Source: Streptomyces phaeolivaceus
GTDB taxonomy: Bacteria; Actinomycetota; Actinomycetes; Streptomycetales; Streptomycetaceae
Direction: 5' to 3'
Assembly: GCF_009184865.1 (NCBI RefSeq)
Contig: NZ_CP045096.1
Coordinates: 4,650,001 to 4,714,000 of the forward strand
Length of the DNA stretch: 64,000 nt
Below, in pieces: positions 1 to 64,000 of this stretch; position 1 is the first letter of the stretch, and each line of letters begins with the position of its first letter. Below the pieces are notes generated by a model. The model worked only from the letters and a program-made list of their open reading frames with translations, was not told the origin of the DNA and ran no database searches. The translations under genes were made by a program, and so were the position numbers.

Positions 1-1
1 T

Positions 2-109
2 CTGGAGGCCGGTCTGCTGTCGGCGGCCACGCAGGTGAGCCCGGTGTCCGTGGTCGCGGAGGAGGTGGGTGGGGATGCCGGCACGTCCGAGGCTGCTGTC
101 GCTGGGTGA
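2..109 (+). CDS. C-terminal end of an upstream transposon gene (possibly TnsA-like), partial
   Basis: An open frame enters from the left window edge and stops with TGA at 107-109, giving about 35 residues ending TSEAAVAG. It overlaps the start of the TnsB-like gene by about 40 bp, as in translationally coupled transposition operons. In Tn7-like elements the gene before tnsB is usually tnsA, the endonuclease that cuts the other DNA strand, so that is the likely identity. The visible part has no catalytic residue, so the assignment rests on context only. Confidence 0.4.
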   Translation: MEAGLLSAATQVSPVSVVAEEVGGDAGTSEAAVAG

Positions 110-2165
110 CAGGGTCCGCTACGACGGGCGGGAGCACACGGTTGCCGCACTGCATGGCACGTTGGTGCGGCTGGTCGATGATGCCCAGGCCGCCGGCGTC
201 GTGCTGCTGGGGCACCTGCTGGCGTCGGAGGGTTTCACCGTGCTCAGCACCGCGCTGAGCCGCCCGCCGCTGCCGGAGGTCGGGGTGTTGGAGGGGCTGC
301 GGGAGGAAGCGGTACAGCGGGCTGAGTGGTGGAGGCGGCATCTGACGGAGCTGCTCACCGGCCGCCCGGACGGCGATGCCAGCGGCCCGGTGCGGGCTGA
401 GTACGACCCGACGGTGCGCTCTCTGCGGCAGCGGGAGCTGGCCAAGGTGGCCGAGCTGCGGGACTGCGGTGAGGCGGTGGGGCTGAGCACGCTGCGCCGG
501 ATGCGGTCCCGTTTCGAGAACGAAGGGGTGGCGGGCCTGGTGGACGGCAGGCTGCGCAGGCCCGCCACGGGCACGAGCCGGGCCGATCCCCGGGTGGTCG
601 AAGCGATCGCGAAGGTCGCGGGCAGCCGGACGGACGAGCCGACCGTCTCCGCGCAGGTGCTGCGGCGCCGCGTCGAACGGCTCCTGGTCACCGAGCACGG
701 TCCCGGAGTGGTCCGGATGCCGTCGAGGGCGGCGTTCTACCGTCTGCTGGAAGCGGTCTCGACCGGGCAGCATCTGTTCGGTTCGGCCCGCACCCGCCGC
801 TCGCTGGGCAAGCAGCCGAAGCGGATGTTCGGGCAGCTGACGGCAGCCCGGCCCGGCGAGGTGATGGAGATCGACTCCACGCCGCTGGACGTCATGGTCA
901 TCCACGATGACGGGACGGTGGACCGCTGCGAGCTGACCGGGCTGATCGACCTGGTCACGCGGACGCTGGCTGCGGTGGTGCTGCGGCCGTCGACGAAGGC
1001 GGTCGATGCCGCGCTGCTGCTGGCCCGCGCCATGACGCCGGAACCGGTGCGGCCCGGCTGGTCCGACGCTCTGCGCATGTCGCGCTCCGTGCTCCCCTAC
1101 GCTTCCTTGCTGTCGCTGGACGAGCGGCTGGACAAGGCCGCCGCGGTCCCGGTGATCGTCCCGGAGACGGTGGTCAGCGACCACGGCAAGGCGTTCATCT
1201 CGGACAACTTCCGCAATGCCTGCCGCCACTTGGGGATCTCGTTCCAGCCCGCGCACCCGGACACCCCGACCGACAGACCGCACATCGAGCGGACGCTGGG
1301 CTCGGTGTCGGCGATGTTCGCCCAGTACGTGGCCGGCTACACGGGACGCAGTGCCGAGATGCGGGGCAAGGACCCGGCCGCGCAGGCGGCCTGGTCCATC
1401 CACGAACTCCAGGAACTTCTCCAGGAGTGGATCGTCGTCTGGCAGGCCAGGCCGCACGACGGGCTGCGCGATCCGCTGATGCCGGACCGGCCGCTGAGCC
1501 CGAACGAGAAGTACGCCGCGCTGGTGTCAGCGGCCGGATACGTCCCCGTCGCGCTCAGCCCGCAGGAGTACATCCAGCTGATGCCCCGCGAATGGCGGGT
1601 GATCGGCCGCAGCGGGGTGCGGATCAACAACCGTACTTACGACGCCCCCGCACTCACGCCTTTCCGGCGTCAGCCCTCGGGGACGGGTCCGGACGGCAAG
1701 CTCTGGGAGGTCCACTACGACCCCTACGACATCTCCTGCGTCTGGGTACGCAACCACCACGGCACGGGCTGGATCACCGCGGCCTGGCGGCATCTGCGCA
1801 CGTCTCCCGTCCCGATGGGCGAGCTGGTCTTCGACCGGGCTCACCAGATCCTGACCGAACGCGGGCAGCGCAAGCCGGACGAGGAAGCCGTCGCACAGGC
1901 CGCGGCAGAGCTGCTGGACCGGGCCTCGGACGGGCCCGGTGACGAGCCTGGCCGCCGGACGGAGGGGAGGGACCGGCCAGCCCGGCGGCGCGACCGAAAG
2001 GTCGCTGCCCGCACCCGGGCCACCAGCGAACCCGCCTGGCCGCGGCCGGCGCCCGCGCCGGAGCCGGAACCGGCGGAGGACGAGGACGAGGAGGCCGGCG
2101 AACTCGCCGATGTCGTCCCGCTGGAGATCTTCGACGCGCGCAAGGAGGCCGAGAAGTGGTGGTGA
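69..2165 (+). CDS. tnsB: TnsB-like DDE transposase (Mu/rve integrase core)
   Basis: A 698-residue transposase that would bind the transposon ends and join 3' ends to target DNA. Residues about 110-250 form helix-turn-helix-like DNA-binding regions (for example VGLSTLRRMRSRFENEG). The RNase H-like integrase core follows, with the acidic triad D269 (MEIDSTPLD), D371 (VVSDHGKAF) and E407 (PHIERTLGS). A beta-barrel Mu C-terminal-like region follows (RVIGRSGVRINNRTYDAP). The acidic tail after residue 640 (EPEPAEDEDEEAGE) is typical of a partner-contacting C-terminus. The start is GTG 69 or the nearby ATG 75, both after a GGAGG sequence. The frame runs directly into the ATPase gene, overlapping it by 10 bp. 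All three catalytic residues are present, so the enzyme looks intact. Confidence 0.9.
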   Translation: MGMPARPRLLSLGDRVRYDGREHTVAALHGTLVRLVDDAQAAGVVLLGHLLASEGFTVLSTALSRPPLPEVGVLEGLREEAVQRAEWWRRHLTELLTGRPDGDASGPVRAEYDPTVRSLRQRELAKVAELRDCGEAVGLSTLRRMRSRFENEGVAGLVDGRLRRPATGTSRADPRVVEAIAKVAGSRTDEPTVSAQVLRRRVERLLVTEHGPGVVRMPSRAAFYRLLEAVSTGQHLFGSARTRRSLGKQPKRMFGQLTAARPGEVMEIDSTPLDVMVIHDDGTVDRCELTGLIDLVTRTLAAVVLRPSTKAVDAALLLARAMTPEPVRPGWSDALRMSRSVLPYASLLSLDERLDKAAAVPVIVPETVVSDHGKAFISDNFRNACRHLGISFQPAHPDTPTDRPHIERTLGSVSAMFAQYVAGYTGRSAEMRGKDPAAQAAWSIHELQELLQEWIVVWQARPHDGLRDPLMPDRPLSPNEKYAALVSAAGYVPVALSPQEYIQLMPREWRVIGRSGVRINNRTYDAPALTPFRRQPSGTGPDGKLWEVHYDPYDISCVWVRNHHGTGWITAAWRHLRTSPVPMGELVFDRAHQILTERGQRKPDEEAVAQAAAELLDRASDGPGDEPGRRTEGRDRPARRRDRKVAARTRATSEPAWPRPAPAPEPEPAEDEDEEAGELADVVPLEIFDARKEAEKWW

Positions 2166-3202
2166 ACGCCGCGGAGCCGGGCGGGAATGAGACCGGTCTG
2201 CCGGATGACCGGGCCGATCCCTCCACCCGGCTGGAGGGCTGGCGGCGGTTCGTGGAGGCTGATCCGGCCGTCTTCGAGCTGCTGCCCGATCAGCGGTGGC
2301 AGGCCCTGACCCCGCAGCTGCGGAAGACCTACGACGAGGCCCGGATCGCCTATCACTCCGAGCTGCAGGTCGTGCGCACGTCCACGGTCAAGGAGATCGC
2401 GCATCAGGGACGGCTGCTGACCCTGCTCAACCAGCGTGAACACGGCGCCCGTCGCGGGATGATCGTCTCCGGCCAGTGGACGACCGGGAAGACCACGGCG
2501 CTGAAACAGCTCGGCCGCACCCACGAACTGCGCATCCAGCAGCGGTATCCGGGCAGCGACCGCATTCCCGTCGTCTACATCACCGCCCCGCCCAAAGGCT
2601 CCCCGCGCAAACTCGCCCTGGAGTTCGCCCGGTTCCTGGGCCTGCCCGTGATCAACCCGCGGCACAACACCATCGATGTCACCAGCGCCGTCTGCCAGGT
2701 GCTGATCGAGGCACGCACGGACCTGGTCCTGGTCGACGAAATACACCTGCTCAACCACGCGACCACTGCAGGCGAGGACCTCTCCGATCATCTGAAGTAC
2801 TTCACCGAGCACCTGCCGGCGACCTTCGTCTATGCCGGTATCAACGTCGAGAAGTCCGGGCTGTTCACCGGGATCCGTGGCAAGCAGCTCGGGGGCCGCT
2901 GCATCCTGGTCCGCACCGGCGCCTTCCCCCGCAACACCGAGTGGAAGGCCCTGATCGCCTCGCTGGAGAGCACCCTTCGCCTGCACCGCCACACGCCCGA
3001 CACCCTGGCCGGTCTGTCGAAATACCTGCACCAGCGAACCGGCGGCATGATCGGGAGCCTCTCCCACCTGATCCGTGCCGCGGCGATCTCCGCCGTCCTC
3101 GACGGCAGTGAGCGCATCACCAAAGCCTCCCTGCGAAATATCCGCATCGACCACAACAGCGAGTCGGATTCCCCGCCCGACGCAGGCAGGGAAGCGGGAT
3201 GA
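2156..3202 (+). CDS. tnsC: TnsC/TniB-like AAA+ ATPase of the transposition module
   Basis: A 348-residue AAA+ ATPase. Walker A is GQWTTGKT (about residues 106-113) and Walker B is LVLVDEIH (about 190-197). The family polymerises on target DNA and links the target selector (TniQ) to the transposase. The start is one of three consecutive GTG codons overlapping the end of tnsB, and the stop overlaps the ATG of tniQ, so the three genes form one coupled operon. Its size is close to Tn5053 TniB rather than the longer Tn7 TnsC. The ATPase motifs are intact. I see no extra domain. Confidence 0.9.
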   Translation: MVVNAAEPGGNETGLPDDRADPSTRLEGWRRFVEADPAVFELLPDQRWQALTPQLRKTYDEARIAYHSELQVVRTSTVKEIAHQGRLLTLLNQREHGARRGMIVSGQWTTGKTTALKQLGRTHELRIQQRYPGSDRIPVVYITAPPKGSPRKLALEFARFLGLPVINPRHNTIDVTSAVCQVLIEARTDLVLVDEIHLLNHATTAGEDLSDHLKYFTEHLPATFVYAGINVEKSGLFTGIRGKQLGGRCILVRTGAFPRNTEWKALIASLESTLRLHRHTPDTLAGLSKYLHQRTGGMIGSLSHLIRAAAISAVLDGSERITKASLRNIRIDHNSESDSPPDAGREAG

Positions 3203-4080
3203 ACAGGCCGTTCGAGGCCGTCGTCTTCCGTCCGCTGCCGCGACCGCTCAAGCCCTTCCCGCAGGAGACCGAAGCCTCGTTCCTGGACCGCCTCGCCACG
3301 GCCAACGCGATGCCCGTCCAACGCCTTCAACGGCCTTCCCACTGGCTGGAGTCCCGCCTGGATCCGGTCGGCCGGCTCAGTGTCCTCAGCGGACAGCCCC
3401 GGACCTCGATCCAGTACGCGATCCCCCGCTGGGAGCGACAGGCGTGGAACATCCCGCAAGGTGCATTCGCCGTGACTCCCCGATGGGCATGCCGACGCTG
3501 TGTCGCCCGCAGGACCGGCAGCCCCGGCCAAGGCGTCATGGCCTGGATGTCGAAACTCCACGACCAGGTCTGCATCCCGCACCGCCTCTGGATCGGCCGG
3601 GCCGTCGAAGCCCCCGCCTACCAGTTCGACCTCGCTGATCTGCCGGAGATCGTCGCCGCCCAGAAGCGTCACTACCGGCTCCTTCGCCGCTACGGCCCCG
3701 ACATGGTCAACGTCTGCTACGAACAGACCTCCCGCTTCTGGACCACCCTCCTGCAGCACGGCTACCGGATCAGCGACCTCACGCGGCGGCTCGCCCGGCT
3801 CCAGCCCCGCCCTGCCCGCTCCGTCCGGCCGTGGGATCCCAAGCGCTATGCGGCGATCTATCCCGAGATCGTCAAGGCCATGGTGTTCTACGCAGCCCCG
3901 CGCTGGCGCGGCCTGGCACTCTCCGGCGCTGACGAGGACTTCCGGGCTTTCCATGCGGAGTTCGTCCGACGGCTCCCCAACGAAAGCTCCCTCCGCACCA
4001 CCGCCAAGCCGTGGTTCATCCACCAACTCCGCATGATCGCGCACACCATCGAGGAAGTGGCGCCCTCGGCGATCGAGTAA
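3199..4080 (+). CDS. tniQ: TniQ-family target-selection protein
   Basis: A 293-residue protein beginning with the TniQ signature (FPQETEASFLDRLATAN, about residues 20-36) and carrying a zinc-finger pattern C98-x2-C101 ... C125-x2-H128 (ACRRC and VCIPH). TniQ/TnsD proteins recognise or recruit the target site and connect it to the ATPase. It starts with an ATGA overlap on the ATPase gene. It is short compared with TnsD, so it may act alone on a simple target or together with a factor outside the window. No Cas genes are nearby, so there is no support for RNA-guided transposition here. Confidence 0.87.
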   Translation: MNRPFEAVVFRPLPRPLKPFPQETEASFLDRLATANAMPVQRLQRPSHWLESRLDPVGRLSVLSGQPRTSIQYAIPRWERQAWNIPQGAFAVTPRWACRRCVARRTGSPGQGVMAWMSKLHDQVCIPHRLWIGRAVEAPAYQFDLADLPEIVAAQKRHYRLLRRYGPDMVNVCYEQTSRFWTTLLQHGYRISDLTRRLARLQPRPARSVRPWDPKRYAAIYPEIVKAMVFYAAPRWRGLALSGADEDFRAFHAEFVRRLPNESSLRTTAKPWFIHQLRMIAHTIEEVAPSAIE

Positions 4081-4142
4081 GCCGAGCACCGGAACGAGTC
4101 TGCGGCGGGAGTAGGTCTCTCACCCGGCCGGTTTCATCGGTC

Positions 4143-4583
4143 TCAGGACGGAGCGACGGAATAGCTGAGGTCGCTGACCGTGAGCGAGGCTGGCGTCAGA
4201 CGCAGCCACGTCGTGCCTCGTTCGCTCGGATCGTCATACAGATAGCCCACGAACCGTTCGTCCCACAGAGCCTCGTCCGTTCCCAGATAGCGGGACAGCT
4301 TACGTCGGCCTCTTGGCACGTCGAACGGCACAAGCTCAGCCTGCCCCCGGGCGATCACCTGCTGAACACGTCCCGTCACGAGATCGCATTCGTCCACCAC
4401 GAGCGCGACGTTCGGGTCGTTCTTCACACGGTCGAACAACCGGGTCCACGGGCCGGTCAGCACCCAGAATGCGCCATCCTCCCACAGGAACCAGAGAGGG
4501 CGCACCGTGGGCCCACTGGTGGCAACGCGAGCGACAAGCGGCTGCTGTAGGAACGCGTCCACATCGAAACTATGAGAGGTCAC
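4143..4583 (-). CDS. Pyridoxamine 5'-phosphate oxidase-like (PPOX/FMN split-barrel) protein
   Basis: About 146 residues with the split-barrel pattern of the PPOX-like superfamily (VARVATSGPTVRPLWFLWED, then FDRVKNDPNVALVVDE). Members bind FMN, F420 or heme and often reduce small molecules. The specific substrate cannot be read here. The frame is open from a TTG at 4607, but I prefer GTG 4583 (TSHSFDVDAFLQQP), because the earlier codons lie in a small palindrome (4594-4609) and look non-coding. It lies just past the transposition genes on the opposite strand, so it is either cargo of the element or flanking host DNA. Confidence 0.75.
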   Translation of the reverse strand: MTSHSFDVDAFLQQPLVARVATSGPTVRPLWFLWEDGAFWVLTGPWTRLFDRVKNDPNVALVVDECDLVTGRVQQVIARGQAELVPFDVPRGRRKLSRYLGTDEALWDERFVGYLYDDPSERGTTWLRLTPASLTVSDLSYSVAPS

Positions 4584-4935
4584 AGCTCCAATCTTGTGGT
4601 GCCACAAGCCTCTTGCCTACCGACCTCCGACCTAGGACCACAGCAGCACGGAAGACGAATGATCGTCACCAGCGGTGACAACCCGAAAGGCAACTTAGCT
4701 CCCGACAACCCAGGTTGACCGAGACGACCACAGCCACTACGTCTCGCTCAATCTGAGCTACAGCTGGTCAGAGAGCCGTGGTGGCTCAGATCCATCGAGA
4801 CAGGTCACTACGCCTCGCATACGTCCGGCTCGCCGACTTCACCGTGTACGAGTTCCGGTCGGCCGCACCCGAGGGCGGCTGACGGCGACCGGCGGGGACA
4901 CGGTGCTCCGTCCCCATCTCCTGCCCCTCCCCGGG
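4584..4935. other. Gene-poor junction region with short repeats and a possible gene remnant
   Basis: This 350-bp stretch holds no convincing gene. It has an 8-bp direct repeat (GACAACCC) at 4677-4684 and 4704-4711, and a short open tail on the plus strand ending TGA at 4880-4882 (VRLADFTVYEFRSAAPEGG). That tail reads like the C-terminus of a lost gene. The base composition is more A/T-rich than the surroundings from about 4600 to 4800, fitting a transposon end or a decayed boundary. The exact end of the element was not found. Confidence 0.4.
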
Positions 4936-5301
4936 TCAGCGGCCCGGCCTCACGCGGGCGGTCCAGCGGCGTAGGACTCGGTGGGCGCGGAACGGACGCG
5001 GGCGGGGCGGCGGCGTCGTCGGTGGGGCGGTGCGCGCGGTGGCCTCACGTGGGCCTCGGGGCCAGTGGTCGTCGGGTGACAGGAGTGGGTCCTTGCGTTC
5101 GGCCTGGGCGCGGATCTCGACGTGCGACGCGTGCGCGGTGGCGCGGAACGCCTCCTCGTACGCGGCCATGGCCCCGCTCATCGCCCCGCCGCCCGGACCC
5201 CGGCGGCGGATCCGCACCCCCAGCCACACGAAAGGGACCAGCGCGACGGCGAAGCCGACCACCGAGATCAGGAACGGCAGGAACGGTGAGAACGCATCCA
5301 T
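4936..5301 (-). CDS. Small membrane-anchored protein of unknown function
   Basis: A 121-residue product from ATG 5301. One hydrophobic segment at residues about 6-28 (FLPFLISVVGFAVALVPFVW) is followed by a basic stretch (GVRIRRRGPGG) and a hydrophilic, proline/arginine-rich tail. This predicts an N-terminal membrane anchor with the tail inside. The reading frame extends further upstream, but the extra part is low-complexity, and ATG 5301 directly before the membrane segment is the sensible start. I do not recognise a family. It sits tail-to-nothing between the accessory region and the DinB gene, with which it is divergent. Confidence 0.6.
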   Translation of the reverse strand: MDAFSPFLPFLISVVGFAVALVPFVWLGVRIRRRGPGGGAMSGAMAAYEEAFRATAHASHVEIRAQAERKDPLLSPDDHWPRGPREATARTAPPTTPPPRPRPFRAHRVLRRWTARVRPGR

Positions 5302-5461
5302 GGCCGTGAGCCTACTGAGGGGCAATGGGCCTGCCCCGCCCCGTACGTACTGAGGCCCACCGAGGTCTGTCGAGGTCTGGCGTCGGCTGCTGACGTGGTG
5401 GGCCAAGCCCTGGGGAGCGAAAGGTGGTGGACAGCGGGTGGGTGCGCGGCAGACTTGTCTT

Positions 5462-6061
5462 ATGACCGCCACCGCTTCGGACGCCAAGGCCGATCTCCTC
5501 TTCTATCTGCGGTCCGCCCGCGAAGCACTGCTCTGGAAGCTCGACGGGCTGTCGGAGTACGACGCGCGCCGTCCGCTGACGCCGACCGGCACCAACCTCC
5601 TCGGGCTGCTCAAGCACGCGGCCGGTGTCGAACTGGGCTACCTCGGCGACACGTTCGGCCGGCCCTCCGGCGAGGCGCTGCCCTGGCTCGACGACGATGC
5701 CGTGCCCAACGGGGACATGTGGGCCACCGCCGACGAGTCCCGCGAGGACATCGTGGGCCTCTACCGCCGGGCCTGGGCCCACTCCGACGCGACCATCGGC
5801 GCGCTGCCCCTGGACACCGTCGGCCGGGTGCCGTGGTGGCCCGACGACCGGGACGAGGTGACGCTGCACCACGCCGTCGTCCGCGTGATCGCCGACACCC
5901 ACCGGCACGCCGGGCACGCCGACATCCTCCGGGAACTCCTCGACGGCGCGGTCGGAATGAACGAGGGCAACACGAGCGTCCCGTCGAACGACCCGGCATG
6001 GTGGGAGGCCTATCGCGGTCGTTTGGAACAGGCCGCCGAGGAGGCCGAACGAAAGGCGTGA
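5462..6061 (+). CDS. DinB/DUF664 family protein
   Basis: 199 residues with the DinB four-helix-bundle pattern. The N-terminal helix is ADLLFYLRSAREALLWKLDG, LKHAAGVELGYLGDTFGR carries the first histidine, and HRHAGHADILRELLDG carries the conserved C-terminal HxGxxD/R motif. The DinB superfamily includes metal-binding thiol-dependent enzymes such as mycothiol S-transferases and maleylpyruvate isomerase-like proteins. Streptomyces makes mycothiol (mshD is in this window), so a thiol-transfer role is plausible but not shown. The start ATG 5462 lies 24 bp after an upstream in-frame codon and gives the usual family start. Confidence 0.86.
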   Translation: MTATASDAKADLLFYLRSAREALLWKLDGLSEYDARRPLTPTGTNLLGLLKHAAGVELGYLGDTFGRPSGEALPWLDDDAVPNGDMWATADESREDIVGLYRRAWAHSDATIGALPLDTVGRVPWWPDDRDEVTLHHAVVRVIADTHRHAGHADILRELLDGAVGMNEGNTSVPSNDPAWWEAYRGRLEQAAEEAERKA

Positions 6062-6505
6062 CCCGGGTCGGCCACCGAAGCCGACCACCGGACAGGAATG
6101 CGTCGGAATTCCGGCCGAATACGCATTGCCTCGCCGCGCCCGCTGCCCCTATTGTTGGCCGTATGACTGCCGGGTCGGCCATGGGCCGTGAGCGGATCGG
6201 TTACCCGGCCTCCGAGTGAGGCCGGGGCGGGCCAGGAGCCCGCCTGCCACCGAGGTTCCGCGCACCGAACACCGTTCTCTTCATTCCGAGTTCTTCGAGT
6301 TCTTCGAGTTCTCTGAGCCCTCTGAGCCCTCTGAGCCCTCTGAGTTGTCCATCGCTCCGAGTTCTCCGAGCGCTTCGGATTCCTTCGGTGTTCCTTTGGG
6401 TGTTCCTTCAGGTGTTTCTTTCACCTCACACGCGTTGAGCCCTTCCTTCGCTCACCCCTGCCCGAATTCAGCGGCAAATCATGTCGCCAGCCTGGAAAGC
6501 AGAGA
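6062..6505. other. Intergenic region with a 9-bp tandem repeat
   Basis: No convincing gene in 440 bp. It contains the tandem repeat at 6288-6350 and T-rich flanks at 6390-6440 that differ from the usual Streptomyces composition. A plus-strand frame crosses it (6216-6593), but its product is a repeat-driven string of Glu, Phe, Ser and Pro and overlaps the next gene, so I do not call it. Confidence 0.6.
6288..6350. repeat. 9-bp tandem repeat, seven units
   Basis: Seven consecutive 9-mers: GAGTTCTTC twice, GAGTTCTCT, GAGCCCTCT three times and GAGTTGTCC. The unit order suggests two rounds of slippage expansion from a diverging ancestor. Confidence 0.9.
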
Positions 6506-7402
6506 ATGCCCAACCCCTTCAACCAGCAAGTCATCGACGAATTCCGCGCCCGGCACGGCGAGGTCGGCGGATATTTCGAGGGCGCTCGTCTGATCCTCCT
6601 GACCACCACCGGCGCCCGTACCGGCAACCGGCACACCACTCCCCTCGGCTACCTCCCCGACGGCGACGGCACGATCCTGGTCATCGCCTCGGCCGGAGGG
6701 TCACCGAAGCACCCGGACTGGTACCGGAACATCACCGCCGACCCCCATGTCACCGTGGAGACCGGGGCCTTCACCTACGACGCCGAGGCCGTCGTCCTGG
6801 ACGCCGGGGAACGGGACCGGGCGTTCGCGCGGGCGGTCGAGAGCGAGCCGGGATGGGCCGAGTACCAGGCGAAGACGGACCGTACGATCCCGGTCGTCGC
6901 CCTGCGGGAGATCCCCGTGGCCGGTCCGCCGAACGTCAACGCCGATTCCATGGGCGAGGGCCTCAAGGTCGTCCATGACGCCTTCCGCCGCGAACTCGCT
7001 CTGATCAAGAAGGAGTTGATCGCGAGCGGCGGCAAGGCCGACCTCGGCGCCCAGCTCCGCGTCAACTGCCTCACCTTCTGCCAGGGCCTCCACAACCACC
7101 ACACCGGCGAGGACATGGGCCTGTTCCCCTTCCTCGGCGAGCGCCACCCCGAGCTGGCCCCGACCCTCGCCCGCCTCGACGAGGAGCATCAGCGCATCGC
7201 CGCGCTCGTCGCGGACCTGCGCCGGGTCGTGACCGCCGAGAACGCCGACCCCGACGCCGTACTCCCCGAGGTGGAGCGCCTCATCGCCGCGCTCGAAGCC
7301 CATCTCGCCTACGAGGAGGAGCAGTTGATCCCGACGCTGGACGCGGCGACGCGCCCCGAGGGGTGGACGGCGGAGCCGGAGAGCGAGCCCGCGGTTCCGT
7401 AG
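6506..7402 (+). CDS. Deazaflavin (F420)-dependent nitroreductase domain fused to a hemerythrin HHE domain
   Basis: 298 residues with two domains. Residues 1-~140 match the Ddn/F420H2-dependent quinone reductase family (LILLTTTGARTGNRHTTPLGY, HPDWYRNITADPHVTVE). Residues ~150-290 form a hemerythrin-like bundle with the expected metal ligands (LHNHHTGEDMGLFPFL, LDEEHQRIAALV, HLAYEEEQLIPTL). The first half would use reduced F420 to reduce quinones or nitro compounds. The second could bind a di-iron centre and sense or store O2 or NO. The start ATG 6506 follows GGAAAG. It appears to be a single-gene unit. Confidence 0.9.
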   Translation: MPNPFNQQVIDEFRARHGEVGGYFEGARLILLTTTGARTGNRHTTPLGYLPDGDGTILVIASAGGSPKHPDWYRNITADPHVTVETGAFTYDAEAVVLDAGERDRAFARAVESEPGWAEYQAKTDRTIPVVALREIPVAGPPNVNADSMGEGLKVVHDAFRRELALIKKELIASGGKADLGAQLRVNCLTFCQGLHNHHTGEDMGLFPFLGERHPELAPTLARLDEEHQRIAALVADLRRVVTAENADPDAVLPEVERLIAALEAHLAYEEEQLIPTLDAATRPEGWTAEPESEPAVP

Positions 7403-7432
7403 GCAAGCAAAGGCAAGACCGTAGGAGTGAGC

Positions 7433-7472
7433 GAGGGGGCCAGGGGGCCAGGGGGCCAGGGGGCGCGAACGG
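7433..7472. repeat. 8-bp tandem repeat, five units
   Basis: Five units of CAGGGGGC (the first is GAGGGGGC) just after the nitroreductase/hemerythrin gene. The rest of the 259-bp gap to helR shows no gene. Confidence 0.85.
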
Positions 7473-7661
7473 TCTGCGTGGCGGTGTATGTCGTCGACCG
7501 GTGAGCGGCGTACGAGCCCCCTGGGGGGAGGGAGAACGGGCTCGTGTGCCGCCGCTCACCGGCGCCCGCTCACCGTAGCCACGGGCCCGATCACCGAGGT
7601 GCCGGTACGGTCATGACTCCGCCGCCGTCCGGTAACACGGCCCGTGCCCTTCCCTGCGGGC

Positions 7662-9935
7662 TCACCACGGCAACGGGCGCGCGTGCACGACGTCCAGTCG
7701 CGACACCGCGCGGGTGAGCGCGACGTACAGCCGGTGCAGCCCGCGCCCCTCCGCCGCCACGATCGCGGCCGGCTCGACGACCACGACATGGTCGTACTCA
7801 AGTCCCTTCGCCACGCCCGCGCCCAACACCGTCACCCGCGCCCCGAGTTCACCCGGGCCCCCGCCCGTAGCGATCGCGGACGCGACCCCGCCCTCGGAGA
7901 GAGCGCCCCGCAGCCGTTCGACATCCGGTCCATCGGCCGCGATGACCCCGATAGACCCCTCATGAGCGAGCGCGTCCGCCACGGCGGAGACCACCTCACC
8001 GGCCACGGCCTCAGCAACGACCCCCTCCTCCTCCTCCTCGGCGTCGCCCCCGCCCTCTCCCTCTCCCTCCACCCTCCTGATCCTCAACTCCCCATCGCTC
8101 CGCAGAGACCGGGCGGCGGGCACATCCACGCCCAGGCGCCCCAGCAACCCGTTCGCCAGCGCCACGACGGCGCGCGGCACCCGGAAGCCGATGGTCAGGG
8201 GGACGATGTGCGCGTCGGGTTTGCCCAGGTGGGCGAGGAGTGTGGGCCAGTCGCGGGCGGCCCAGGGCGTCGTGCCCTGGGCGAGGTCGCCGAGGACGGT
8301 CACCGAGCCGTAGGCCGCCCGGCGGGCGATCGCGCGGCACTCCATCGGGGAGAGGTCCTGGGCCTCGTCGACGACGACATGGCCGTAGCCGTCGGGGTGG
8401 GCGAGGAGCCCCGCGACCTCGTCGAGCAGGACGAGGTCGGCGGCCGACCAGCGGGCCGACCGCCAGGTCCGCGGCGGCTTCGCCCAGCCGACCGCCTTCC
8501 GCTCGTCCGCGTCGAGGAGCCCCTCCGCCGCGCCGGCCAGCGCGTCCGGGTCCGAGAGCAGCCGCGCCACCACCTCCTCCGGCCGGACCTTCGGCCATAC
8601 GGCGTCGATGTACGCGCCGACCGGCCGTGACCGCGAGATCCGGTACAGCCACGCGTTCGGGCGCGGCCCGGCCCGCCGCTCCGCCTGCTCCCGCAGCAGC
8701 CCCACCACCCGCGCCCGGACCCGCTCGCGCCCTGTGTCGTACGGCAGTTCCCGCGCCCGTACGTCCGCCACGATCCGCCGCAGCTGGTCCCCGGAGACCC
8801 GCCAGCGGTACGAACCCTCCGCCAGGACAAGGGAGTCGAACCGCTCCCCGGGCATCTGCTCCCCGGGCAGCCGCTCCCCGGGCCCGCCGTCGCCCGCGAC
8901 CCCGGCGTACAGGGCCCGGCGCAGCACCTCCGCCATGCGGGCGTCGTGCTTCACCACCGCCGCCCGCTCGTCGTCCTCCCCCGTGACCGGATGCCGGGCG
9001 ATCTCGTCCGTGACCGTCGACTGGCGTACGCCCGTCTCGCCCAGCGCGGGCAGGACCTCCGCGATGTAGGAGAGGAAGGTGCGGTTCGGGCCGAGGATCA
9101 GCAGGCCGCCGCGGCGGATGCGGTGGGGGTGGGTGTAGAGGAGGTACGCGGCGCGGTGCAGGCCGACGGCCGTCTTGCCGGTGCCGGGGGCGCCCTGCAC
9201 ACAGACGGAGGTGGTGAGGTCCGCCCGGACCAGGTCGTCCTGCTCGGGCTGGATGGTGGCGGCGATGTCCCGCATGGGGCCGAGCCGGGGACGCTCGATC
9301 TCGGCGGCGAGAAGGCCCCCGGGGCGGGCCGCGCCCCGGCCGCCCTCCCCGCCGACCTCCTCCCCGCCACCCTCCCCGCCACCCTCCCCATCGACCTCCC
9401 CCTCGACCTCCCCCTCGCCCGCCCTCTCCTCCGAGCCGTCGCGGCGCTCCAGGTGCTCGTCCTCCAGCCCTGTGAGGTCGGCCGAGTCGCCCCGGCTTCC
9501 CGGTGCCCAGCCGAAGCGACGCCGGACGGCGACACCCCGGGGATCGCGGGAACTCGCCTGGTAGAAGGCGCGCGACACCGGTGCCCGCCAGTCCACGACG
9601 AGCGGCGGCACGGTCGGATCCTCGCTGATCCGCAGCCGCCCGAGGTGATAGCTCTGCCCGGCGTGGTCGCTCCGCGTCTCGGCGGCGAAGTCGAGCCGAC
9701 CGAAGAACAGCGGCCCCTCCGGCAGCTCCCGCATCTCCTTGGCACGGCTGCGCAGCCGGTATCCGAGCACCTCGGCGTCGGCGCCCGAGGCGGAGACGTC
9801 CTCCCCCACGACGACCTGCTCCCCCGCCCCTTCGACCATCGCGGCGAGGGCGGCCCGGCAGGTGTCGTGGTGCGCGCGTTCATGGGCGAGGGCGTCCCGG
9901 AGGGCGGGGTCCGCGGCGGGTTCGAGAGACGTCAT
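7662..9935 (-). CDS. helR: HelR/HelD-like RNA polymerase-recycling UvrD-family ATPase
   Basis: 757 residues with the HelD/HelR layout. The N-terminal coiled-coil arm includes LRSRAKEMRELPEGPLFFGRLD and the family motif PLVVDWRAPVSRAFYQ. Walker A is QGAPGTGKT (about residues 248-255), the DEAQ box is VVDEAQDLSP, and motif III is GDLAQGTTPWAA. The C-terminal helicase part ends VALTRAVSRLDVVH. HelR proteins displace RNA polymerase from stalled complexes and, in Streptomyces, can expel rifamycins and give tolerance. Residues ~172-199 are an expanded Glu/Gly linker (GEVEGEVDGEGGGEGG), an oddity of this copy. The start ATG 9935 is 52 bp from the stop of the TetR gene, so the two may be co-transcribed. 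Confidence 0.85.
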   Translation of the reverse strand: MTSLEPAADPALRDALAHERAHHDTCRAALAAMVEGAGEQVVVGEDVSASGADAEVLGYRLRSRAKEMRELPEGPLFFGRLDFAAETRSDHAGQSYHLGRLRISEDPTVPPLVVDWRAPVSRAFYQASSRDPRGVAVRRRFGWAPGSRGDSADLTGLEDEHLERRDGSEERAGEGEVEGEVDGEGGGEGGGEEVGGEGGRGAARPGGLLAAEIERPRLGPMRDIAATIQPEQDDLVRADLTTSVCVQGAPGTGKTAVGLHRAAYLLYTHPHRIRRGGLLILGPNRTFLSYIAEVLPALGETGVRQSTVTDEIARHPVTGEDDERAAVVKHDARMAEVLRRALYAGVAGDGGPGERLPGEQMPGERFDSLVLAEGSYRWRVSGDQLRRIVADVRARELPYDTGRERVRARVVGLLREQAERRAGPRPNAWLYRISRSRPVGAYIDAVWPKVRPEEVVARLLSDPDALAGAAEGLLDADERKAVGWAKPPRTWRSARWSAADLVLLDEVAGLLAHPDGYGHVVVDEAQDLSPMECRAIARRAAYGSVTVLGDLAQGTTPWAARDWPTLLAHLGKPDAHIVPLTIGFRVPRAVVALANGLLGRLGVDVPAARSLRSDGELRIRRVEGEGEGGGDAEEEEEGVVAEAVAGEVVSAVADALAHEGSIGVIAADGPDVERLRGALSEGGVASAIATGGGPGELGARVTVLGAGVAKGLEYDHVVVVEPAAIVAAEGRGLHRLYVALTRAVSRLDVVHARPLPW

Positions 9936-9986
9936 TCCACCGAGCGTACCGAAATAACGTAACCAAGTTAAATTTTTTACCGAGAA

Positions 9987-10604
9987 TCACTCGTTCGTGA
10001 GCGGCAGCGCCCCCTCCAGCCGCCCGAACACCCGCTCGGCCGCGGCCACGGCGTCCCGCTCGACCTCCTCCACCGGCTCCCCCCGCTCGACCCGCCGCCG
10101 GTTCTCCTCCGCGAGCACCCGCCGTACGGCCACGATCTGCGCGGCGGCGACCCGCGCGTCGAGTCCGCCGCCGAGCACCTCGGTGAGCGCGGCCTCGGCC
10201 CGCTCCAGATGGCCGTACGCCCGCGCGACCAGCGACGGCGTCCTGTAGAGCAGCCGGTGGAACGCGAGCACCTGCGGATGGTCGTTCAGCCCGGTCACCG
10301 GGTCCCGCCGGGCCAGCCCCGCCAGAAAGTGCGCCCGTACGGCCCCGACCACCGACTCCCCCTCCGCCCGCCCCGCGACCACCCGCGCCGTCTCGTCCTC
10401 GTGGTCGGCGATGCGGTGGAGGACGAGGTCCTCCTTGGCGGGGAAGTAGCGGAAGAGCGTCGGCTTGGAGATCTCCGCCGCCGCGGCCACCTCGGCCACG
10501 GACACCGCGTCGAACCCCTTCTCCAAGAACAGCCGGATCGCGACCTCCGACACGTTCTCGTACATCCGCCGCTTCTTGCGCTCCCGCAGGCCGGTCTCAC
10601 TCAT
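9987..10604 (-). CDS. TetR-family transcriptional regulator
   Basis: 205 residues from ATG 10604. The N-terminal TetR helix-turn-helix is clear: FLEKGFDAVSVAEVAAAAEISKPTLFRYFPAKEDLV in order, at residues ~23-60. The ligand-binding half is variable (GHLERAEAALTEVLGGGLD). It lies directly upstream of helR on the same strand with a 51-bp gap that contains TAAC-8-GTTA (9955-9970), a possible operator. Its ligand is unknown. The open frame continues upstream into the GC-rich repeat, but ATG 10604 places the HTH at the normal distance. Confidence 0.88.
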   Translation of the reverse strand: MSETGLRERKKRRMYENVSEVAIRLFLEKGFDAVSVAEVAAAAEISKPTLFRYFPAKEDLVLHRIADHEDETARVVAGRAEGESVVGAVRAHFLAGLARRDPVTGLNDHPQVLAFHRLLYRTPSLVARAYGHLERAEAALTEVLGGGLDARVAAAQIVAVRRVLAEENRRRVERGEPVEEVERDAVAAAERVFGRLEGALPLTNE

Positions 10605-10660
10605 GCGATCGAGCGTAAGCGGCCCCGGGTCCGGCGGACGGCCGACGGCCGACGGCCGAC

Positions 10661-10770
10661 AGCGGAGGGCGGAGGGCGAGGGCGGAGGGCGGAGGGCGAG
10701 GGCGGAGGGCGAGGGCGGAGGGCGGAGGGCGAGGGCGGAGGGCGAGGGCGGAGGGCGAGGGCGGAGGGCC
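10661..10770. repeat. Purine-rich GGAGGGC/GAGGGC tandem array
   Basis: About 110 bp of alternating 7-bp GGAGGGC and 6-bp GAGGGC units between the TetR gene and the palindromic element. One strand is almost purely G/A, so it could form unusual structures. It has no coding value in either strand. Confidence 0.85.
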
Positions 10771-10801
10771 GCCGACAGCCGACAGCGGCTACGGCACGGC
10801 C

Positions 10802-10966
10802 AGGGCCTGTCGTTTGGATCACGCCTGGGCCGCGGGGCTTGGCACACACACTCCCCCACTGCCTCAAGGGCGTGGGGGACCCCCAGCCGCACGCACCAAG
10901 CCCCGCTCACCGGCGGTCACCAGGCACCGTGGCCCGAAGCCGGCGTGATCCGAACGACAGGCCCTA
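10802..10966. repeat. Non-coding nested inverted repeat (MITE-like)
   Basis: The outer arms 10802-10825 and 10942-10965 match at 23 of 24 positions (starting AGGGCCTGTCGTT). Inside are perfect arms GCGGGGCTTGG/CCAAGCCCCGC (10832-10842, 10896-10906) and TCCCCCAC/GTGGGGGA (10852-10859, 10872-10879). The 165-bp element has no gene. Its right end supplies the TAG stop codon of the kinase gene. Terminal inverted repeats without a transposase suggest a MITE or palindromic intergenic repeat. No target duplication was seen. Confidence 0.75.
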
Positions 10967-12088
10967 GACGCGTTCCCGTCGCCGTCGCCCTCGCCCTCGC
11001 CGCGCGGCGGCCGGACGCGGCCACAGCCAGCGGGCGAGCGCGGACTCGATCACCGACACACTCGGCACCTTCTCCACGCCCAGGGACCGCGCGCCCCTGC
11101 TCAGCACGTCCCAGACCGTCCAGGTCGCCCGGCGCAGCAGGTCGCGGTCCACCCTCGGCGCCAGGCGCAGGGACTGCGAGGTACGGATGACGTCGGTGAA
11201 CACCGACTGCGCCTTCTTGTAGTCCAGCAGCTTCGGCAGGTCCTCCCGCCAGCCGCGCGAACTCCCCGGCCGGACGCTCTCGGCGAGCGCGCACCAGCGT
11301 TCCGTCATCCGCCGTTCCTGTTCCAGCGGGTAGTGCATCAGGTAGAGGTGGGTGGCGAGGTCGTAGAGGGGGTCGCCGAACATCGCCAGTTCCCAGTCGA
11401 TGGCCCAGAGGCGGCGCTCGTGGTCGACGATGAGGTTCTCGCGGTGGAGGTCGGCGTGGAGGAGGCAGAAGGGGCGCTCCCGCAGGCCTGCCACATGTTT
11501 TCTGAGCTGGTTGAACGAGTCGGGGTCGAGCCTCAGATCCGCGAACAGGGCCCCGTACTCAGGGAGGTTGTCGCCGTAGACGCGCTCCTCGGTGAAGCAG
11601 ATCAGCCGGTCGAGGAATCCCGCGCTGTCGTCGTCCGGCGCGCGGTCCCGTTGATCGCACCTCCGTTTCACCAGAAGGGACCGGGGTCGGACGGCGACCA
11701 GTTGCCGGAAGAGGCCGAGGATCTGCTCGAACTCCCGCTCCGGGACGGCCGTGCCGGACGCGTGCAGCGCCCCGAGCGTGTCGCCCTCGATGAACCGCTG
11801 GAGGACGGTGCCCTCGACCTCGATGAGATCGGGGATGTTGTCGATGCGCCCGCGCAGTTCGGTGAGAAGGCGTTCTTCCGAGTCGAAGCAGCGGCGGTCG
11901 AACCACAGCAGGCTCTCGCGCGGCTCGCGGCACTTCCAGCGTCCGCCCTCGGCGACGCTGGCCTCGGCCGGCAGCCGGAAGACATAGGTCTCGTGGTGGT
12001 AGCCGCTGAGCGGTCCCTCCACCTCGTCCGGGGCGGCGCTCATCTCACCGGCGCGGCGCCGCCCCATGGACTCCGATTCAGCTGGCAT
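10964..12088 (-). CDS. Aminoglycoside-phosphotransferase-like kinase
   Basis: 374 residues with the APH/choline-kinase fold. The catalytic loop is LLHADLHRENLIV (HxDxxxxN) and the metal-binding segment is LWAIDWELAMFGDPLYDLA. Both are intact, so the protein should transfer phosphate from ATP to a hydroxyl of a small molecule. Resistance is not implied by the family alone. The N-terminal start is uncertain (ATG 12088, 12067 or 12043). The C-terminal tail is very Arg-rich and its stop codon is provided by the palindromic element at 10802-10966, so the tail may have been altered by insertion. It is divergent from the HAD gene and adjacent to the GntR/HAD/membrane-peptide locus, so it may act on the same metabolite. 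Confidence 0.8.
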   Translation of the reverse strand: MPAESESMGRRRAGEMSAAPDEVEGPLSGYHHETYVFRLPAEASVAEGGRWKCREPRESLLWFDRRCFDSEERLLTELRGRIDNIPDLIEVEGTVLQRFIEGDTLGALHASGTAVPEREFEQILGLFRQLVAVRPRSLLVKRRCDQRDRAPDDDSAGFLDRLICFTEERVYGDNLPEYGALFADLRLDPDSFNQLRKHVAGLRERPFCLLHADLHRENLIVDHERRLWAIDWELAMFGDPLYDLATHLYLMHYPLEQERRMTERWCALAESVRPGSSRGWREDLPKLLDYKKAQSVFTDVIRTSQSLRLAPRVDRDLLRRATWTVWDVLSRGARSLGVEKVPSVSVIESALARWLWPRPAAARRGRGRRRRERV

Positions 12089-12308
12089 TGCCCGTTCTCT
12101 CGCCGTGGTCGCACCAGTGGTGAAATCAAGAAGTGGAGGCACGTTACTCCTCCATGGGCGAGCATCGTGCCAGAAGCGATTCATTCGCAGGTGCCGGTCC
12201 ACCGGTTGAACGCTCACGCGCCCCAACCCGTACAGACACGCATTCGAGCGACTGCCCGAAGACACCTCGTCCCCGCGACGGGTGGCCCCCTGAACCACAC
12301 TGACCACG

Positions 12309-13133
12309 ATGACAGCGAAGAACCCCACGCTCGACGAGACGGACGAGACGGACGGTACGCACGGGACGGACGACTCCGGCGAGACGGCGGAGACGACCGA
12401 ACCGCTGCGGCTGCGGCGGCTCCTCGACACGGCCCGAACCGTTCTCCTCGACTTCGACGGCCCCGTCTGCGACCTGTTCGGCGGACGGTCGACACGGCCC
12501 GCCGCCCTGGAGATCAAGGCCATGGCCCGGCGGAAGTGGAATACGCTCGACCCCGCCGTCGAGGCCTGCGACGACTCGCACGGCATCCTGCACCCGCTCA
12601 GGGACATGCTGGACCGAAAGCGGGACGCCGGCCTCGACCCGGCCGTCCTGCGCGAGGCGAACGACATCGTCACGCGCTACGAGTACGAGTGCGCGGGTTC
12701 CGCCGAGCCGGCACCGGGAATCCAGTCGCTGCTGGACTCCCTGCTCGGCCGGGGGAAGCGGCTGGCGATCGTGACGAACAACGCCGAAGGACCCGTACGG
12801 AGGTTCCTCGAACTTCACGGGATGTCCCGGAAGTTCGAGGCGGTCTGCGGCCGTGATCCGGGTGAGCCCCGCCGTATGAAGCCCGACCCGGCGTCGGTCC
12901 ACCGGGCCCTGCGCGCCCTGAGCCCTACGAGCCCGGCCCACGCCGTCATGATCGGCGACCAGCTCACCGACCTCCGGGCGGCCGTGTCCGCCGGGGTCGG
13001 GTTCCTCGGGTACTCCACGGAACCCGAGCGGGCTCGGCTGCTGCGGTGCGCGGGCGCGCACGGCGTGGTCGCCTCGCACGCCCGGCTCGTCACGGCGTGC
13101 GCCCCGCCGCAGGTCAGTCGCTCTCGTCCGTGA
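12309..13133 (+). CDS. HAD-superfamily hydrolase (first copy)
   Basis: 274 residues. Motif I is LLDFDGPVCDLFGG (nucleophile Asp and general acid Asp), motif II is AIVTNNAEG, motif III is the lysine in MKPDPASVHRAL, and motif IV is VMIGDQLTDLRAA. All four HAD motifs are present, so this is probably a phosphatase for a small phosphorylated metabolite. The first ~30 residues are a Thr/Asp/Glu-rich low-complexity stretch. It resembles the second HAD protein at 14377-15219 (both have D-x-DGP-[VI]-C-x-LF). It converges on the first GntR gene with a 20-bp overlap of 3' ends. Confidence 0.85.
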   Translation: MTAKNPTLDETDETDGTHGTDDSGETAETTEPLRLRRLLDTARTVLLDFDGPVCDLFGGRSTRPAALEIKAMARRKWNTLDPAVEACDDSHGILHPLRDMLDRKRDAGLDPAVLREANDIVTRYEYECAGSAEPAPGIQSLLDSLLGRGKRLAIVTNNAEGPVRRFLELHGMSRKFEAVCGRDPGEPRRMKPDPASVHRALRALSPTSPAHAVMIGDQLTDLRAAVSAGVGFLGYSTEPERARLLRCAGAHGVVASHARLVTACAPPQVSRSRP

Positions 13134-13971
13134 GCAGGTTCCAGACCGAGTCGAACCAGGCCTGCGCGGCGTCCACGAAGTCGGGTCCCTGGGACGGTGG
13201 TTCGGCGTCCTTGACGTGGTGGGTCAGAGTGGCGCCCAGGCCGAGTACGTCGCGGGCCTCGATCTCCTCGTCGCCGACCGAGATCATGCGCTCGACCACC
13301 GTGTAGAAGCCGTGCAGCGCCTCGGTCCGGTTGAGCAGATACACCTTGAAGGTCGGGGTGAGCGGCGCGTACCGGGTCTCGACGTCGACCTGCGGGACGA
13401 ACCCGCCCCGCTGGAGATCTTCCAGCGCCTCGCGCAGCGACGCCTCGTTCACCCTGGTGATCCCGCGAAGGCGTTCCTGCGGCCGGGTGTCGTTCCGGCG
13501 CCCTCTGACCGTCGGGTACGGCAGTGGTGTCGACTCCTGGGGCAGCAGCATGCGCAGCGCGATGCGCTCGGGCGCGATCGCCCCTTCCCTGATCCGTTCC
13601 GCCTGGAGCCAGATGTGCGTGCTCAGGGACTCCGACGTCAACGTGTGGATGTCCAGGAGCACTTCGGGCCGGGCGAAGGCGTCGTCGAAGAACGAGCGCA
13701 GGGTCACCCTGCCCGCCGCCGGGTGCCGTGTCCGCCGGACTCCCAGCACCCGGGTCCCGCTCCCCTGCCGGGACTCGACCCAGCCCTCCTCGCGCAACCT
13801 GGTCAGGACCTTCTGGACGGTGTCACGGGAGACGCCGAGCCTGTCGGCCAGTTTCCGTTGCGCGGGAAGGGAGGCGCCCACCGGGTAGGTGCCGTCCTCC
13901 ATCCCGGTCCGCAGCGCTTCCAACGCCAGCTCGAACTTGCTGCCGCCCTCACCGGTCCGCGTATCGCCCAC
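13114..13971 (-). CDS. GntR-family regulator with unrecognised C-terminal domain (copy 1)
   Basis: 285 residues from GTG 13971. The N-terminal winged helix is typical GntR (GTYPVGASLPAQRKLADRLG, SRDTVQKVLTRLREEGWVE). The C-terminal half is neither FCD nor UTRA as far as I can see. It contains FKVYLLNRTEALHGFYTVVE and ends with a WFDSVWNLL motif that recurs in the two other GntR proteins nearby. An upstream TTG (14031) would also keep the frame open, but it falls inside the palindrome 14028-14040, a likely operator, so I prefer the internal GTG. It is divergent from a small membrane protein gene. Confidence 0.82.
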   Translation of the reverse strand: MGDTRTGEGGSKFELALEALRTGMEDGTYPVGASLPAQRKLADRLGVSRDTVQKVLTRLREEGWVESRQGSGTRVLGVRRTRHPAAGRVTLRSFFDDAFARPEVLLDIHTLTSESLSTHIWLQAERIREGAIAPERIALRMLLPQESTPLPYPTVRGRRNDTRPQERLRGITRVNEASLREALEDLQRGGFVPQVDVETRYAPLTPTFKVYLLNRTEALHGFYTVVERMISVGDEEIEARDVLGLGATLTHHVKDAEPPSQGPDFVDAAQAWFDSVWNLLTDESD

Positions 13972-14027
13972 CTCTCGACCGTACCGCTCCCCGTCGACAG
14001 GCAAACCGGTTCCGGTCAACAAGCGTT

Positions 14028-14104
14028 CCAATTGGACCGGTTGTTAAGGGATCAGCCCAATCGGGAATACCAATCACAGGTCAATAGCCGACCAATTGGA
14101 CTGG
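14028..14104. promoter_or_regulatory. Paired CCAATTGG operators between GntR copy 1 and membrane peptide 1
   Basis: Two near-identical 13-mers, CCAATTGGACCGG (14028-14040) and CCAATTGGACTGG (14092-14104), lie 64 bp apart in the divergent promoter region. The CCAATTGG core is a perfect palindrome. Position and symmetry fit binding by the adjacent GntR protein to both promoters. Confidence 0.6.
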
Positions 14105-14138
14105 CCGACGGGGCAGTCGGCGGAACGGGGTGGAGAAC

Positions 14139-14321
14139 ATGGTCGTATGGGAAGTGGTGGTGGCGGCGTTCCGGTTCGCCGCGGCCCACCTGGTCGGACA
14201 GACCCTCGGCCCCATCGGGCTCTTACTCCTGGTCGTCGTGGGCACGGCCCTGCGGATCGGCCAGGTGCGGCTGGCCTGGTGGACGGCCCTCCTCTTCCTC
14301 CTCCTGATGATGCAGGCCTGA
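14139..14321 (+). CDS. Small two-segment membrane protein (copy 1)
   Basis: A 60-residue product from ATG 14139 (GTG 14130 is possible). It has two hydrophobic stretches, TLGPIGLLLLVVVGTALRIG and VRLAWWTALLFLLLMM, and an amphipathic N-terminus. It has the same position relative to a GntR gene as the 63-residue protein at 16275-16466, although sequence similarity is weak. Function is unknown. Size and layout would suit a small membrane regulator, a transporter accessory or a toxin-like peptide. The upstream palindromes suggest control by the divergent GntR protein. Confidence 0.65.
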   Translation: MVVWEVVVAAFRFAAAHLVGQTLGPIGLLLLVVVGTALRIGQVRLAWWTALLFLLLMMQA

Positions 14322-14376
14322 TCCGGGCCTGCATCGGGCCTGATCCGGGCCTGCTTCGGGCCTGCCGATCGTTCAG

Positions 14377-15219
14377 TCAGGCCTGGTCGGGGAGTTGGGT
14401 CCGGAGCACGTCCAGTACGGGCTTCAGGGAGTTCACGGTGTGCGGGAGTTGGACGCCCGCGTCCAGGAGGGCCTTGAGTTTGTGTTCGTTACGCGCGTAG
14501 CCGAGGAAGGGGACGCCGGCCTCGCGGGCCGCCTCGAAGTCGGTGGGGGCGTCGCCGAGCATCAGGGCGCGCGCGGAGTCGGCGCCCATCGCGTTGAGGG
14601 CCTGGCGCAGGGTGTGGGGGTGCGGCTTCATCCGGTCGAGGTCGCGGGTGCGGCCGTAGATGTAGGGGAAGCAGTCGGTGAGGCCGCGGGTCTCGATGTA
14701 ACGGGCCGCCGCGAGCGCGGAGTTGTTGGTGGTGATGGCGAACCTGGCCCGCCGTGACCAGGTCCGGATCAGCGGATCGGCCCAACTCGTGGGGTACGCC
14801 TTAGGCGCGGCGGTCAGCTCCTGCTGGGTGAGCCACTCCTCCACGTCGGTGATCAGGTCGCTGCTCGGATGGCGCCGGCCCAGCCCGAGGAGGACGACCT
14901 GGGGGTCGGCCGTACTCCGTTCCCGCTCCGTCAGCAGGCCGCCCAGTCCGCGTCTTTCGATCAACGCCACGAGATCGCGGGCCACTTGGTGCGCGGGATG
15001 CCCGGAGAACAGTCGGCAGATCGGCCCGTCCAGGTCCCAGAGCACGAAGCGGACGGGAGTGATCAGTTCTCGCAGTTCTCGAAGGGACTCTGTCTCTGCT
15101 GTCACCGGTTCAGTCTGCGCCGTGTTCCGCGCCTCGTTCTGCGCCGTGTTCCGCGCCTCGTTCTGCGCCGTGTTCCGCGCCTCGTTCTGCGCCGTGTTCC
15201 GCGCCGTATCAGAAGTCAC
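14377..15219 (-). CDS. HAD-superfamily hydrolase (second copy) with octapeptide-repeat N-terminus
   Basis: 280 residues. Motif I is FVLWDLDGPICRLFSG, motif II is FAITTNNSALA, motif III is the lysine in RMKPHPHTLRQAL, and motif IV is LMLGDAPTDFEAA. The family would remove phosphate from a small substrate. The GTG start overlaps the TAG stop of GntR copy 2 (TAGTG), so the two are translationally coupled. The N-terminal ~35 residues are a repeat of the octapeptide ARNTAQNE, encoded by a 24-bp tandem repeat, and lie outside the catalytic domain. It is a paralogue in type of the HAD gene at 12309. Confidence 0.85.
   Translation of the reverse strand: MTSDTARNTAQNEARNTAQNEARNTAQNEARNTAQTEPVTAETESLRELRELITPVRFVLWDLDGPICRLFSGHPAHQVARDLVALIERRGLGGLLTERERSTADPQVVLLGLGRRHPSSDLITDVEEWLTQQELTAAPKAYPTSWADPLIRTWSRRARFAITTNNSALAAARYIETRGLTDCFPYIYGRTRDLDRMKPHPHTLRQALNAMGADSARALMLGDAPTDFEAAREAGVPFLGYARNEHKLKALLDAGVQLPHTVNSLKPVLDVLRTQLPDQA
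15113..15204. repeat. 24-bp tandem repeat inside the HAD gene
   Basis: Three exact 24-bp units (15133-15156, 15157-15180, 15181-15204) and a partial fourth at 15113-15132. They keep the reading frame and encode the octapeptide ARNTAQNE repeatedly. Copy number is likely to vary between strains. Confidence 0.92.
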
Positions 15220-16103
15220 TAGGAGAGTGTCAGGTCCGTCGTGATGGTTTCCCAGAGGGCGTTGAACCATTGCTGGGACTGATCCACGAAGGCGGCGTCA
15301 CGAAGACCGGTCTCCTTCTCGAAGGAGAAGAGGAGGGACTGGGTGCCGAAGGCGTCGTACATCTCCAGCGGGCCGTTCTCCATCTGCTCCTCGCGCTTCA
15401 TCAGCATGTAGTACGCGATCAGCGCCTCCTGGCCGTTGAGGAGGTAGAGCTTGACGGGCGGGGTGAACGGCAGCGCCCTGAAGGTCACCCGGACGTCGAG
15501 CTGATGGGAGGTGCGCAGGGCCAGCAGATTGTGGCGCAGGACGCGGATCTGGGCGTTGCGCTGGTCGAGCCAGCGCTTGTGGACCGGGTCCTCCTCGTCG
15601 TCCTCGCCGCGCGCCGCCACCGGGACCGGGAACGCCAGGTTGATCTTCCGGGAGGGGAGCAGGATCCGGACGTCGATCGACTCCGGACGGACCGTTCCCT
15701 CATGGATACGGCGGACCGGTTCGCCGAGGGCCATCATCAGGGTCTCGGCGGTGAGGCAGGCCGCGTCCACCCGGACGTGCGGCTGGGAGAAGGCCTCGGC
15801 GAGGCGGGGGCCGAGGCCCACCATCGTCGGCTGCGGCTCATGGCCCGCGGTGTGCCCGGCCTCGGCGACCCGGGGCGGACTGCCCTTGCTCACGTTGCTC
15901 AGCAGCCCGTCCTCCTGGAGCGCGCGCAGCGCCTGCCGGACCGTGCCGCGCTCCACGCCGAACTCCTCCGCGAGTTCGGCCTGGGTGGGCAGGCGCTCGC
16001 CGGGGCGGAGGTCGCCGCCGCGGATGCGGTCCCGCAGGGTCGCGGCGATCTCCTGGGACGAGAGCTTTCTGCTGCCGTTCACTGCAACGTTCTCCTGGGT
16101 CAC
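15219..16103 (-). CDS. GntR-family regulator with unrecognised C-terminal domain (copy 2)
   Basis: 294 residues from GTG 16103. The winged helix is GGDLRPGERLPTQAELAEEF with VERGTVRQALRALQEDGLL. The C-terminal region has FRALPFTPPVKLYLLNG and ends SQQWFNALWETI. It is strongly similar to copy 3 (16516-17439) through both domains, so the two arose by duplication. The GTG start follows directly after a conserved 57-bp promoter box shared with copy 3, which argues against the upstream TTG. It is coupled to the HAD gene downstream and divergent from a small membrane protein. It probably regulates both and itself. Confidence 0.85.
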   Translation of the reverse strand: MTQENVAVNGSRKLSSQEIAATLRDRIRGGDLRPGERLPTQAELAEEFGVERGTVRQALRALQEDGLLSNVSKGSPPRVAEAGHTAGHEPQPTMVGLGPRLAEAFSQPHVRVDAACLTAETLMMALGEPVRRIHEGTVRPESIDVRILLPSRKINLAFPVPVAARGEDDEEDPVHKRWLDQRNAQIRVLRHNLLALRTSHQLDVRVTFRALPFTPPVKLYLLNGQEALIAYYMLMKREEQMENGPLEMYDAFGTQSLLFSFEKETGLRDAAFVDQSQQWFNALWETITTDLTLS

Positions 16104-16217
16104 GACCAAACGCTACAACTCTCACCCATCTTTGGGGAGTTCACGGAAAGGTGGTTATGAACATAGACCAAGAGGGAACCATTTAAACGAAGTTGGCTGC
16201 CAACTTGGCGAAGTTGG
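16104..16217. promoter_or_regulatory. Conserved promoter box and palindromic operator, GntR copy 2 / membrane peptide 2
   Basis: Positions 16104-16160 match 17440-17496 upstream of copy 3 at 46 of 57 bases, with the strongest block ending AGGTGGTTATGA. Next comes the perfect palindrome AAGTTGGCTGCCAACTT (16190-16206) and a half site AAGTTGG (16211-16217). The layout fits a GntR operator controlling both divergent genes. Confidence 0.65.
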
Positions 16218-16274
16218 CGAAAGTTCCACCCCGCACCGGCCCCACCACCCAGCCCCCTCGGAGGAGGTACCACC

Positions 16275-16466
16275 ATGCCCGCTGTCCTCGCCCTCGCCCC
16301 CGCCCTCGCCGTCGTCGCCCTCCAGCGATTCGTCGAGTGGCGCTACGGCACCATGGGAATCGTCGGCCTGCTGCTCCTCACCGTCGGGCTGAAGGCGAAC
16401 AACCACACGTGCAGCTCGATCGGCGCGGTCATCCTCGCATTGATGTTCGCCGGCCCGGCGATGTGA
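16275..16466 (+). CDS. Small two-segment membrane protein (copy 2)
   Basis: 63 residues from ATG 16275 after a strong GGAGGAGG ribosome site. The hydrophobic segments are MPAVLALAPALAVVALQRFV and GIVGLLLLTVGLKANN, with a third short hydrophobic stretch AVILALMFAGPAM at the C-terminus. It lies between two same-type GntR genes: it is divergent from copy 2 and its 3' end faces the 3' end of copy 3. I do not recognise the family. The strong ribosome site and adjacent operator suggest a real, regulated gene. Confidence 0.72.
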   Translation: MPAVLALAPALAVVALQRFVEWRYGTMGIVGLLLLTVGLKANNHTCSSIGAVILALMFAGPAM

Positions 16467-16515
16467 CGGCCGACAGCCGATACGACGGCCGACAGCCGGA
16501 CGACGACCGTCAGCT

Positions 16516-17439
16516 TCAGCTGGTGAGCAGCAGGTCCGAACTGATCGTCTCCCAGAGCGCGTTGAACCACAGCCCGGACTGCTCGACGAACGTCGTGTCC
16601 CGTGGCGCGGCCACCGCGCTCCGCTCGAACGCGAACAGCGTGGACTGGGTGCCCTCGGCGTCGTACATCTCCAGCTGCTCACTGTCCACCTCGGCCGCCC
16701 TCCGCTGGACCGTGTAGTACGCGAACAGCGCCTCCCGGCCGTTGAGCAGATAGAGCTTCACCGGCGGGGTGAAGGGCAGCGCCCGGAAGGAGACATGGAC
16801 GTCCACGCCGTGCGTGGAACGCAACGCCAGCAGGTTGTGCTTCAGCACCTGCCCCTGGGCGTTGCGCTGGGCGAGCCAGCGGCGCTGCACCCGGCCGTCG
16901 ACCGAGGCGTCGTCCAGGGTGTCGACCGGGGTCGGGAAGGCGAGCGGGATGTCACGGCTGGGCAGCATCACCCGGACATCGACCCTGGCCGGTTTTATAC
17001 GCCCCGCGTGAATCTCGCGCAACGGCTCACCCACGGCGAGCGTGAGGGACACGGAGGTCAGACAGAGGGCGTCGATCCTCACCTGCGGGGCCGCGAAGGC
17101 GGCGGATATACGCGGGGCCAGCTCCACCATCGTGGGCCGCGGCGCCGCTCCCGGGCCGCCCACGGCCGACGCTCCCTGGCGTGCGGCGACCGTCGCGGGG
17201 CTGCCCTTGGAAACGTTGGTGAGCAGGTGCTCCGACTGCAGGATGCGCAAGGCCTGCCGGACGGCCCCGCGCTCCACGCCGAACTCGTCGGCCAGCTTCG
17301 CCTGGGTGGGCATGCGCTGCCCCGGTCGCAGCTCGCCGGACCTGATCCGGCCGCGCAACACGTCGGCCACCTCGTGATGTGACCTCTGGGGCCGCTGTGA
17401 CGACTTCCGCCCATCGACGGCCGTGCGTTCCCGCTCCAC
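16516..17439 (-). CDS. GntR-family regulator with unrecognised C-terminal domain (copy 3)
   Basis: 307 residues from GTG 17439. The winged helix is SGELRPGQRMPTQAKLADEF with VERGAVRQALRILQSEHLL. The C-terminal part has FRALPFTPPVKLYLLNGREA and ends SGLWFNALWETISSD, matching copy 2. Unlike copy 2 no HAD gene follows; a membrane-peptide gene converges instead. The likely history is duplication of a GntR-HAD unit followed by loss of one HAD gene. The start is fixed by the conserved upstream box shared with copy 2, which sits directly before the GTG in both. Confidence 0.85.
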   Translation of the reverse strand: MERERTAVDGRKSSQRPQRSHHEVADVLRGRIRSGELRPGQRMPTQAKLADEFGVERGAVRQALRILQSEHLLTNVSKGSPATVAARQGASAVGGPGAAPRPTMVELAPRISAAFAAPQVRIDALCLTSVSLTLAVGEPLREIHAGRIKPARVDVRVMLPSRDIPLAFPTPVDTLDDASVDGRVQRRWLAQRNAQGQVLKHNLLALRSTHGVDVHVSFRALPFTPPVKLYLLNGREALFAYYTVQRRAAEVDSEQLEMYDAEGTQSTLFAFERSAVAAPRDTTFVEQSGLWFNALWETISSDLLLTS

Positions 17440-17541
17440 GAACAAACACTACAACTTCTCGCCATCTTTGGGCAGTTCGTGGGAAGGTGGTTATGAGACG
17501 ACTCCAAGCGGAGATAAGTAAGGTGGAGTTGGTCACCAACT
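17440..17541. promoter_or_regulatory. Conserved promoter box and palindromic operator, GntR copy 3
   Basis: 17440-17496 is the 57-bp box shared with copy 2. A perfect palindrome AGTTGGTCACCAACT lies at 17527-17541, related in core (AGTTGG-N-CCAACT) to the one at 16190-16206. No downstream gene is visible on the plus strand within the next 250 bp, so this operator probably serves autoregulation. Confidence 0.6.
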
Positions 17542-17801
17542 TTTGCAACATGGTCAAACTTTCAGCTGGTTGGTGACCCTGGCACATGCCACCCTGACCG
17601 ACCGTTCGTCCTCCCCTCCGGAGGGGAGCCGGGAGTCCGACCGGTCCGCACAGCCACAACTGAATGGTTCAGCCACAACTGAATGCGCAGCCACAACCAC
17701 AACTGAACAGCAACGACTACAGCTACAGCTACAGCTACAGCTACAGCTACAGCTACGGATACCCGCACCCACCAGGACAGGAAAGGTCCCCAGGAGAAGT
17801 C
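17542..17801. repeat. Intergenic repeats: CCACAACTGAA units and an AGCTAC hexamer array
   Basis: No convincing gene. Three related CCACAACTGAA units lie at about 17653-17708, followed by GACTAC plus six exact AGCTAC hexamers (17715-17756). In one plus-strand frame these read as alternating Tyr/Ser after an ATG at 17664, but that frame runs on antisense through the next gene and is not called. Confidence 0.75.
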
Positions 17802-19076
17802 TCAGAAGATGTCCGGGCACCAAGGGCGCCTGGACGTCCGCAGCAGGGCGTCGGCCATCGCGGCGGCGCCCTTCCGCTGTTCCCGCACCCGGCCGAGCGC
17901 GGCGAGCCGTACCGCCGACTCGTCGCCCAGCCACAGCGCCGCCAGGTCCGCGGCCTCCAGCACGAGGTCCCCGTCCTGGCCCGTCGCCGCGCAACTCGCC
18001 CCGTCCGGGCCCGCGTCCAGCCGATAGCGCCCGTCCGCGAACCCTCCCCGGTCCACGACCTCCAGCACCAGCGAGCCCGTTCCCGCGTACGTACGGGCCT
18101 CCAGCGCCCGTACGACGTCGAGGATCCGCACCCACAGCCAGTCCGCGTGGGTGGTGACGCTCACGGCGCGCGGGTCGGGGAAGAAGTGCGGGAGAAGGTC
18201 GTCGGGGGCCCGCCAGCCCGACTTGACCTTGGTGATCCAGTCGATCGAACAGAGGTAGTGCCACAGGGCGCGCTCGGCGGCGGGGGTACTGGTGATCAGC
18301 CAGTTGACCTCGGCCGTGTTCTGCGGCTGCTTCATCTGCCAGGTGTCGTCCGCCTCGTACGAGACCAGGCCCTCGACCTCGCCGGACGCCGAGCGGTACA
18401 CCGCGTAGAACGGCTCGGTCCAGGGGCCGTGGACGCGCAGATCACCGGTGTTGATCCGCCACCAGCGCTCGTCGCGGCTCACCGCGCCGGGCTGCGCGGC
18501 GCGCAGGCGGTCGTGGAGGGCGGGGCCGAGGGCGCGTACGGCCGCGCCGTCGACGAGGTCGACCCGGCCGCCGTCCGCCGGGCCGGACCAGCGGGGGTCC
18601 AGGCCGCTGCGGGGTACGTCCACGGTCCACTCGGTGGTCCAGGTGGCCGGGCCGAAGCCGTAGCGGCCGTAGATCGGGTACTCGGCGGCGATCAGGGTGG
18701 CGACGACGTCGCCCCGGTCCTTCGCGGCGGTGAGGTCCTCGGCCATCATCCGGGTGAGCAGGCCCCGGCGGCGGTGGGTGGGGCTGACCATGACGTTCGA
18801 GATGGCGTCGGCGGGGACGGATCGGCCGCCGACGGCCGTCAGCTCCTGGGGGAACGAACGGAAGGTCGCGACCGGGTGGGGCGTGGGGGTGGTGGGGTCG
18901 AACGCGGCGAGGGTGCGGGGTGGGTCTATGTGGGCGGTGCGGTCCTTGAGCTCCTGTTCGGTCAGGGGCTCCGTGGCGCGGAGGAAGCCGGTGTTCAGCG
19001 CGGTGAGCCAGGCCGGGATCTCGTCCTCGGTGACGGAGCGTACGGCTATGTCCTGTATGTCTCGGGAGGGGCTCAT
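17802..19076 (-). CDS. Eis-like GNAT N-acetyltransferase
   Basis: 424 residues from ATG 19076. The layout is that of the Eis family: an N-terminal GNAT domain with the acetyl-CoA loop [17 protein letters not shown] and [13 protein letters not shown], a second GNAT-like domain, and a C-terminal sterol-carrier-type domain ending with the conserved free carboxyl phenylalanine (PWCPDIF). Eis enzymes acetylate multiple amines, including some aminoglycosides, with the C-terminal carboxylate acting in catalysis. The native substrate here is unknown. It is a single gene bounded upstream by a large palindrome. Confidence 0.88.
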
Positions 19077-19130
19077 AAGGGTCACGCTAGGGGGGGTGCC
19101 AGCGGAGTGTCTCGCGGTTTTCTGCGGGTG

Positions 19131-19263
19131 GGTGGGGGCTGGTCGCGCGGTTCCCCGCGCCCCTGAAGAGCGGGGGCTGCGCCCCGTGCTCTTCGGCCCG
19201 AAAAAGCAGGGGCGCAGCCCCGCTTTTTCAGGGGCGCGGGGAACCGCGCGACCAGCCCCCACC
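19131..19263. repeat. Dispersed intergenic palindrome (37-bp perfect arms)
   Basis: The arms 19131-19167 and 19227-19263 are perfect 37-bp reverse complements containing the core GTTCCCCGCGCCCCTGAA. It lies between rsiG and the Eis-like gene, both on the minus strand, and could end rsiG transcription. Related copies lie at 25437, 28471, 36188, 43491, 53603 and 63567. Confidence 0.9.
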
Positions 19264-19287
19264 GGAGCCGCACCCGACAACGCACCC

Positions 19288-19923
19288 TCACATCAGCAGA
19301 TCATCCACCTGAGCCTCACCCTCCCGATACCGCCGCGCGATCTCCGCGCTGCAGTCGTCGGCGGTGCGCTGGAGGTGCTGGCGGCGGCCGGAGATCTGCT
19401 GCTCGTGGTGGACGAGACGGGCGAGACCGGCGGTGAGCTCGTCGTCGGTGCGGGCTTCGAGGTCGGAGAGTTCCACCTCGTCCAGCATCTCGGCGGCCAG
19501 CCGCCGGTGCTCCTCCCCGTGCGGCGTGCCCACGGTGACATGCCGGGCCGACGAACGGTGCCGGGCCGGGGCGTCCGTGAGAATCGCCGAGAGCCGGTCG
19601 ACGAGCGCCGAGGGCTCTCCCGGGGCCCCGGGGTCCGCCGCACCGCCCCGGCGGGCCAGCTCGGCGCGCAGGATGTCGATACGGCCCTGGAGCAGCCGCC
19701 GCAGATAACTGAGGTCGGCCTCGTCCCGCTGGGCGTCCCGGCGCAGGGTGCGCAGTTCGGGCAGCCGCAGCCGGGACAGATCGTGCTCGGCCCGGTCCGG
19801 CGGCGGCAGTGGTCCGCTGTCCGTCCGCTGGACCGGTGGCCGGCGGACGCCGGGGCCGGGCCCCGGGGTCGTACGGTCAAACGTCGCAGTCCCCGGGGGC
19901 TGCCCGGTACTCGATGTGCTCAT
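19288..19923 (-). CDS. rsiG: RsiG-like c-di-GMP-dependent anti-sigma factor for WhiG
   Basis: 211 residues from ATG 19923. It carries two copies of the RsiG c-di-GMP motif E-x3-S-x2-R-x3-Q-x3-D: E68, S72, R75, Q79, D83 and E174, S178, R181, Q185, D189. Both sit in predicted antiparallel helices, as in the characterised RsiG coiled coil. RsiG with bound c-di-GMP sequesters the sporulation sigma factor WhiG. The ~45-residue N-terminus is Pro/Thr-rich and disordered. Both motifs are complete, so the protein should be active. A TTG at 19932 is an alternative start. Confidence 0.88.
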
Positions 19924-20147
19924 GCGCCTCAACCGTCCCCTCGACCGGTGTGTGTGAGCATGGTGCCACTCCCGGTAGTCCCTATGTGACCGAGTCCCCG
20001 CGATCCACCCCAGATGGTCCAGATGGGCGGTAATGGATCAATGAGAAAGACCGGGCAAACCGCCTTTCAAACCCTGGTGATCACAAACCCCCCGTAAGAG
20101 GGACCCGGTCACGTACGGCGATGGACGGCGGCGGCATGATGGTCGGT

Positions 20148-20573
20148 ATGCGTGCGGTGGTGCAGAGAGTCGACGGTGCGAGCGTCGTCGTGGACGGTGA
20201 GACGGTCGGGGCGATCGAGGGCGAGGGGCTGTGCGTCCTGGTGGGGGTGACGCACGACGACACCAAGGAGAAGGCGGCGCAACTGGCGCGCAAGCTGTGG
20301 TCCGTGCGGATGCTGCACGACGAGCGGTCGTGCAGCGACGTGGACGCCCCGCTGCTGGTGATCAGCCAGTTCACCCTGTACGGCGACGCCCGCAAGGGCC
20401 GCCGCCCGACCTGGAACGCGGCGGCCCCCGGGGACGTGGCCGAACCCCTGGTCGAGGAGGTCGTCGCCCAGCTGCGCTCCCTGGGCGCGACGGTGGCCAC
20501 GGGCCGCTTCGGCGCGTCGATGCGGGTCTCCCTGACGAACGACGGCCCGTTCACGGTGCTGCTGGAGATGTAG
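20148..20573 (+). CDS. dtd: D-aminoacyl-tRNA deacylase
   Basis: 141 residues from ATG 20148 (MRAVVQRV). The family motifs are [19 protein letters not shown] and the cis-Pro motif [13 protein letters not shown] removes D-amino acids and glycine mischarged onto tRNA in the cytosol. The length is as expected. Upstream in-frame codons exist from 20121, but the MRAVVQRV start is the conserved one. It converges with ygfZ. Confidence 0.95.
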
Positions 20574-20610
20574 CACCGCCGGAGATGCAGCACTGCCGAA
20601 GGCGCGGGCC

Positions 20611-21576
20611 CTACGGCTCGACCACGACCTCCTGCGCCGCCGCGGTCGTGTCCGCCATCAGCCGTGCGTCCAGCGGAATGTTGCGCTTGACCAGGGCCAA
20701 CGCCACCGGACCCAGCTCGTGGTGGCGTACGGACGTGGTGATGAACCCGAGCTTGCGCCCCTCGGGCCCGTCCTCCGCGAGACGGATCTCCGCACCGCGC
20801 GGCGGAAGGTGCACCTCACTGCCGTCGAGGTGCAGGAAGACCAGACGGCGCGGGGGCTTGCCGAGGTTCTGCACCCGGGCGACGGTCTCCTGCCCCCGGT
20901 AGCAGCCCTTCTGCAGATGCACGGCCGTACCGATCCAGCCCAGCTCGTGCGGAATGGTGCGGTGGTCGGTCTCGAAGCCGAGCCGGGGCCGGTGCTGCTC
21001 GACCCGCAGCGCCTCGTACGCGAGCAGACCAGCGGCGGGCCCCGCCTTCTCCGCGTACGTCTCCAACTCCGCACGCGGCAGGAACAGATCACGGCCGTAC
21101 GGCGTCTCGCGGACGACGACGCCCTCCGGGACCTCGGCGATCGAACCGGCGGGCAGATGCACGACCCCGAACTCGGCCGTCCGGTCGGCCGCCTCGACCC
21201 GGTAGAAGAACTTCATCGACTCCAGGTAGGCGAGCAGCGCCTCCTGGGTGTCGGGCTCGACATGGGCCCAGACGGTGGTGCCGTCGTCGACCAGGTACAG
21301 CGCGTGTTCGATGTGGCCGTTGGCGGAGAGGATCAGCGCCTCGGTGGCCTCGCCGGTGGGGAGTTCGCTGACGTGCTGGGTGAGCAGCAGATGCAGCCAG
21401 CTGAGCCGGTCCGCGCCGGAGACCGCGATGACGCCCCGGTGGGAGAGGTCGACGAACCCTCTGCCGTCGGCGAGGGCACGCTGTTCACGGAACAGGTCGC
21501 CGTAGTGCGCGGCGACACCTTCGTCCACACCCTCGGCGGGGACGGCTCCGGGCAGGGACAGCAGAGGGCTCTTCAT
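20611..21576 (-). CDS. ygfZ: YgfZ/GcvT-like folate-binding protein
   Basis: 321 residues, GcvT-type fold, with the YgfZ signature KGCYRGQETVAR at about residues 226-237. The cysteine in this motif is needed for function in characterised homologues, which support repair or assembly of certain iron-sulfur enzymes with tetrahydrofolate. It lies 10 bp downstream of the Fur-family gene on the same strand, so the two are probably co-transcribed. Confidence 0.92.
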   Translation of the reverse strand: MKSPLLSLPGAVPAEGVDEGVAAHYGDLFREQRALADGRGFVDLSHRGVIAVSGADRLSWLHLLLTQHVSELPTGEATEALILSANGHIEHALYLVDDGTTVWAHVEPDTQEALLAYLESMKFFYRVEAADRTAEFGVVHLPAGSIAEVPEGVVVRETPYGRDLFLPRAELETYAEKAGPAAGLLAYEALRVEQHRPRLGFETDHRTIPHELGWIGTAVHLQKGCYRGQETVARVQNLGKPPRRLVFLHLDGSEVHLPPRGAEIRLAEDGPEGRKLGFITTSVRHHELGPVALALVKRNIPLDARLMADTTAAAQEVVVEP

Positions 21577-21585
21577 ACGCTAAGC

Positions 21586-22032
21586 CTACGACTCGGTAGT
21601 TGAACTCTTGGAGACCTTGCGGGAGCAGTCCTCGCAGCGGCCGAAGATCGCGAAGTGCTTCATGTCCGTGTCGAAGCCGAAGGTCTCGCGCAGCTTGGCC
21701 GTGAAGTCCGCCGCCACCGACACATCCGCCTCGATCACGTTCGTACAGTCCCGGCAGACGAGGTGGATGTGATGGTGCCGGTCGGCCAGGTGGTACGTCG
21801 GCGCCCCGTGCCCGAGGTGCGCGTGGCTGACCAGCCCCAGCTCCTCCAGCAGCTCCAGGGTCCGGTAGACCGTCGAGATATTGATCCCCGACGCCGTCTT
21901 CCGCACTTCCCCGAGGATGTCGTCGGGGGTCGCGTGTTCCAGGGTGTCCACGGCTTCGAGCACGAGCTGCCGCTGCGGCGTCAGCCGGTAGCCGCGCTGC
22001 CTGAGGTCACTCTTCCAGTCGGTGCTCACCAC
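21586..22032 (-). CDS. nur: Fur-family metalloregulator, probably Nur (nickel uptake regulator)
   Basis: 148 residues. The N-terminal winged helix is RLTPQRQLVLEAVDTLEHAT ... INISTVYRTLELLEELGLV. The dimerisation domain has the metal-site histidines (HHHIHLVCRDC) and a second cysteine pair near the C-terminus (RCEDC). The sequence and its pairing with ygfZ match what I recall for S. coelicolor Nur (SCO4180), which represses nickel transport and controls superoxide dismutases. FurA or Zur are less likely but not excluded by sequence alone. Confidence 0.8.
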   Translation of the reverse strand: MVSTDWKSDLRQRGYRLTPQRQLVLEAVDTLEHATPDDILGEVRKTASGINISTVYRTLELLEELGLVSHAHLGHGAPTYHLADRHHHIHLVCRDCTNVIEADVSVAADFTAKLRETFGFDTDMKHFAIFGRCEDCSRKVSKSSTTES

Positions 22033-22125
22033 GCCTTGAGTCTAGAACTACGTCAGCCACCCAGGGAGCCGTCCCGGGTTTGCGCTCGGGTCATCGATGG
22101 CTTCGATGAGGCCCGGCCGCGTCCA

Positions 22126-22150
22126 GCCCTCACGCGACGAGCGTGAGGGC
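22126..22150 (-). terminator. Hairpin terminator downstream of the nitrobindin-like gene
   Basis: Perfect 10-bp arms GCCCTCACGC/GCGTGAGGGC around a 5-base loop, 46 bp past the stop of the minus-strand gene and before nur. A second inverted repeat TCATCGA-5-TCGATGA lies at 22091-22109. Confidence 0.65.
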
Positions 22151-22196
22151 AGGGGCCACTGACCTGGCCCCGCAGACCCGAACGCCTGCTTGACGC

Positions 22197-22772
22197 CTAC
22201 TTGAAGAACGCGATGCCGTCGTCCGGCATGTCGTCCGGGAGGGCCTTGGCCCAGCGTTCGACGTCCTCGGGGGTGACGACCTTCTTGAGGTGCGCGGACA
22301 TGTAGGGGCGCAGCTCGACGTCGGGGGTCGACTTCTCGCCGACCCACATCAGGTCGCTGTGAACATAGCCGTAGAGGCGCTTGCCGCCGCTGTAGGGGCC
22401 CGAGGCCGCCGTGCGGGCGACCGCGTCCGTGACCAGGTCGATCTGCGGCTTCTGCTTGGCCAGCTCGCCGTACCAGATCTCGACGACGCCGTCGTCCCTG
22501 GTCATCACGATCTCGACCTTGCGGTCGGCGTCGATCCGCCAGAACCCCGACTCGGTCTCCAGCGGGCGGACCTTGTTGCCGTCGTTGTCCAGCACCCACG
22601 TGTGGGAGTGGTACTCCAGGAAGTCCCGGCCGTCGTGGGTGAAGGTGACCTCCTGGCCGAAGTTGCACTTCTCGGAGCCGGGGAAGTCATGGACGCCCGC
22701 GCCGGCCCAGTCGCCCAGCAGAAAGGCGAGGGGGACGAGGTCCTTGTGCAGGTCGGACGGGATCTCGATCAT
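22197..22772 (-). CDS. Nitrobindin-like FABP-family heme-binding protein
   Basis: 191 residues. It begins MIEIPSDLHKDLVPLAFLLG and has the family pattern LLGDWAGAGVHDFPG. The beta-barrel core follows (FLEYHSHTWVLDNDG, ESGFWRIDADRKVEIVM). Family members bind heme in a lipocalin-like barrel and can react with nitric oxide or peroxynitrite. The GxWxGxG motif is present as GDWAGAG. A 32-residue membrane peptide gene ends 28 bp upstream and may be co-transcribed. Confidence 0.85.
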   Translation of the reverse strand: MIEIPSDLHKDLVPLAFLLGDWAGAGVHDFPGSEKCNFGQEVTFTHDGRDFLEYHSHTWVLDNDGNKVRPLETESGFWRIDADRKVEIVMTRDDGVVEIWYGELAKQKPQIDLVTDAVARTAASGPYSGGKRLYGYVHSDLMWVGEKSTPDVELRPYMSAHLKKVVTPEDVERWAKALPDDMPDDGIAFFK

Positions 22773-22800
22773 GAGTGGGGCTTCCTGGACTGGATACGGT

Positions 22801-22899
22801 TCAGCGCTGGCCCTGGTACAGCTTCTTCACGGTCAGCCCGGCGAAGGCGAGCACGCCGACGGCGACCAGGACCAGCAGGGTCTCGAAGAAGATGATCAC
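22801..22899 (-). CDS. 32-residue single-span membrane peptide
   Basis: A GTG start at 22899 with an excellent ribosome site (GAGGAG, 7 bases away) opens a frame of 32 codons ending at TGA 22801. The product is almost entirely one transmembrane helix (TLLVLVAVGVLAFAGLTV) with a basic tail (KKLYQGQR). It is too short for normal gene finding, but the strong start signal and high-GC third positions support it. It lies directly upstream of the nitrobindin-like gene. Function is unknown. Confidence 0.7.
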   Translation of the reverse strand: MIIFFETLLVLVAVGVLAFAGLTVKKLYQGQR

Positions 22900-22965
22900 G
22901 GAGTGCTCCTCGGATGAGCGGGACGCGGGGCCGACCCCAGCTTACGCGGCCGGGGCCGAGCCCTT

Positions 22966-23256
22966 TCAGCAAGGTCCGCGCTTGACTCCGTCCAGGAACA
23001 GGGCCCAGGCCCCGGCGTCGAAGAGCAGGGCTCCTCGGGCCGGGTCCTTGCTGTCGCGGACGGGGACGAGAGGGGTGCGGGGGGTGAGCTTGGAGGCGAC
23101 TTCGACGCAGTTGCCGCCGTCCGAGTTGCTGTAGCTGCTCTTGCGCCAGGTGGCGGCGGCGAGGAGATCGTCGGAGACTTCGACGCAGTTGCCGCCGTCG
23201 GGATTGCTGTAGCTGCTCTTGCGCCACGACACTGTGCTCAGGTCGATGTCTCGCAC
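22966..23256 (-). CDS. DUF397 protein with tandem domain
   Basis: 96 residues with two DUF397 signatures, WRKSSYSNPDGGNCVEV and WRKSSYSNSDGGNCVEV, where most family members have one. It ends with the usual PVRDSKDP ... FDAGAWALFL. DUF397 proteins are the small partners of WhiJ/AbaA-type XRE regulators in Streptomyces and may be their antitoxin-like or anti-regulator partners. The start overlaps the XRE gene end by 19 bp. The duplication of the first half at DNA level (about 60 bp) is recent. Confidence 0.9.
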   Translation of the reverse strand: MRDIDLSTVSWRKSSYSNPDGGNCVEVSDDLLAAATWRKSSYSNSDGGNCVEVASKLTPRTPLVPVRDSKDPARGALLFDAGAWALFLDGVKRGPC

Positions 23257-24080
23257 GGCGCTTCCTCCAACATCCTGCCGATGAACTGCCGTGATTCATC
23301 CGGGGATAGGGACAAATCGCGTACTCCATCGTATCGGAGCTGGAGCTGTTCAACGCCCTTGTTTTCCTGCACCAGCTCTCCCGAGTAGGCGGTCTCCACC
23401 CAGGCCACCGTCTGACCGTCCGATCCCCGCAGGAACATGGTGTCGGTGTTGGGCAGCCCGTGCAGGCCAGCCGACAGGGGCAGCACCTGGACGGCGATGT
23501 TGAACCGGCTCCCCATGTCGACCAGGTACTCCAGCTGCGCCCGCCACTCCTCCCCCGACGCGAGCGGCGTACGCAGTACCGCCTCCGAGACGATCGCCCT
23601 GAAGTGCGGGGCCTCCTCCGCCAGCAACGCCTCGCGACGCCCCATGCGCGCGTCGATCTGCGTCTCCAGCTCCACGCCCTTGAGCCCGCCTGCCTGGAGC
23701 AACTCGCGTGCGTACTCCGGGGTTTGCAGCAGACCCGGCACGATGCTCGGTGAGTACTGCCACATACTCACCGCCTCCGACTCCAGCACCATGTACCGCC
23801 GATACCGCTCCCTGAACTGCCTCGGGTCGGCCACAGCCAGCTCCCACATCGCCAGCAGCAACCCCGGCGTCCCGTAGTACTGATCCAGCGCCTGCACCAA
23901 CTCCGGGCTGCCCAGCGTCCCCCCGCTCTCCATCTTCCCGAACTGCGACCAGTCCCAGCCCACCACCTCGCCCAGCTGCCGCAGGCTCACCCCTTTCTCC
24001 TGTCGCAGTAACCGAAGCTCCTCCGCGAACCTCTGCCTCGGCTCCTGACTCCGGCCCGTGACCACCCGCCTCGGCGGCAT
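23238..24080 (-). CDS. XRE-family regulator of the WhiJ/AbaA type (Scr1-like)
   Basis: 280 residues from ATG 24080 after GGAGGG. The N-terminal helix-turn-helix is RLLRQEKGVSLRQLGEVVGW ... WSQFGKMESG. The C-terminal effector domain typical of this Streptomyces family follows (SPSIVPGLLQTPEYARELL, FNIAVQVLPLSAGLHGLPNT, VAWVETAYSGELV). These regulators occur in many paralogous cassettes with DUF397 proteins and affect development or antibiotic production. It is divergent from three small genes. Confidence 0.9.
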   Translation of the reverse strand: MPPRRVVTGRSQEPRQRFAEELRLLRQEKGVSLRQLGEVVGWDWSQFGKMESGGTLGSPELVQALDQYYGTPGLLLAMWELAVADPRQFRERYRRYMVLESEAVSMWQYSPSIVPGLLQTPEYARELLQAGGLKGVELETQIDARMGRREALLAEEAPHFRAIVSEAVLRTPLASGEEWRAQLEYLVDMGSRFNIAVQVLPLSAGLHGLPNTDTMFLRGSDGQTVAWVETAYSGELVQENKGVEQLQLRYDGVRDLSLSPDESRQFIGRMLEEAPCETST

Positions 24081-24266
24081 CGCGCCCTCCCTCTCCTCCA
24101 CCCCGCGCTGTGGAATTTGTGGAACTAACGCCGCCCGCCGACGAAGAACCCCTCGTCACCGGCGTACCAGCCCCGCTCATGGGCCATGCTCGCAGCAACC
24201 ACAATCACTCAGAGTAGTCCAAGTAACGCATTTCGTATAGAAGTTGGGTGAAGAGGGAGAAAAGCC

Positions 24267-24608
24267 ATGGAATCCGGATCGCTCTTCTACGACCCCGCCG
24301 CCGACAGAGTCGGCGAGTACCGCGACCGCGCGGGGCCGTACGCGATGCTGCGGCCGGTCGGCGGTGGCAGGGAGTGGCAGGCCGACCCCTCCGCACTGCG
24401 CCCGGCCACGGAACGCGAACGGCTGAGCGCACGCGTGCGCGCCGCGAACGAACGGACCCGGGGCGGCCGGCGACGGCGACGTACGGGGTCGGCGGCGTCG
24501 ACATGCACTTCGACCGCCCGCCGCAGCCCGCCCCCGGCTGCGCCGACTGCGCGGAACTGGACCGGCTGCGCCGGAACGCGCGGGACGTGTACGACCACAG
24601 CGCGGTGA
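24267..24608 (+). CDS. Small protein of an XRE/DUF397 cassette
   Basis: The first ~60 residues (LFYDPAADRVGEYRDRAGPY ... GREWQADPSALRPATERERL) are well composed and resemble a small protein commonly divergent from WhiJ-type regulators. After residue ~65 the frame runs into Arg/Ser/Thr-rich sequence and overlaps the next gene, so the natural stop may have been lost by a frameshift near 24460. The start ATG 24267 has a GGAG-like site. Function is unknown. Confidence 0.55.
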   Translation: MESGSLFYDPAADRVGEYRDRAGPYAMLRPVGGGREWQADPSALRPATERERLSARVRAANERTRGGRRRRRTGSAASTCTSTARRSPPPAAPTARNWTGCAGTRGTCTTTAR

Positions 24609-24727
24609 CCGACGCGAACGTGCTGCTGCGCCAGCACCAGCGGGCGGAACACCGGCGCCCGGAGCCCGCGCCGCAGGCCCTGTCGGCGCCGGAGCCGCCG
24701 CCCCGGCGGAAGCGACGCCACCCGTGA
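24503..24727 (+). CDS. Small CxxC-containing hypothetical protein
   Basis: 74 residues from ATG 24503 with a CADCAELDRLRRNARDVYDH segment and a Pro/Arg-rich tail. Its stop overlaps the GTG start of the next gene (GTGA), indicating coupling. It overlaps the end of the preceding frame. No known family. It is likely part of the same cassette. Confidence 0.5.
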   Translation: MHFDRPPQPAPGCADCAELDRLRRNARDVYDHSAVTDANVLLRQHQRAEHRRPEPAPQALSAPEPPPRRKRRHP

Positions 24728-24966
24728 CCCGCCGGGTGTTCCGCTACGTGCCGTACGTGATCGCGCAGGACCCGACCGCCGCCCCCGAGTACACGTCACG
24801 CTGTGTGTCGGGGGACGAGACCGACTGCGGCGCCGAGTCGGGGGCCCGGTCCGATCCGGCGGACGTGGAGGAGTGGCAGCGGCGGCACACCCAGGACACC
24901 CGGCACACGCGCTACCGGCGGACCTTCGCGGACTACGCGGTCCTGAACCCGGTGGAGGAGAGGTAG
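24724..24966 (+). CDS. Small protein, DUF7848-like
   Basis: 80 residues from GTG 24724 (MTRRVFRYVPYVIAQDP). It contains two cysteines in SRCVSGDETDCGAESG and ends RTFADYAVLNPVEER. The pattern matches a small Streptomyces family found beside XRE/DUF397 genes that I recall as DUF7848. It may bind a metal through its cysteines. Function is unknown. Confidence 0.6.
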   Translation: MTRRVFRYVPYVIAQDPTAAPEYTSRCVSGDETDCGAESGARSDPADVEEWQRRHTQDTRHTRYRRTFADYAVLNPVEER

Positions 24967-24997
24967 TCGCCGCCCGACAGGGCACTACGCTGCGGCC

Positions 24998-25360
24998 ATG
25001 GCGAAGAAGCTCGTGATCAAGGTGACGGCGGGGGCGGATGCTCCCGAGCGGTGCTCGCAGGCGTTCACGGTGGCGGCGGTGGCGGTGGCCAGCGGTGTCG
25101 AGGTGTCGCTGTGGCTGACCGGTGAGTCCGCGTGGTTCGCGCTGCCGGGGCGGGCCGCCGAGTTCGAACTGCCGCACGCCGCCCCGCTCCCCGACCTGAT
25201 CGACTCGGTCCTCGCGGGCGGCCGGCTCACCCTGTGCACCCAGTGCGCGGCCCGCCGGGACATCACGGAGAAGGACGTCATCGAGGGCGTACGGATCGCG
25301 GGGGCACAGGTGTTCGTCCAGGAGGCCATGGCGGACGACGCCCAGGCGCTCGTCTACTGA
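24998..25360 (+). CDS. DsrE-like family protein
   Basis: 120 residues from ATG 24998. The pattern is that of the DsrE/YchN fold: VIKVTAGADAPERCSQAFTV, GVEVSLWLTGESAWFAL, and the cysteine-containing LTLCTQCAARRDIT. DsrE-like proteins bind or relay persulfide sulfur on a conserved cysteine. The CxxC here (C-T-Q-C) is the candidate site. The sulfurtransferase lies 1-2 kb away, which makes a sulfur-relay role reasonable but unproven. Confidence 0.75.
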   Translation: MAKKLVIKVTAGADAPERCSQAFTVAAVAVASGVEVSLWLTGESAWFALPGRAAEFELPHAAPLPDLIDSVLAGGRLTLCTQCAARRDITEKDVIEGVRIAGAQVFVQEAMADDAQALVY

Positions 25361-25436
25361 GCCGGGTCACTTCTCGCCCCCGTCCCGCAGGAGCACTCGG
25401 GCACATGGGGTTCGTTGGCGAGTGCGGGTTGGGTGT

Positions 25437-25556
25437 GGTTGCTCGCGCAGTTCCCCGCGCCCCCCCTGAAAAGTCCGGGCTGCGCCCTGGTCTTCTCAGG
25501 CCGGCAGGGCCTGTGTTCTTGGGGGCGCGGGGAACTGCGCGACCAGCCCTCACCGG
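25437..25556. repeat. Dispersed intergenic palindrome
   Basis: An imperfect inverted repeat with arms around GCGCAGTTCCCCGCGCC and GGGGCGCGGGGAACTGCGCGA, of the same family as the copy at 19131. It fills most of the ~297-bp gap (25361-25657). Nothing else is seen there. Confidence 0.85.
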
Positions 25557-25657
25557 CCCGCAGGCAAACAACCCGCCCAGGGGTCCAGGGGCGCAGCCCC
25601 CAGTTTGTGCAGGGGTCAGGTGGGGACGGGGCGAAAAGCACAGGCCCACCCCACCCC

Positions 25658-25921
25658 CTACCTCGGCGGGCGTCGCTTCCCGTCCAGTTCGTCCCACCAC
25701 TCGTCGGACTTCGGGTCGCCGGAGGGGTCGTCCCACCAGCGGTCGTCGGGGCCTCGGCGGTTGGCGACGATGGCGGCCAGCGGGGGGATCAGCATGGCGA
25801 CCACGCACATGCCGACGGCGACGGGGACCGACCAGAGGCGTACGACGCCCCAGGCCAGGACGAAGAGGGCGAGGCAGGTGCCCATCATGGCGAAGTAGGT
25901 GTGGCGCCGGCGGGCGTACAT
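25658..25921 (-). CDS. DUF3099 small membrane protein
   Basis: 87 residues with two hydrophobic segments, MMGTCLALFVLAWGVVRLW and PVAVGMCVVAMLIPPLAAIV, and a charged tail rich in Trp and Asp (DDRWWDDPSGDPKSDEWW). The start MYARRRHTYFAMMG is the conserved family start. It is common in Streptomyces; function is unknown. It is followed by a region with no gene before the DUF1416 gene. Confidence 0.85.
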   Translation of the reverse strand: MYARRRHTYFAMMGTCLALFVLAWGVVRLWSVPVAVGMCVVAMLIPPLAAIVANRRGPDDRWWDDPSGDPKSDEWWDELDGKRRPPR

Positions 25922-26001
25922 ATGTCCAGGGTAGGTCCGCGCACGGCTGAGGGCCGCCCTCCCGGTGGGGAGTGCGGCCCTCAGTGCTCGACAAGGCTGC
26001 C

Positions 26002-26289
26002 TCAGACGGCGATCGCGACCTCCGCCAGACCGCCCTGCTGGGCGACGACGGTGCGGTCGGCGGTGCCGCCGGGGACGAGCGCGCGGACGGTCCAGGTGCC
26101 CTCGGCCGCGTAGAAGCGGAACTGGCCCGTCGCGGAGGTCGGGACCTCCGCCGTGAACTCGCCGGTCGAGTCCAGCAGACGGACGTAGCCCGTCACCGGC
26201 TCGCCGTCGCGGGTCACCTGACCTTGGATCGTGGTCTCACCGGGCTTGATCGTCGAGGCGTCCGGGCCGCCGGCCTTCGCTCCACACAT
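26002..26289 (-). CDS. DUF1416 protein (SseC-like)
   Basis: 95 residues beginning MCGAKAGGPDASTIKPGETT, which is very conserved in actinobacteria, followed by a beta-sandwich-like sequence (GQVTRDGEPVTGYVRLLD). In M. tuberculosis the homologue (SseC) is encoded beside the sulfurtransferase CysA2. The same pairing occurs here with an 80-bp gap, so the two probably form one operon and the protein is probably involved in sulfur metabolism. The exact role is not established. Confidence 0.85.
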   Translation of the reverse strand: MCGAKAGGPDASTIKPGETTIQGQVTRDGEPVTGYVRLLDSTGEFTAEVPTSATGQFRFYAAEGTWTVRALVPGGTADRTVVAQQGGLAEVAIAV

Positions 26290-26369
26290 GTCTTTCTCCA
26301 GATACAGATAGGGGTCTGACCGGAGGGAAGGCCGGTCGGGGATACGGGTGCTCGCTTGCCGCGGGGGGC

Positions 26370-27209
26370 TTACTTGTTGGCGCCCAGCTCGATCGGGACG
26401 CCGACGAGGCTGCCGTACTCGGTCCAGGAGCCGTCGTAGTTCTTGACGTTCTCCACACCGAGCAGCTCGTGCAGGACGAACCAGGTCAGCGCGGAGCGCT
26501 CACCGATGCGGCAGTAGGCGATGGTGTCCTTCGCCAGGTCCACCTGCTCCTCGGCGTACAGCTCCTTCAGCTCGTCGTCCGACTTGAAGGTGCCGTCGTC
26601 GTTGGCGTTCTTCGACCACGGGATGTTGCGCGCGGACGGGACGTGGCCCGGACGCTGCGACTGCTCCTGCGGCAGGTGGGCCGGGGCGAGCAGCTTGCCG
26701 GAGAACTCGTCGGGCGACCGGACATCGACCAGGTTCTGCGAGCCGATGGCCGCCACGACGTCGTCGCGGAAGGCACGGATCGCGGTGTTCTGCGGCTTGG
26801 CCTGGTACTCGGTCGCGGGGCGCGCCGGCACCTCGTCGACCAGCTCGCGGGCGTCCAGCTCCCACTTCTTGCGGCCACCGTCGAGCAGCTTGACGTTCTC
26901 GTGGCCGTACAGCTTGAAGTACCAGTAGGCGTAGGACGCGAACCAGTTGTTGTTGCCGCCGTAGAGGATCACGAGGGTGTCGTTGCCGATGCCCTTGGCC
27001 GACAGGAGCTTCTCGAAGCCCTCCTGGTCGACGAAGTCACGGCGTACCGGGTCCTGGAGGTCCTTCGTCCAGTCGATCCGGATGGCGTTCCTGATGTGGT
27101 TCTTCTCGTACGCGGTCGTGTCCTCGTCGACCTCGACGATGGCGATGTTCGAGTCGTCGAGGTTGGCCTCGACCCAGTCGGCGTCGACCAGGACGTCGCT
27201 GCGGCTCAT
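26370..27209 (-). CDS. Thiosulfate sulfurtransferase (two-domain rhodanese, CysA/SseA type)
   Basis: 279 residues with two rhodanese domains. The active-site loop in the second domain is YCRIGERSALTW, with the catalytic cysteine. The first domain is the inactive copy (VILYGGNNNWFASYAYWYFK). The family moves sulfane sulfur from thiosulfate to acceptors such as cyanide or thiols. The ATG 27209 follows GGAGGAG. It heads an operon with DUF1416 and is preceded at 27346-27426 by a cysteine-rich leader peptide, suggesting attenuation by cysteine supply. Confidence 0.9.
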   Translation of the reverse strand: MSRSDVLVDADWVEANLDDSNIAIVEVDEDTTAYEKNHIRNAIRIDWTKDLQDPVRRDFVDQEGFEKLLSAKGIGNDTLVILYGGNNNWFASYAYWYFKLYGHENVKLLDGGRKKWELDARELVDEVPARPATEYQAKPQNTAIRAFRDDVVAAIGSQNLVDVRSPDEFSGKLLAPAHLPQEQSQRPGHVPSARNIPWSKNANDDGTFKSDDELKELYAEEQVDLAKDTIAYCRIGERSALTWFVLHELLGVENVKNYDGSWTEYGSLVGVPIELGANK

Positions 27210-27345
27210 GCTCTTTCTCCTCCGGGGCAGTTACGGCGGTGTGCGGGTGCCTCCGGCGGTTCGGCCGGGGCGCGCGGGGATGGGCCCTGGCTCGAACAGG
27301 GCAGGCGTCGGGGGGCGCGGCGGCAGGACATGCTCCGCCGTTCGC

Positions 27346-27426
27346 TCAGAAAGTGCGACAGAGCATGGCGGCGACGCGGCACAGGTCTACTGCCCGCCGC
27401 TTCGTGAGATCCGCCTGTCGCTTCAT
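27346..27426 (-). CDS. Cysteine-rich leader peptide upstream of the sulfurtransferase operon
   Basis: A 26-residue frame from ATG 27426 to TGA 27346. The product begins MKRQADLTKRRAVDL and ends CRVAAMLCRTF, with two cysteines in the last 11 residues. It lies 137 bp upstream of the sulfurtransferase start on the same strand. Short conserved peptides with this ending occur upstream of sulfur-assimilation genes in Streptomyces and are annotated as putative leader peptides. The idea is that ribosome stalling at Cys codons when cysteine is low alters expression of the downstream genes. I did not fold the leader RNA. Confidence 0.75.
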   Translation of the reverse strand: MKRQADLTKRRAVDLCRVAAMLCRTF

Positions 27427-27626
27427 AGGGATCGATCGTAGGGACGCACAGGCAGGTGTGTCACCGGCATGTCGTATTCTGAGACGCGATCGTCCGGAAT
27501 GTGGGATGGAGTGACCATCGAGGCTGCACCGATGGGGCCCCGGGGCCTGCGTCGCTGTCATCAGGCCTACGGTACGGACGACGGCGTCTCACCTTACGGA
27601 CGCGCGCCGGGACGCCGCCCGTCGTC

Positions 27627-28361
27627 CTACCCCGCCAGCCTGACGTTCGAACCCTTGACCGTGATCTCCACGCCGTCCGGTGCGGCCTCGACCTTGTCGA
27701 GCTTGATGCCGCCGGGGAGGTCGTCGATGGCCTGCTGGAAGTCGGTGATCGAACGGGCCGCGTCCTCGGCGAGGTCGAGACCGCCCACGGAGGGCAGGGA
27801 GTCGGCGTGCACCTCGACCGTGTCGCCCTTCACGCTGACGGTGCTTAGGACGGAGACGGTCTGCGGGTCGAGGGCCGGCGGGTCGATCTCGACGTTGACC
27901 TTGATCTTGCCCTTGCCGCCGTCGGAGAGGCCGACCACGCGGGCGGTGAAGCCGAGGCCGATGTCCGCGGGCTCGGACTTGGCGGCCTTGAGGAGTTCGT
28001 CGTACGAGATGGTCGCGGAGCCGGTGGCGCTGGTGGCCGTGGCGGAGCTGTAGTCGCTGGAGAAGGCGACGCCGCGCATGTTCGCCTTCAGGTCGGCGAT
28101 GCGGATGCTCTCGTCGGCCTTGCCGGTGCTCGCCTCGTAGTTCGCGATGCCGACCTCGACGTCGTCGAGTTCGCCGCTCGCGACCTGGGTGAGGAACGGG
28201 AAGCCCTTGATGGAGACGTCGGGGGTGGTGGTGAGGCCCTCGCTGGTCTTCAGTTGCTGCGCGGCCTCGTCCTCGGCGAAGCCGACGGCCACGCGGTCCG
28301 CGATCACGAAGAGGCCGCCCAGGATCACGGCGACGATGACAAGTATTCGCAGTGCGCGCAT
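27627..28361 (-). CDS. LmeA-like (DUF2993) lipid-binding protein
   Basis: 244 residues. An N-terminal membrane anchor or signal (LRILVIVAVILGGLFVIADR) precedes the DUF2993 domain with its IKGFPFLTQVASGELDDVEV motif. The mycobacterial homologue LmeA binds phosphoinositides in the periplasm and supports lipoglycan synthesis. Here it is an exported lipid-binding protein of unknown ligand. Length and motifs are as expected. Confidence 0.85.
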   Translation of the reverse strand: MRALRILVIVAVILGGLFVIADRVAVGFAEDEAAQQLKTSEGLTTTPDVSIKGFPFLTQVASGELDDVEVGIANYEASTGKADESIRIADLKANMRGVAFSSDYSSATATSATGSATISYDELLKAAKSEPADIGLGFTARVVGLSDGGKGKIKVNVEIDPPALDPQTVSVLSTVSVKGDTVEVHADSLPSVGGLDLAEDAARSITDFQQAIDDLPGGIKLDKVEAAPDGVEITVKGSNVRLAG

Positions 28362-28470
28362 GGTTCGGGGTTCCCCACGTAGTCCTGAGTGACCGGTCGG
28401 CGGTGTCTACGCGAGGGTAATCGGGTGGGGGTGGGGGCGGGGTGGGTTGGGGCGGCTTGTCGATCATCTG

Positions 28471-28659
28471 TGACAGGGGGTGCGTTGTCGGGTGCGGGTC
28501 CGGTGGGGGCTGGTCGCGCAGTTCCCCGCGCCCCTGAAAAAGCAGGGGCCGCGCCCCGTGCTTTTTCAACGGCCCGCAGGGGCCGTTGCTCTTAGGGGCC
28601 CGGGGAACTGCGCGAGAAGCCCCCACCGGACCCGCGCCCGACAACGCACCCCTGTCAGA
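28471..28659. repeat. Dispersed intergenic palindrome, long copy
   Basis: An imperfect inverted repeat with arms of about 65 bp (28471-28535 and about 28593-28659), containing the core GCGCAGTTCCCCGCGCCCCT. Its right end reaches the stop codon of the membrane protein gene at 28655, so the element probably serves as the transcription terminator between two same-strand genes. Confidence 0.88.
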
Positions 28660-29830
28660 CCAGCGCGCGGCCCAGCAGATACACCGCCGGCGCCGCGGCC
28701 GTCAGCGGCAGGGCCACACCCGCGGTGAAGTGGACGAAACGGGAGGGGTAGTCGTAACTGGCGACCCGGTGGCCGACGAGGGCACAGAGCGCCGCGCCCG
28801 CGCCGAGGAGCGCCCCCGAGGTCCCGAGGTCGGTCGCGCCGCCCACGGCGATACCCGCACCGGCCGCCGCCAGCAGCGACACGATCACCGACGCCGGCGT
28901 GGGCAACGGCAGCGCACGGGCCAGCACGGCCACCGCGACCGCGACCCCACCGACCGTCACCGCGTCGGCCACGGCCGCCAGATATCCCGTCGCGATGATG
29001 GCCAGCGCCGACGAGGCCACCGTCGCCATCAGCCCGTACATCCGCTCGTCCGGATCCGCGTGGCTGCGCAGCCCGAGGACGATGCCGAGCAGCACCCACA
29101 CACCGAGCGTGCCGAGGATCGCGGCGGGCGCGTGCTCCCGGCCTGCCGTGAAGAGGGCCGCGTCCGCCGCGAGCGCGCCCGCGAAGGCCAGCACGATGCC
29201 CTGCCGGGCCGGCCACATGCCGTTCAGCCGGAACCAGCCCGCCGCCGTCACCGCCTGGAGCACCACCAGGGGTACGGCGAGCGCGTACTCGCCGATCGCC
29301 GCGGCACCGGCCAGCAGCAGACCCAGTACGGCGGTGATCAGCGCGGGCCGCATCCCGGGCTCGATGATCGGCGACCGCCCCTCGGCCCGCGCCCGCTGGG
29401 CGTCGGTGACCCGGGTGTTGCCGGTGACGGTGGCGGGACCGTAACCGGGACCGGCCGCCGGGGCGGGTTCCGGCGGCTGGGCCTGCGCGGGCGCCTGAGG
29501 CTGCGGCTGCCCCTGGGGGGCGTACTGACCGTACTGACCGTACTGGCCGTGCTCGCCGTACTGGCCGTGCTCGCCGTACTGGCCGTGCTCGCCGTACGGC
29601 TGCGCGGTCGGGCCGTCCGCCGACTGCGGGGGCAGGTACGCCGTCTCCGTCAGGTGGGCGGCGGGTGCGGTGCGGGGCTGGACCTGGGTCTCCCAGGTCT
29701 GGCCCTCCCACTGCTGGGTGTACTGCTGGGCCTGGGCGGCCTGGCTCTCGTCGTACCCCTGCCACTGGGGCTGCTGATACGGGTCGTGGCCCGGGTGGCC
29801 CTCGTACCCGTACGGCGGCTGGTTGCTCAT
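28655..29830 (-). CDS. Polytopic membrane protein with Gln/Pro/Tyr-rich N-terminus
   Basis: 391 residues from ATG 29830. The first ~165 residues are cytosolic, rich in Gln, Pro, Tyr and Gly with the tandem heptad-like repeat GEHGQY. Then about eight to ten hydrophobic segments follow (for example ALITAVLGLLLAGAAAIGEY, ILGTLGVWVLLGIVLGL). The family corresponds to the S. coelicolor gene upstream of the MoaD-like gene (SCO4162 by memory). Function is unknown. Its start lies 10 bp after the MoaD-like gene on the same strand. Confidence 0.85.
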   Translation of the reverse strand: MSNQPPYGYEGHPGHDPYQQPQWQGYDESQAAQAQQYTQQWEGQTWETQVQPRTAPAAHLTETAYLPPQSADGPTAQPYGEHGQYGEHGQYGEHGQYGQYGQYAPQGQPQPQAPAQAQPPEPAPAAGPGYGPATVTGNTRVTDAQRARAEGRSPIIEPGMRPALITAVLGLLLAGAAAIGEYALAVPLVVLQAVTAAGWFRLNGMWPARQGIVLAFAGALAADAALFTAGREHAPAAILGTLGVWVLLGIVLGLRSHADPDERMYGLMATVASSALAIIATGYLAAVADAVTVGGVAVAVAVLARALPLPTPASVIVSLLAAAGAGIAVGGATDLGTSGALLGAGAALCALVGHRVASYDYPSRFVHFTAGVALPLTAAAPAVYLLGRALV

Positions 29831-29840
29831 GATGTGGGGG

Positions 29841-30095
29841 TCACCCTCCTGCGAACGGCGGGAGCACCTCGACCGTGCCGCCCTCGGCCAGACGTACCGT
29901 CTCATGCGCGCGGGTACCCACGGGGTTCCCGTCGACGAGGAACGAGCATCGCCGCAGTACGCGGACGAGTTCGCCGGGGTGTCGGTCGCGGGCGGCGGTC
30001 AGGGCGTCCGCGAGGGTGGCCGCGTCGTAGGGCTCCTCGGCGACGCCGGCCGCGGCCTTCGCCGCGGCCCAGTAGCGGACGGTGCCCTTTGGCAT
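29841..30095 (-). CDS. MoaD/ThiS-family ubiquitin-like sulfur carrier
   Basis: 84 residues with the beta-grasp layout (GTVRYWAAAKAAAGVAEEPY, ADALTAARDRHPGELVRVL, LVDGNPVG) and the C-terminal Gly-Gly (PPFAGG) that is activated to a thiocarboxylate in this family. It could serve molybdopterin synthesis or another sulfur-transfer pathway. It is not next to moa or thi genes, so the partner is unknown. It belongs to a minus-strand cluster between the alpha/beta hydrolase and the membrane protein. Confidence 0.82.
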   Translation of the reverse strand: MPKGTVRYWAAAKAAAGVAEEPYDAATLADALTAARDRHPGELVRVLRRCSFLVDGNPVGTRAHETVRLAEGGTVEVLPPFAGG

Positions 30096-30131
30096 CTGCG
30101 TTCCTCTGGTATCGGTCGTGACGGGCTCAGG

Positions 30132-31064
30132 CTACGGGGCGGCCGGGGTGGTGGGGAAACCGTGCCCGTACCGGGGCACTCGCTTCTCCACCCACTCCCC
30201 GATCCGCTCCAGCAATTCCCCGCTCGCCGCGTTCTCCGCGTGCCCCATCCCGCGTTCCAGCCAGAGTTCCCCGTGGTCGCCCGCCGCCGCGGCCAGCGTC
30301 TCCGGGTGGTCGACCGGGAAATAGCCGTCCTGATCGCCGTGGACCATCAGCAGCGGGGTCGGGGCGATGAGGGGGACGGATTCCACCGGGGAGAGGGGGA
30401 CGGGGTCCCAGTCGCGGTGGTGGATACGGGTGCGGAAGCCGTAGCGGCCGACGAGGCGGCCCTCGGGGCGGGTGATGAGCCAGTGGACGCGGCGCATGGG
30501 GGCCGTGCCCCGGTAGTACCAGCGGGCGGGCGCGCTGACGGAGACCACGGCGTCCGTGCCCGCGTCCGGCCGGGCCGCGTGCCGCAGGACGACCGAGCCG
30601 CCCATGGAGAAGCCGACCGTGGCGATGTGCTCATGGCCGAGTTCGCGGGCCCAGCGGACCGCCACCGCGAGATCGAGCACCTCGCGGTCGCCGACCGTGG
30701 AGTGGCCGCCGGATCTTCCGTGGCCGCGGAAGGAGAAGGTGACGACGGACCCGTACCGGGCGAGCGCCCCGGCCACCCTTCGAACATGCGGACGGTCGGC
30801 GTGACCCGTGAAGCCGTGTGCGACAACCACCGCGAGACGGGCGGGCGAACGGTCGGCGGGGCGGCCGACGGGGCGGTCGGGGAGATGGCCGGAGGGTGGC
30901 GTTCCGGTGTCGTCGGACGCGTTGTATACAACGGCTTTCGGATCGTATACGGTCTCGATATTCACCCCGTCGTCAGTGCGCAGAAACCTGCGCAAAGGGG
31001 TTGCGGGCGGCGCCGAAAGGGCTCCGAGGGCCGTCTCAGAGTTCGGAATGTCGAAAGATCGCAT
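30132..31064 (-). CDS. Alpha/beta-hydrolase
   Basis: 310 residues from ATG 31064. The triad is visible: nucleophile elbow GFSMGGSVVLRHA, acid in HGDQDGYFPVDHPE, and histidine in RGMGHAENAAS. The oxyanion region is VVAHGFTGHADRPHV. The sequence resembles lysophospholipase/esterase-type hydrolases. The substrate is unknown. It is divergent from glnR with a 185-bp shared upstream region. Confidence 0.88.
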   Translation of the reverse strand: MRSFDIPNSETALGALSAPPATPLRRFLRTDDGVNIETVYDPKAVVYNASDDTGTPPSGHLPDRPVGRPADRSPARLAVVVAHGFTGHADRPHVRRVAGALARYGSVVTFSFRGHGRSGGHSTVGDREVLDLAVAVRWARELGHEHIATVGFSMGGSVVLRHAARPDAGTDAVVSVSAPARWYYRGTAPMRRVHWLITRPEGRLVGRYGFRTRIHHRDWDPVPLSPVESVPLIAPTPLLMVHGDQDGYFPVDHPETLAAAAGDHGELWLERGMGHAENAASGELLERIGEWVEKRVPRYGHGFPTTPAAP

Positions 31065-31249
31065 CACATGACCTGCCGGACCAGCACTCATGTGGGCTAT
31101 TCTGCTGGACAGAGGACTCGGGCAAGGTCGCCCCCGGGTCCTTTTGTGCTTTCGGCAAGTGTTGTATACGAGCGGGAAACTCCAGGTGACCGCGGATATA
31201 CGGCCCTCGCCACCCACGTCCTCGCAGGGACCGAGGAGGAACCAGACGT

Positions 31250-32041
31250 ATGAGTTCTCTGCTGCTCCTGACCAACGCCCTCCAGCCTTCCACGGAGGTG
31301 CTTCCCGCCCTCGGGCTGCTGCTGCACAACGTGCGCGTGGCACCGGCGGAAGGCCCCGCCCTCGTCGACACCCCCGGCGCGGACGTCATCCTGATCGACG
31401 GACGCCGTGACCTCCCGCAGGTCCGCAGCCTGTGTCAGCTGCTCCGCTCCACCGGCCCCGGCTGCCCCCTCATCCTCGTCGTCACCGAGGGCGGTCTCGC
31501 CGCCGTCACCGCCGACTGGGGCATCGACGACGTCCTGCTCGACACGGCGGGCCCCGCCGAGGTCGAGGCCCGGCTGCGGCTGGCCATGGGCAGGCAGCAG
31601 ATCGTCAACGACGACTCCCCCATGGAGATCCGCAACGGCGATCTCTCGGTGGACGAGGCGACCTACAGCGCCAAGCTCAAGGGCCGCGTCCTCGACCTCA
31701 CGTTCAAGGAGTTCGAGCTCCTCAAATACCTCGCCCAGCACCCGGGCCGCGTCTTCACCCGCGCCCAGCTGCTGCAGGAGGTCTGGGGCTACGACTACTT
31801 CGGCGGCACGCGCACGGTCGACGTCCACGTACGGCGGCTGCGCGCCAAGCTCGGCCCCGAGCACGAGTCGCTGATCGGGACCGTCCGGAACGTCGGTTAT
31901 CGATTCGTTACGCCCGAGAAGGCGGAGCGCGCCGGTGACGACGCGAAGGGCAAGTCCGTCCCCTCGACCGCCCCCTCAAAGGCGGCGGATGCGGACGAGA
32001 CGGCGTCTCTTGAGCCTGTCGAGATCGCGGCCGAGGCGTAG
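31250..32041 (+). CDS. glnR: GlnR, global nitrogen-assimilation regulator
   Basis: 263 residues, start [18 protein letters not shown]. The atypical receiver domain has D50 (VILIDGRRD) but lacks the usual acidic pocket; it is an orphan response regulator without a cognate kinase. The C-terminal winged helix follows ([38 protein letters not shown]). In Streptomyces, GlnR controls glnA, amtB, nirB and other nitrogen genes by binding GlnR boxes. The N-terminus matches the published family almost exactly. The ribosome site is GAGGAGGA. It is followed by an acidic Ala/Pro-rich tail. Confidence 0.95.
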
Positions 32042-32058
32042 TGACCGACCTCACCGGG

Positions 32059-32097
32059 TCCCTGTGGGGCGACCACGGCGCAACCGCCGCACAGGGA
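32059..32097 (+). terminator. Inverted repeat downstream of glnR
   Basis: Perfect 8-bp arms TCCCTGTG/CACAGGGA around a 23-base GC-rich loop, 18 bp past the glnR stop. It is probably a transcription terminator. Confidence 0.55.
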
Positions 32098-32147
32098 GGC
32101 TCCCGTACGCCCTGCCCAGGGGCGTTTTATCCGCGTAGACTCCGCGC

Positions 32148-33170
32148 GTGGCCAAGGTGACTCGGGATGACGTGGCAAGACTGGCGGGTACGTCGACCGC
32201 CGTCGTCAGCTACGTCATCAACAACGGACCCCGGCCGGTCGCCCCGGCCACGCGCGAGCGTGTCCTCGCCGCCATCAAGGAACTGGCGTACCGGCCCGAC
32301 CGCGTCGCCCAGGCGATGGCGTCGCGGCGCACCGAGCTGATAGGCCTGATCGTCCCGGACGCGCGCCAGCCGTTCTTCGGCGAGATGGCGCACGCGGTCG
32401 AACAGGCAGCCGCCGAGCGCGGCAAGATGGTCCTCGTCGGGAACTCCGACTACATCGCCGAGCGCGAGGTCCACTATCTGCGGGCGTTCCTCGGGATGCG
32501 CGTCTCCGGACTGATCCTCGTCAGCCACGCGCTCAGCGACAACGCCGCCGCCGAGATAGAGGCGTGGGACGCGCGGGTCGTGCTGCTGCACGAGCGGCCC
32601 GAGGCGATCGACGACGTGGCCGTGGTGACGGACGACCTCGGCGGCGCGAAGTCCGCCGTGGAGCACCTCCTCTCGCACGGCTACGAGTACGTCGCCTGTC
32701 TGGGCGGTATCGCCGAGACCCCGCTCGTCGGCGACCCCGTCTCCGACCATGTCGAGGGCTGGCGGCGCGCGATGGACGAGGCCGGGATCCCGACCGAGGG
32801 GCGGCTCTTCGAGGCGCCGTACAACCGGTACGACGCGTACCAGGTGGCGCTGAAGCTGCTGGCCGGGCCGGAACGGCCGCCGGCGATCTTCTGTTCCACG
32901 GACGACCAGGCCATCGGGGTGCTGCGGGCCGCGCGCGAGCTGCGGATCGAGGTGCCGAGCGAGTTGGCTGTCGCCGGGTTCGACGACGTCAAGGAGGCGG
33001 CGCTGACGGATCCGCCGCTGACGACGATCGCGACGGACCGTACGGGGATGGCTCGGGCCGCGGTGGATCTTGTGCTGGACGACGGGATTCGGGTGGCCGG
33101 GTCTCGGGGGGATCGGGTGAAGTTGTTCCCGTCCACGTTGGTGGCTCGGCGGTCTTGCGGTTGCGAGTAG
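32148..33170 (+). CDS. LacI-family transcriptional regulator
   Basis: 340 residues. The N-terminal helix-turn-helix is [20 protein letters not shown] with a hinge [19 protein letters not shown]. The periplasmic-binding-like effector domain follows ([60 protein letters not shown]). No sugar gene is adjacent, so the ligand is unknown. The GTG start 32148 gives the standard family N-terminus. The C-terminal RRSCGC is common in Streptomyces members. Confidence 0.92.
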
Positions 33171-33271
33171 CGCGGTCGCGGAGGGCGCCGTAGGGGTTGC
33201 CCGCCCGCCGTTGCCGACCGCGGGTTCGTCGTGGCTGATCGCGCCCACGCGGCGGAGCCGCATATCGACAC

Positions 33272-33310
33272 AGCCCCGCGCCCCTCAAAAGCACAGACGG
33301 GCGCGGGGCT
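33272..33310. terminator. Bidirectional hairpin between LacI gene and trypsin remnant
   Basis: Perfect arms AGCCCCGCGCCC/GGGCGCGGGGCT (33272-33283, 33299-33310) between two convergent genes. It is a small relative of the dispersed palindromes. Confidence 0.65.
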
Positions 33311-33326
33311 CTGCTGTTGGGTGGGC

Positions 33327-34204
33327 CTAGAACAGCGCGTTGTACTGGTTGTAGCCCGTGCCGAGTTTGATGCGGCTGGCGAACAGTGACGATGACGCCT
33401 TGTTCGTGCCCGGGTAGAGCCAGAGCGTGCCGCCGGAGTCGCGGGCGATCACGTCGGCGATGGCGTCGCCGGTGACGTCGCCGTTGGTGACGTAGGCCGT
33501 GAACTTCCAGCCGGTGCGGGCCTTGATCCGGGGGGACCAGGGGGTCGCGGACTTGCCGGTGCCCTTGTCGTCGGACGCGGCCAGCCGCAGCGTCTTCTGC
33601 TCCAGCGGGCGGTCCAGGGTGAGGACGGCGACATCGTTCTTGATGAGGTCCCCGTCGTACTTCGGGTGCTGCCACTGGCGGTGGACGCCCGCGACCGTGC
33701 CGGTCGTGTCGTCGTACAGGTCGGTCGTGCCGGCCAGGACCGCGCCGTTCGCCGTCCAGTCGAGGCCGTCGAGGCAGTGGGCGGCGGTGAGGACCTTGTT
33801 CGGGGCGACCAGGGTGCCGCCGCAGAAGAAGCCCTCGTCGGTCGTCGCGTCGTAGTACGCGAGCTGGACCATCCACGGCGCGGCGGAGATGGTCGTCTCA
33901 CTGCCGCCGATGATGAACGGCGACTGGGAGGAAGGGGAAGCGGGCGAGGCAGGCGACGAGGGCGAGGAGGTGTCGTCGGAGGCCTCGGAGGCGTCCGGTG
34001 CCGGGGCCGCCTGGTCCTCCGCCGCCTTGATCACGCGTTGGCGGAGTTCCTTGGCGGGGGTCTTGGGGGCGGCCGGGTGGTCGAGGGTGACCGTGGGCCG
34101 GGACGAGGCGTCGGCCGCCGTCGCGGGCTGCGCCACGAGGACGCCGGCACCGCGAGCGCGAGCGCGAGGGCGGCGGCGGGCAGTGCCTTGAAGGCACGTA
34201 TCAC
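33327..34204 (-). pseudogene. Broken trypsin-like secreted protease with C-terminal FG-GAP segment
   Basis: The remnant starts at GTG 34204 after AGGAG with a good signal peptide (IRAFKALPAAALALALAV), but about 60 bp later that frame must shift by one base to reach the mature part (GVLVAQPATAADASSR). The peptidase domain has the start IIGGSETTISAAPWMVQLAY, the catalytic histidine (TAAHCLDG) and aspartate (NDVAVLTL). It then jumps at about 33535-33555 to a VCBS/FG-GAP segment (NGDVTGDAIADVIARDSGG), losing the GDSGGP serine region. Two independent lesions make an active protease unlikely. A single-base sequencing error could explain the first lesion but not the second. Confidence 0.8.
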
Positions 34205-34546
34205 TCAGGGCTCCTGGGATGCGTGGGTGTCGTGGGAAGCCCGAGCAGGGCGTACGACGCCGACCGCCCCGTAACCGGTCGTCCCGGCCTCGGTTCGTAT
34301 CGCGGAGCCCCCCTCCGGCTGGGTGATCGTAGGCACCACGCATCCCGCCGGACACGGAATTCACAGCAATCGGACAAGTATTCGGATGCCGCGTTCCGTC
34401 GCATCACCGCACGGCAACCCTTTGTTTCCCATGCCTGCGGGGCCCAGCGCCTTCGTAGCCGCCTTTATATGGGGTGAACGAGGTTCTGGTGGGGTTCTCA
34501 GGGAGCACTCAGGAACGTCTCATGGTCGGGCGGCAGGCTCTGAGTC
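34205..34546. other. Divergent intergenic region between trypsin remnant and HtrA-like gene
   Basis: No gene is seen. The region holds the upstream signals of the HtrA-like gene on the plus strand and AGGAG (34210-34214) of the trypsin remnant on the minus strand. No clear operator or repeat was recognised. Confidence 0.6.
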
Positions 34547-35839
34547 ATGACCGAGAGCTTCCGCCGCAGCGGCGAGTACGAGAACCCCTACCAGGGTCAG
34601 CAGCAGCACTCCGGGTCCGCCGAGGGCGAGACCCAGCAGCAGCCCGCGTACCTCCAGCAGCAGGCCTCCGCCCCGGTGAACCCGGGCGCCCCGGTGAACC
34701 CGGAGTGGCCGCCCCCGCCGGCGTACGACCCCTCGGCGGGTCAGCCGGGTCAGGCCGGTCAGTCGGGCTATGCGGGTCAGTCGGGCTATGCGGCCCCGGC
34801 GGGTTCGGCGGCCCCGGCGGGCTATGCGGGTTCGGCGGGTTCGGCGGGTTCGGCGGCCCCGGCGGGTTCGGCTCACGCCGCTCCGACCGCGCTTCTCACC
34901 GAGCCGGTGTCCTCCGCCGGTGAGCCCGGGGCGGGTGCGGCGCCCGTGTCGAGAAGGCGGGCCCGGGGTCCGATCGCGCTGCTGGCGGCCGTGGCGTTCG
35001 TCGCGGCGGCGATCGGCGGCGGTACGGCGTACGGCATCCAGGAGCTGACCGGCACGGACACCGTGGCCTCCAGCTCCACCAGCACCAGCACCAGCGTGGT
35101 GCCGACCAGTGAGAAGGGCACGGTCTCCGGCGTCGCCACGGCGGTCAGCCCGAGCATCGTGGAGATCAGCGCCACCTCGAACGCGGGTGAGTCCACCGGT
35201 TCCGGTGTGATCATCACCAGCGGCGGCGAGATCATCACCAACAACCATGTGATCTCGGGCGCCTCCCAGATCAAGGTGACGACGAGCGACGGCAAGTCCT
35301 ACACGGCCGAGGTGGTCGGCACGGACAGCAAGAAGGACCTCGCCCTCATCAAGCTGCAGAACGCCTCCGGGCTGAAGGCCGCCACCCTCGGCGACTCCGC
35401 CGGTGTCAAGGTCGGCGACGAGGTCGTGGCGATCGGCTCCCCCGAGGGCCTGACCGGCACGGTGACCAGCGGAATCGTCTCCGCGCTCGACCGTGATGTG
35501 ACGGTCTCGACGGACGAGAGCCAGGGTCAGCAGCAGCAACAGCAGGGCGGTGGCAGCGGGCAGTGGCCGTTCGAGTTCGGCGGCCAGGAGTTCAACGGCG
35601 ACACGGGGTCGTCGACGACGACGTACAAGGCGCTCCAGACGGACGCCTCCCTCAACCCGGGCAACTCCGGCGGCGCCCTCATCGACATGAACGGCAACAT
35701 CATCGGCATCAACTCCGCGATGTACTCGGCCGCGGACGCCACCTCCTCCAGCGCCGGCAGCGTCGGCCTCGGCTTCGCCATCCCGATCAACACGGTCAAG
35801 GCCGACCTCAGCACGCTGCGGGCGGGCGGCTCGGACTGA
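34547..35839 (+). CDS. HtrA/DegP-like membrane-anchored serine protease without PDZ domain
   Basis: 430 residues. A ~140-residue Gln/Pro/Ala-rich cytosolic N-terminus with GYAGQSGYAAPAGS repeats leads to one transmembrane segment (PIALLAAVAFVAAAIGGGTA) and an extracellular trypsin-like domain. The triad is His in ITNNHVISG, Asp in KKDLALIKLQ and Ser in NPGNSGGALID. The protein ends right after the protease domain, so the usual PDZ domain is absent. The family degrades or refolds damaged envelope proteins. It is followed by a small gene and an MprAB-like two-component system, which may sense the same stress. Confidence 0.9.
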   Translation: MTESFRRSGEYENPYQGQQQHSGSAEGETQQQPAYLQQQASAPVNPGAPVNPEWPPPPAYDPSAGQPGQAGQSGYAGQSGYAAPAGSAAPAGYAGSAGSAGSAAPAGSAHAAPTALLTEPVSSAGEPGAGAAPVSRRRARGPIALLAAVAFVAAAIGGGTAYGIQELTGTDTVASSSTSTSTSVVPTSEKGTVSGVATAVSPSIVEISATSNAGESTGSGVIITSGGEIITNNHVISGASQIKVTTSDGKSYTAEVVGTDSKKDLALIKLQNASGLKAATLGDSAGVKVGDEVVAIGSPEGLTGTVTSGIVSALDRDVTVSTDESQGQQQQQQGGGSGQWPFEFGGQEFNGDTGSSTTTYKALQTDASLNPGNSGGALIDMNGNIIGINSAMYSAADATSSSAGSVGLGFAIPINTVKADLSTLRAGGSD

Positions 35840-35938
35840 GGCCCGGCCCACCGATCACGACCAGGCAGTTCCCCACCCAGGCAGTTCCCGTCCCAGGCAG
35901 TTCCTCCGTCCCGTCCCGCTGAGTCCGAGGAGTTCGAC

Positions 35939-36130
35939 ATGAACAGGCAGATCGCGCAGATTTCGCACACCGTCGCAACGGCCGGCGACCCGGCCGGACT
36001 GGGCCTCGCCCTCGCGGTGGCGGCCGAACTGCACCCGGCGGTGACGAGGGCGCCCGAGGTGGCGGCCACGGGTGCCACGATCCGCCGCGCCACCGCGGCG
36101 CGCCCACGTCGGCGTACGGTTCGCGGCTGA
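35939..36130 (+). CDS. Small hypothetical protein
   Basis: 63 residues from ATG 35939 after GAGGAG at 6 bases. An amphipathic first half ([20 protein letters not shown]) is followed by a basic tail ([15 protein letters not shown]). No family is recognised. It lies between the protease and the two-component genes on the same strand. The good ribosome site is the main support. Confidence 0.5.
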
Positions 36131-36187
36131 TCGTCACGGGCTACTGCGCGGCCGGGCGACGTGCGAGGCTAGGGCGGAACCGCGCAC

Positions 36188-36248
36188 GCCCCTCAGGGGC
36201 GCGGGGAACTGCGCGGGAAGCCCCACCGGACCCGCACCAGGCAACGCA
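36188..36248. repeat. Dispersed intergenic palindrome, short copy
   Basis: Contains CCCCTCAGGGG followed by CGCGGGGAACTGCGCGGGAAGCCCCACCGGACCC, a half element of the family seen at 19131. Only one long arm is retained. Confidence 0.8.
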
Positions 36249-36308
36249 CGAGAACCCCCACGGCGCCCCGGCCACAGTCATCCACCGCTTCCGAGGGACG
36301 AAGACCAC

Positions 36309-37049
36309 ATGAGCTCCGCCGAAGGCGCCCGCGCCCCCGAACCCCAGCGCATCCTCATCGTCGACGACGAGCCGGCCGTGCGCGACGCCCTCAAGCGCAG
36401 CCTCGCCTTCGAGGGGTACGGCACCGAGGTCGCCGTCGACGGCGCGGACGCGCTGGAGAAGGCGACCGCGTACCGGCCGGACCTGGTGATCCTCGACGTC
36501 CAGATGCCGCGGATGGACGGGCTGACGGCCGCCCGGCGGATCCGTGGCGCGGGCGACACGACCCCGATCCTGATGCTCACGGCCCGCGACACGGTCGGCG
36601 ACCGTGTCACCGGCCTCGACGCGGGCGCCGACGACTACCTGGTCAAGCCCTTCGAGCTGGACGAACTCTTCGCCCGGGTCCGCGCGTTGCTGCGCCGCAG
36701 CACGTACGCGGCGGCGGCGACGGACACCGCCGAGGTGGACGAGGCGCTCACCTTCGCGGATCTGCGGATGGATCTGGCGACGCGGGAGGTCACCCGGGGC
36801 GGGCGGCCGGTGGAGCTGACCCGGACGGAGTTCACGCTCCTGGAGATGTTCATGGCGCACCCGCGCCAGGTCCTCACGCGGGAGCAGATCCTGAAGGCGG
36901 TCTGGGGCTTCGACTTCGAGCCGTCCTCCAACTCCCTGGACGTCTACGTCATGTATCTGCGCCGCAAGACCGAGGCGGGCGGCGAACCCCGGCTCGTGCA
37001 CACCGTGCGGGGTGTCGGGTACGTCCTGCGGCAGGGCGGCGCGGAGTGA
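36309..37049 (+). CDS. OmpR-family response regulator (MprA-like)
   Basis: 246 residues from ATG 36309. The receiver domain has the acidic pair DDE, the phospho-acceptor Asp in [13 protein letters not shown], Thr in MLTARD and Lys in [10 protein letters not shown]. The winged-helix output domain is [20 protein letters not shown] ... [12 protein letters not shown]. Its stop overlaps the start of the kinase gene (GTGA). In mycobacteria, MprA controls envelope-stress genes, including HtrA-type proteases. The neighbouring HtrA-like gene fits that role. Confidence 0.92.
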
Positions 37050-38506
37050 GGAAGCTCCTGAGCCGGTACCGCTCCCTGCCGATCCGGGCCCGGCTGTCGA
37101 TGCTGGTCGCGGCGGCGGTGGCGTTCGCGGTGGCGGCGGTGTCGGTGACGTGCTGGTTCATCGTGCAGGGGAAGCTGTACGAGGAGGTCAAGACCGACCT
37201 GGAGTCCATGGTCAGCCGTGCGCTGCCCAAGCAGATGGTCGAGGAGAGCGTCCTCAACGCCTGCCCCGAGGCGCCGTCGCAGACCTTCTTCGGGCCGCGG
37301 AACAAGGGCTACTCCCAGGTGGTCAGGACGGACGGCACCAAGTGTGTCTTCCCCAACTCCACGGGTGTGGTGAACGTCGCCGGAAGCGACAAGGACGTGG
37401 CCGCGAATCCCAAGATCAAATCTGGGACGATCCGCAACGGCACCGACAGCAATGGCAACTCGGTGCGCGTTCTGGCCACGGCACTCGTCGTCGAGGACGG
37501 CGGCGGCCAGTACGTGGTGCAGGACGCCGCCTATGTCGTGGCCGTCCCCCTCAAGGGCACCGAGTCCACGCTCAACGAGCTGGCGCTGCTGCTTCTCCTC
37601 GTCTCAGGCATCGGAGTAGTCGGCGCCGGCGCGGCCGGGCTGGCCGTGGCGCGGGCGGGGCTGCGTCCCGTCGACAAGCTGACCGAGGCCGTCGAGCACG
37701 TGGCACGCACGGAGGATCTGAGCATCCGTATCCCCGTGGAGGAGGAGAGCGACGACGAGATCGCCCGGCTGTCCCGTTCCTTCAACTCGATGACGGGCGC
37801 GCTCGCGAACTCCCGCGAGCTGCAACAGCAGTTGATCGCGGACGCGGGCCACGAACTCCGTACGCCCCTCACCTCCCTCCGCACGAACATCGAACTCCTC
37901 ACCCGCAGCGAGGAGACGGGCCGCCCGATCCCGGCGGAGGACCGCAAGGCCCTGCTCGCCTCGGTGAAGGCCCAGATGACCGAACTGGCCTCGCTGATCG
38001 GTGACTTGCAGGAGCTGTCACGCTCGGAAGCGGGTCAGCAGGGAGGTCCCCACCTCCAGGTGGTCGACTTCCAGGAGACCGTGGAGGCGGCCCTGCGCCG
38101 GGCCCGGCTGCGCGGCCCCGAGCTGACGATCACGGCGGACCTGGGGCCCTGGTACGTACGCTCCGAGCCCTCGGCCCTGGAGCGGGCGATCGTCAACATC
38201 CTCGACAACGCGGTGAAGTTCAGCCCCGAGGGCGGCACGATCGAGGTCTCCCTGTCCGAGGGCGCCCTCACGGTCCGCGACCACGGCCCCGGCATCCCCG
38301 CCGACGAACTCCCCCACGTCTTCGACCGCTTCTGGCGCTCCCCCAGCGCGAGGGCCCTGCCGGGCTCGGGCCTGGGCCTCTCCATCGTGGCCCGCACGGT
38401 CGAACAGGCGGGCGGCGAGGTGTCGTTGTCCCGCGCGGACGGCGGCGGCACGCTGGCGACGGTACGGCTGCCGGGGGCGCCCACGCCTCCGCCGGAGGCG
38501 GCGTAG
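37046..38506 (+). CDS. Sensor histidine kinase (MprB-like)
   Basis: 486 residues from GTG 37046, overlapping the regulator stop. The first transmembrane segment is ~17-44 ([20 protein letters not shown]). An extracellular domain of ~130 residues with two cysteines follows, then a second segment ([20 protein letters not shown]) and HAMP. HisKA has the phospho-acceptor in [16 protein letters not shown]. The HATPase domain has N box [12 protein letters not shown]1 [10 protein letters not shown] and G2 [12 protein letters not shown]. All kinase motifs are intact. It probably senses envelope stress. Confidence 0.93.
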
Positions 38507-38531
38507 CCGGGCCGCCTCCGCCCGGCGGGCG

Positions 38532-38930
38532 TCAGTGGAAGCCGAGCATTCCGGGGGAGTCGATGTCGATGGCGAGTACGCCCGGCGGATAGTCGTCCTT
38601 ACGTCCGGTGAGGATGATGGACATGCCGCCCGTCTCCAGATGCGGCGTGGCGACGTAGAGAGCGTGGCAGGTGTCGGCTCCGCCCCACCCGTCACGCACC
38701 ATCCCGCCCACTGTCACAGCCGCTGTCTGCCCGAGTGGGTCCACTTGGATGCCCGGCAGCGAGAGCAGTGCCCGCCCGATGCCCTCGTCCTTCTCCTCTG
38801 CCCGCATGAGGCAGAGAGCGGGGATGTGCAGCCAGTCACCGGGGGTATGGGCGACGTTGTCCGCGAGGCGGTGCAGGGCCTCGTGGCCACGGGCGAGCGC
38901 GAGAGCCGCGTCGGTGTCGAGGACGATCAC
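38532..38930 (-). CDS. PIN-domain protein, probable VapC-type toxin
   Basis: 132 residues from GTG 38930. The N-terminus IVLDTDAALALARG carries the PIN-domain aspartates. Further acidic residues are in MRAEEKDEG, GGADTCHAL and TGRKDDYPP, the pattern of the four-acid metal site. VapC proteins are Mg2+-dependent ribonucleases. The GTG start overlaps the TGA of the upstream small gene, the arrangement of type II toxin-antitoxin operons. The sequence is divergent from typical VapC, so the call rests on both pattern and context. Confidence 0.7.
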   Translation of the reverse strand: MIVLDTDAALALARGHEALHRLADNVAHTPGDWLHIPALCLMRAEEKDEGIGRALLSLPGIQVDPLGQTAAVTVGGMVRDGWGGADTCHALYVATPHLETGGMSIILTGRKDDYPPGVLAIDIDSPGMLGFH

Positions 38931-39235
38931 GCGGCGTGCCCCTGTCCGGATCGCGTCGCCTCACGGCCGGAGTGCATCTTCTCCGCGGCCATCGCGTAGA
39001 TGTTGGCCAGGACGTCCGGGCCGTTGTCGAACTCCTCGTCCGTGAGCGTGCACCCCATGCGCTCACGCAACACCTTGCGGGTCGCCGCGACCCGCTCCGC
39101 GATCTGCTCCGCCGTCGGCTGCTCGGCGGCCAGTTGCTCGATGAGCTGCCCCAGGTTCATGCCGCGCTCCTTGGCGACCTGGGCGAGGTGATCGCGGGCC
39201 TGCTTGGACACCTGGATGGTGGTGGTTTCTGCCAT
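38927..39235 (-). CDS. VapB-like antitoxin (ribbon-helix-helix)
   Basis: 102 residues. The N-terminus TTTIQVSKQARDHLAQVAKERGMNLGQLIEQL read in order is a ribbon-helix-helix DNA-binding domain. The C-terminal half is charged and would wrap the toxin. Its stop overlaps the toxin start by 4 bp (GTGA). RHH antitoxins repress their own operon through a palindrome near the start. No obvious one was seen upstream of 39235. Confidence 0.75.
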   Translation of the reverse strand: MAETTTIQVSKQARDHLAQVAKERGMNLGQLIEQLAAEQPTAEQIAERVAATRKVLRERMGCTLTDEEFDNGPDVLANIYAMAAEKMHSGREATRSGQGHAA

Positions 39236-39301
39236 GGGTTCACCATAGCCACACCACGGCGGCAGAGTGCCAGGTCTTCGGCCCCTTTCACCCGAAGGTG
39301 C

Positions 39302-39502
39302 TCAGCCGACCACGACGACCTTGACGAACACGGTCCAGGCCCCGGCGGAGAACAGCAGCGGGCGGCCGTCCGGGACCTTGCTGTCCCGGACGGGGACTAT
39401 GCCGGGGACTTCGTCGGTGACTTCGAGGCAGTTCGTTCCGCCCCCGTCGCTGTACGACGACTTGCGCCACACAGCGGTGCTGAGGTCGAGGGTCCGGTTC
39501 AT
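39302..39502 (-). CDS. DUF397 protein
   Basis: 66 residues from ATG 39502 with the family pattern VWRKSSYSDGGGTNCLEV ... PVRDSKVP ... FSAGAWTVFV. The start overlaps the XRE gene stop (ATGA) after a GGAGGAG site 8 bases upstream, so it is translationally coupled. It is the small partner of the upstream XRE regulator. The single-domain form contrasts with the tandem version at 22966. Confidence 0.9.
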   Translation of the reverse strand: MNRTLDLSTAVWRKSSYSDGGGTNCLEVTDEVPGIVPVRDSKVPDGRPLLFSAGAWTVFVKVVVVG

Positions 39503-40332
39503 GATCTGCACTCCTCCAACAGGCGCTTGATGAACGCGGTCGACTCCGCTGGGGTCAGCGCTGCGTCCCTGACGAGATCGTAGGACAGCCGGAGAGCCAT
39601 CACTTTGTCCGGATCCTCGATCAACTCGCCGATGTTGGTGCCCTCCGCGTAGGCGACGGGATCACCGGTTCGCTGCCAGAACAGCCAGAGGTGGCCGTCC
39701 ATGAGGTCGTGCACACCGGCCGACCATGGCATCACCTGAAGTACGACGGACGGCAGCTTCGCCGCCTCGACCAGGCGGGAGAGCTGGTCCGCCCACACCT
39801 TGGCGTTGGGCACCGCTCGGCGCACGGCTCCTTCATCGAGGATCACGCGGATGCTGGGTGCCGGCCGACGGTACAACAACTCCTGCCGTCCCATTCGTGC
39901 TGCCACCTGCTCCTCGATCTCCTCGCTGTTGTCTGCCGTTGTCTGGGCGCCAGACAACCCTGACAACACCGTGCGGGCGTAGTCCTCGGTCTGCAAGATG
40001 CCCGGCACCCGCAGCTGGAACATCCACATGACCCGAGCCGTCGCCTCCCACTCCATGAACGCCTTGTACTTGTCCTTGATGACCTCCTTGCGCGCGTCCC
40101 GCCACAGGCGAACCAGCAGGTCACCGGAGCCGTAATAGGTGTCCAGGTCCTCCATGACCGCCCGCTTGGAGAGCCGCTCCCCCTTCTCCAGGCGATAGAG
40201 ATAGCTCTTGTCGTACGACGTCTCCGCCGCCAGCTGGGTCAGCGTCTTGCCCGCCTTCTCCCGCAGGAACTGCAGGGTCCGCCCCAGCGCGACGCGTCCC
40301 GATTCCCGTGCCCCGTCAACGACTTCGCCCAT
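39499..40332 (-). CDS. XRE-family regulator of the WhiJ/AbaA type
   Basis: 277 residues from ATG 40332. The helix-turn-helix is REKAGKTLTQLAAETSYDKS ... YLYRLEKGERLS. The effector domain has FQLRVPGILQTEDYARTVL, SVVLQVMPWSAGVHDLMDGH and VAYAEGTNIGELIED. It is of the same overall family as the regulator at 23238 but clearly diverged. A palindromic operator lies just upstream and a second copy lies inside the gene. It is divergent from two small hypothetical genes. Confidence 0.9.
   Translation of the reverse strand: MGEVVDGARESGRVALGRTLQFLREKAGKTLTQLAAETSYDKSYLYRLEKGERLSKRAVMEDLDTYYGSGDLLVRLWRDARKEVIKDKYKAFMEWEATARVMWMFQLRVPGILQTEDYARTVLSGLSGAQTTADNSEEIEEQVAARMGRQELLYRRPAPSIRVILDEGAVRRAVPNAKVWADQLSRLVEAAKLPSVVLQVMPWSAGVHDLMDGHLWLFWQRTGDPVAYAEGTNIGELIEDPDKVMALRLSYDLVRDAALTPAESTAFIKRLLEECRS
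39938..39958. promoter_or_regulatory. Intragenic palindrome matching the XRE operator
   Basis: Perfect 9-bp arms GTTGTCTGG/CCAGACAAC with a 3-base spacer, inside the XRE coding region. The arms equal those of the upstream palindrome at 40346-40367 apart from one base. Confidence 0.5.
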
Positions 40333-40345
40333 GTCACCCCTCGCC

Positions 40346-40367
40346 GTTGTCTGGCGCTCCAGGCAAC
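40346..40367. promoter_or_regulatory. Palindromic operator upstream of the XRE gene
   Basis: GTTGTCTGG-4-CCAGGCAAC, 9-bp arms with one mismatch, starting 14 bp before the XRE ATG in the divergent intergenic region. It is likely the XRE binding site. Confidence 0.6.
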
Positions 40368-40481
40368 GCCAGGCCTCTTCCCCAACGTACGGCCTACCCG
40401 TGACGATCTGAACACGAACGGTGATACCCGCTCGTCAGGCCGACCCCGAAATAACCCTGAGACGAAAGCTGAGGCATCGGC

Positions 40482-40727
40482 ATGCGCACACTCGTCGTAC
40501 GGCTCTGCGAGGCATTGCTCCGCTGGACCGTGCCCGATCCGCCGTCGGCGGGGGCGGCGGAGCCGCTGGAGCCCGCCCCGCCCCCGCCGCCTCGGCGGCC
40601 CGACGACATCTGGCCCTTCGAGCCCTACGCCACCTTCGTACGGCCGTACGTGCTCAGCCCGGAGGAGCTGTACGTCCACCACGTCCACGGCGTCCACACC
40701 GGCCATGACCTGGAGGTCCCCGCATGA
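40482..40727 (+). CDS. Small hypothetical protein of the XRE cassette
   Basis: 81 residues from ATG 40482. A Pro-rich middle (APPPPPRRPDD) is followed by IWPFEPYATFVRPYVLSPEE. The last codons overlap the next start (ATGA). No domain is recognised. Divergent position from the XRE gene and tight coupling to the next gene support it as real. Confidence 0.6.
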   Translation: MRTLVVRLCEALLRWTVPDPPSAGAAEPLEPAPPPPPRRPDDIWPFEPYATFVRPYVLSPEELYVHHVHGVHTGHDLEVPA

Positions 40728-41023
40728 TGGACGGTCTGCGCCTGCTGCCGTGGACGAACCTCGACGGCAAGCCCTGCTACCTCGACCCGGACACCGCGCA
40801 CCCCGGGGCCCTCTCCCTCCTCGCCGACAGCGTGGAGGTGTCCCAACTCGGCTCTGCGGAGGAGGTGTTGGCCGGAAGCAGAGCCGTACTCGGCGACCCG
40901 GCGGCCGGCGAGCGGGCCGTACGGTTCGCGCTGACGCGGGCGGTGGAGTCGCTGGAGGATGTCGTACGGATCGCGGTCAGCAGGGGCGGGCGGATCCGCG
41001 GTGCCCAAGTCCGGGACGGCTGA
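40724..41023 (+). CDS. Small hypothetical protein of the XRE cassette
   Basis: 99 residues from ATG 40724. It starts with LRLLPWTNLDGKPCYLDPDT and has a helical middle (GERAVRFALTRAVESLEDVV). It is often found as a second small gene beside WhiJ-type regulators in Streptomyces, as far as I recall. Function is unknown. Its 3' end faces the esterase remnant. Confidence 0.6.
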   Translation: MMDGLRLLPWTNLDGKPCYLDPDTAHPGALSLLADSVEVSQLGSAEEVLAGSRAVLGDPAAGERAVRFALTRAVESLEDVVRIAVSRGGRIRGAQVRDG

Positions 41024-41025
41024 CC

Positions 41026-41400
41026 TCAGTCGCCCGCGTTCACGTGCAGCACCCCGGCGGCCCCCGTCAGCGTCGACTCGTCCAGCGGGAAGTACCGCAG
41101 GTCATCGCCGGAGGGGTGGGTGCGGGCGCGGGCGGAGGACGGGTCGGGGGCCGGGGTCAGGGTCCAGGTGGTCCCGCGCGGCGCGATGGCCTCGTACGTG
41201 TCCGGGGCGGGGTCCGGGAGGCCCAGTGCCTCGCTGCGGCCCAGGCTGCCCGCGACGAAGACGTAGCGCTCGCCCACCAGCGGCCCCAGGACGGCACCGG
41301 CGCCGTACCAGCGGAGGTCCAGGCCGCGCATGCGCATATGGCTGGGGCCGCGCTGGAGGTGGACGTTGTGGCCGACGACCAGAGTGGGGCCGCGGCCGGC
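41026..41400 (-). pseudogene. C-terminal fragment of an erythromycin-esterase-like gene
   Basis: About 125 codons retaining LVVGHNVHLQRGPSHMRMRG, YGAGAVLGPLVGERYVFVAG and PAPDTYEAIAPRG, which match the C-terminal third of the erythromycin esterase/succinoglycan-biosynthesis-like family. The catalytic N-terminal part is absent. The fragment begins at about 41400 and directly abuts the tail of a response regulator on the other strand, indicating a deletion. It is not expected to be functional. Confidence 0.75.
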
Positions 41401-41410
41401 CTCGACCGCG

Positions 41411-41452
41411 CACACCATCCGGGGCCTGGGCTACGCGCTGCGCGGGGCGTGA
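41411..41452 (+). pseudogene. C-terminal tail of an OmpR-type response regulator
   Basis: Fourteen codons ending in TGA at 41450-41452 read HTIRGLGYALRGA, the last strand and hairpin of an OmpR-type DNA-binding domain (compare [12 protein letters not shown] in the intact regulator at 36309). Nothing upstream continues the frame as a regulator. The rest of the gene was removed by the same deletion that truncated the esterase gene. Confidence 0.7.
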
Positions 41453-41460
41453 AACAGAAA

Positions 41461-41499
41461 TCACCCGCGCCCCGGGAGAAACGAAGGGGGCGCGGGTGA
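41461..41499 (-). terminator. Hairpin terminator of the 5'-nucleotidase gene
   Basis: Perfect 13-bp arms TCACCCGCGCCCC/GGGGCGCGGGTGA with a 13-base loop, 19 bp beyond the stop of the minus-strand nucleotidase gene. Confidence 0.75.
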
Positions 41500-41517
41500 C
41501 TCGGTGTTCGGAAGCCG

Positions 41518-43329
41518 CTAGCTGATGATCGCGATCCGGTTGGCCGCCGGGGGCGCGATCGGGGCCGTGGCCGAGGAGTTGGCCAGCAGGTACTGCTCAA
41601 GGGCCGCGAGGTCGTCCGCGCCGACCAGGTCGTTCGTGCCCTGGCCCAGCGTCGGGAAGCCGTCGCCGCCGCCCGCGAGGAAGCTGTTCGTCGCGACGCG
41701 GTACGTGGCGGCCGGGTCGATGGGCGCACCGTTGAGCCTGATGGTGTCCGTGACGACGCGGTCCGCGCCGCTCTTCGTCAGGTCGAGCGTGTACGTCAGA
41801 CCGGACGACGGCAGCAGCACCTTCGGCGCGGCGGTGTTCGACCCGCTGACCTGCTCCTTGAGGACCGAGACGAGCTGCGCGCCGGTGAAGTCCTGGAGGT
41901 TGACCGTGTTGGAGAACGGCTGGACGGTGAAGCCCTCGGCGTAGGTCACCACGCCGTCGCCCTCGGTGCCCTTGGCCGCGTAGGTCAGCGGCGCGCGCAC
42001 CCCGCCGGGGTTCATCAGCGCGAGGTCGACCTCGGGGTCGAGCGTCTTGCCGTACCAGTACTGCGCGTCGGCGATGAGGTCACCCATGGGCGACTCGGTG
42101 CCGGCGTTGGGCACGTCGGCCGATATGTAGCCGATGGCACGGTTGCCGATGGGCGCGGCGAGGGTGTTCCACTTGCTGATGAGGGCCGTCATGTCGGCGG
42201 CCTTCGCGACGTCACGGGTGACGACGTGGTTCGCGGACTTCACGGCCGTACGGGCGATGTCGCCGGTCTGGCGGTCGTACGTCAGCGTCGTGTCGGTGTA
42301 GAGGCGGCCGAAGGACGCGGCCGAGGTGACCATGCGCGGCTTGCCCGCCGGGTCGTTGATCGTGCAGGCGTACGCGGCGTGCGTGTGACCGGTGACGACG
42401 GCGTCGACCTTCGGCGTGATGTTCTTGGCGATGTCGACGATCGGACCGGAGATGCCGTCACCGGCGCCCGGCGAGTCGCAGTCGTAGTTGTACGACTGGG
42501 AGGCGGGGAGACCGCCCTCGTGGATCAGCGCGACGACCGACTTGACGCCCTGGCTCTCCAGCTCCTTGGCGTACTTGTTGATCGTCTCGACCTCGTCCTT
42601 GAACGTGAGGCCCTTCACGCCCTCGGCGGAGACGACGCCCGGGGTGTCCTCCAGCGTCACACCGATGAAGCCGACCTTGACGCCGTTCTTCTTCCACACC
42701 CAGTAGGGCTTCAGGAGCGGCTTCTTGGTCTTGTCCTCGATGACGTTCGCCGCGAGGTACGGGAAGTCGGCGCCCTTGAACTTCTTGCCCTCGACGTAGC
42801 AGCCGTCGACCTTGTGGCAGCCGCCCTTCTGCAGGCGGGCCAGCTCCTTGGCGCCCTCGTCGAACTCGTGGTTGCCGACGCTCGTGACGTCGAGTTCGAG
42901 ACCGTTCAGCGCCTCGATGGTGGGCTCGTCGTGGAACAGGCCCGAGATCAGCGGGGAGGCACCGACCATGTCACCGGCGGCGGCGGTGATCGAGAACTTC
43001 GGGTTGACCTTGCGGGCCTCGCGCAGGTGCGTGGCCAGGTACTCGACACCACCGGCGTTGATCGTGGTGGTCGTACCGTCCTCGTGCAGCTCGGTCACCC
43101 GGCCCGAGGAACCGGCCGGCGGCTCCAGGTTGCCGTGCAGGTCGTTGAACGACAGCAGCTGCACGTCCTGGTAGCGCGGCTTGTTCTTGCCGGGCTTCTG
43201 CGACTGCGCCTCACCGGCACTCGCCGGGATCGCGGCGGCCAGCGCCCCGACGGTCGCCAGGCCGGCCGCGACGGCGAGGATCCGGTTACGACGACTTCTG
43301 CGCCGCCGCGCTTGGGGTGTGGCTGACAT
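41518..43329 (-). CDS. Secreted bifunctional 5'-nucleotidase / metallophosphatase
   Basis: 603 residues. A basic N-terminus and signal peptide (RRNRILAVAAGLATVGALAA ... ASAG) precede the calcineurin-like metallophosphatase domain with the metal ligands in LLSFNDLHGNLEP, AAAGDMVGAS, SVGNHEFDEG and VTGHTHAAYA. The C-terminal 5'-nucleotidase domain is from about residue 370 (VPNAGTESPMGDLIADAQ, LMNPGGVRAPL, TVQPFSNTVNLQDFTG). It removes phosphate from extracellular nucleotides and so feeds phosphate uptake. No PHO box was recognised directly upstream. Confidence 0.93.
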   Translation of the reverse strand: MSATPQARRRRSRRNRILAVAAGLATVGALAAAIPASAGEAQSQKPGKNKPRYQDVQLLSFNDLHGNLEPPAGSSGRVTELHEDGTTTTINAGGVEYLATHLREARKVNPKFSITAAAGDMVGASPLISGLFHDEPTIEALNGLELDVTSVGNHEFDEGAKELARLQKGGCHKVDGCYVEGKKFKGADFPYLAANVIEDKTKKPLLKPYWVWKKNGVKVGFIGVTLEDTPGVVSAEGVKGLTFKDEVETINKYAKELESQGVKSVVALIHEGGLPASQSYNYDCDSPGAGDGISGPIVDIAKNITPKVDAVVTGHTHAAYACTINDPAGKPRMVTSAASFGRLYTDTTLTYDRQTGDIARTAVKSANHVVTRDVAKAADMTALISKWNTLAAPIGNRAIGYISADVPNAGTESPMGDLIADAQYWYGKTLDPEVDLALMNPGGVRAPLTYAAKGTEGDGVVTYAEGFTVQPFSNTVNLQDFTGAQLVSVLKEQVSGSNTAAPKVLLPSSGLTYTLDLTKSGADRVVTDTIRLNGAPIDPAATYRVATNSFLAGGGDGFPTLGQGTNDLVGADDLAALEQYLLANSSATAPIAPPAANRIAIIS

Positions 43330-43490
43330 GTGCCCCCCTGGGCTCGTGAGGAGTAAGAGAACGAGAGAAACGTAAGAACAGGCCCCGTCGGCCCGAAGCG
43401 TAGGGTCAACGCGCGTAGCGCGACAGGGGGTTCCTGGTTACGACCTGGTTGCCATCAAGGAGGACTGGTGACGAAAGGGGGCGAACAGCG

Positions 43491-43530
43491 TGCCCCAAAG
43501 GGGCGCGGGGAACTGCGCGACCAGCCACAT
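43491..43530. repeat. Dispersed intergenic palindrome, short copy
   Basis: GCCCCAAAGGGGC followed by GCGGGGAACTGCGCGACCAG, a half element of the dispersed family. It lies between the nucleotidase and mshD starts. Confidence 0.8.
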
Positions 43531-43602
43531 TCAGGCCGCACCCGCCAGACGCCAGAACCGCCCACCCCATAGGCGCCCCCCCGCGGAGCTAACCTCGTAC
43601 CC

Positions 43603-44529
43603 ATGACCAGCGACGACACGGCCCAGCCCAGCGGAGCGCGCCGCATCGAGACAAGCCTGGACCTCACCCCCGACCAAACGGCGGCCGTCCTCACCCTGCT
43701 GGCCGAAGCCGCGCAGGTCGACGGCCAGCAGGCGGTCTCCGAGCAGGGCCGCCTCCAGCTCCGCGGCGGCCCCCGGGAAGGCGTGGCCCATCTCCTCCTC
43801 ACCGTCGGCGACACCCTCGTCGGCTACGCCCAGCTGGAGGACACCGACCCCATCGAGGCGCCCGCCGCCGAGCTGGTGGTGCACCCCTCCCACCGGGGCC
43901 ACGGCCACGGCCGGGCGCTGGGCTCCGCGCTGCTCGCCGAGTCCGGCAAGCGGCTGCGCGTCTGGGCGCACGGCGGCCACTCCGCCGCCCGCCATCTCGC
44001 CCAGGTCCTCGGCCTCACCCTGTTCCGCGAACTCCGGCAGATGCGCCGCTCCCTGGCCGATTTCGACCCTCCCGAGCCGGTGCTCCCGGACGGTGTCACC
44101 GTGCGCGCCTTCCGCCCCGGCGAGGACGACACGGCCTGGCTCGCCGCGAACGCGGAGGCCTTCGCCCACCACCCCGAGCAGGGCTCCCTCGGCCAGCGCG
44201 ACCTGGACGACCGCAAGGCCGAACCCTGGTTCGACCCGGCGGGCTTCTTCCTGGCCCACCGGGGCGGGGAACTGATCGGCTTCCACTGGACGAAGGCGCA
44301 CGCCGCCGAGCAGCTCGGCGAGGTGTACGTCGTCGGCGTACGCCCCGGCGCCCAGGGCGGCGGCCTCGGCAAGGCCCTCACCACGATCGGCCTGCGCCAC
44401 CTCGCCGCCCAGGGCCTGCCCACCGCGATGCTCTACGTCGACGCGGACAACAAGGCGGCGGTGACGGTGTACGAGCGCCTGGGCTTCGTGACGTACGAGA
44501 CGGACCTGATGTACCGCTCGGAGACATAG
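43603..44529 (+). CDS. mshD: Mycothiol synthase
   Basis: 308 residues with two GNAT domains. The first has ELVVHPSHRGHGHGRALGSA and the second has EVYVVGVRPGAQGGGLGKAL with AMLYVDADNKAAVTVYERLG. MshD acetylates Cys-GlcN-Ins with acetyl-CoA, the last step in mycothiol synthesis. Length and both acetyl-CoA loops match the family. A strong hairpin follows the gene. Confidence 0.95.
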   Translation: MTSDDTAQPSGARRIETSLDLTPDQTAAVLTLLAEAAQVDGQQAVSEQGRLQLRGGPREGVAHLLLTVGDTLVGYAQLEDTDPIEAPAAELVVHPSHRGHGHGRALGSALLAESGKRLRVWAHGGHSAARHLAQVLGLTLFRELRQMRRSLADFDPPEPVLPDGVTVRAFRPGEDDTAWLAANAEAFAHHPEQGSLGQRDLDDRKAEPWFDPAGFFLAHRGGELIGFHWTKAHAAEQLGEVYVVGVRPGAQGGGLGKALTTIGLRHLAAQGLPTAMLYVDADNKAAVTVYERLGFVTYETDLMYRSET

Positions 44530-44555
44530 CGCGCGACCAGAGCTTGTCCACAGGC

Positions 44556-44584
44556 AGGGGGCGGTGTTGTTGACACCGCCCCCT
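44556..44584 (+). terminator. Hairpin terminator after mshD
   Basis: Perfect 12-bp arms AGGGGGCGGTGT/ACACCGCCCCCT with loop TGTTG, followed by CTCTTG. Confidence 0.75.
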
Positions 44585-44592
44585 CTCTTGCA

Positions 44593-44626
44593 CCACCCTT
44601 TCACTACTCAATTAGTGAAAGGGTGG
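44593..44626. promoter_or_regulatory. YtrA-type GntR operator
   Basis: A perfect palindrome with 14-bp arms CCACCCTTTCACTA/TAGTGAAAGGGTGG and a 6-base spacer, 8 bp before the chosen GntR start at 44635. It should be the autoregulatory site of the GntR/ABC operon. Confidence 0.75.
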
Positions 44627-44634
44627 TTGTCCGA

Positions 44635-45120
44635 GTGGTCGAGTACCGCATCGACCGGCGCAGCGGTGTCGCCACCTATGTGCAGATCGTCCAGCAGACC
44701 AAACAGGCCCTGCGACTGGGCCTGCTGGAGCCCGGCGACAAGCTCCCCACGGCCCGCGAGGTCGTGGAGGCCACCGCGATCAACCCGAACACGGTGCTGA
44801 AGGCCTATCGCGAGCTGGAGCGCGAGGGCCTGGTCGAGGCCCGCCGCGGCCTCGGCACGTTCGTACGGAAGTCACTGGGCGCCACGCCCGTCGACTCCCC
44901 GCTGCGGGCCGAGCTGGGCGCATGGGCCGTACGGGCCCGTGAGACCGGACTCGAACGGGACGACGTGGAGGCGCTCTTCGCCTCCGTCCTGGACGAACAC
45001 TTCACGAAGGACCGGCAGTTCACGAACGACCGCCGGTTCACGAACGACCGCCGGTTCACGAAGGACCGGCAGTTCACGAAAGACCAGCAGGACCCACAGG
45101 ACCAGGGGGACGAAGCATGA
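44635..45120 (+). CDS. YtrA-subfamily GntR regulator
   Basis: 161 residues from GTG 44635 (VEYRIDRRSGVATYVQIVQQ). The frame is open from GTG 44623, but that codon lies inside the operator. The winged helix is LEPGDKLPTAREVVEATAIN with NPNTVLKAYRELEREGLVEA. The C-terminus is short, as in the YtrA subfamily, but carries a five-fold 18-bp repeat encoding FTKDRQ/FTNDRR. It is coupled to the ATPase gene by an ATGA overlap. YtrA regulators repress ABC exporters induced by cell-wall antibiotics. Confidence 0.9.
   Translation: MVEYRIDRRSGVATYVQIVQQTKQALRLGLLEPGDKLPTAREVVEATAINPNTVLKAYRELEREGLVEARRGLGTFVRKSLGATPVDSPLRAELGAWAVRARETGLERDDVEALFASVLDEHFTKDRQFTNDRRFTNDRRFTKDRQFTKDQQDPQDQGDEA
45001..45090 (+). 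repeat. 18-bp in-frame tandem repeat, five units
   Basis: Five 18-bp units, 45001-45090, in the order A, B, B, A, A', encode a hydrophilic hexapeptide repeat at the C-terminus of the GntR regulator. Copy number is likely variable between strains. Confidence 0.9.
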
Positions 45121-46085
45121 CCGGGACCGCTATGGAAGCGGCCGCGCTCGGCAAGAAGTTCGGGTGGCGGCAGGGGGGCTGGGCGCTGCGCGACTGCACG
45201 CTGCGGCTGCCGACGGGGCGGGTGTGCGCGCTCGTCGGACCGAACGGCGCGGGCAAGTCGACACTCCTGGCCCACGCGGCCGGACTGCTCGCCCCCACCG
45301 AGGGCGCCATCAGCGTGCTGGGGACGACCCCGGAGGCGGCCCGCGAGCGCATCGCGTACGTCGCCCAGGACAAGCCCCTGTACCCGCAGTTGACCGTCGA
45401 CGAGACCCTGCGGCTGGGGCATGAGCTGAACCCCCGGCGCTGGGACGCGGCCGTCGCCGGGCGGGTGGTGGACGAGGGCGGGCTGAACCGGCACGCCAAG
45501 ATCCGCTCCCTCTCCGGCGGCCAGCGCACCCGGGTCGCGCTCGCCCTCGCCCTGGGCAAGCGGCCCGAACTGCTGCTCCTGGACGAGCCGATGGCCGATC
45601 TCGACCCGCTCGCCCGGCACCAGCTGATGGGCACCCTGCTCGCGGACTCCGCCGAGCACGGCACCACGGTTGTCATGTCCTCGCACGTGGTGGCCGAACT
45701 GGAGGGTTCCTGCGACCACTTGCTCCTGCTGGGCGCCGGACGCGTCCGACTCGCGGGCCCGCTGGACGAGGTGCTCGCCGCGCACACCCTGGTCACCGGC
45801 CCGGCCGGCGATCTCGCCCCGCACACGGTCGTCGAGTCCCGCACGACGGGACGTCAGCTCACCGCGCTCATCCGCCCGCGGGGCCCGGTCGGCCCCGGCT
45901 GGCAGACCGCCGAACCGACCCTGGAGGAGCTGGTCCTCGCCCACTTGAGGGCACCGGACGCGCCGGGGCTCAGCATCGAGGACCCGGGCCACGACGAGGA
46001 CGACGGCGAAGGCGGCGGGAGCGGGGGCGGGGTCGACCTCGCCGCCGGGACGAACGGCGCGGGGACGCGGGAGGCGGCCGTATGA
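45117..46085 (+). CDS. ABC transporter ATP-binding protein
   Basis: 322 residues. Walker A is GPNGAGKSTLL, the Q-loop is YVAQDKPLYP, the signature is SLSGGQRTR, Walker B is LLLLDEPMADLDP and the H-loop is VMSSHVVAELE. The C-terminal 60 residues are a Gly/Asp/Glu-rich tail. It is the energising subunit for the two membrane proteins downstream. It overlaps its neighbours by 4 bp on both sides. The transporter probably exports or protects against an antibiotic or peptide, as inferred from the YtrA-type regulator. Confidence 0.93.
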   Translation: MTGTAMEAAALGKKFGWRQGGWALRDCTLRLPTGRVCALVGPNGAGKSTLLAHAAGLLAPTEGAISVLGTTPEAARERIAYVAQDKPLYPQLTVDETLRLGHELNPRRWDAAVAGRVVDEGGLNRHAKIRSLSGGQRTRVALALALGKRPELLLLDEPMADLDPLARHQLMGTLLADSAEHGTTVVMSSHVVAELEGSCDHLLLLGAGRVRLAGPLDEVLAAHTLVTGPAGDLAPHTVVESRTTGRQLTALIRPRGPVGPGWQTAEPTLEELVLAHLRAPDAPGLSIEDPGHDEDDGEGGGSGGGVDLAAGTNGAGTREAAV

Positions 46086-47104
46086 GCACCACGACCACCA
46101 CGACCACCACGACCACCGAGACGGTCGGCACCGCCCCCGCCGGGGACCCGGCCCCCGCCCCGGCCCTGACCCCGGCCCGGGGACTGATCCGGGTCGTGCT
46201 CCGCGTACATCAGTCCGCCCTGTGGTTCTGGGGGCTGCTGGTGGGCCTCGCCGCCGCCGGGCTGCTGTGGGCCGCCGGGCCGGGGGTGGACGCGGTCTGG
46301 GCGGAGTACGTGCGGAGGGGCTGCGCGGCCGACTACTGCGAGCTGGGCGCCCCGTACAGCCGGTACGAACTGGTGGTCGGCCTCTGCCTCGCGCTTCTCG
46401 CCATCTCCCCGGCCCTGATCGGCGCCTGGGCGGGCGGCGCGCTCATCGCCCGCGAGCTGGAGAGCGGCACGGCGAAGCTGGCCTGGACCCAGTCCGTCAC
46501 CCCGGTCCGCTGGTTCGCCGCCAAGCTCGCGGTCCCGGCCGCCCTGATCGTCACGGGGACGGTCCTGCTGACCCTGCTGAACCGCCTGGTGTGGTGGCGC
46601 GAGGAGCGGCTGCGGGAGGCGTACGGGACCCGGAACTGGTTCGAGTCCAGCACCTTCATGGGCCACGGCACCCTCGCCACGGCCTACGCCCTGCTGGGCC
46701 TCGCGGTCGGCGTGGTCGCCGGTCTGCTGCTGCGCCGCGCGCTCCCCGCCCTCGCCGTCGGCGTCGCGGGCACCGCCGTCCTGGCGGGCGCGCTCCAGCT
46801 CAACCGCCATCTGCTGTGGCCGGTCGAGACCGTCGTCTCCAAGACCGAGGAACGGGACTGGACGGGCGAGCTGGTCGACCGCGGCTTCGTCACCGCGACG
46901 GGCGAGCGCATCTCTGACGTGAAGTTCACGGACGAGGTCCGCGGCCGGTTCGAAGACGCCGTCTCCTTCTACGCCGACTTCCACCCCTCCTCCCACTTCT
47001 GGCCCCTCCAACTCGTCGAGACCGCCATCGTCCTCACCGTCACCGCCCTGCTGGTGTGGGCCGCGTTCCGGCTGCTGCGCCGCGCCACGGGAGGCACCTC
47101 ATGA
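46082..47104 (+). CDS. ABC transporter membrane subunit 1
   Basis: 340 residues with about six transmembrane segments (for example ALWFWGLLVGLAAAGLLWAA, LLALLAISPALIGAWAGGAL, ILVTVTALLVWAAFRLL-like C-terminus). It has the conserved pair LIARELESGTAKLAWTQSVTPVRW shared with the next gene. It belongs to the ABC-2-type permease group. It overlaps both neighbours (ATGA). A Thr-rich N-terminus (TTTTTTTT) is low-complexity. Confidence 0.88.
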   Translation: MSTTTTTTTTTTETVGTAPAGDPAPAPALTPARGLIRVVLRVHQSALWFWGLLVGLAAAGLLWAAGPGVDAVWAEYVRRGCAADYCELGAPYSRYELVVGLCLALLAISPALIGAWAGGALIARELESGTAKLAWTQSVTPVRWFAAKLAVPAALIVTGTVLLTLLNRLVWWREERLREAYGTRNWFESSTFMGHGTLATAYALLGLAVGVVAGLLLRRALPALAVGVAGTAVLAGALQLNRHLLWPVETVVSKTEERDWTGELVDRGFVTATGERISDVKFTDEVRGRFEDAVSFYADFHPSSHFWPLQLVETAIVLTVTALLVWAAFRLLRRATGGTS

Positions 47105-48105
47105 CCGCCGCGACCGCGCCCGCCGCCCCTGCGGGCCCCGCCACCCCTCCGGGCCCCGCCCGCCGCGGCCCGCGTCCGCGCGGCCCGGTCTGGACCGTGC
47201 TGCGCCTGCACCGCCCGGCCCTGCTGGTGTGGGGCGCGTACGTCCTGGGCATGGCGGGATGGATGCTCTGGCTGCGGATCGTGACCCTGGACGGGGTCCG
47301 GCGGGACAGCGACTCGTGCGCGAGGAACGGCGGGTGCGTCGACATCGAGTCCGCGATGTCGTACGGCACGGCCCTGAGCACGATCGGCACGCTCGTCTCC
47401 TACCTCTGCTACGGCGTGGCCGCCTGGGCCGGGGCCGCGCTGATCGGCCGCGAGCTGGAGCGGGGCACGGCACAGCTGGCCTGGACCCAGTCGGTCACCC
47501 CGACGCGCTGGCTGACCGCCAAACTGGCGCTGCCCGCCGTCGCACTCGTCCTCGGCACCACCGTCCTGGTCCTGCTCTACCGCTCGGCCTGGGCGGCGGA
47601 CCGGAGCATCCTGGGCGACGAGTGGTACTACCCCGACCCGATGGTGAACCGAGGCCCCCTGCTCGTGGCGTACGCCCTGTGCGCGCTGGCGGTGGGCGCC
47701 CTGGCGGGCCTCGCCCTGAAGCGCGCGCTGCCGGCGCTCGCCGTGTCCCTGGGCTTCATGGTCTGGTTCCACCTGTGGCTCGACGAGCTGACCCCCGAGC
47801 TGTGGCCCGCCACGACGCTCACCGGCACCGCCGCGAGCCGACTACCGATGACGGCGGAGCAGCTGGACCTGGGCGCGATCACCGCCACGGGCGCCCGCGT
47901 CGACGACCTGACCTGCTTCGACGCCGACGCCGACATCGACTACACCAGATGCGTGAGCGGGAAGGGCTTCACCGACCTGTACGCCGAGGTGCACCCGGAA
48001 TCCCACTTCTGGCCCCTGCACCTGATGACGACCGGCATCGTCCTCGCCGTCGCCCTCCTCGCCACCACCGCCACCTTCCTCCTGCTGCGCCGCCGCGCCC
48101 GCTGA
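47101..48105 (+). CDS. ABC transporter membrane subunit 2
   Basis: 334 residues, paralogous to the preceding gene. It shares the segment GRELERGTAQLAWTQSVTPT and has about six transmembrane segments with an extracellular domain containing cysteines (SDSCARNGGCVDIE). The two permeases should form a heterodimer with the shared ATPase. The last gene of the operon; a strong hairpin follows. Confidence 0.88.
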   Translation: MTAATAPAAPAGPATPPGPARRGPRPRGPVWTVLRLHRPALLVWGAYVLGMAGWMLWLRIVTLDGVRRDSDSCARNGGCVDIESAMSYGTALSTIGTLVSYLCYGVAAWAGAALIGRELERGTAQLAWTQSVTPTRWLTAKLALPAVALVLGTTVLVLLYRSAWAADRSILGDEWYYPDPMVNRGPLLVAYALCALAVGALAGLALKRALPALAVSLGFMVWFHLWLDELTPELWPATTLTGTAASRLPMTAEQLDLGAITATGARVDDLTCFDADADIDYTRCVSGKGFTDLYAEVHPESHFWPLHLMTTGIVLAVALLATTATFLLLRRRAR

Positions 48106-48122
48106 CGAACGGCCGGCCCCCT

Positions 48123-48163
48123 TCCGGGCACGCCCCTCCTACGGGGGGAGGGGCGTGCCCGGA
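48123..48163 (+). terminator. Hairpin terminator of the GntR/ABC operon
   Basis: Perfect 17-bp arms (48123-48139 and 48147-48163, starting TCCGGGCACGCCCCTCC) with a 7-base loop, 18 bp beyond the last permease gene. Confidence 0.8.
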
Positions 48164-48166
48164 TGC

Positions 48167-48202
48167 GTACGGAAGGTGAACGGCGTACGGAAGGTGAACG
48201 GC
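48167..48202. promoter_or_regulatory. 18-bp direct repeat with GGTGAAC cores upstream of ppk
   Basis: Two exact copies of GTACGGAAGGTGAACGGC (48167-48184, 48185-48202). The core GGTGAAC is the reverse complement of the PHO-box GTTCACC. The 18-bp spacing differs from the standard 11 bp, so PhoP binding is only a possibility. Confidence 0.45.
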
Positions 48203-48332
48203 GCGCGTGGGCGGAACGGCGCGCGCCGGGGCCTTTCCCCGCGCCTCCGCGGAACCGGCGGTCCTCCCTGCGCTATCCCGCACGTAAGGTCGCCGTAACC
48301 GGTGATTCAGACGACCTTGCGACGCTTCCGCA

Positions 48333-50819
48333 ATGAACCCCGTCGTGCCCGAGCCCTCGCCTCCCCCACGCAACGGCCCAAGCAACGGGAAGAGCGCGGG
48401 GAGCGGCCCCCGTGCGACCGTCCCCGTCGCCCCGCGGCACCCCGCCGGCGTCGTGGACGTCGTCGCGCGCATCGACGCGGACATCGCCGAGAACGAGGCG
48501 GCGAACGCCTCCTCACCCGTCCCGGCACTCCCACCGGCCCTGTCCGACGCGCCGGTGACGCTCGCGGCGCGGAAGAATAGTGCCATGAGCCAGTCCAACG
48601 CCCAGGCAGACCAGGTCCAGCACGCACAGCCGACCGTCGGCTCCATAACCGGCCACCGCCCGCACACGGTGTCGGCCGCGGTCTCCGACCTGGAACCCGA
48701 CATCGACGCCGACCTCGACGGATACGAGGAGGAGGAGTACGACGGCGAGAAGCTGCCGCAGGGCCGCTTCCTCGACCGGGAGCGCAGCTGGCTCGCCTTC
48801 AACGAACGCGTCCTGGAACTGGCCGAGGACCCGAACACCCCCCTGCTCGAACGGGCGAACTTCCTGGCCATCTTCGCCAGCAACCTCGACGAGTTCTTCA
48901 TGGTCCGGGTGGCCGGTCTGAAGCGCCGTATCGCCACCGGCGTGGCCACCCGCTCCGCCTCCGGCCTGCAGCCCCGCGAGGTGCTGGAGATGATCTGGGC
49001 CCGCTCCCGCGAACTGATGGCCCGGCACGCCGCCTGCTTCCACGAGGACGTCGCCCCGGCGCTGGCCGAGGAGGGCGTGCACCTGGTCCGCTGGAGCGAA
49101 CTGGCCGAGAAGGAGCAGGCCCGCCTGTTCACCCTCTTCCGGCACCAGATCTTCCCGGTCCTGACACCGCTGGCCGTCGACCCGGCGCACCCCTTCCCGT
49201 ACATCTCGGGCCTCTCCCTGAACCTGGCCGTGCGGGTGCAGAACCCGGTGACGGGCACCTCGCACTTCGCCCGGGTCAAGGTCCCGCCGCTGCTCTCCCG
49301 CTTCCTGGAGGCCTCCCCGGGCCGGTACGTCCCGCTGGAGGACGTGATCGGCGCCCATCTGGAGGAGCTGTTCCCGGGCATGGAGGTGCTGGAGCACCAC
49401 GCCTTCCGGGTCACCCGCAACGAGGACCTGGAGGTCGAGGAGGACGACGCCGAGAACCTCCTCCAGGCCCTGGAGAAGGAGCTGATGCGGCGCCGCTTCG
49501 GGCCGCCGGTGCGCCTGGAGGTCGAGGAGAACATCAACCAGGAGGTCCTGGACCTGCTGGTGCGCGAGCTGAAGATCAAGGAGTCCGAGGTCTACCCGCT
49601 GACCGGGCCCCTGGACCTCACCGGCCTCTTCCGTATCGCCTCCCTGGACCGGCCGGAGCTGAAGTACCGCAAGTTCGTCGCGGGCGTGCACCGCGATCTG
49701 GCCGAGGTCGAGTCGGCGTCCGCGCCCGACATCTTCGCCGCCCTGCGCAACCGGGACGTGCTGCTGCACCACCCGTACGACTCCTTCTCGACGTCGGTGC
49801 AGGCGTTCCTGGAGCAGGCGGCCGAGGACCCGGACGTCCTGGCGATCAAGCAGACCCTGTACCGCACCTCCGGCGACTCCCCCATAGTCAACGCGCTCAT
49901 CGACGCGGCCGAGGCCGGCAAGCAGGTCCTCGTCCTGGTCGAGATCAAGGCCCGCTTCGACGAGCACGCCAACATCAAGTGGGCCCGCAAGCTGGAGGAG
50001 GCCGGCTGCCATGTCGTCTACGGCCTGGTCGGTCTCAAGACCCACTGCAAGCTCTCCCTGGTGGTCCGTCAGGAGGGCGACACCCTCCGCCGCTACAGCC
50101 ATGTCGGCACGGGCAACTACCACCCGAAGACGGCCCGGCTGTACGAGGACCTGGGCGTGCTCACCTCGGACCCGCAGGTCGGCGCGGACCTCTCCGACCT
50201 CTTCAACCGGCTCTCCGGCTACTCGCGCCGCGAGACCTACCGCCGTCTCCTCGTCGCGCCCAAGTCCCTGCGCGACGGGCTGATCGCCCGCGTCAACAAG
50301 GAGGTCCAGCACCACCGTGCCGGACGTCCCGCACACGTCCGTATCAAGGTCAACTCGATCGTGGACGAGGCGCTCATCGACTCGCTGTACCGGGCCTCCC
50401 AGGCGGGCGTGCCGGTCGACGTCTGGGTGCGCGGCATATGCGCCATCCGCCCCGGTGTCCCCGGCCTCTCGGAGAACGTCCGGGTCCGCTCGGTCCTCGG
50501 CCGCTTCCTCGAACACTCGCGGATCTTCATCTTCGGCAACGGCGGCGAGCCGGAGGTGTGGTTCGGCAGCGCCGACATGATGCACCGCAACCTCGACCGC
50601 CGGATCGAGGCCCTGATCCGGATCACCGACCCGGCCCACCGGGCGGCGCTCAACCGCCTGCTGGAGACCGGTATGTCCGACACGACCTCCTCCTGGCACC
50701 TCGGTCCCGACGGCGAGTGGATCCGGCACTCCACCGACGCGGACGGCCAGCCCCTGCGCAACGTCCAGGAGATGCTCATTGACGCCCGGAGGCGCCGGCG
50801 TGGCACAGCAACACCTTGA
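48333..50819 (+). CDS. ppk: Polyphosphate kinase
   Basis: 828 residues from ATG 48333 or 744 from ATG 48585. The N-terminal PPK domain starts [20 protein letters not shown] and has [20 protein letters not shown]. The catalytic histidine is in [20 protein letters not shown], and the second conserved histidine is in [14 protein letters not shown]. The enzyme makes polyphosphate from ATP in the cytosol. The first ~84 codons have ~89 % G/C third positions, so the longer start looks coding, but the AT-rich codons just before ATG 48585 hint at an internal start. It is followed by a CHAD-domain gene, a usual polyphosphate partner. Confidence 0.93.
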
Positions 50820-51930
50820 CCCCACGAACCCCACGGCCGTACCCGCCGACGCCGTCGCCGGCTATCTGCGGGCCCAGGCCACGGAGTTCCTCCGCGCGCT
50901 GCGCACCCACCGGGAGACCGGCGGGGGCGCGGCGGCGGGTGCCGAGGAGTCCACCGACGCGGCGCTGGCCCTGCGCCGCTCGGCCCGCCGCATCAGCGGC
51001 ACGCTGCACACCTTCCGGCCCCTCCTCGACACGGACTGGTCGGAGTCCCTCCGCCCCGAACTGGCCTGGCTGTCGGGCGCCTTGGGCCGCGAACACGCCT
51101 ACGCGGCCCGCCTGGACCGCCTGGTGACAGCCCTGAACCGCCTGTCGGGAGCGGCCCCGTTCCCGGCCCAGGCGACCCTCCCGGCCCGCACCGCCCCCGG
51201 CTCGGCGGGCACCCGCGCCGGCTCCACCGCCGCCGGCAGCCGCTCCACCACCGCCGCCCCCGCCACCGCAGGCCCGGGTACCCGCCCCACGGCCACCCCC
51301 GACCGCGGCAGCCTGACCGTCGGCGCGGCCAAGGCGGGCGCCCTCCTCGACCGCCAGCTCACCCTGGCCCGCACCCGGGCCCACTCGGCGGCCCTCCAGG
51401 CCCTCGGCTCGTCCCGCTTCCACGCCGTCGCCGACAGCGTCGCCGTCCTCGCCAGCGAGGTCCCCCTCACCCCCGCCGCCCCCGCCGCGGACCTGCGGCC
51501 CCTCGCCGCCGCCGCCCACGACCGCCTCCGCGACGCGGTCACCGGCCTCCCGCTGCACACGGCCGGCCACCCCTACAACGCCGAGGCCCTCGTCCACGGC
51601 CTCTCCCCGGACACCGCGCCCCACCCCCAGGACGCCCCCTGGCACCAGGTACGACTGCTGCTCCGCCTGCACCGCTACGCCCTGGAGGTGCTGCACCCCG
51701 GCGCCGTCCCGGTCGACGTCCGCCTCCTCACGGCCGGCGAGGCCCTCAACCGCCACCGCGACGCCTCCGAGGCGGCCTCCGCCGCGGCCTCCGCCGCCCG
51801 CACCCCCCGGATCGCCCCGGCCACGGCCTACACCCTCGGCGTCCTCCACGCCGACCAGCGCCACGAGGTGGAGGCGTCCCGGTTCGCGTTCCAGCAGTCC
51901 TGGCAGAAGGAGGCGGTGAGCACGTCGTGA
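50800..51930 (+). CDS. CHAD-domain protein (polyphosphate-associated)
   Basis: 376 residues from GTG 50800 with a GGAGG site 7 bases upstream; it overlaps the end of ppk by 20 bp. The CHAD helices show the histidine/arginine-rich motif pattern ([58 protein letters not shown]). CHAD domains bind polyphosphate. The middle (residues ~120-190) is a Ala/Thr/Pro/Gly-rich disordered insert. Co-transcription with ppk fits a role in polyphosphate storage or sensing. Confidence 0.88.
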
Positions 51931-52041
51931 CCGAGACCCCGGACCCCGTCGTCCGGGCTGGCGGGCTGCGTCCTGTGGCGCCGCTCCCCCGACGGCGAGG
52001 ACCTGCAGATCTGCCTGGTCCACCGGCCGAAGTACGACGAG
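51927..52041 (+). pseudogene. Truncated NUDIX hydrolase gene
   Basis: A GTG start overlaps the CHAD stop (GTGA). The first codons read TETPDPVVR, after which a one-base shift near 51955-51965 is needed to continue AGCVLWRRSPDGEDLQICLV and HRPKYDE. This is the N-terminus of a NUDIX hydrolase. The frame then departs from the family before the Nudix box. A complete but different NUDIX gene follows 65 bp downstream, suggesting replacement or decay of the original. Confidence 0.75.
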
Positions 52042-52106
52042 TCGTGTGATCTCTGGGAAGGGTGCAGAAAACTGCTGGTCAGAGGCGCAACGAGATCGAG
52101 GTAGTG

Positions 52107-52538
52107 ATGGACGTCACACCACTGGTACGTGCCGCAGGCTGCGCCCTGTGGCGTCGGTCGTCCTCCGGGGAGGGCATCGAGCTGGCCTTGGTCTACCGGC
52201 CGAAGTGGTCGGACTGGTCCTTGCCGAAGGGAAAGCTCAAGCGCGACGAAGACGCTCGTGACGGCGCCCTCCGCGAAGTCCTGGAGGAAACCGGCATGCA
52301 CTGCGCTCTCGGCCCGGAGCTCCCGACCGTCCACTACACCGACCACCAGGGGCGCCCCAAGCAAGTGCGCTATTGGGCGGCCGAAGCGACCAATGGCACC
52401 TTCACCCCCAACCGCGAAGTCTCCCAACTCCTCTGGCTGCCCCCTGAGGCGGCTGCGCGGCACCTCACACACGAGAGGGACCGAACGATGGTGTCCACTC
52501 TCCTCGACGCCTTGCACAAGGCCGGGACGAACCATTGA
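52107..52538 (+). CDS. NUDIX hydrolase
   Basis: 143 residues from ATG 52107. The Nudix box is complete: GKLKRDEDARDGALREVLEE with TGM, i.e. G-x5-E-x7-R-E-x2-E-E-x-G. The N-terminus is VRAAGCALWRRSSSGEGIEL. Family members hydrolyse nucleoside diphosphates linked to another group. The position after ppk and CHAD matches a conserved NUDIX gene, but this copy has more A/T third positions than its neighbours, consistent with acquisition. Confidence 0.9.
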   Translation: MDVTPLVRAAGCALWRRSSSGEGIELALVYRPKWSDWSLPKGKLKRDEDARDGALREVLEETGMHCALGPELPTVHYTDHQGRPKQVRYWAAEATNGTFTPNREVSQLLWLPPEAAARHLTHERDRTMVSTLLDALHKAGTNH

Positions 52539-52562
52539 GAAGTCGCCGACCGACCAACACAG

Positions 52563-52595
52563 AGAGCCCCACTCGGCATCGCCGAGCGGGGCTCT
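52563..52595. terminator. Hairpin terminator after the NUDIX gene
   Basis: 15-bp arms with one mismatch (AGAGCCCCACTCGGC / GCCGAGCGGGGCTCT) and loop ATC, followed by TCACA. It lies between convergent genes and may serve both. Confidence 0.75.
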
Positions 52596-52618
52596 TCACA
52601 TCTGTTCGGGCGGGGCGA

Positions 52619-52783
52619 TCAGTGATCGCTCTCCTCGGGAACCGCCGTCGAGTCGAATAGGGCCTTCAGGCTTCCCGGCTGTTCAGGGGGCGGCTCGGGC
52701 GCACGCTCCAACTCCGCCGCAAACCACTCGTCGAGAGGTACGGCAACTTTCCCTTCCCACATGGACTCCGCTCCGGTGCTCAT
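52619..52783 (-). CDS. Small hypothetical protein
   Basis: 54 residues from ATG 52783 (STGAESMWEGKVAVPLDEWF). It is acidic with a Pro-rich part (APEPPPEQPGS) and ends TAVPEESDH. No family is recognised. The GGGGG ribosome-like site is acceptable. It converges on the NUDIX gene. Confidence 0.45.
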   Translation of the reverse strand: MSTGAESMWEGKVAVPLDEWFAAELERAPEPPPEQPGSLKALFDSTAVPEESDH

Positions 52784-53063
52784 ACCGCGACCCCCACGGG
52801 AATGGTCCGGCTGCCCTCGCCGACATGGACTCCGCATGCCGATGACGCGTCAACCGGCGTTCCTGAAGTGATATTTGGCTCTATTTTCGAGCAGGGAAAA
52901 GGTGAAGGATCAGGACGGGAATGGCCCTCGCCCAGCGCGACGACGGCCACACAGATCCCGTGTCACTTCCGGCCCGACATCCCGGGACCGTCGAGTGCCG
53001 AGCACCCGACCCCCTGAACGACGGCCGTTCACACCCACTGCCCCCCAGCAGGAAAGCGAAGCC

Positions 53064-53333
53064 ATGAAGAAGACCACGAGAGCACTCGCCATAGCCGCCG
53101 TCATCGGCACCGCCGGAATCGCCGCGGCCACTCCCGCGTCCGCCGCCGGCTGGCAGACTTCGGGCGGCGAGGTGACTGGAACCGGCTGGGAACCGAGTCG
53201 TGATGCCGCCGTCGACGAAGGCAGGTGGGCGGCGCTAGGCCAGTGCAGTTCCGGCCTCGGCTCGCTGAAGTCCCGGGAAACGTGGGCTTCCGGTGGCGGC
53301 TGGTGGTCCATCTCCGTCTACGTCTGCTACTGA
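53064..53333 (+). CDS. Small secreted protein
   Basis: 89 residues from ATG 53064 after AGGAAAG. A clear signal peptide (KKTTRALAIAAVIGTAGIAA ... ASA|AG) leads to a ~62-residue mature part rich in Gly, Ser and Trp with two cysteines (ALGQCSSGLGS and the near-terminal VYVCY), probably forming one disulfide. Function is unknown. The preceding ~280 bp (52784-53063) hold no gene. Confidence 0.7.
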   Translation: MKKTTRALAIAAVIGTAGIAAATPASAAGWQTSGGEVTGTGWEPSRDAAVDEGRWAALGQCSSGLGSLKSRETWASGGGWWSISVYVCY

Positions 53334-53408
53334 CACCTCACCGGCGCCCCACTGCGCAGACGTGCCGCCCGGCGTTCCCTGCGACCGCCGCCACGCAATA
53401 CCCCCACG

Positions 53409-53576
53409 TCACGCAGGGCCCGCCAAGTGCCCCTCCGCGTCCGTACGGGCCAGACTCCTGGCCCGGCGGGCCGGACCACGCCACCCACAGTTGCATCTCG
53501 CCACACAGAACCGCCCCTGCTCGACGGTGACCGTGCGGTGCTCGTGCGGGGATATCGGCTCGTCCTGATGCGCCAC
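53409..53576 (-). CDS. Small protein with Cys/His-rich core
   Basis: 55 residues from GTG 53576 (AHQDEPISPHEHRTVTVEQG). The core FCVARCNCGWRGPARRARSL carries three cysteines and the conserved GWRG-x-ARRA motif of a small actinobacterial protein, and ends ARTDAEGHLAGPA. It may bind a metal. The ribosome site is weak and the upstream frame is open, but the conserved-looking core supports it. Confidence 0.55.
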   Translation of the reverse strand: MAHQDEPISPHEHRTVTVEQGRFCVARCNCGWRGPARRARSLARTDAEGHLAGPA

Positions 53577-53602
53577 ACCAACAACGTTACCCAGGGCAAG
53601 CA

Positions 53603-53660
53603 CCCGCGCCCCGTAAGGGGCGCGGGGAACTGCGCGAGAAGCCCCACCGGACCCGCACCC
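53603..53660. repeat. Dispersed intergenic palindrome, short copy
   Basis: CCGCGCCCCGTAAGGGGCGCGG hairpin followed by GGAACTGCGCGAGAAGCCCCACC, a half element of the dispersed family. Confidence 0.82.
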
Positions 53661-53764
53661 GCACCCCCGAGCCCTTGGGCGCCGCCCCCAGCGTGACAAC
53701 CACCCCCGGCCGTCGTTATCCGAAACGACCACAAGAACCCGGCACGACCCGGCAGGGGATGGCG

Positions 53765-54589
53765 ATGGTGACGCGGCGGCACACCAGGACGAGCGCGGCC
53801 CTCGTCGCGGCGGGACTCGTGGCCGGCGTCACCGGCTGCGCCGGCCCCGGCACCGACGACGACTCCCTCCCCACCGACCCGGTCGACCTGATGCACCGCG
53901 CCGCCCCCACCCTCGTCCGCGCGGGCAGCTCCAAGGCCCGTACGGAGATGGAGATGGCCACCGGCGGCACCCGTGTGACCATCCACGGCGAGGGCGTCTA
54001 CGACTACGGTCGCCGGCTCGGCCGGCTCAAGGTGCTCCTCCCGCACGACCCCGCCGGCCGCAGCGAACACCGCCCGATCACCGAACTCCTCGCCCCCGGC
54101 GCCCTGTTCATGAAGAACCGGGGCGCGGGCGTCCCCGCCGACAAATGGGTCCGCGTCGACACGGGCACCCTCTCCGACGGCAATCTGGTCACCGGCGGCG
54201 CCACCGACCCGTTCGCGGCGGCCGAGGTGCTGCGCGGGGCGCGCACGGCGGAGTACATCGGGGAGACCGAGATCGACGGCACCCGGGTCCGGCACTACCG
54301 GGGCACCGCCGATCTCACGACGGCCTCCCGCGCGGCCTCCGAGGGGAACCGGGCCCCGCTGCGCGCCGCGGCCCGGGGCTTCGCCACCGCCCGGGTCCCC
54401 TTCGACGCCTATCTCGACGACGAGGGCCGTATCCGCAAGGTCCGCCACCGCTTCAGCTTCGTCAACGGCGCACAACCGGGCACCATCGCCGTCGCCTCGA
54501 CAACCCTGCTGTACGACTTCGGCGTCCCCGTCGCCGTACGGCTGCCGCGCCCCGAGGACATCTACGCCGGGAAGATCGCGGAGGAGTAG
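53765..54589 (+). CDS. Lipoprotein of unknown function (LppX-like layout)
   Basis: 274 residues from ATG 53765 after AGGGG. The signal peptide ends in a lipobox-like VTGC (ALVAAGLVAGVTGCAGPG), so it is predicted to be an anchored lipoprotein. The remainder is a beta-rich domain (TRVTIHGEGVYDYGRRLGRL, VRHYRGTADLTTASRAAS, RIRKVRHRFSFVNG), similar in layout to LppX/LprG-type lipid-binding lipoproteins. That resemblance is pattern-level only. Confidence 0.75.
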   Translation: MVTRRHTRTSAALVAAGLVAGVTGCAGPGTDDDSLPTDPVDLMHRAAPTLVRAGSSKARTEMEMATGGTRVTIHGEGVYDYGRRLGRLKVLLPHDPAGRSEHRPITELLAPGALFMKNRGAGVPADKWVRVDTGTLSDGNLVTGGATDPFAAAEVLRGARTAEYIGETEIDGTRVRHYRGTADLTTASRAASEGNRAPLRAAARGFATARVPFDAYLDDEGRIRKVRHRFSFVNGAQPGTIAVASTTLLYDFGVPVAVRLPRPEDIYAGKIAEE

Positions 54590-54696
54590 CCCCGAGGTGG
54601 AGCCGAAAGTACCGGGCTGGAAATGGTCCGTTGGTGCCATGCGCGGGCCATGGGCCGCTGCCTAACCTAGGAGTCGGTGACGGCGGAGAAGAGGTG

Positions 54697-54882
54697 ATGC
54701 GCGTGGCTCCGGCAGGCGGTACGGCGGTTCAGGACCACGTGGCCCTCGCCGAGATCGAGCTCTGCGGCGACCTCATCATCGCGGCCTCGACCACCGACGG
54801 CGACCGCCTCAGCCACGACCGCATCGACGAGGTGCTGCGTGTCCGGGAAGAGCGCGCCCACGAGGACGAACCGCCCCGCTAG
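54697..54882 (+). CDS. Small conserved hypothetical protein
   Basis: 61 residues from ATG 54697 after GGAGAAGAGG. The sequence has VALAEIELCGDLIIAASTTD followed by RLSHDRIDEVLRVREERAHE, which I recall as a conserved small gene near csoR in Streptomyces. Mostly helical, with one cysteine. Function is unknown. Convergent with csoR. Confidence 0.68.
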   Translation: MRVAPAGGTAVQDHVALAEIELCGDLIIAASTTDGDRLSHDRIDEVLRVREERAHEDEPPR

Positions 54883-54943
54883 CGGACGTCCACACAGGGA
54901 GCCGTGGCCGAAAACCGACCCCGGCGCCCCCACCCCCGGAACC

Positions 54944-55318
54944 TCAGGTCCGCAGCAGCCGCCCGATCGCCTTCGTGGCCTCCTCCACCTTCGCGTCGAC
55001 CTCGGCGCCGCCCTTCAGGGCCGCGTCGGCGACGCAGTGCCGCAGATGCTCCTCCAGGAGCTGGAGCGCGAAGGACTGCAGGGCCTTGGTGGAGGCGGAG
55101 ACCTGGGTGAGTATGTCGATGCAGTAGACGTCGTCGTCGACCATCCGCTGCAGCCCACGGATCTGCCCCTCGATGCGCCGCAGACGCTTGAGATGCTCGT
55201 CCTTCTGTTTGTGGTACCCGTGGATTCCGCGGTCGTGGTCGGTCACGACGTCCGGCACCGCACCGCCCGCGGCGTCCACGGCGGAGGGAACCTCGGCGCC
55301 GGCCCCTGTGGTCGTCAT
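54944..55318 (-). CDS. csoR: CsoR copper-sensing repressor
   Basis: 124 residues. The Cu(I) ligands are C66 (VYCIDIL), H91 and C95 (EEHLRHC), with the family spacing. The four-helix layout is LKRLRRIEGQIRGLQRMVDD ... LTQVSASTKALQSFALQLLE. Cu(I) binding releases DNA and derepresses copper export. A perfect operator lies directly upstream (55333-55353). The N-terminal ~30 residues are a disordered extension. Confidence 0.95.
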   Translation of the reverse strand: MTTTGAGAEVPSAVDAAGGAVPDVVTDHDRGIHGYHKQKDEHLKRLRRIEGQIRGLQRMVDDDVYCIDILTQVSASTKALQSFALQLLEEHLRHCVADAALKGGAEVDAKVEEATKAIGRLLRT

Positions 55319-55332
55319 CGCAGCCTCCAGAC

Positions 55333-55353
55333 ATATACCCCTACCGGGTATAT
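55333..55353. promoter_or_regulatory. CsoR operator
   Basis: ATATACCC-5-GGGTATAT, a perfect palindrome 15 bp before the csoR start, matching the known CsoR site type (TACCC-GGGTA). It indicates autorepression. Confidence 0.85.
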
Positions 55354-55506
55354 GGTAGCGAACTTTGGCGGGTATACGCCCTGCGGGCGGCCCCCCTGCC
55401 GGTAAATATGCCTGATGGGCGACACTGGGGGACGGCCCATTAGCCGTGGCCGGATGATGCGCCTAGCATCAGCCTGACCGAAACCAATGCATACCGAGGA
55501 CCCCAC

Positions 55507-56127
55507 GTGCGCTTTCGTCTGACCCCCAGGGAGACGAGCTTCTACGACATGTTCGCCGCGTCCGCGGACAACATCGTCACGGGCTCGAAACTCCTCATGG
55601 AACTGCTCGGGGCGGACACCGCCGGCCGGGCCGAGATCGCAGAGCGTATGCGGGCCGCTGAACACGCCGGTGACGACGCCACACACGCGATCTTCCACCA
55701 ACTGAACTCCTCGTTCATCACGCCCTTCGACCGCGAGGACATCTACTCCCTCGCGTCCTCCCTCGACGACATCATGGACTTCATGGAGGAGGCCGTCGAC
55801 CTGGTCGTCCTCTACAACGTGGAGGAACTGCCCAAGGGCGTCGAGCAGCAGATCGAGGTCCTGGCGCGCGCCGCCGAGCTGACCGCCGAGGCGATGCCCA
55901 ACCTCCGCACGATGGACAACCTCACCGAGTACTGGATCGAGGTGAACCGGCTGGAGAACCAGGCGGACCAGATCCACCGCAAGCTCCTGGCCCACCTCTT
56001 CAACGGCAAGTACGACGCCATCGAGGTCCTCAAGCTCAAGCAGATCGTGGATGTGCTGGAGGAGGCGGCGGACGCGTTCGAGCACGTGGCGAACACGGTG
56101 GAGACCATCGCCGTCAAGGAGTCCTGA
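55507..56127 (+). CDS. DUF47/PhoU-like protein paired with Pit
   Basis: 206 residues from GTG 55507. A mostly helical protein of the DUF47 family (related to PhoU), with the family start RFRLTPRETSFYDMFAASAD and conserved DREDIYSLASSLDDIMDFME. It is 7 bp upstream of pit and co-transcribed. Proteins of this family act as accessory factors for Pit transporters, probably adjusting phosphate uptake. Confidence 0.9.
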   Translation: MRFRLTPRETSFYDMFAASADNIVTGSKLLMELLGADTAGRAEIAERMRAAEHAGDDATHAIFHQLNSSFITPFDREDIYSLASSLDDIMDFMEEAVDLVVLYNVEELPKGVEQQIEVLARAAELTAEAMPNLRTMDNLTEYWIEVNRLENQADQIHRKLLAHLFNGKYDAIEVLKLKQIVDVLEEAADAFEHVANTVETIAVKES

Positions 56128-56134
56128 CCCCTTC

Positions 56135-57133
56135 ATGGACACCTTCGCTCTGGTCGTGACCATCGGGGTCGCGCTCTTCTTCACGTACACCAACGGCTTC
56201 CACGACTCCGCGAACGCCATCGCGACCTCGGTGTCGACCCGTGCGCTGACGCCCCGCGCGGCGCTCGCCATGGCCGCGGTCATGAACCTGGTCGGTGCCT
56301 TCCTCGGCAGCGGCGTCGCCAAGACGGTCAGTGAAGGGCTGATCTCCACACCCGAGGGCTCCAAGGGGATGGGCATCCTCTTCGCGGCGCTGGTCGGCGC
56401 GATCACCTGGAACCTCGTCACCTGGTACTTCGGCCTGCCCTCGTCCTCCTCCCACGCGCTGTTCGGCGGCATGGTGGGCGCGGCGCTCGCGGGCGGTACG
56501 ACGGTCTACTGGTCCGGCGTCCTCGAAAAGGTCGTCATCCCGATGTTCGTGTCACCGGTGGTCGGCCTGGTCGTCGGCTATCTGGTGATGGCGGCGATCA
56601 TGTGGATCTTCCGCCGGGCCAACCCGCACAAGGCCAAGCGCGGTTTCCGTATCGCGCAGACCGTGTCGGCGGCCGGTATGGCCCTCGGGCACGGTCTCCA
56701 GGACGCCCAGAAGACGATGGGCATCGTCGTGATGGCCCTGGTCATCGCGGACGTCGAGGACTACGGCGACCCGATCCCGGTCTGGGTGAAGATCGTCTGC
56801 GCGGTGATGCTCTCGCTCGGCACCTACGCGGGCGGCTGGCGCATCATGCGCACCCTCGGCCGGAAGATCATCGAACTCGACCCGCCGCAGGGCTTCGCCG
56901 CCGAGACCACCGGCGCGTCGATCATGTTCATCACGGCCTTCATCTTCAAGGCCCCCATCTCCACGACCCACATCATCACCTCGGCGATCATGGGCGTCGG
57001 CGCCACCAAGCGCATCAACGCCGTGCGCTGGGGCGTCGCCAAGAACATCATCCTCGGCTGGTTCATCACCATGCCGGCCGCCGCCCTGGTGGCCGCGACA
57101 AGCTTCTGGATCGTGAACCTGGCGTTCCTGTAG
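56135..57133 (+). CDS. pit: PiT-family inorganic phosphate transporter
   Basis: 332 residues with about 9-10 transmembrane segments. The PiT signature occurs twice: FTYTNGFHDSANAIATSVST at the N-terminus and GHGLQDAQKTMGIVVMAL in the second half. The sodium/proton motif SSSSHALFGGMVGAA and ISTTHIITSAIMGVGATKR are also present. It is a low-affinity metal-phosphate/H+ symporter in the membrane. It follows DUF47 by 7 bp. A strong hairpin terminates the operon. Confidence 0.95.
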   Translation: MDTFALVVTIGVALFFTYTNGFHDSANAIATSVSTRALTPRAALAMAAVMNLVGAFLGSGVAKTVSEGLISTPEGSKGMGILFAALVGAITWNLVTWYFGLPSSSSHALFGGMVGAALAGGTTVYWSGVLEKVVIPMFVSPVVGLVVGYLVMAAIMWIFRRANPHKAKRGFRIAQTVSAAGMALGHGLQDAQKTMGIVVMALVIADVEDYGDPIPVWVKIVCAVMLSLGTYAGGWRIMRTLGRKIIELDPPQGFAAETTGASIMFITAFIFKAPISTTHIITSAIMGVGATKRINAVRWGVAKNIILGWFITMPAAALVAATSFWIVNLAFL

Positions 57134-57175
57134 ACCCGAGGGGCACCTCGCCCCGGGCTCGCCCCGAACGAGGAC

Positions 57176-57206
57176 GGGCCCGCCCCCGGGAGCCGGGGGC
57201 GGGCCC
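57176..57206. terminator. Hairpin between pit and pstB
   Basis: Perfect 14-bp arms GGGCCCGCCCCCGG/CCGGGGGCGGGCCC with loop GAG and then TTTA. It lies between convergent operons and may stop both. Confidence 0.82.
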
Positions 57207-57268
57207 TTTACCTACCTCGCGGCGGCACCGCCATGCAGCACCGCGAGGGGTTCCTTGGAGACGTCGGC

Positions 57269-58045
57269 CTAGCCGAAGCGCCCGGAGATGTAGTCCTCCG
57301 TGGCCTGGACGGACGGGTTGGAGAAGATCCGCTCCGTGTCGTCTATCTCGATGAGCTTGCCGGGCTGGCCGACCGCCGCGAGGTTGAAGAAGGCCGTGCG
57401 GTCCGAGACACGCGCCGCCTGCTGCATGTTGTGCGTCACGATGACGATCGTGAACTGCTCCTTCAGCTCACCGATGAGGTCCTCGATGGCGAGTGTCGAG
57501 ATCGGGTCCAGCGCGGAGCACGGCTCGTCCATGAGCAGCACCTTCGGCTCAACCGCGATCGCGCGGGCGATGCACAGCCGCTGCTGCTGACCACCGGAGA
57601 GACCCGAACCGGGCTTGTTCAGGCGGTCCTTGACCTCGTTCCAGAGGTTCGCGCCCTTGAGGGACTTCTCGACGATCTCGTCCAACTCGGACTTCTTCTT
57701 GCCGCCGACCAGCTTCAGGCCCGCCGCCACGTTGTCGTAGATCGACATCGTGGGGAACGGGTTCGGACGCTGGAAGACCATGCCGACCTCACGCCGTACG
57801 GAGACCGGGTCGACCCCGGCGCCGTACAGGTTCTCGTCGTCGAGCATGACCTTGCCCTCGACACGGCCGCCCGGCGTGACCTCGTGCATCCGGTTCAGCG
57901 TGCGCAGGAACGTGGACTTGCCGCAGCCGGAGGGGCCGATGAAGGCCGTCACCGTACGGGGCTCGATGGCCATCGAGATGTCCTCGATGGCGCGGAAGGA
58001 GCTGTAGTAGGCGTTGAGGCCGCTGACGTCGATTCGCTTGGCCAT
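57269..58045 (-). CDS. pstB: Phosphate ABC transporter ATP-binding protein PstB
   Basis: 258 residues from ATG 58045 ([20 protein letters not shown]). Walker A is GPSGCGKST, the Q-loop is [11 protein letters not shown], the signature is GLSGGQQQR, Walker B is [12 protein letters not shown] and the H-loop is VTHNM. It energises high-affinity phosphate uptake through PstC and PstA. It is the last gene of the pstSCAB unit, 103 bp after pstA. Confidence 0.97.
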
Positions 58046-58148
58046 GTGGATCACTGCTTCTTTCGCGAGGAATTCGCGGGGAATTCGGGGGATCTGGTCG
58101 CTGTATGGCCGCGTCAGCGACCGGCCACGCGGCGGAGCCGCATGATTG

Positions 58149-59204
58149 TCATCGTGGCGCCTTCCAGCGGGCGATGCCGCGGGCCGCCAGGTTCAGGATC
58201 ATGATGAAGGCGATCAGCGTCAGCGACGCCGCCCAGGCACGGTCGTACGCCGCTCCGGAACCGCCGCTCTGCTGGAACTGCAGATAGATGTACATCGGCA
58301 GCGAGGCCTGCGGACCCTCGAACGGGTTCGCGTTGATGTAGGACGAACCCCACACCAGCAGCAGGACCGGAGCGGTCTCACCGGCGATACGGGCGACCGC
58401 GAGCATCACACCTGTCGTGATACCACCGATGGCGGTCGGCAGCACGATTTTGAGGATGGTCCGCCACTTCGGCACGCCCAGCGCCAGCGAGGCCTCGCGC
58501 AGCTCGTTCGGGACGAGCTTGAGCATCTCCTCGGTGGAGCGGACGACGACCGGCAGCATCAGGATCGTCAGCGCCATCGCGCCGGCGAAACCGGAGTAGC
58601 CCATGTCCAGGATCAGGATCCAGGTGCTGAGGATGAACAGGCCCGCGACGATCGACGGGATGCCCGTCATGACGTCGACGAAGAAGGTGACCGCCTGGGC
58701 GAGCCGGCCCCGGCCGTACTCGACCAGGTAGATCGCGGTCAGCACACCGATCGGCACGGAGATGGCGGTGGCGATGCCGACCTGCTCCAGGGTGCCGAGG
58801 ATGGCGTGGTAGATACCGCCGCCGGGCTCGGAGACGGCGACCACACCCATCGAGTGGCTGAGGAAGTAGCCGTCGAGGACCTTCACACCGCGCGCGACGG
58901 TCTCCCAGACGAGGGAGGCCAGCGGGATGACGGCGAGCAGGAAGGCGACCCAGACGACGCTGGTCGCGACCCGGTCCTTGGCCTGCCGCTTGCCCTCGAC
59001 GCGCGCGGCGATGACGTAGGAGCCGAGGACGAAGAGGATGCCGGCGATCAGGGCCCACTGGATGGAGCTTTCGAGGCCGGCCACGGCGCTGATGCCGAGG
59101 CCCAGCGCGACCGAGCCGGCGGCGACCGCCCACGCGAACCACTTGGGCAGGGACGCGGCACGCAGGGTGCTCGGGCCCTTCGGGGTGAGAGTTGCGTTGC
59201 TCAT
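58149..59204 (-). CDS. pstA: Phosphate ABC transporter permease PstA
   Basis: 351 residues. Six or more transmembrane segments and the binding-protein-dependent transport signature [22 protein letters not shown] segment ([20 protein letters not shown]) in the cytosolic loop. It forms the membrane channel with PstC. The ATG overlaps the pstC stop (ATGA), so translation is coupled. Length is slightly above E. coli PstA, owing to two extra N-terminal membrane segments as in other actinobacteria. Confidence 0.96.
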
Positions 59205-60208
59205 CCGTTGGCCCCCGAGAACTCCTTGCGGCGGGCGATGATCAGTCGGGCCGCGCCATTGACCAGCAGGGTGATGACGAACAGGACCAGACCGGAGGCG
59301 ATCAGGGCGTCGCGGCCCATGTCGGTGGCCTCGCTGAACTTGCTGGCGATGTTCTGGGCGAAGGTGCCGCCGCCCGGGTCGAGCAGGCTGAGGTTGATCT
59401 CGAAGCTGGACGACAGGACCATCGCGACGGCCATGGTCTCGCCGAGCGCGCGGCCGAGGCCGAGCATCGAGGCGGAGATCACGCCGGAGCGGCCGAAGGG
59501 CAGCACCGCCATGCGGATGACCTCCCAGCGGGTCGCGCCGAGGGCCAGGGCGGCCTCCTCGTGCATCTGCGGCACCTGCCGGAAGACCTCACGGCTCACG
59601 TTGGTGATGATCGGCAGGATCATGATCGCGAGCAGGATGCCGACGGTGAGCAGCGAGCGCGGGGCGCCGCCCTCCCACGAGAGGATGCCGGTCCAGCCGA
59701 GGTAGTCGTTCAGCCAGCCGTAGAGGCCGTCGAGCTGCGGTACGAGGACCAGGATGCCCCAGAGGCCGTACACGATGGACGGCACGGCGGCGAGCAGGTC
59801 GATCACGTACGCGATGGGGCCGCCGAGCCTGCGCGGGGCGTAGTGCGTGATGAAGAGGGCGATACCGACCGCTACCGGCACGGCGATGGCCATCGCGATG
59901 AGCGACGAGACGATCGTGCCGAAGGCGAGGACGGCGATGCCGAACTCCGGCGGGACCCCGGTGGGGTTCCACTCGAAGGTCGTGAAGAAGTTGGCCTCGT
60001 CCTTGCTGATCGCGAGCACGGCGCGGTAACTGAGGAACACGGCGATGGCCGCCATGAGCACAAGGAGGAAGATGCCAGAACCTCTGGAGAGGCCCAGGAA
60101 GACCCGGTCGCCGGGACGGGTGACGCCGCGGGCGGCGCGCTTCTCGTCGGCGGTCTCGGAAGTCGATGGGGTGGGGGGTGCGGGAGTGTCTTTGGTCGAT
60201 ATGTCCAT
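59201..60208 (-). CDS. pstC: Phosphate ABC transporter permease PstC
   Basis: 335 residues from ATG 60208 (DISTKDTPAPPTPSTSETAD). Six transmembrane segments, with the permease loop EEAALALGATRWEVIRMAVL. It overlaps pstA by 4 bp. It is separated from pstS by a 137-bp gap holding a strong hairpin, so it is probably expressed at a lower level than pstS. Confidence 0.96.
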   Translation of the reverse strand: MDISTKDTPAPPTPSTSETADEKRAARGVTRPGDRVFLGLSRGSGIFLLVLMAAIAVFLSYRAVLAISKDEANFFTTFEWNPTGVPPEFGIAVLAFGTIVSSLIAMAIAVPVAVGIALFITHYAPRRLGGPIAYVIDLLAAVPSIVYGLWGILVLVPQLDGLYGWLNDYLGWTGILSWEGGAPRSLLTVGILLAIMILPIITNVSREVFRQVPQMHEEAALALGATRWEVIRMAVLPFGRSGVISASMLGLGRALGETMAVAMVLSSSFEINLSLLDPGGGTFAQNIASKFSEATDMGRDALIASGLVLFVITLLVNGAARLIIARRKEFSGANG

Positions 60209-60306
60209 CAGGTTCTCCGGTCTGCGGAGCCGTCGTCGTGCGGGCGGCGGCTCGGGGCGGAGCCGCCCGCGGTGGCGGAGGACTCCTGGCGGCGGTGCAC
60301 CGGACG

Positions 60307-60340
60307 GTGCGGCCCGGTCCCGTCGGGGACCGGACCGCAC
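60307..60340 (-). terminator. Hairpin between pstS and pstC (partial terminator)
   Basis: 15-bp arms with one mismatch (60307-60321, 60326-60340) and a 4-base loop, 5 bp after the pstS stop. No T-run follows on the coding strand. It is likely to reduce read-through or protect the pstS message, giving more PstS than PstCAB. Confidence 0.7.
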
Positions 60341-60345
60341 TCAGG

Positions 60346-61476
60346 TCAGCTCAGTTCCGAGATGGTCGTACGGACCTTGGTGATGATCTCCGGCGGCATC
60401 GGGGCGTACCCGGCCTCGGAGAGCAGCGCCTGGCCGTCCTCGGACGCGATGTAGGTGAGGAAGGACTTGGTGGCGGGCAGGGTGTCCGCCTTGTTGCCCT
60501 TGTCACAGACGATCTCGTAGGTGACGAGGGTGATCGGGTAGGCGCCCTCGGCGGTGGGCTTGTAGTTCAGCTCCAGCGCCAGGTCCTTGCCCGTGCCTAC
60601 GACCTTGGCCTCGGAGATGGCCTTGGTGGCGTTCTCGACGGTCGCCTTGACCGGCTCGGCGGCGTCGGTCTTGACGTCGACCGTGCTGATGCCGTCCTTG
60701 GCGTAGGAGAGCTCCATGTAGGAGATCGCGCCCTTGGTGTCCGTCACGCCCTGCGCGACACCGGAGGAGCCCTGCGCGGACTGGCCGCCCTTGGCCTGCC
60801 AGGCCTTGCCGCCCTCGTACTTCCACTGGTCGGGGGCCGCGGCGATCAGGTACTTGGTGAAGTTGTCCGTGGTGCCGGACTCGTCCGAGCGGTGGAAGGC
60901 CTGGATCTTGAGGTCGGGCAGCTCGGCGTCGGGGTTCAGCGCCTTGATGGCCGCGTCGTTCCAGTTGCTGATCTTGCTGTCGAAGATCAGGGCGAGGGTC
61001 TTGGCGTCCAGGACCAGGTTGTCGACACCCGGGACGTTGTAACCGACGGCGATCGGGCCGCCGACCATCGGCAGGTCGATGCCCTGACCGTCGGTGCAGA
61101 CCTCCTTGGAGGCCGTGACCTCCTCGGGCTTCAGCGCCGAGTCGGAGCCCGCGAAGGCGACCTGGCCCTGGGTGAACGCGGTGATGCCCGCGCCCGAACC
61201 GCTGCCCTTGTAGTTGATCACGACGTCCTTGCAGGCCGTCTGGTACTGCTTCACCCAGGCGTCGATCGCGTTCTTCTGCGCGGAGGAGCCGTCGGCCAGC
61301 AGCTGGCCCTTGGCGTCGCCACAGTCGATCTTGCTGGCGGGCGCGGAGCTGTCGCTGGTGCCGCTCGCACCACCACTGGTGTCGTCGGACCCGCACGCGG
61401 TGAGGGTCAGGACGCCGGTGACGGCGACAGCACCGAGAGAAAGGGCGCGCAGTCGGTTCTTGCGCTGAAGCTTCAC
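60346..61476 (-). CDS. pstS: Phosphate-binding lipoprotein PstS
   Basis: 376 residues from GTG 61476 (KLQRKNRLRALSLGAVAVTG). The lipobox is TLTAC with lipidated C28. The mature protein has phosphate-binding motifs (LLADGSSAQKNAIDAWVKQY, NYKGSGSGAGITAFTQGQ, AFHRSDESGTTDNFTKYL). It binds phosphate outside the membrane and passes it to PstCA. A PHO box lies 195 bp upstream, so PhoP control is expected. Confidence 0.97.
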   Translation of the reverse strand: MKLQRKNRLRALSLGAVAVTGVLTLTACGSDDTSGGASGTSDSSAPASKIDCGDAKGQLLADGSSAQKNAIDAWVKQYQTACKDVVINYKGSGSGAGITAFTQGQVAFAGSDSALKPEEVTASKEVCTDGQGIDLPMVGGPIAVGYNVPGVDNLVLDAKTLALIFDSKISNWNDAAIKALNPDAELPDLKIQAFHRSDESGTTDNFTKYLIAAAPDQWKYEGGKAWQAKGGQSAQGSSGVAQGVTDTKGAISYMELSYAKDGISTVDVKTDAAEPVKATVENATKAISEAKVVGTGKDLALELNYKPTAEGAYPITLVTYEIVCDKGNKADTLPATKSFLTYIASEDGQALLSEAGYAPMPPEIITKVRTTISELS

Positions 61477-62022
61477 TTTCGGGAGTTCCTTCCAGGAGCC
61501 GCCGTCCACATGGCGGCGTGCGAAGTCGTCGTATCAGCCTCGGGACCCGTCCTGCTGATGCCTCTGGTCCCTCGGACTGCTGTCGTCACGGGTTGCGCGG
61601 CCGTGATTCGGCCCGCAGCCCGCACCGGGTAAGGCCGAAATTAGGCAGATCAGGTGAAGCCGCCAATGGACGGAAGTGAACGGCGAGTGAACCCCTGCCG
61701 ACAGTGCGGTGAGGTCACGGAATGCTCACGGGGAGGGCACGTGCGGATTCCAATGCCACGACCCCGCTTCCCTCACCTCACGCACACCACCGGACTCAAC
61801 AGTTCCACATCACCCGTACCCCCACACGCCCACTCCCGCGCGGAGCGCGAAAGGGGGGCGAAGGGGCGCAGCCCCTGGATGGGGGCACCTCCCGATCGAG
61901 CGCAGCCGAGAGTGGGGGAGGGACGGGTAAGGGCGGCGGGGGGCGACAACCGGGAACCTCACCCCCACGATCCCCGTCTCGTTCCACGACCCACCCCACG
62001 CGCGGCGCACCGGGAGACCCAC
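61477..62022. other. Intergenic region between pstS and the FAD oxidoreductase
   Basis: 546 bp without a convincing gene. It holds the pstS promoter and PHO box (61671-61692) on the minus strand and the ribosome site of the FAD enzyme at the right end. A short GGGGGCGAAGGGGCGCAGCCCC-like palindromic patch lies at about 61855-61880. Confidence 0.6.
61671..61692 (-). promoter_or_regulatory. PHO box of pstS
   Basis: On the minus strand two adjacent 11-bp direct repeat units read GTTCACTCGCC (61682-61692) and GTTCACTTCCG (61671-61681). This matches the Streptomyces PhoP consensus with GTTCAC cores at 11-bp spacing, about 195 bp upstream of the pstS start. Confidence 0.85.
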
Positions 62023-63564
62023 ATGGAACGGCGCACATTCATAGGCGGCACCGCAGCCGCCACCCTCACCACCCTGACCGCCTGCACCACCACCCCCTCC
62101 CCCGCCACCCGCGCCACGGACACCGCCCTGCGCACCACCACGACCACCACCTCCAAGGTCACCGCCGCCAACTGGTCCGCCCTGGCCCGCGACCTCGACG
62201 GCCCCCTGATCCGCCCCGGCGACAAGGCCTGGTCCACGGCCCGCCAGCTCTACAACACCCGCTTCGACACCCTGAAGCCCACCGCCGTCGCCTATGTCGC
62301 CCACCCCGACGACATCCGTACGACGCTCGCCTACGCCAGGGCCCACGACATCAAGGTCTCGATCCGCAACGGCGGCCACTCCTACGCGGGCTGGTCCTCC
62401 GGCAACGGCCGCCTGGTCATCGACGTCTCGAAACTGAACAAGGTCCGCGCCTCCGCGAACGAGGCGGTCGTGGGCGCGGGCTCCAAACTCATCGACGTCT
62501 ACCGCGCGCTGGCCGCGAAGGGCGTCACCGTCCCCGCCGGCTCCTGCCCGACCGTCGGCGTCTCCGGCCTGACCCTGGGCGGCGGCCACGGCGTCACCTC
62601 CCGCGCGTACGGCCTGACCTGCGACAGCCTCACCCAGGCCACACTGATAACCGCCGACGGAAGACAACTGACCGCGAACGCCACCACCAACAAGGACCTG
62701 TTCTGGGCCCTGCGGGGCGCCGGCAACGGCAACTTCGGCGTGGTCACCGAACTCCGCTTCAGGACCCACCCGGCCGCCCGGGGCGTCACCGCGTATCTCA
62801 CCTGGCCGTGGTCGAAGGCCGCCGCCGTACTGAAGGCCTGGCAGGAGTGGGGCCCGACACAGCCCGACGAGATCTGGTCCTCCTGCCACCTGGAGAACGG
62901 CGGCGGCCCGACCGTGGCGATAGCCGCCTTCACCCTCGGCACGTACGGCGACCTGGAGAACGCCCTCGACCGCCTGGCCGACCGCGTCGGCACCCCGGCC
63001 CGCAGCGTCTCCCTGAAGCGCCGCTCGTACGAGGACGCGATGGAGGGCTACGCGGGCTGCGCCTCCTTCTCGGCCGACGCCAAGTGCCACCTTCCCGGCT
63101 CGACACCGGGCCGCTCCCCGCAGGGCGCGCTGGGCCGCGAGACGTACGCCGCGCGCTCGGACTTCTTCGACCGCTCGATCTCGTCGGCGGGCGTCCAGAC
63201 CCTCCTGACCCAGGTCGCGGGGGTGAAGGGCGGCGCGGGCGGCATCGCGTTCACCGCTCTCGGCGGCCAGGTCAACCGGGTCTCGCCCACGGCCACGGCC
63301 TTCGTCCACCGCCGCTCCCGGATGCTGGCGCAGTACCTCGCCTCCTGGAAGCCCGGCACCTCCGGCACGACGGCCCAGTCCTGGCTCACCACGGCCCACC
63401 ACGCCATGAACCGGCACGCCTCGGGCGCCGCCTACCAGAACTACACCGACCCCACCCTCACCGACTGGAAAAAGTCCTACTACGGCGAAGCGGCCCCCCG
63501 CCTGACCACCCTGAAGAAAAAATACGACCCCAACCGCTTCTTCACGTTCCCTCAGGCGCTGTAG
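62023..63564 (+). CDS. Exported FAD-linked oxidoreductase (berberine-bridge-type, bicovalent FAD)
   Basis: 513 residues from ATG 62023. The N-terminus has a twin-arginine-like start (ERRTFIGGTAAATLTTLTAC), suggesting Tat export, and a lipobox-like TAC. The FAD domain has H119 in RNGGHSYAGWSSGN and C175 in AGSCPTVGVSG, the His and Cys that covalently hold FAD in bicovalent berberine-bridge/GOOX-like enzymes. GGGHGVTSRAYGLTCDS follows. The C-terminal BBE domain ends YYGEAAPRLTTLKKKYDPNR. Substrates in the family are sugars or alkaloid-like compounds; the one here is unknown. Confidence 0.92.
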   Translation: MERRTFIGGTAAATLTTLTACTTTPSPATRATDTALRTTTTTTSKVTAANWSALARDLDGPLIRPGDKAWSTARQLYNTRFDTLKPTAVAYVAHPDDIRTTLAYARAHDIKVSIRNGGHSYAGWSSGNGRLVIDVSKLNKVRASANEAVVGAGSKLIDVYRALAAKGVTVPAGSCPTVGVSGLTLGGGHGVTSRAYGLTCDSLTQATLITADGRQLTANATTNKDLFWALRGAGNGNFGVVTELRFRTHPAARGVTAYLTWPWSKAAAVLKAWQEWGPTQPDEIWSSCHLENGGGPTVAIAAFTLGTYGDLENALDRLADRVGTPARSVSLKRRSYEDAMEGYAGCASFSADAKCHLPGSTPGRSPQGALGRETYAARSDFFDRSISSAGVQTLLTQVAGVKGGAGGIAFTALGGQVNRVSPTATAFVHRRSRMLAQYLASWKPGTSGTTAQSWLTTAHHAMNRHASGAAYQNYTDPTLTDWKKSYYGEAAPRLTTLKKKYDPNRFFTFPQAL

Positions 63565-63566
63565 TC

Positions 63567-63614
63567 CGCGCCCCGCAAGGGGCGCGGGGAACTGCGCGAG
63601 AACCCCCACCGAAC
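63567..63614. repeat. Dispersed intergenic palindrome, short copy
   Basis: CCGCGCCCCGCAAGGGGCGCGG hairpin followed by GGAACTGCGCGAGAACCCCCACC, directly after the oxidoreductase stop codon, so it probably acts as its terminator. Confidence 0.82.
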
Positions 63615-63635
63615 GCGCGCTGCAAGGCTGAAGCC

Positions 63636-63687
63636 GTGGGGATCAAGCGTGGGGATCAAGCATGGGGATCAAGCATGGGGGTCAAAG
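63636..63687. repeat. 13-bp tandem repeat, four units
   Basis: Four units of about GTGGGGATCAAGC (63636-63648, 63649-63661, 63662-63674, 63675-63687), the last two with ATGGGG. Non-coding. Confidence 0.88.
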
Positions 63688-63753
63688 GGGCACAGCCCCT
63701 TGAGGATGGGACGGGTAGGGGCGGCGGAGGCGAGAAAAAAATCGGGCGACCCC

Positions 63754-64000
63754 TCAGGCCGCGAGATCCCGCTCCTCCGCGGACGCCCCTTCAACCCGCG
63801 CCCCCGGAATCACCGCACGCCCCCCATCCCGCCCCCGAGCCCGCACAACCCACCCCACCCGAGGCGACCGCTCCACCGCCCGCATCAACGGCGTGAGCAT
63901 CGCCATGGCCACCGGCGACAACAACAACGCCACCGCGGTCCCGAGCGCGAACCCACCGATCACATCGGTCGGATAGTGCACACCCATGTAGACCCGGATG
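63754..64000 (-). CDS. PAP2-family phosphatase, partial
   Basis: The C-terminal 82 residues are visible; the rest lies past the right window edge. The motif YMGVHYPTDVIGG is the third PAP2 motif (SR-x5-H-x3-D), with the active-site histidine and aspartate. The next segment LGTAVALLLSPVAMAMLTPL is a transmembrane helix, and the tail is basic. PAP2 enzymes hydrolyse phospholipid phosphates or diphosphates such as phosphatidic acid or undecaprenyl diphosphate. Confidence 0.85.
   Translation of the reverse strand, partial: IRVYMGVHYPTDVIGGFALGTAVALLLSPVAMAMLTPLMRAVERSPRVGWVVRARGRDGGRAVIPGARVEGASAEERDLAA

Follow-up and report, generated by a model that had tools for sequence, protein, structure and literature searches.

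What do three similar regulators, two phosphatases, a kinase, and two tiny membrane proteins do together within a few kilobases of a Streptomyces phaeolivaceus genome? The three GntR open reading frames in question (13114 to 14031, 15219 to 16109, and 16516 to 17445) all lie on the minus strand of the window, the 64-kb stretch of DNA analysed here as a whole. The original prediction treated them as an unusual duplication forming a system of unknown purpose. Neither part of that description is borne out: the stretch is the Streptomyces devA/devB/devC/devE developmental locus in a three-copy form, with a devF/devG-like third copy, so that its purpose is partly known, and tandem duplication of devA-like genes has already been published. 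In S. coelicolor, mutation of devA, devE, or devB impairs aerial growth or sporulation (PMC3187754), and both the autorepression of devAB by DevA and the developmental phenotype have been shown by others. A 2011 paper left open the signal sensed by DevA and DevE and treated DevC as a small hypothetical protein. Thus, the locus itself is known; what is new is the likely fold of the sensor domain and the control sites beside the tiny membrane proteins.

Identity and layout of the locus

Of the three copies, one is devE, the middle one is devC-devA-devB, and the third pairs a devC-like with a devA-like gene and is accompanied by genes for a HAD enzyme and a kinase. The middle copy encodes the DevA orthologue (15219 to 16103, minus strand), a GntR helix-turn-helix (HTH) protein with a probable phospholipase D (PLD)-like C-terminal domain. 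It shares with the S. coelicolor dev locus (SCO4188 to SCO4190 and neighbours) the C-terminal end of devA, the leaderless devA start, the devA-devC intergenic sequence, the HAD gene downstream of devA, and the devE paralogue upstream. The start is most likely the leaderless GTG at 16103 because the preceding 17 nt are identical to those of the documented S. coelicolor start. Both a downstream HAD gene and a divergent devC are present for this copy: a DevB-type phosphatase directly downstream of devA (14377 to 15270, minus strand; Pfam HAD_2, E = 1.1e-14) and the 63-amino-acid DevC, M2 (16275 to 16466, plus strand), which matches the DevC profile and has the ribosome site GGAGGAGG. The DevE orthologue (16516 to 17445, minus strand; start probably GTG 17439, of the leaderless type) is 59% identical to DevA across the C-terminal domain. 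Compared with the S. coelicolor locus, the window has lost the devC of devE, beside which no DevC profile match was found, although a promoter-like sequence and an operator are retained; it also adds a third regulator accompanied by DevC, HAD, and kinase genes of its own. Genes resembling devC accompany at least 38 of 74 devE-class regulators and are common, rather than confined to two species as the 2011 paper stated.

The third regulator (13114 to 14031, minus strand; GntR HTH, E = 6.7e-19; C-terminal domain matched within its own genome) is 33% identical to DevA, much like DevF and DevG, the extra S. sviceus copies of the 2011 paper (31 and 33%). That paper does not contain the words membrane, kinase, or operator, and membrane-protein DevC partners, operators, and a kinase are undescribed there. 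The TTG at 14031 falls within the predicted operator of the third regulator, which makes GTG 13971 the probable true start. Its DevC-like partner, M1 (14130 to 14321, plus strand; GTG start, with ATG 14139 possible), is supported by the DevC profile and by alignment with relatives; it and M2 are the two divergent membrane proteins of about 60 residues that had been predicted, both being hydrophobic open reading frames of 63 amino acids. A second, DevB-like HAD phosphatase (12309 to 13133, plus strand; Pfam Hydrolase, E = 2.7e-18) is convergent with the third regulator and divergent from an APH-fold small-molecule kinase (10964 to 12088, minus strand; Pfam APH, E = 2.5e-13; start inferred at the first codon of MPAESESMG). 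The two HAD genes and one APH-like kinase originally noted all have intact catalytic motifs: the four HAD motifs are kept in both phosphatases, and the kinase has HxDxxxxN as HADLHREN, followed by DWE, as well as GDPLYDL.

Two of the three regulators thus have a divergent DevC-type peptide of their own. M1 and M2 are the only DevC profile matches in the 64 kb, with E-values that are given by construction, since both are among the profile seeds, which were small hydrophobic ORFs beside regulators; for the same reason, the adjacency of devC within the seed loci is partly by construction. As an independent test of the profile, a search of the genome of the window yielded no third DevC-like match. 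The DevC class of M2 shows a codon-position pattern, but DevC dN/dS values (0.54, 0.55, and 0.76) are only moderately below one. Scans of the window with Rfam and for tRNAs gave no match. A defence system was considered as well and rejected: PADLOC returned weak, HTH-level matches for the regulators and none for the other five proteins.

A C-terminal domain with a predicted phospholipase D-like fold

All three regulators begin with a GntR winged helix (Pfam E = 7e-19, 9e-19, and 5e-16). The C-terminal half said to be common to them and unrecognised is indeed shared: it can be aligned across all three copies, contains the VKLYLLN and WFNALWETI motifs, and has no convincing Pfam match. When the three C-terminal pieces were scanned against Pfam to E = 10, PadR was matched by one (E = 0.1) and nothing by the other two, and the FCD, UTRA, and aminotransferase domains that mark the FadR/FCD, HutC/UTRA, and MocR classes were absent. 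Among the NCBIfam matches listed, those to GntR classes lay in the HTH and below the cut-off. A search of the genome found three copies of the domain, every one at the dev locus.

In VIA-align, the full-length DevA model gave 50 rows, of which 49 covered the HTH and one, a phospholipase D, the C-terminal domain; because nearly all rows fell on the HTH, the C-terminal domain was modelled by itself. The resulting AlphaFold2 model has a pLDDT of 88.6 and resembles members of the phospholipase D superfamily, among them the TrmB sensor domain; the best match is FAM83, at a modest Foldseek E-value of 9e-4. A sequence search of solved structures produced a single match (E = 0.84), and a viral fold library produced none below E = 0.001. 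The full catalytic motif HxKx4D is complete in no copy in the window and in no relative examined: among 295 distinct aligned rows, the His is present in 2, the Lys in 284, and the Asp in 0. In the C-terminal domain of DevA, Lys220 and Asn225 are conserved. Since no relative keeps the full motif, the domain probably serves as a ligand sensor. TrmB-family sugar regulators of archaea are not known to have PLD catalysis. They differ in sequence from the regulators described here, which have a GntR-type HTH and C-terminal domains without a TrmB Pfam match (PF01978 was matched solely by the HTH of two copies). A literature search found no report of a GntR protein with a PLD-like effector domain.

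In some relatives, the same domain is fixed outright to the membrane. This membrane-tethered form, which was found in 43 proteins and is encoded beside the dev genes in 10 of the 79 loci compared, matches the C-terminal domain at a profile probability of 99.6% (reversed control, 1.1%). The possibility that its tether is DevC was rejected (profile probability, 0.6%); the homology holds for the C-terminal domain alone.

Predicted operators and promoters

Palindromes had been predicted in the promoter of each regulator and are present at 14027 to 14036, 14092 to 14099, 16191 to 16205, and 17527 to 17541; they are the putative regulator binding sites. The candidate DevA operator AGTTGGCTGCCAACT (16191 to 16205) and devE operator AGTTGGTCACCAACT (17527 to 17541) are both of the AGTTGGN3CCAACT type. 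Of the occurrences of this pattern in 79 related loci (1.09 Mb), 134 lie near a regulator start and 9 do not, counts of operators and of devC alike leaving out regulators too near a locus end; in the 10.2-Mb genome, the pattern occurs exactly twice, at the devA and devE promoters, compared with once for the reversed control. Allowing two mismatches, the pattern is as frequent as the control (270 versus 276), so no wider regulon is visible and no further targets are claimed. The candidate third-regulator operator TCCAATTGGA (14027 to 14036) is the sole copy in the genome (control, 0) and, with 30 occurrences near a regulator start and 2 elsewhere in the 79 loci, is more specific than CCAATTGG (57 and 25, respectively). 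Nonetheless, CCAATTGG lies upstream of 42 of 54 members of the third-regulator class, and its second site, which in the window is downstream of the M1 promoter (14092 to 14099), falls 20 to 25 nt past the -10 pattern in 40 of the 41 regions having that pattern. The DevA operator has a fixed spacing, 12 nt past the -10 pattern in 50/50 regions that have both (73 regions). For palindromes other than AGTTGG, the longest inverted repeat did not exceed that of shuffles in many devC-bearing loci of a 60-locus sample.

The promoters were described by class patterns drawn from the same alignments on which they were counted, and they and the dyad below were compared with shuffles that preserve base make-up only: the predicted SigB-like M1 promoter (14043 to 14067, plus strand) has a pattern found in 41 of 45 intergenic regions of its class (0.7% in shuffles), and that of the SigB-like devC promoter, GGTTAT-N15-GGGAAC (16153 to 16179, plus strand), is found in 55 of 73. 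In an alignment with the S. coelicolor SCO4189 promoter, recognition of which by SigF/H/N was shown in E. coli, the latter promoter scores 54 (at most 28 after shuffling), and it is predicted to be of this sporulation-sigma type. On the opposite strand, the devA promoter region (16104 to 16150, minus strand) contains TAGCGT as the -10 of the leaderless start and a dyad, CAACT-N17-AGTT (16116 to 16141), made of the half-sites of the operator; with spacers of N14 to N18, the dyad recurs in 70/73 devA and 38/38 devE intergenic regions (0.3% in shuffles). Upstream of devE, a promoter-like remnant of the lost devC, GGTTAT-N15-GGAGATAA (17489 to 17517, plus strand), has the form seen in 36 of the 38 devE regions that keep devC. 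Promoters of the devE class fit solely this form; the general SigB pattern is fitted by 2 of 38 (shuffled, 3%).

Conservation in other genomes

The claim that the membrane peptide and the kinase belong with the regulator and the HAD phosphatase in a single unit was upheld in the 79 loci, which are the best matches to DevA and hence biased towards orthologues: HAD genes are present in 76, APH genes in 73, and devC in 73. In 60 further loci from other genomes, hand-picked from listed places and mostly of single-copy genomes, HAD was found in 60/60, both devC and the kinase in 27, neither in 30, devC only in 3, and the kinase only in 0. Thus, neither unrelated neighbours nor unconserved peptides were encountered, yet half of these further loci lack peptide and kinase; the phosphatase, and often the kinase too, stays with the regulator in other genera. 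Co-occurrence of devC and the kinase was rejected as independent evidence because the tree showed that it rests on a single split, that is, on one event. Loci bearing devC are syntenic in 28 of 30 cases. Matches were obtained in 12 of 396 genomes of a phylum sample; the genome searches scored only a share of the first-look candidates, 8 (phylum) or 15 (family) each, so absences there are weak.

Proposed mechanism and alternatives

Computation supplied the evidence on orthology and conservation, the fold prediction, the operators, and the geometry of the promoters. The best reading, to which we give an even chance, is a scheme in which repressors that regulate their own genes respond to a ligand whose level depends on the kinase/phosphatase pair, and control a membrane peptide driven by sporulation sigma factors. 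In each regulator, a winged-helix repressor part would be joined to a degenerate PLD-like domain, whose ligand would be a small and, most likely, phosphorylated compound. The kinase would make or remove this ligand and the DevB-type HAD phosphatase would do the opposite; the version originally suggested, in which the kinase produces a phosphorylated ligand and the HAD enzymes take it away, is plausible. DevA and DevE would bind AGTTGGN3CCAACT just downstream of the SigB-family (SigF/H/N-type) devC promoter, as well as related half-sites at their own leaderless promoters, and the third regulator would use CCAATTGG. Through such binding, the regulators would keep their own gene, devB, and DevC repressed until there is a change in the ligand; the activating input would be the sporulation sigma factors, and DevC would be the membrane-side output.

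DevC could instead be the switch itself, attaching to its cognate regulator through the PLD-like domain and keeping it at the membrane, so that the state of the membrane, rather than a soluble metabolite, frees or captures the repressor. Such a role, which we regard as unlikely, would fit the membrane-tethered relatives and the pairing of DevC class with regulator class in 153 of 154 cases. It would also fit the co-variation of devC and third-type regulator distances beyond the DevA background (partial r of 0.46 for the HTH and 0.43 for the C-terminal domain; 44 devC-regulator units, 0 of 2000 permutations). However, co-divergence is expected of linked genes in any case, devC tracks the HTH somewhat more closely than the C-terminal domain (0.34 versus 0.21, each corrected for the other), the tether is not detectably related to DevC, and in 30 of the 60 further loci the DevA-type regulator has no accompanying devC match.

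An equally improbable alternative casts DevC as a sporulation scaffold that recruits a second protein, either the kinase or one involved in division, to the membrane or to septa; the DevA-type regulators would then govern no more than its timing. The precedent is SmeA, a Streptomyces small membrane sporulation protein that reportedly targets an SpoIIIE/FtsK-like protein. DevC resembles SmeA in being a small membrane protein tied to sporulation, its promoter is of the sporulation-sigma type, and the kinase never occurs without devC in the 60 loci; against this, that association is one evolutionary event, and no sequence relation to SmeA was detected in the genome of the window, which has no third DevC-like match as a SmeA candidate. 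That DevC is a toxic peptide restrained by its regulator, as in a toxin-antitoxin or stress module, is very improbable: it is small and hydrophobic, with an operator tightly placed downstream of a stress-type sigma promoter, but the PADLOC defence library gave no match to either DevC protein, synteny is kept among the loci that carry devC, and the DevE of the window has lost devC yet kept the regulator, about half of the devE class having a devC.

Passage to aerial growth and septation in Streptomyces is controlled by DevA and DevE, and the probable sensor domain, the predicted operators and sigma promoter, and the conserved kinase/phosphatase pair yield concrete tests. A more speculative extension, rather unlikely in our estimate, is a membrane-coupled switch in which the PLD-like domains sense a phosphorylated or lipid-linked compound at the membrane and dedicated peptides, produced solely while sporulation sigma factors are active, capture, or report to, their own repressors. 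If this were true, the duplicated copies, each with its own operator, would let aerial growth and septation be checked separately.

Identity and layout of the locus

From left to right, the locus consists of genes for an APH-fold kinase, a HAD protein, a GntR regulator (third copy, 13114..14031, − strand), a 63-amino-acid hydrophobic ORF (14130..14321, +), a second HAD protein, a second GntR regulator (DevA, 15219..16103, −), another 63-amino-acid hydrophobic ORF (16275..16466, +) and a third GntR regulator (DevE, 16516..17445, −). An Eis-like acetyltransferase gene lies after the last GntR gene and is followed by two more genes, which we take to be dtd and ygfZ. The closest named proteins include those of Streptomyces brasiliscabiei, S. 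akebiae and S. scabiei, among others. A search of the 10.2-Mb genome found no additional copies of the C-terminal domain shared by the regulators. Three repeats were also observed: a proline-rich, low-complexity repeat of RPPPSPSAL units (10600-10790) preceding a putative regulator gene that we presume to be TetR-like; a tandem repeat of ARNTAQNE units (15120-15204) near the N terminus of the DevB ORF, whose start codon is tentative, directly past the end of devA; and a hexamer repeat of CAGCTA units (17720-17755) in the interval between devE and the acetyltransferase gene.

This is the dev locus of Streptomyces. The original prediction described its components correctly but did not recognize it, although it was already known (PMC3187754). 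According to Clark and Hoskisson (2011, PMC3187754), devA is co-transcribed with the phosphatase gene devB, the small gene devC is divergent, devE is a duplicate, and DevF and DevG are the names of extra copies in S. sviceus. The same account gives short, mis-septate aerial hyphae for devA mutants, long, unseptate ones for devE mutants and a conditionally bald phenotype for devB mutants. Three sequence ties connect the window to the S. coelicolor locus. The C-terminal end encoded by the published S. coelicolor devA deletion oligonucleotide is the same, with small differences; the intergenic DNA aligns with a score of 54 (shuffled maximum, 28); and the 17 nucleotides preceding the GTG at 16103 show no difference from the leaderless start documented for devA, CGAAGTTGTAGCGTTTGGTCGTG (PMC3160421). 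The devE region also aligns (score of 48; shuffled maximum, 34), and the third intergenic region scores at chance level (18).

DevC peptides, promoters, and predicted operators

The DevC profile finds two members in this genome, both at this locus and both in the profile seed, and no third one (next match, E of 0.065). In a large database it retrieves 100 proteins; the names among the matches listed are Streptomyces, and most metagenome entries are nameless. Across the 79 loci that best match DevA, DevC, judged to be a membrane peptide from hydropathy alone, adjoins 72 of 86 devA-class, 38 of 74 devE-class and 38 of 54 third-class regulators; this tally is limited to regulators with sufficient flanking DNA and an identity to the window copy of 45% or more. 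Another four DevC genes (at L074, L094, L106 and L129) escaped it owing to an overlong call of the regulator ORF. Among more divergent regulators, the respective counts are 0/3, 0/1 and 6/16. The 2011 statement that devE retains devC in two species only (PMC3187754) thus no longer holds. The nearest neighbor of a DevC matches the regulator class in 153 of 154 tests (155 sequences). Of the three codon positions, the second is the best conserved in every class, and the median dN/dS, obtained by the Nei-Gojobori method on sampled pairs, is 0.54 (devA), 0.55 (devE) and 0.76 (third class).

Class-specific promoter-like sequences point toward devC in 55/73 devA-class, 36/38 devE-class and 41/45 third-class regions; the patterns, which were derived from the same regions on which they were counted, occur in 0.03%, 0 and 0.7% of shuffles, respectively. 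A looser, general SigB pattern matches 65/73 devA-class, 23/45 third-class and just 2/38 devE-class regions, so that the devE-class promoter differs from this general form. The SCO4189 promoter, which aligns with that of the devA class, is on the list of sequences recognized by SigF, SigH and SigN in a two-plasmid assay in E. coli (PMC8346170). SCO4187 encodes a putative membrane protein of 6.3 kDa, neighbors devE judging by its locus number and is reported as down in a bldA mutant (PMC2000904).

The predicted operator AGTTGGN3CCAACT lies upstream of 65/86 devA-class and 67/74 devE-class regulators, and the palindrome CCAATTGG lies upstream of 42/54 third-class regulators. The distance from the palindrome to the devC −10 pattern is 12 nt in all 50 devA-class regions with both (of 73) and 9 nt in all 35 such devE-class regions (of 38), values that are equal after allowing for pattern lengths; in the third class it is 20 to 25 nt, mostly 22, in 40/41. 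On the devA side, a further dyad (CAACT-N14-18-AGTT) spans the promoter in 70/73 devA and 38/38 devE regions. The exact operator occurs twice in the genome and its reversed control once, and the weight therefore rests on position rather than count; with two mismatches allowed, no genome-wide enrichment was found. At devE, positions 17489-17541 keep a promoter-like sequence and operator with no devC ORF behind them, representing either a promoter without its gene or the source of a short RNA.

Conservation and history of the locus

At the 79 loci, HAD genes are present in 76, APH genes in 73 and devC in 73, with three devC copies in 29. In a chosen sample of 60 further loci from additional genomes, HAD is universal (60/60), 27 loci have both devC and APH, 30 have neither, 3 have devC alone and none has APH alone; 27 of the 60 come from other genera, by genus codes, with HAD in all 27 and the kinase in 15. 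The C-domain was found in 119 of 200 genomes of the family (11 of 17 genera), and when the DevA C-domain was used to search 199 genomes of the genus, 135 were found. In the tree, the loci lacking devC and the kinase form one side of a single branch, so that the devC-kinase association counts as a single event. One of eis, dtd or ygfZ adjoins 28/30 devC-bearing loci versus 0/30 of the remaining half. The simplest history is an ancestral unit of devC/devA-devB and kinase at the present chromosomal place, later duplicated in Streptomyces, and a separate subfamily of regulator-HAD pairs located elsewhere. The 30 loci of this second subfamily of DevA-domain GntR regulators have a HAD gene and lack devC, kinase and eis/dtd/ygfZ neighbors (L242, L250-L254, L258-L270, L272, L275-L277, L281-L282, L287, L289-L291, L299).

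A membrane-tethered form of the C-domain and a proposed mechanism

At the first position of the PLD catalytic motif, His occurs in 2 of 295 distinct rows of the C-domain alignment. A membrane-tethered C-domain protein is found at 10 of the 79 loci. This family has 43 proteins, the named ones from Streptomyces, in which an N-terminal hydrophobic hairpin is joined to a DevA-type C-domain (hhalign probability of 99.6% over 191 columns; reversed control, 1.1%). A second tethered type, with a hairpin end near AQFVKPVGDALEG, is likewise present at dev loci; neither type was found in the window genome. The tethered proteins carry the predicted PLD-like C-domain without an HTH, and many map to the dev locus in other members of Streptomyces (L131:9296-10483, −; L113:9291-10271, −; L170-L185), the named ones as “hypothetical protein.” The existence of this form suggests that the ligand or partner of the C-domain can be met at the membrane.

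The dev locus itself is already known. Additions to the published accounts found by literature search are the predicted PLD-like fold, the map of operators, the pairing of each regulator class with a DevC, the retention of the kinase and the membrane-tethered variant. In the main rival explanations of the locus, DevC would either interact directly with the repressor or act as a scaffold. Under the mechanism that we propose, DevA-type regulators would be metabolite-responsive autorepressors, with the ligand level set by the kinase and the phosphatase, and would gate a membrane peptide driven by sporulation sigma factors.
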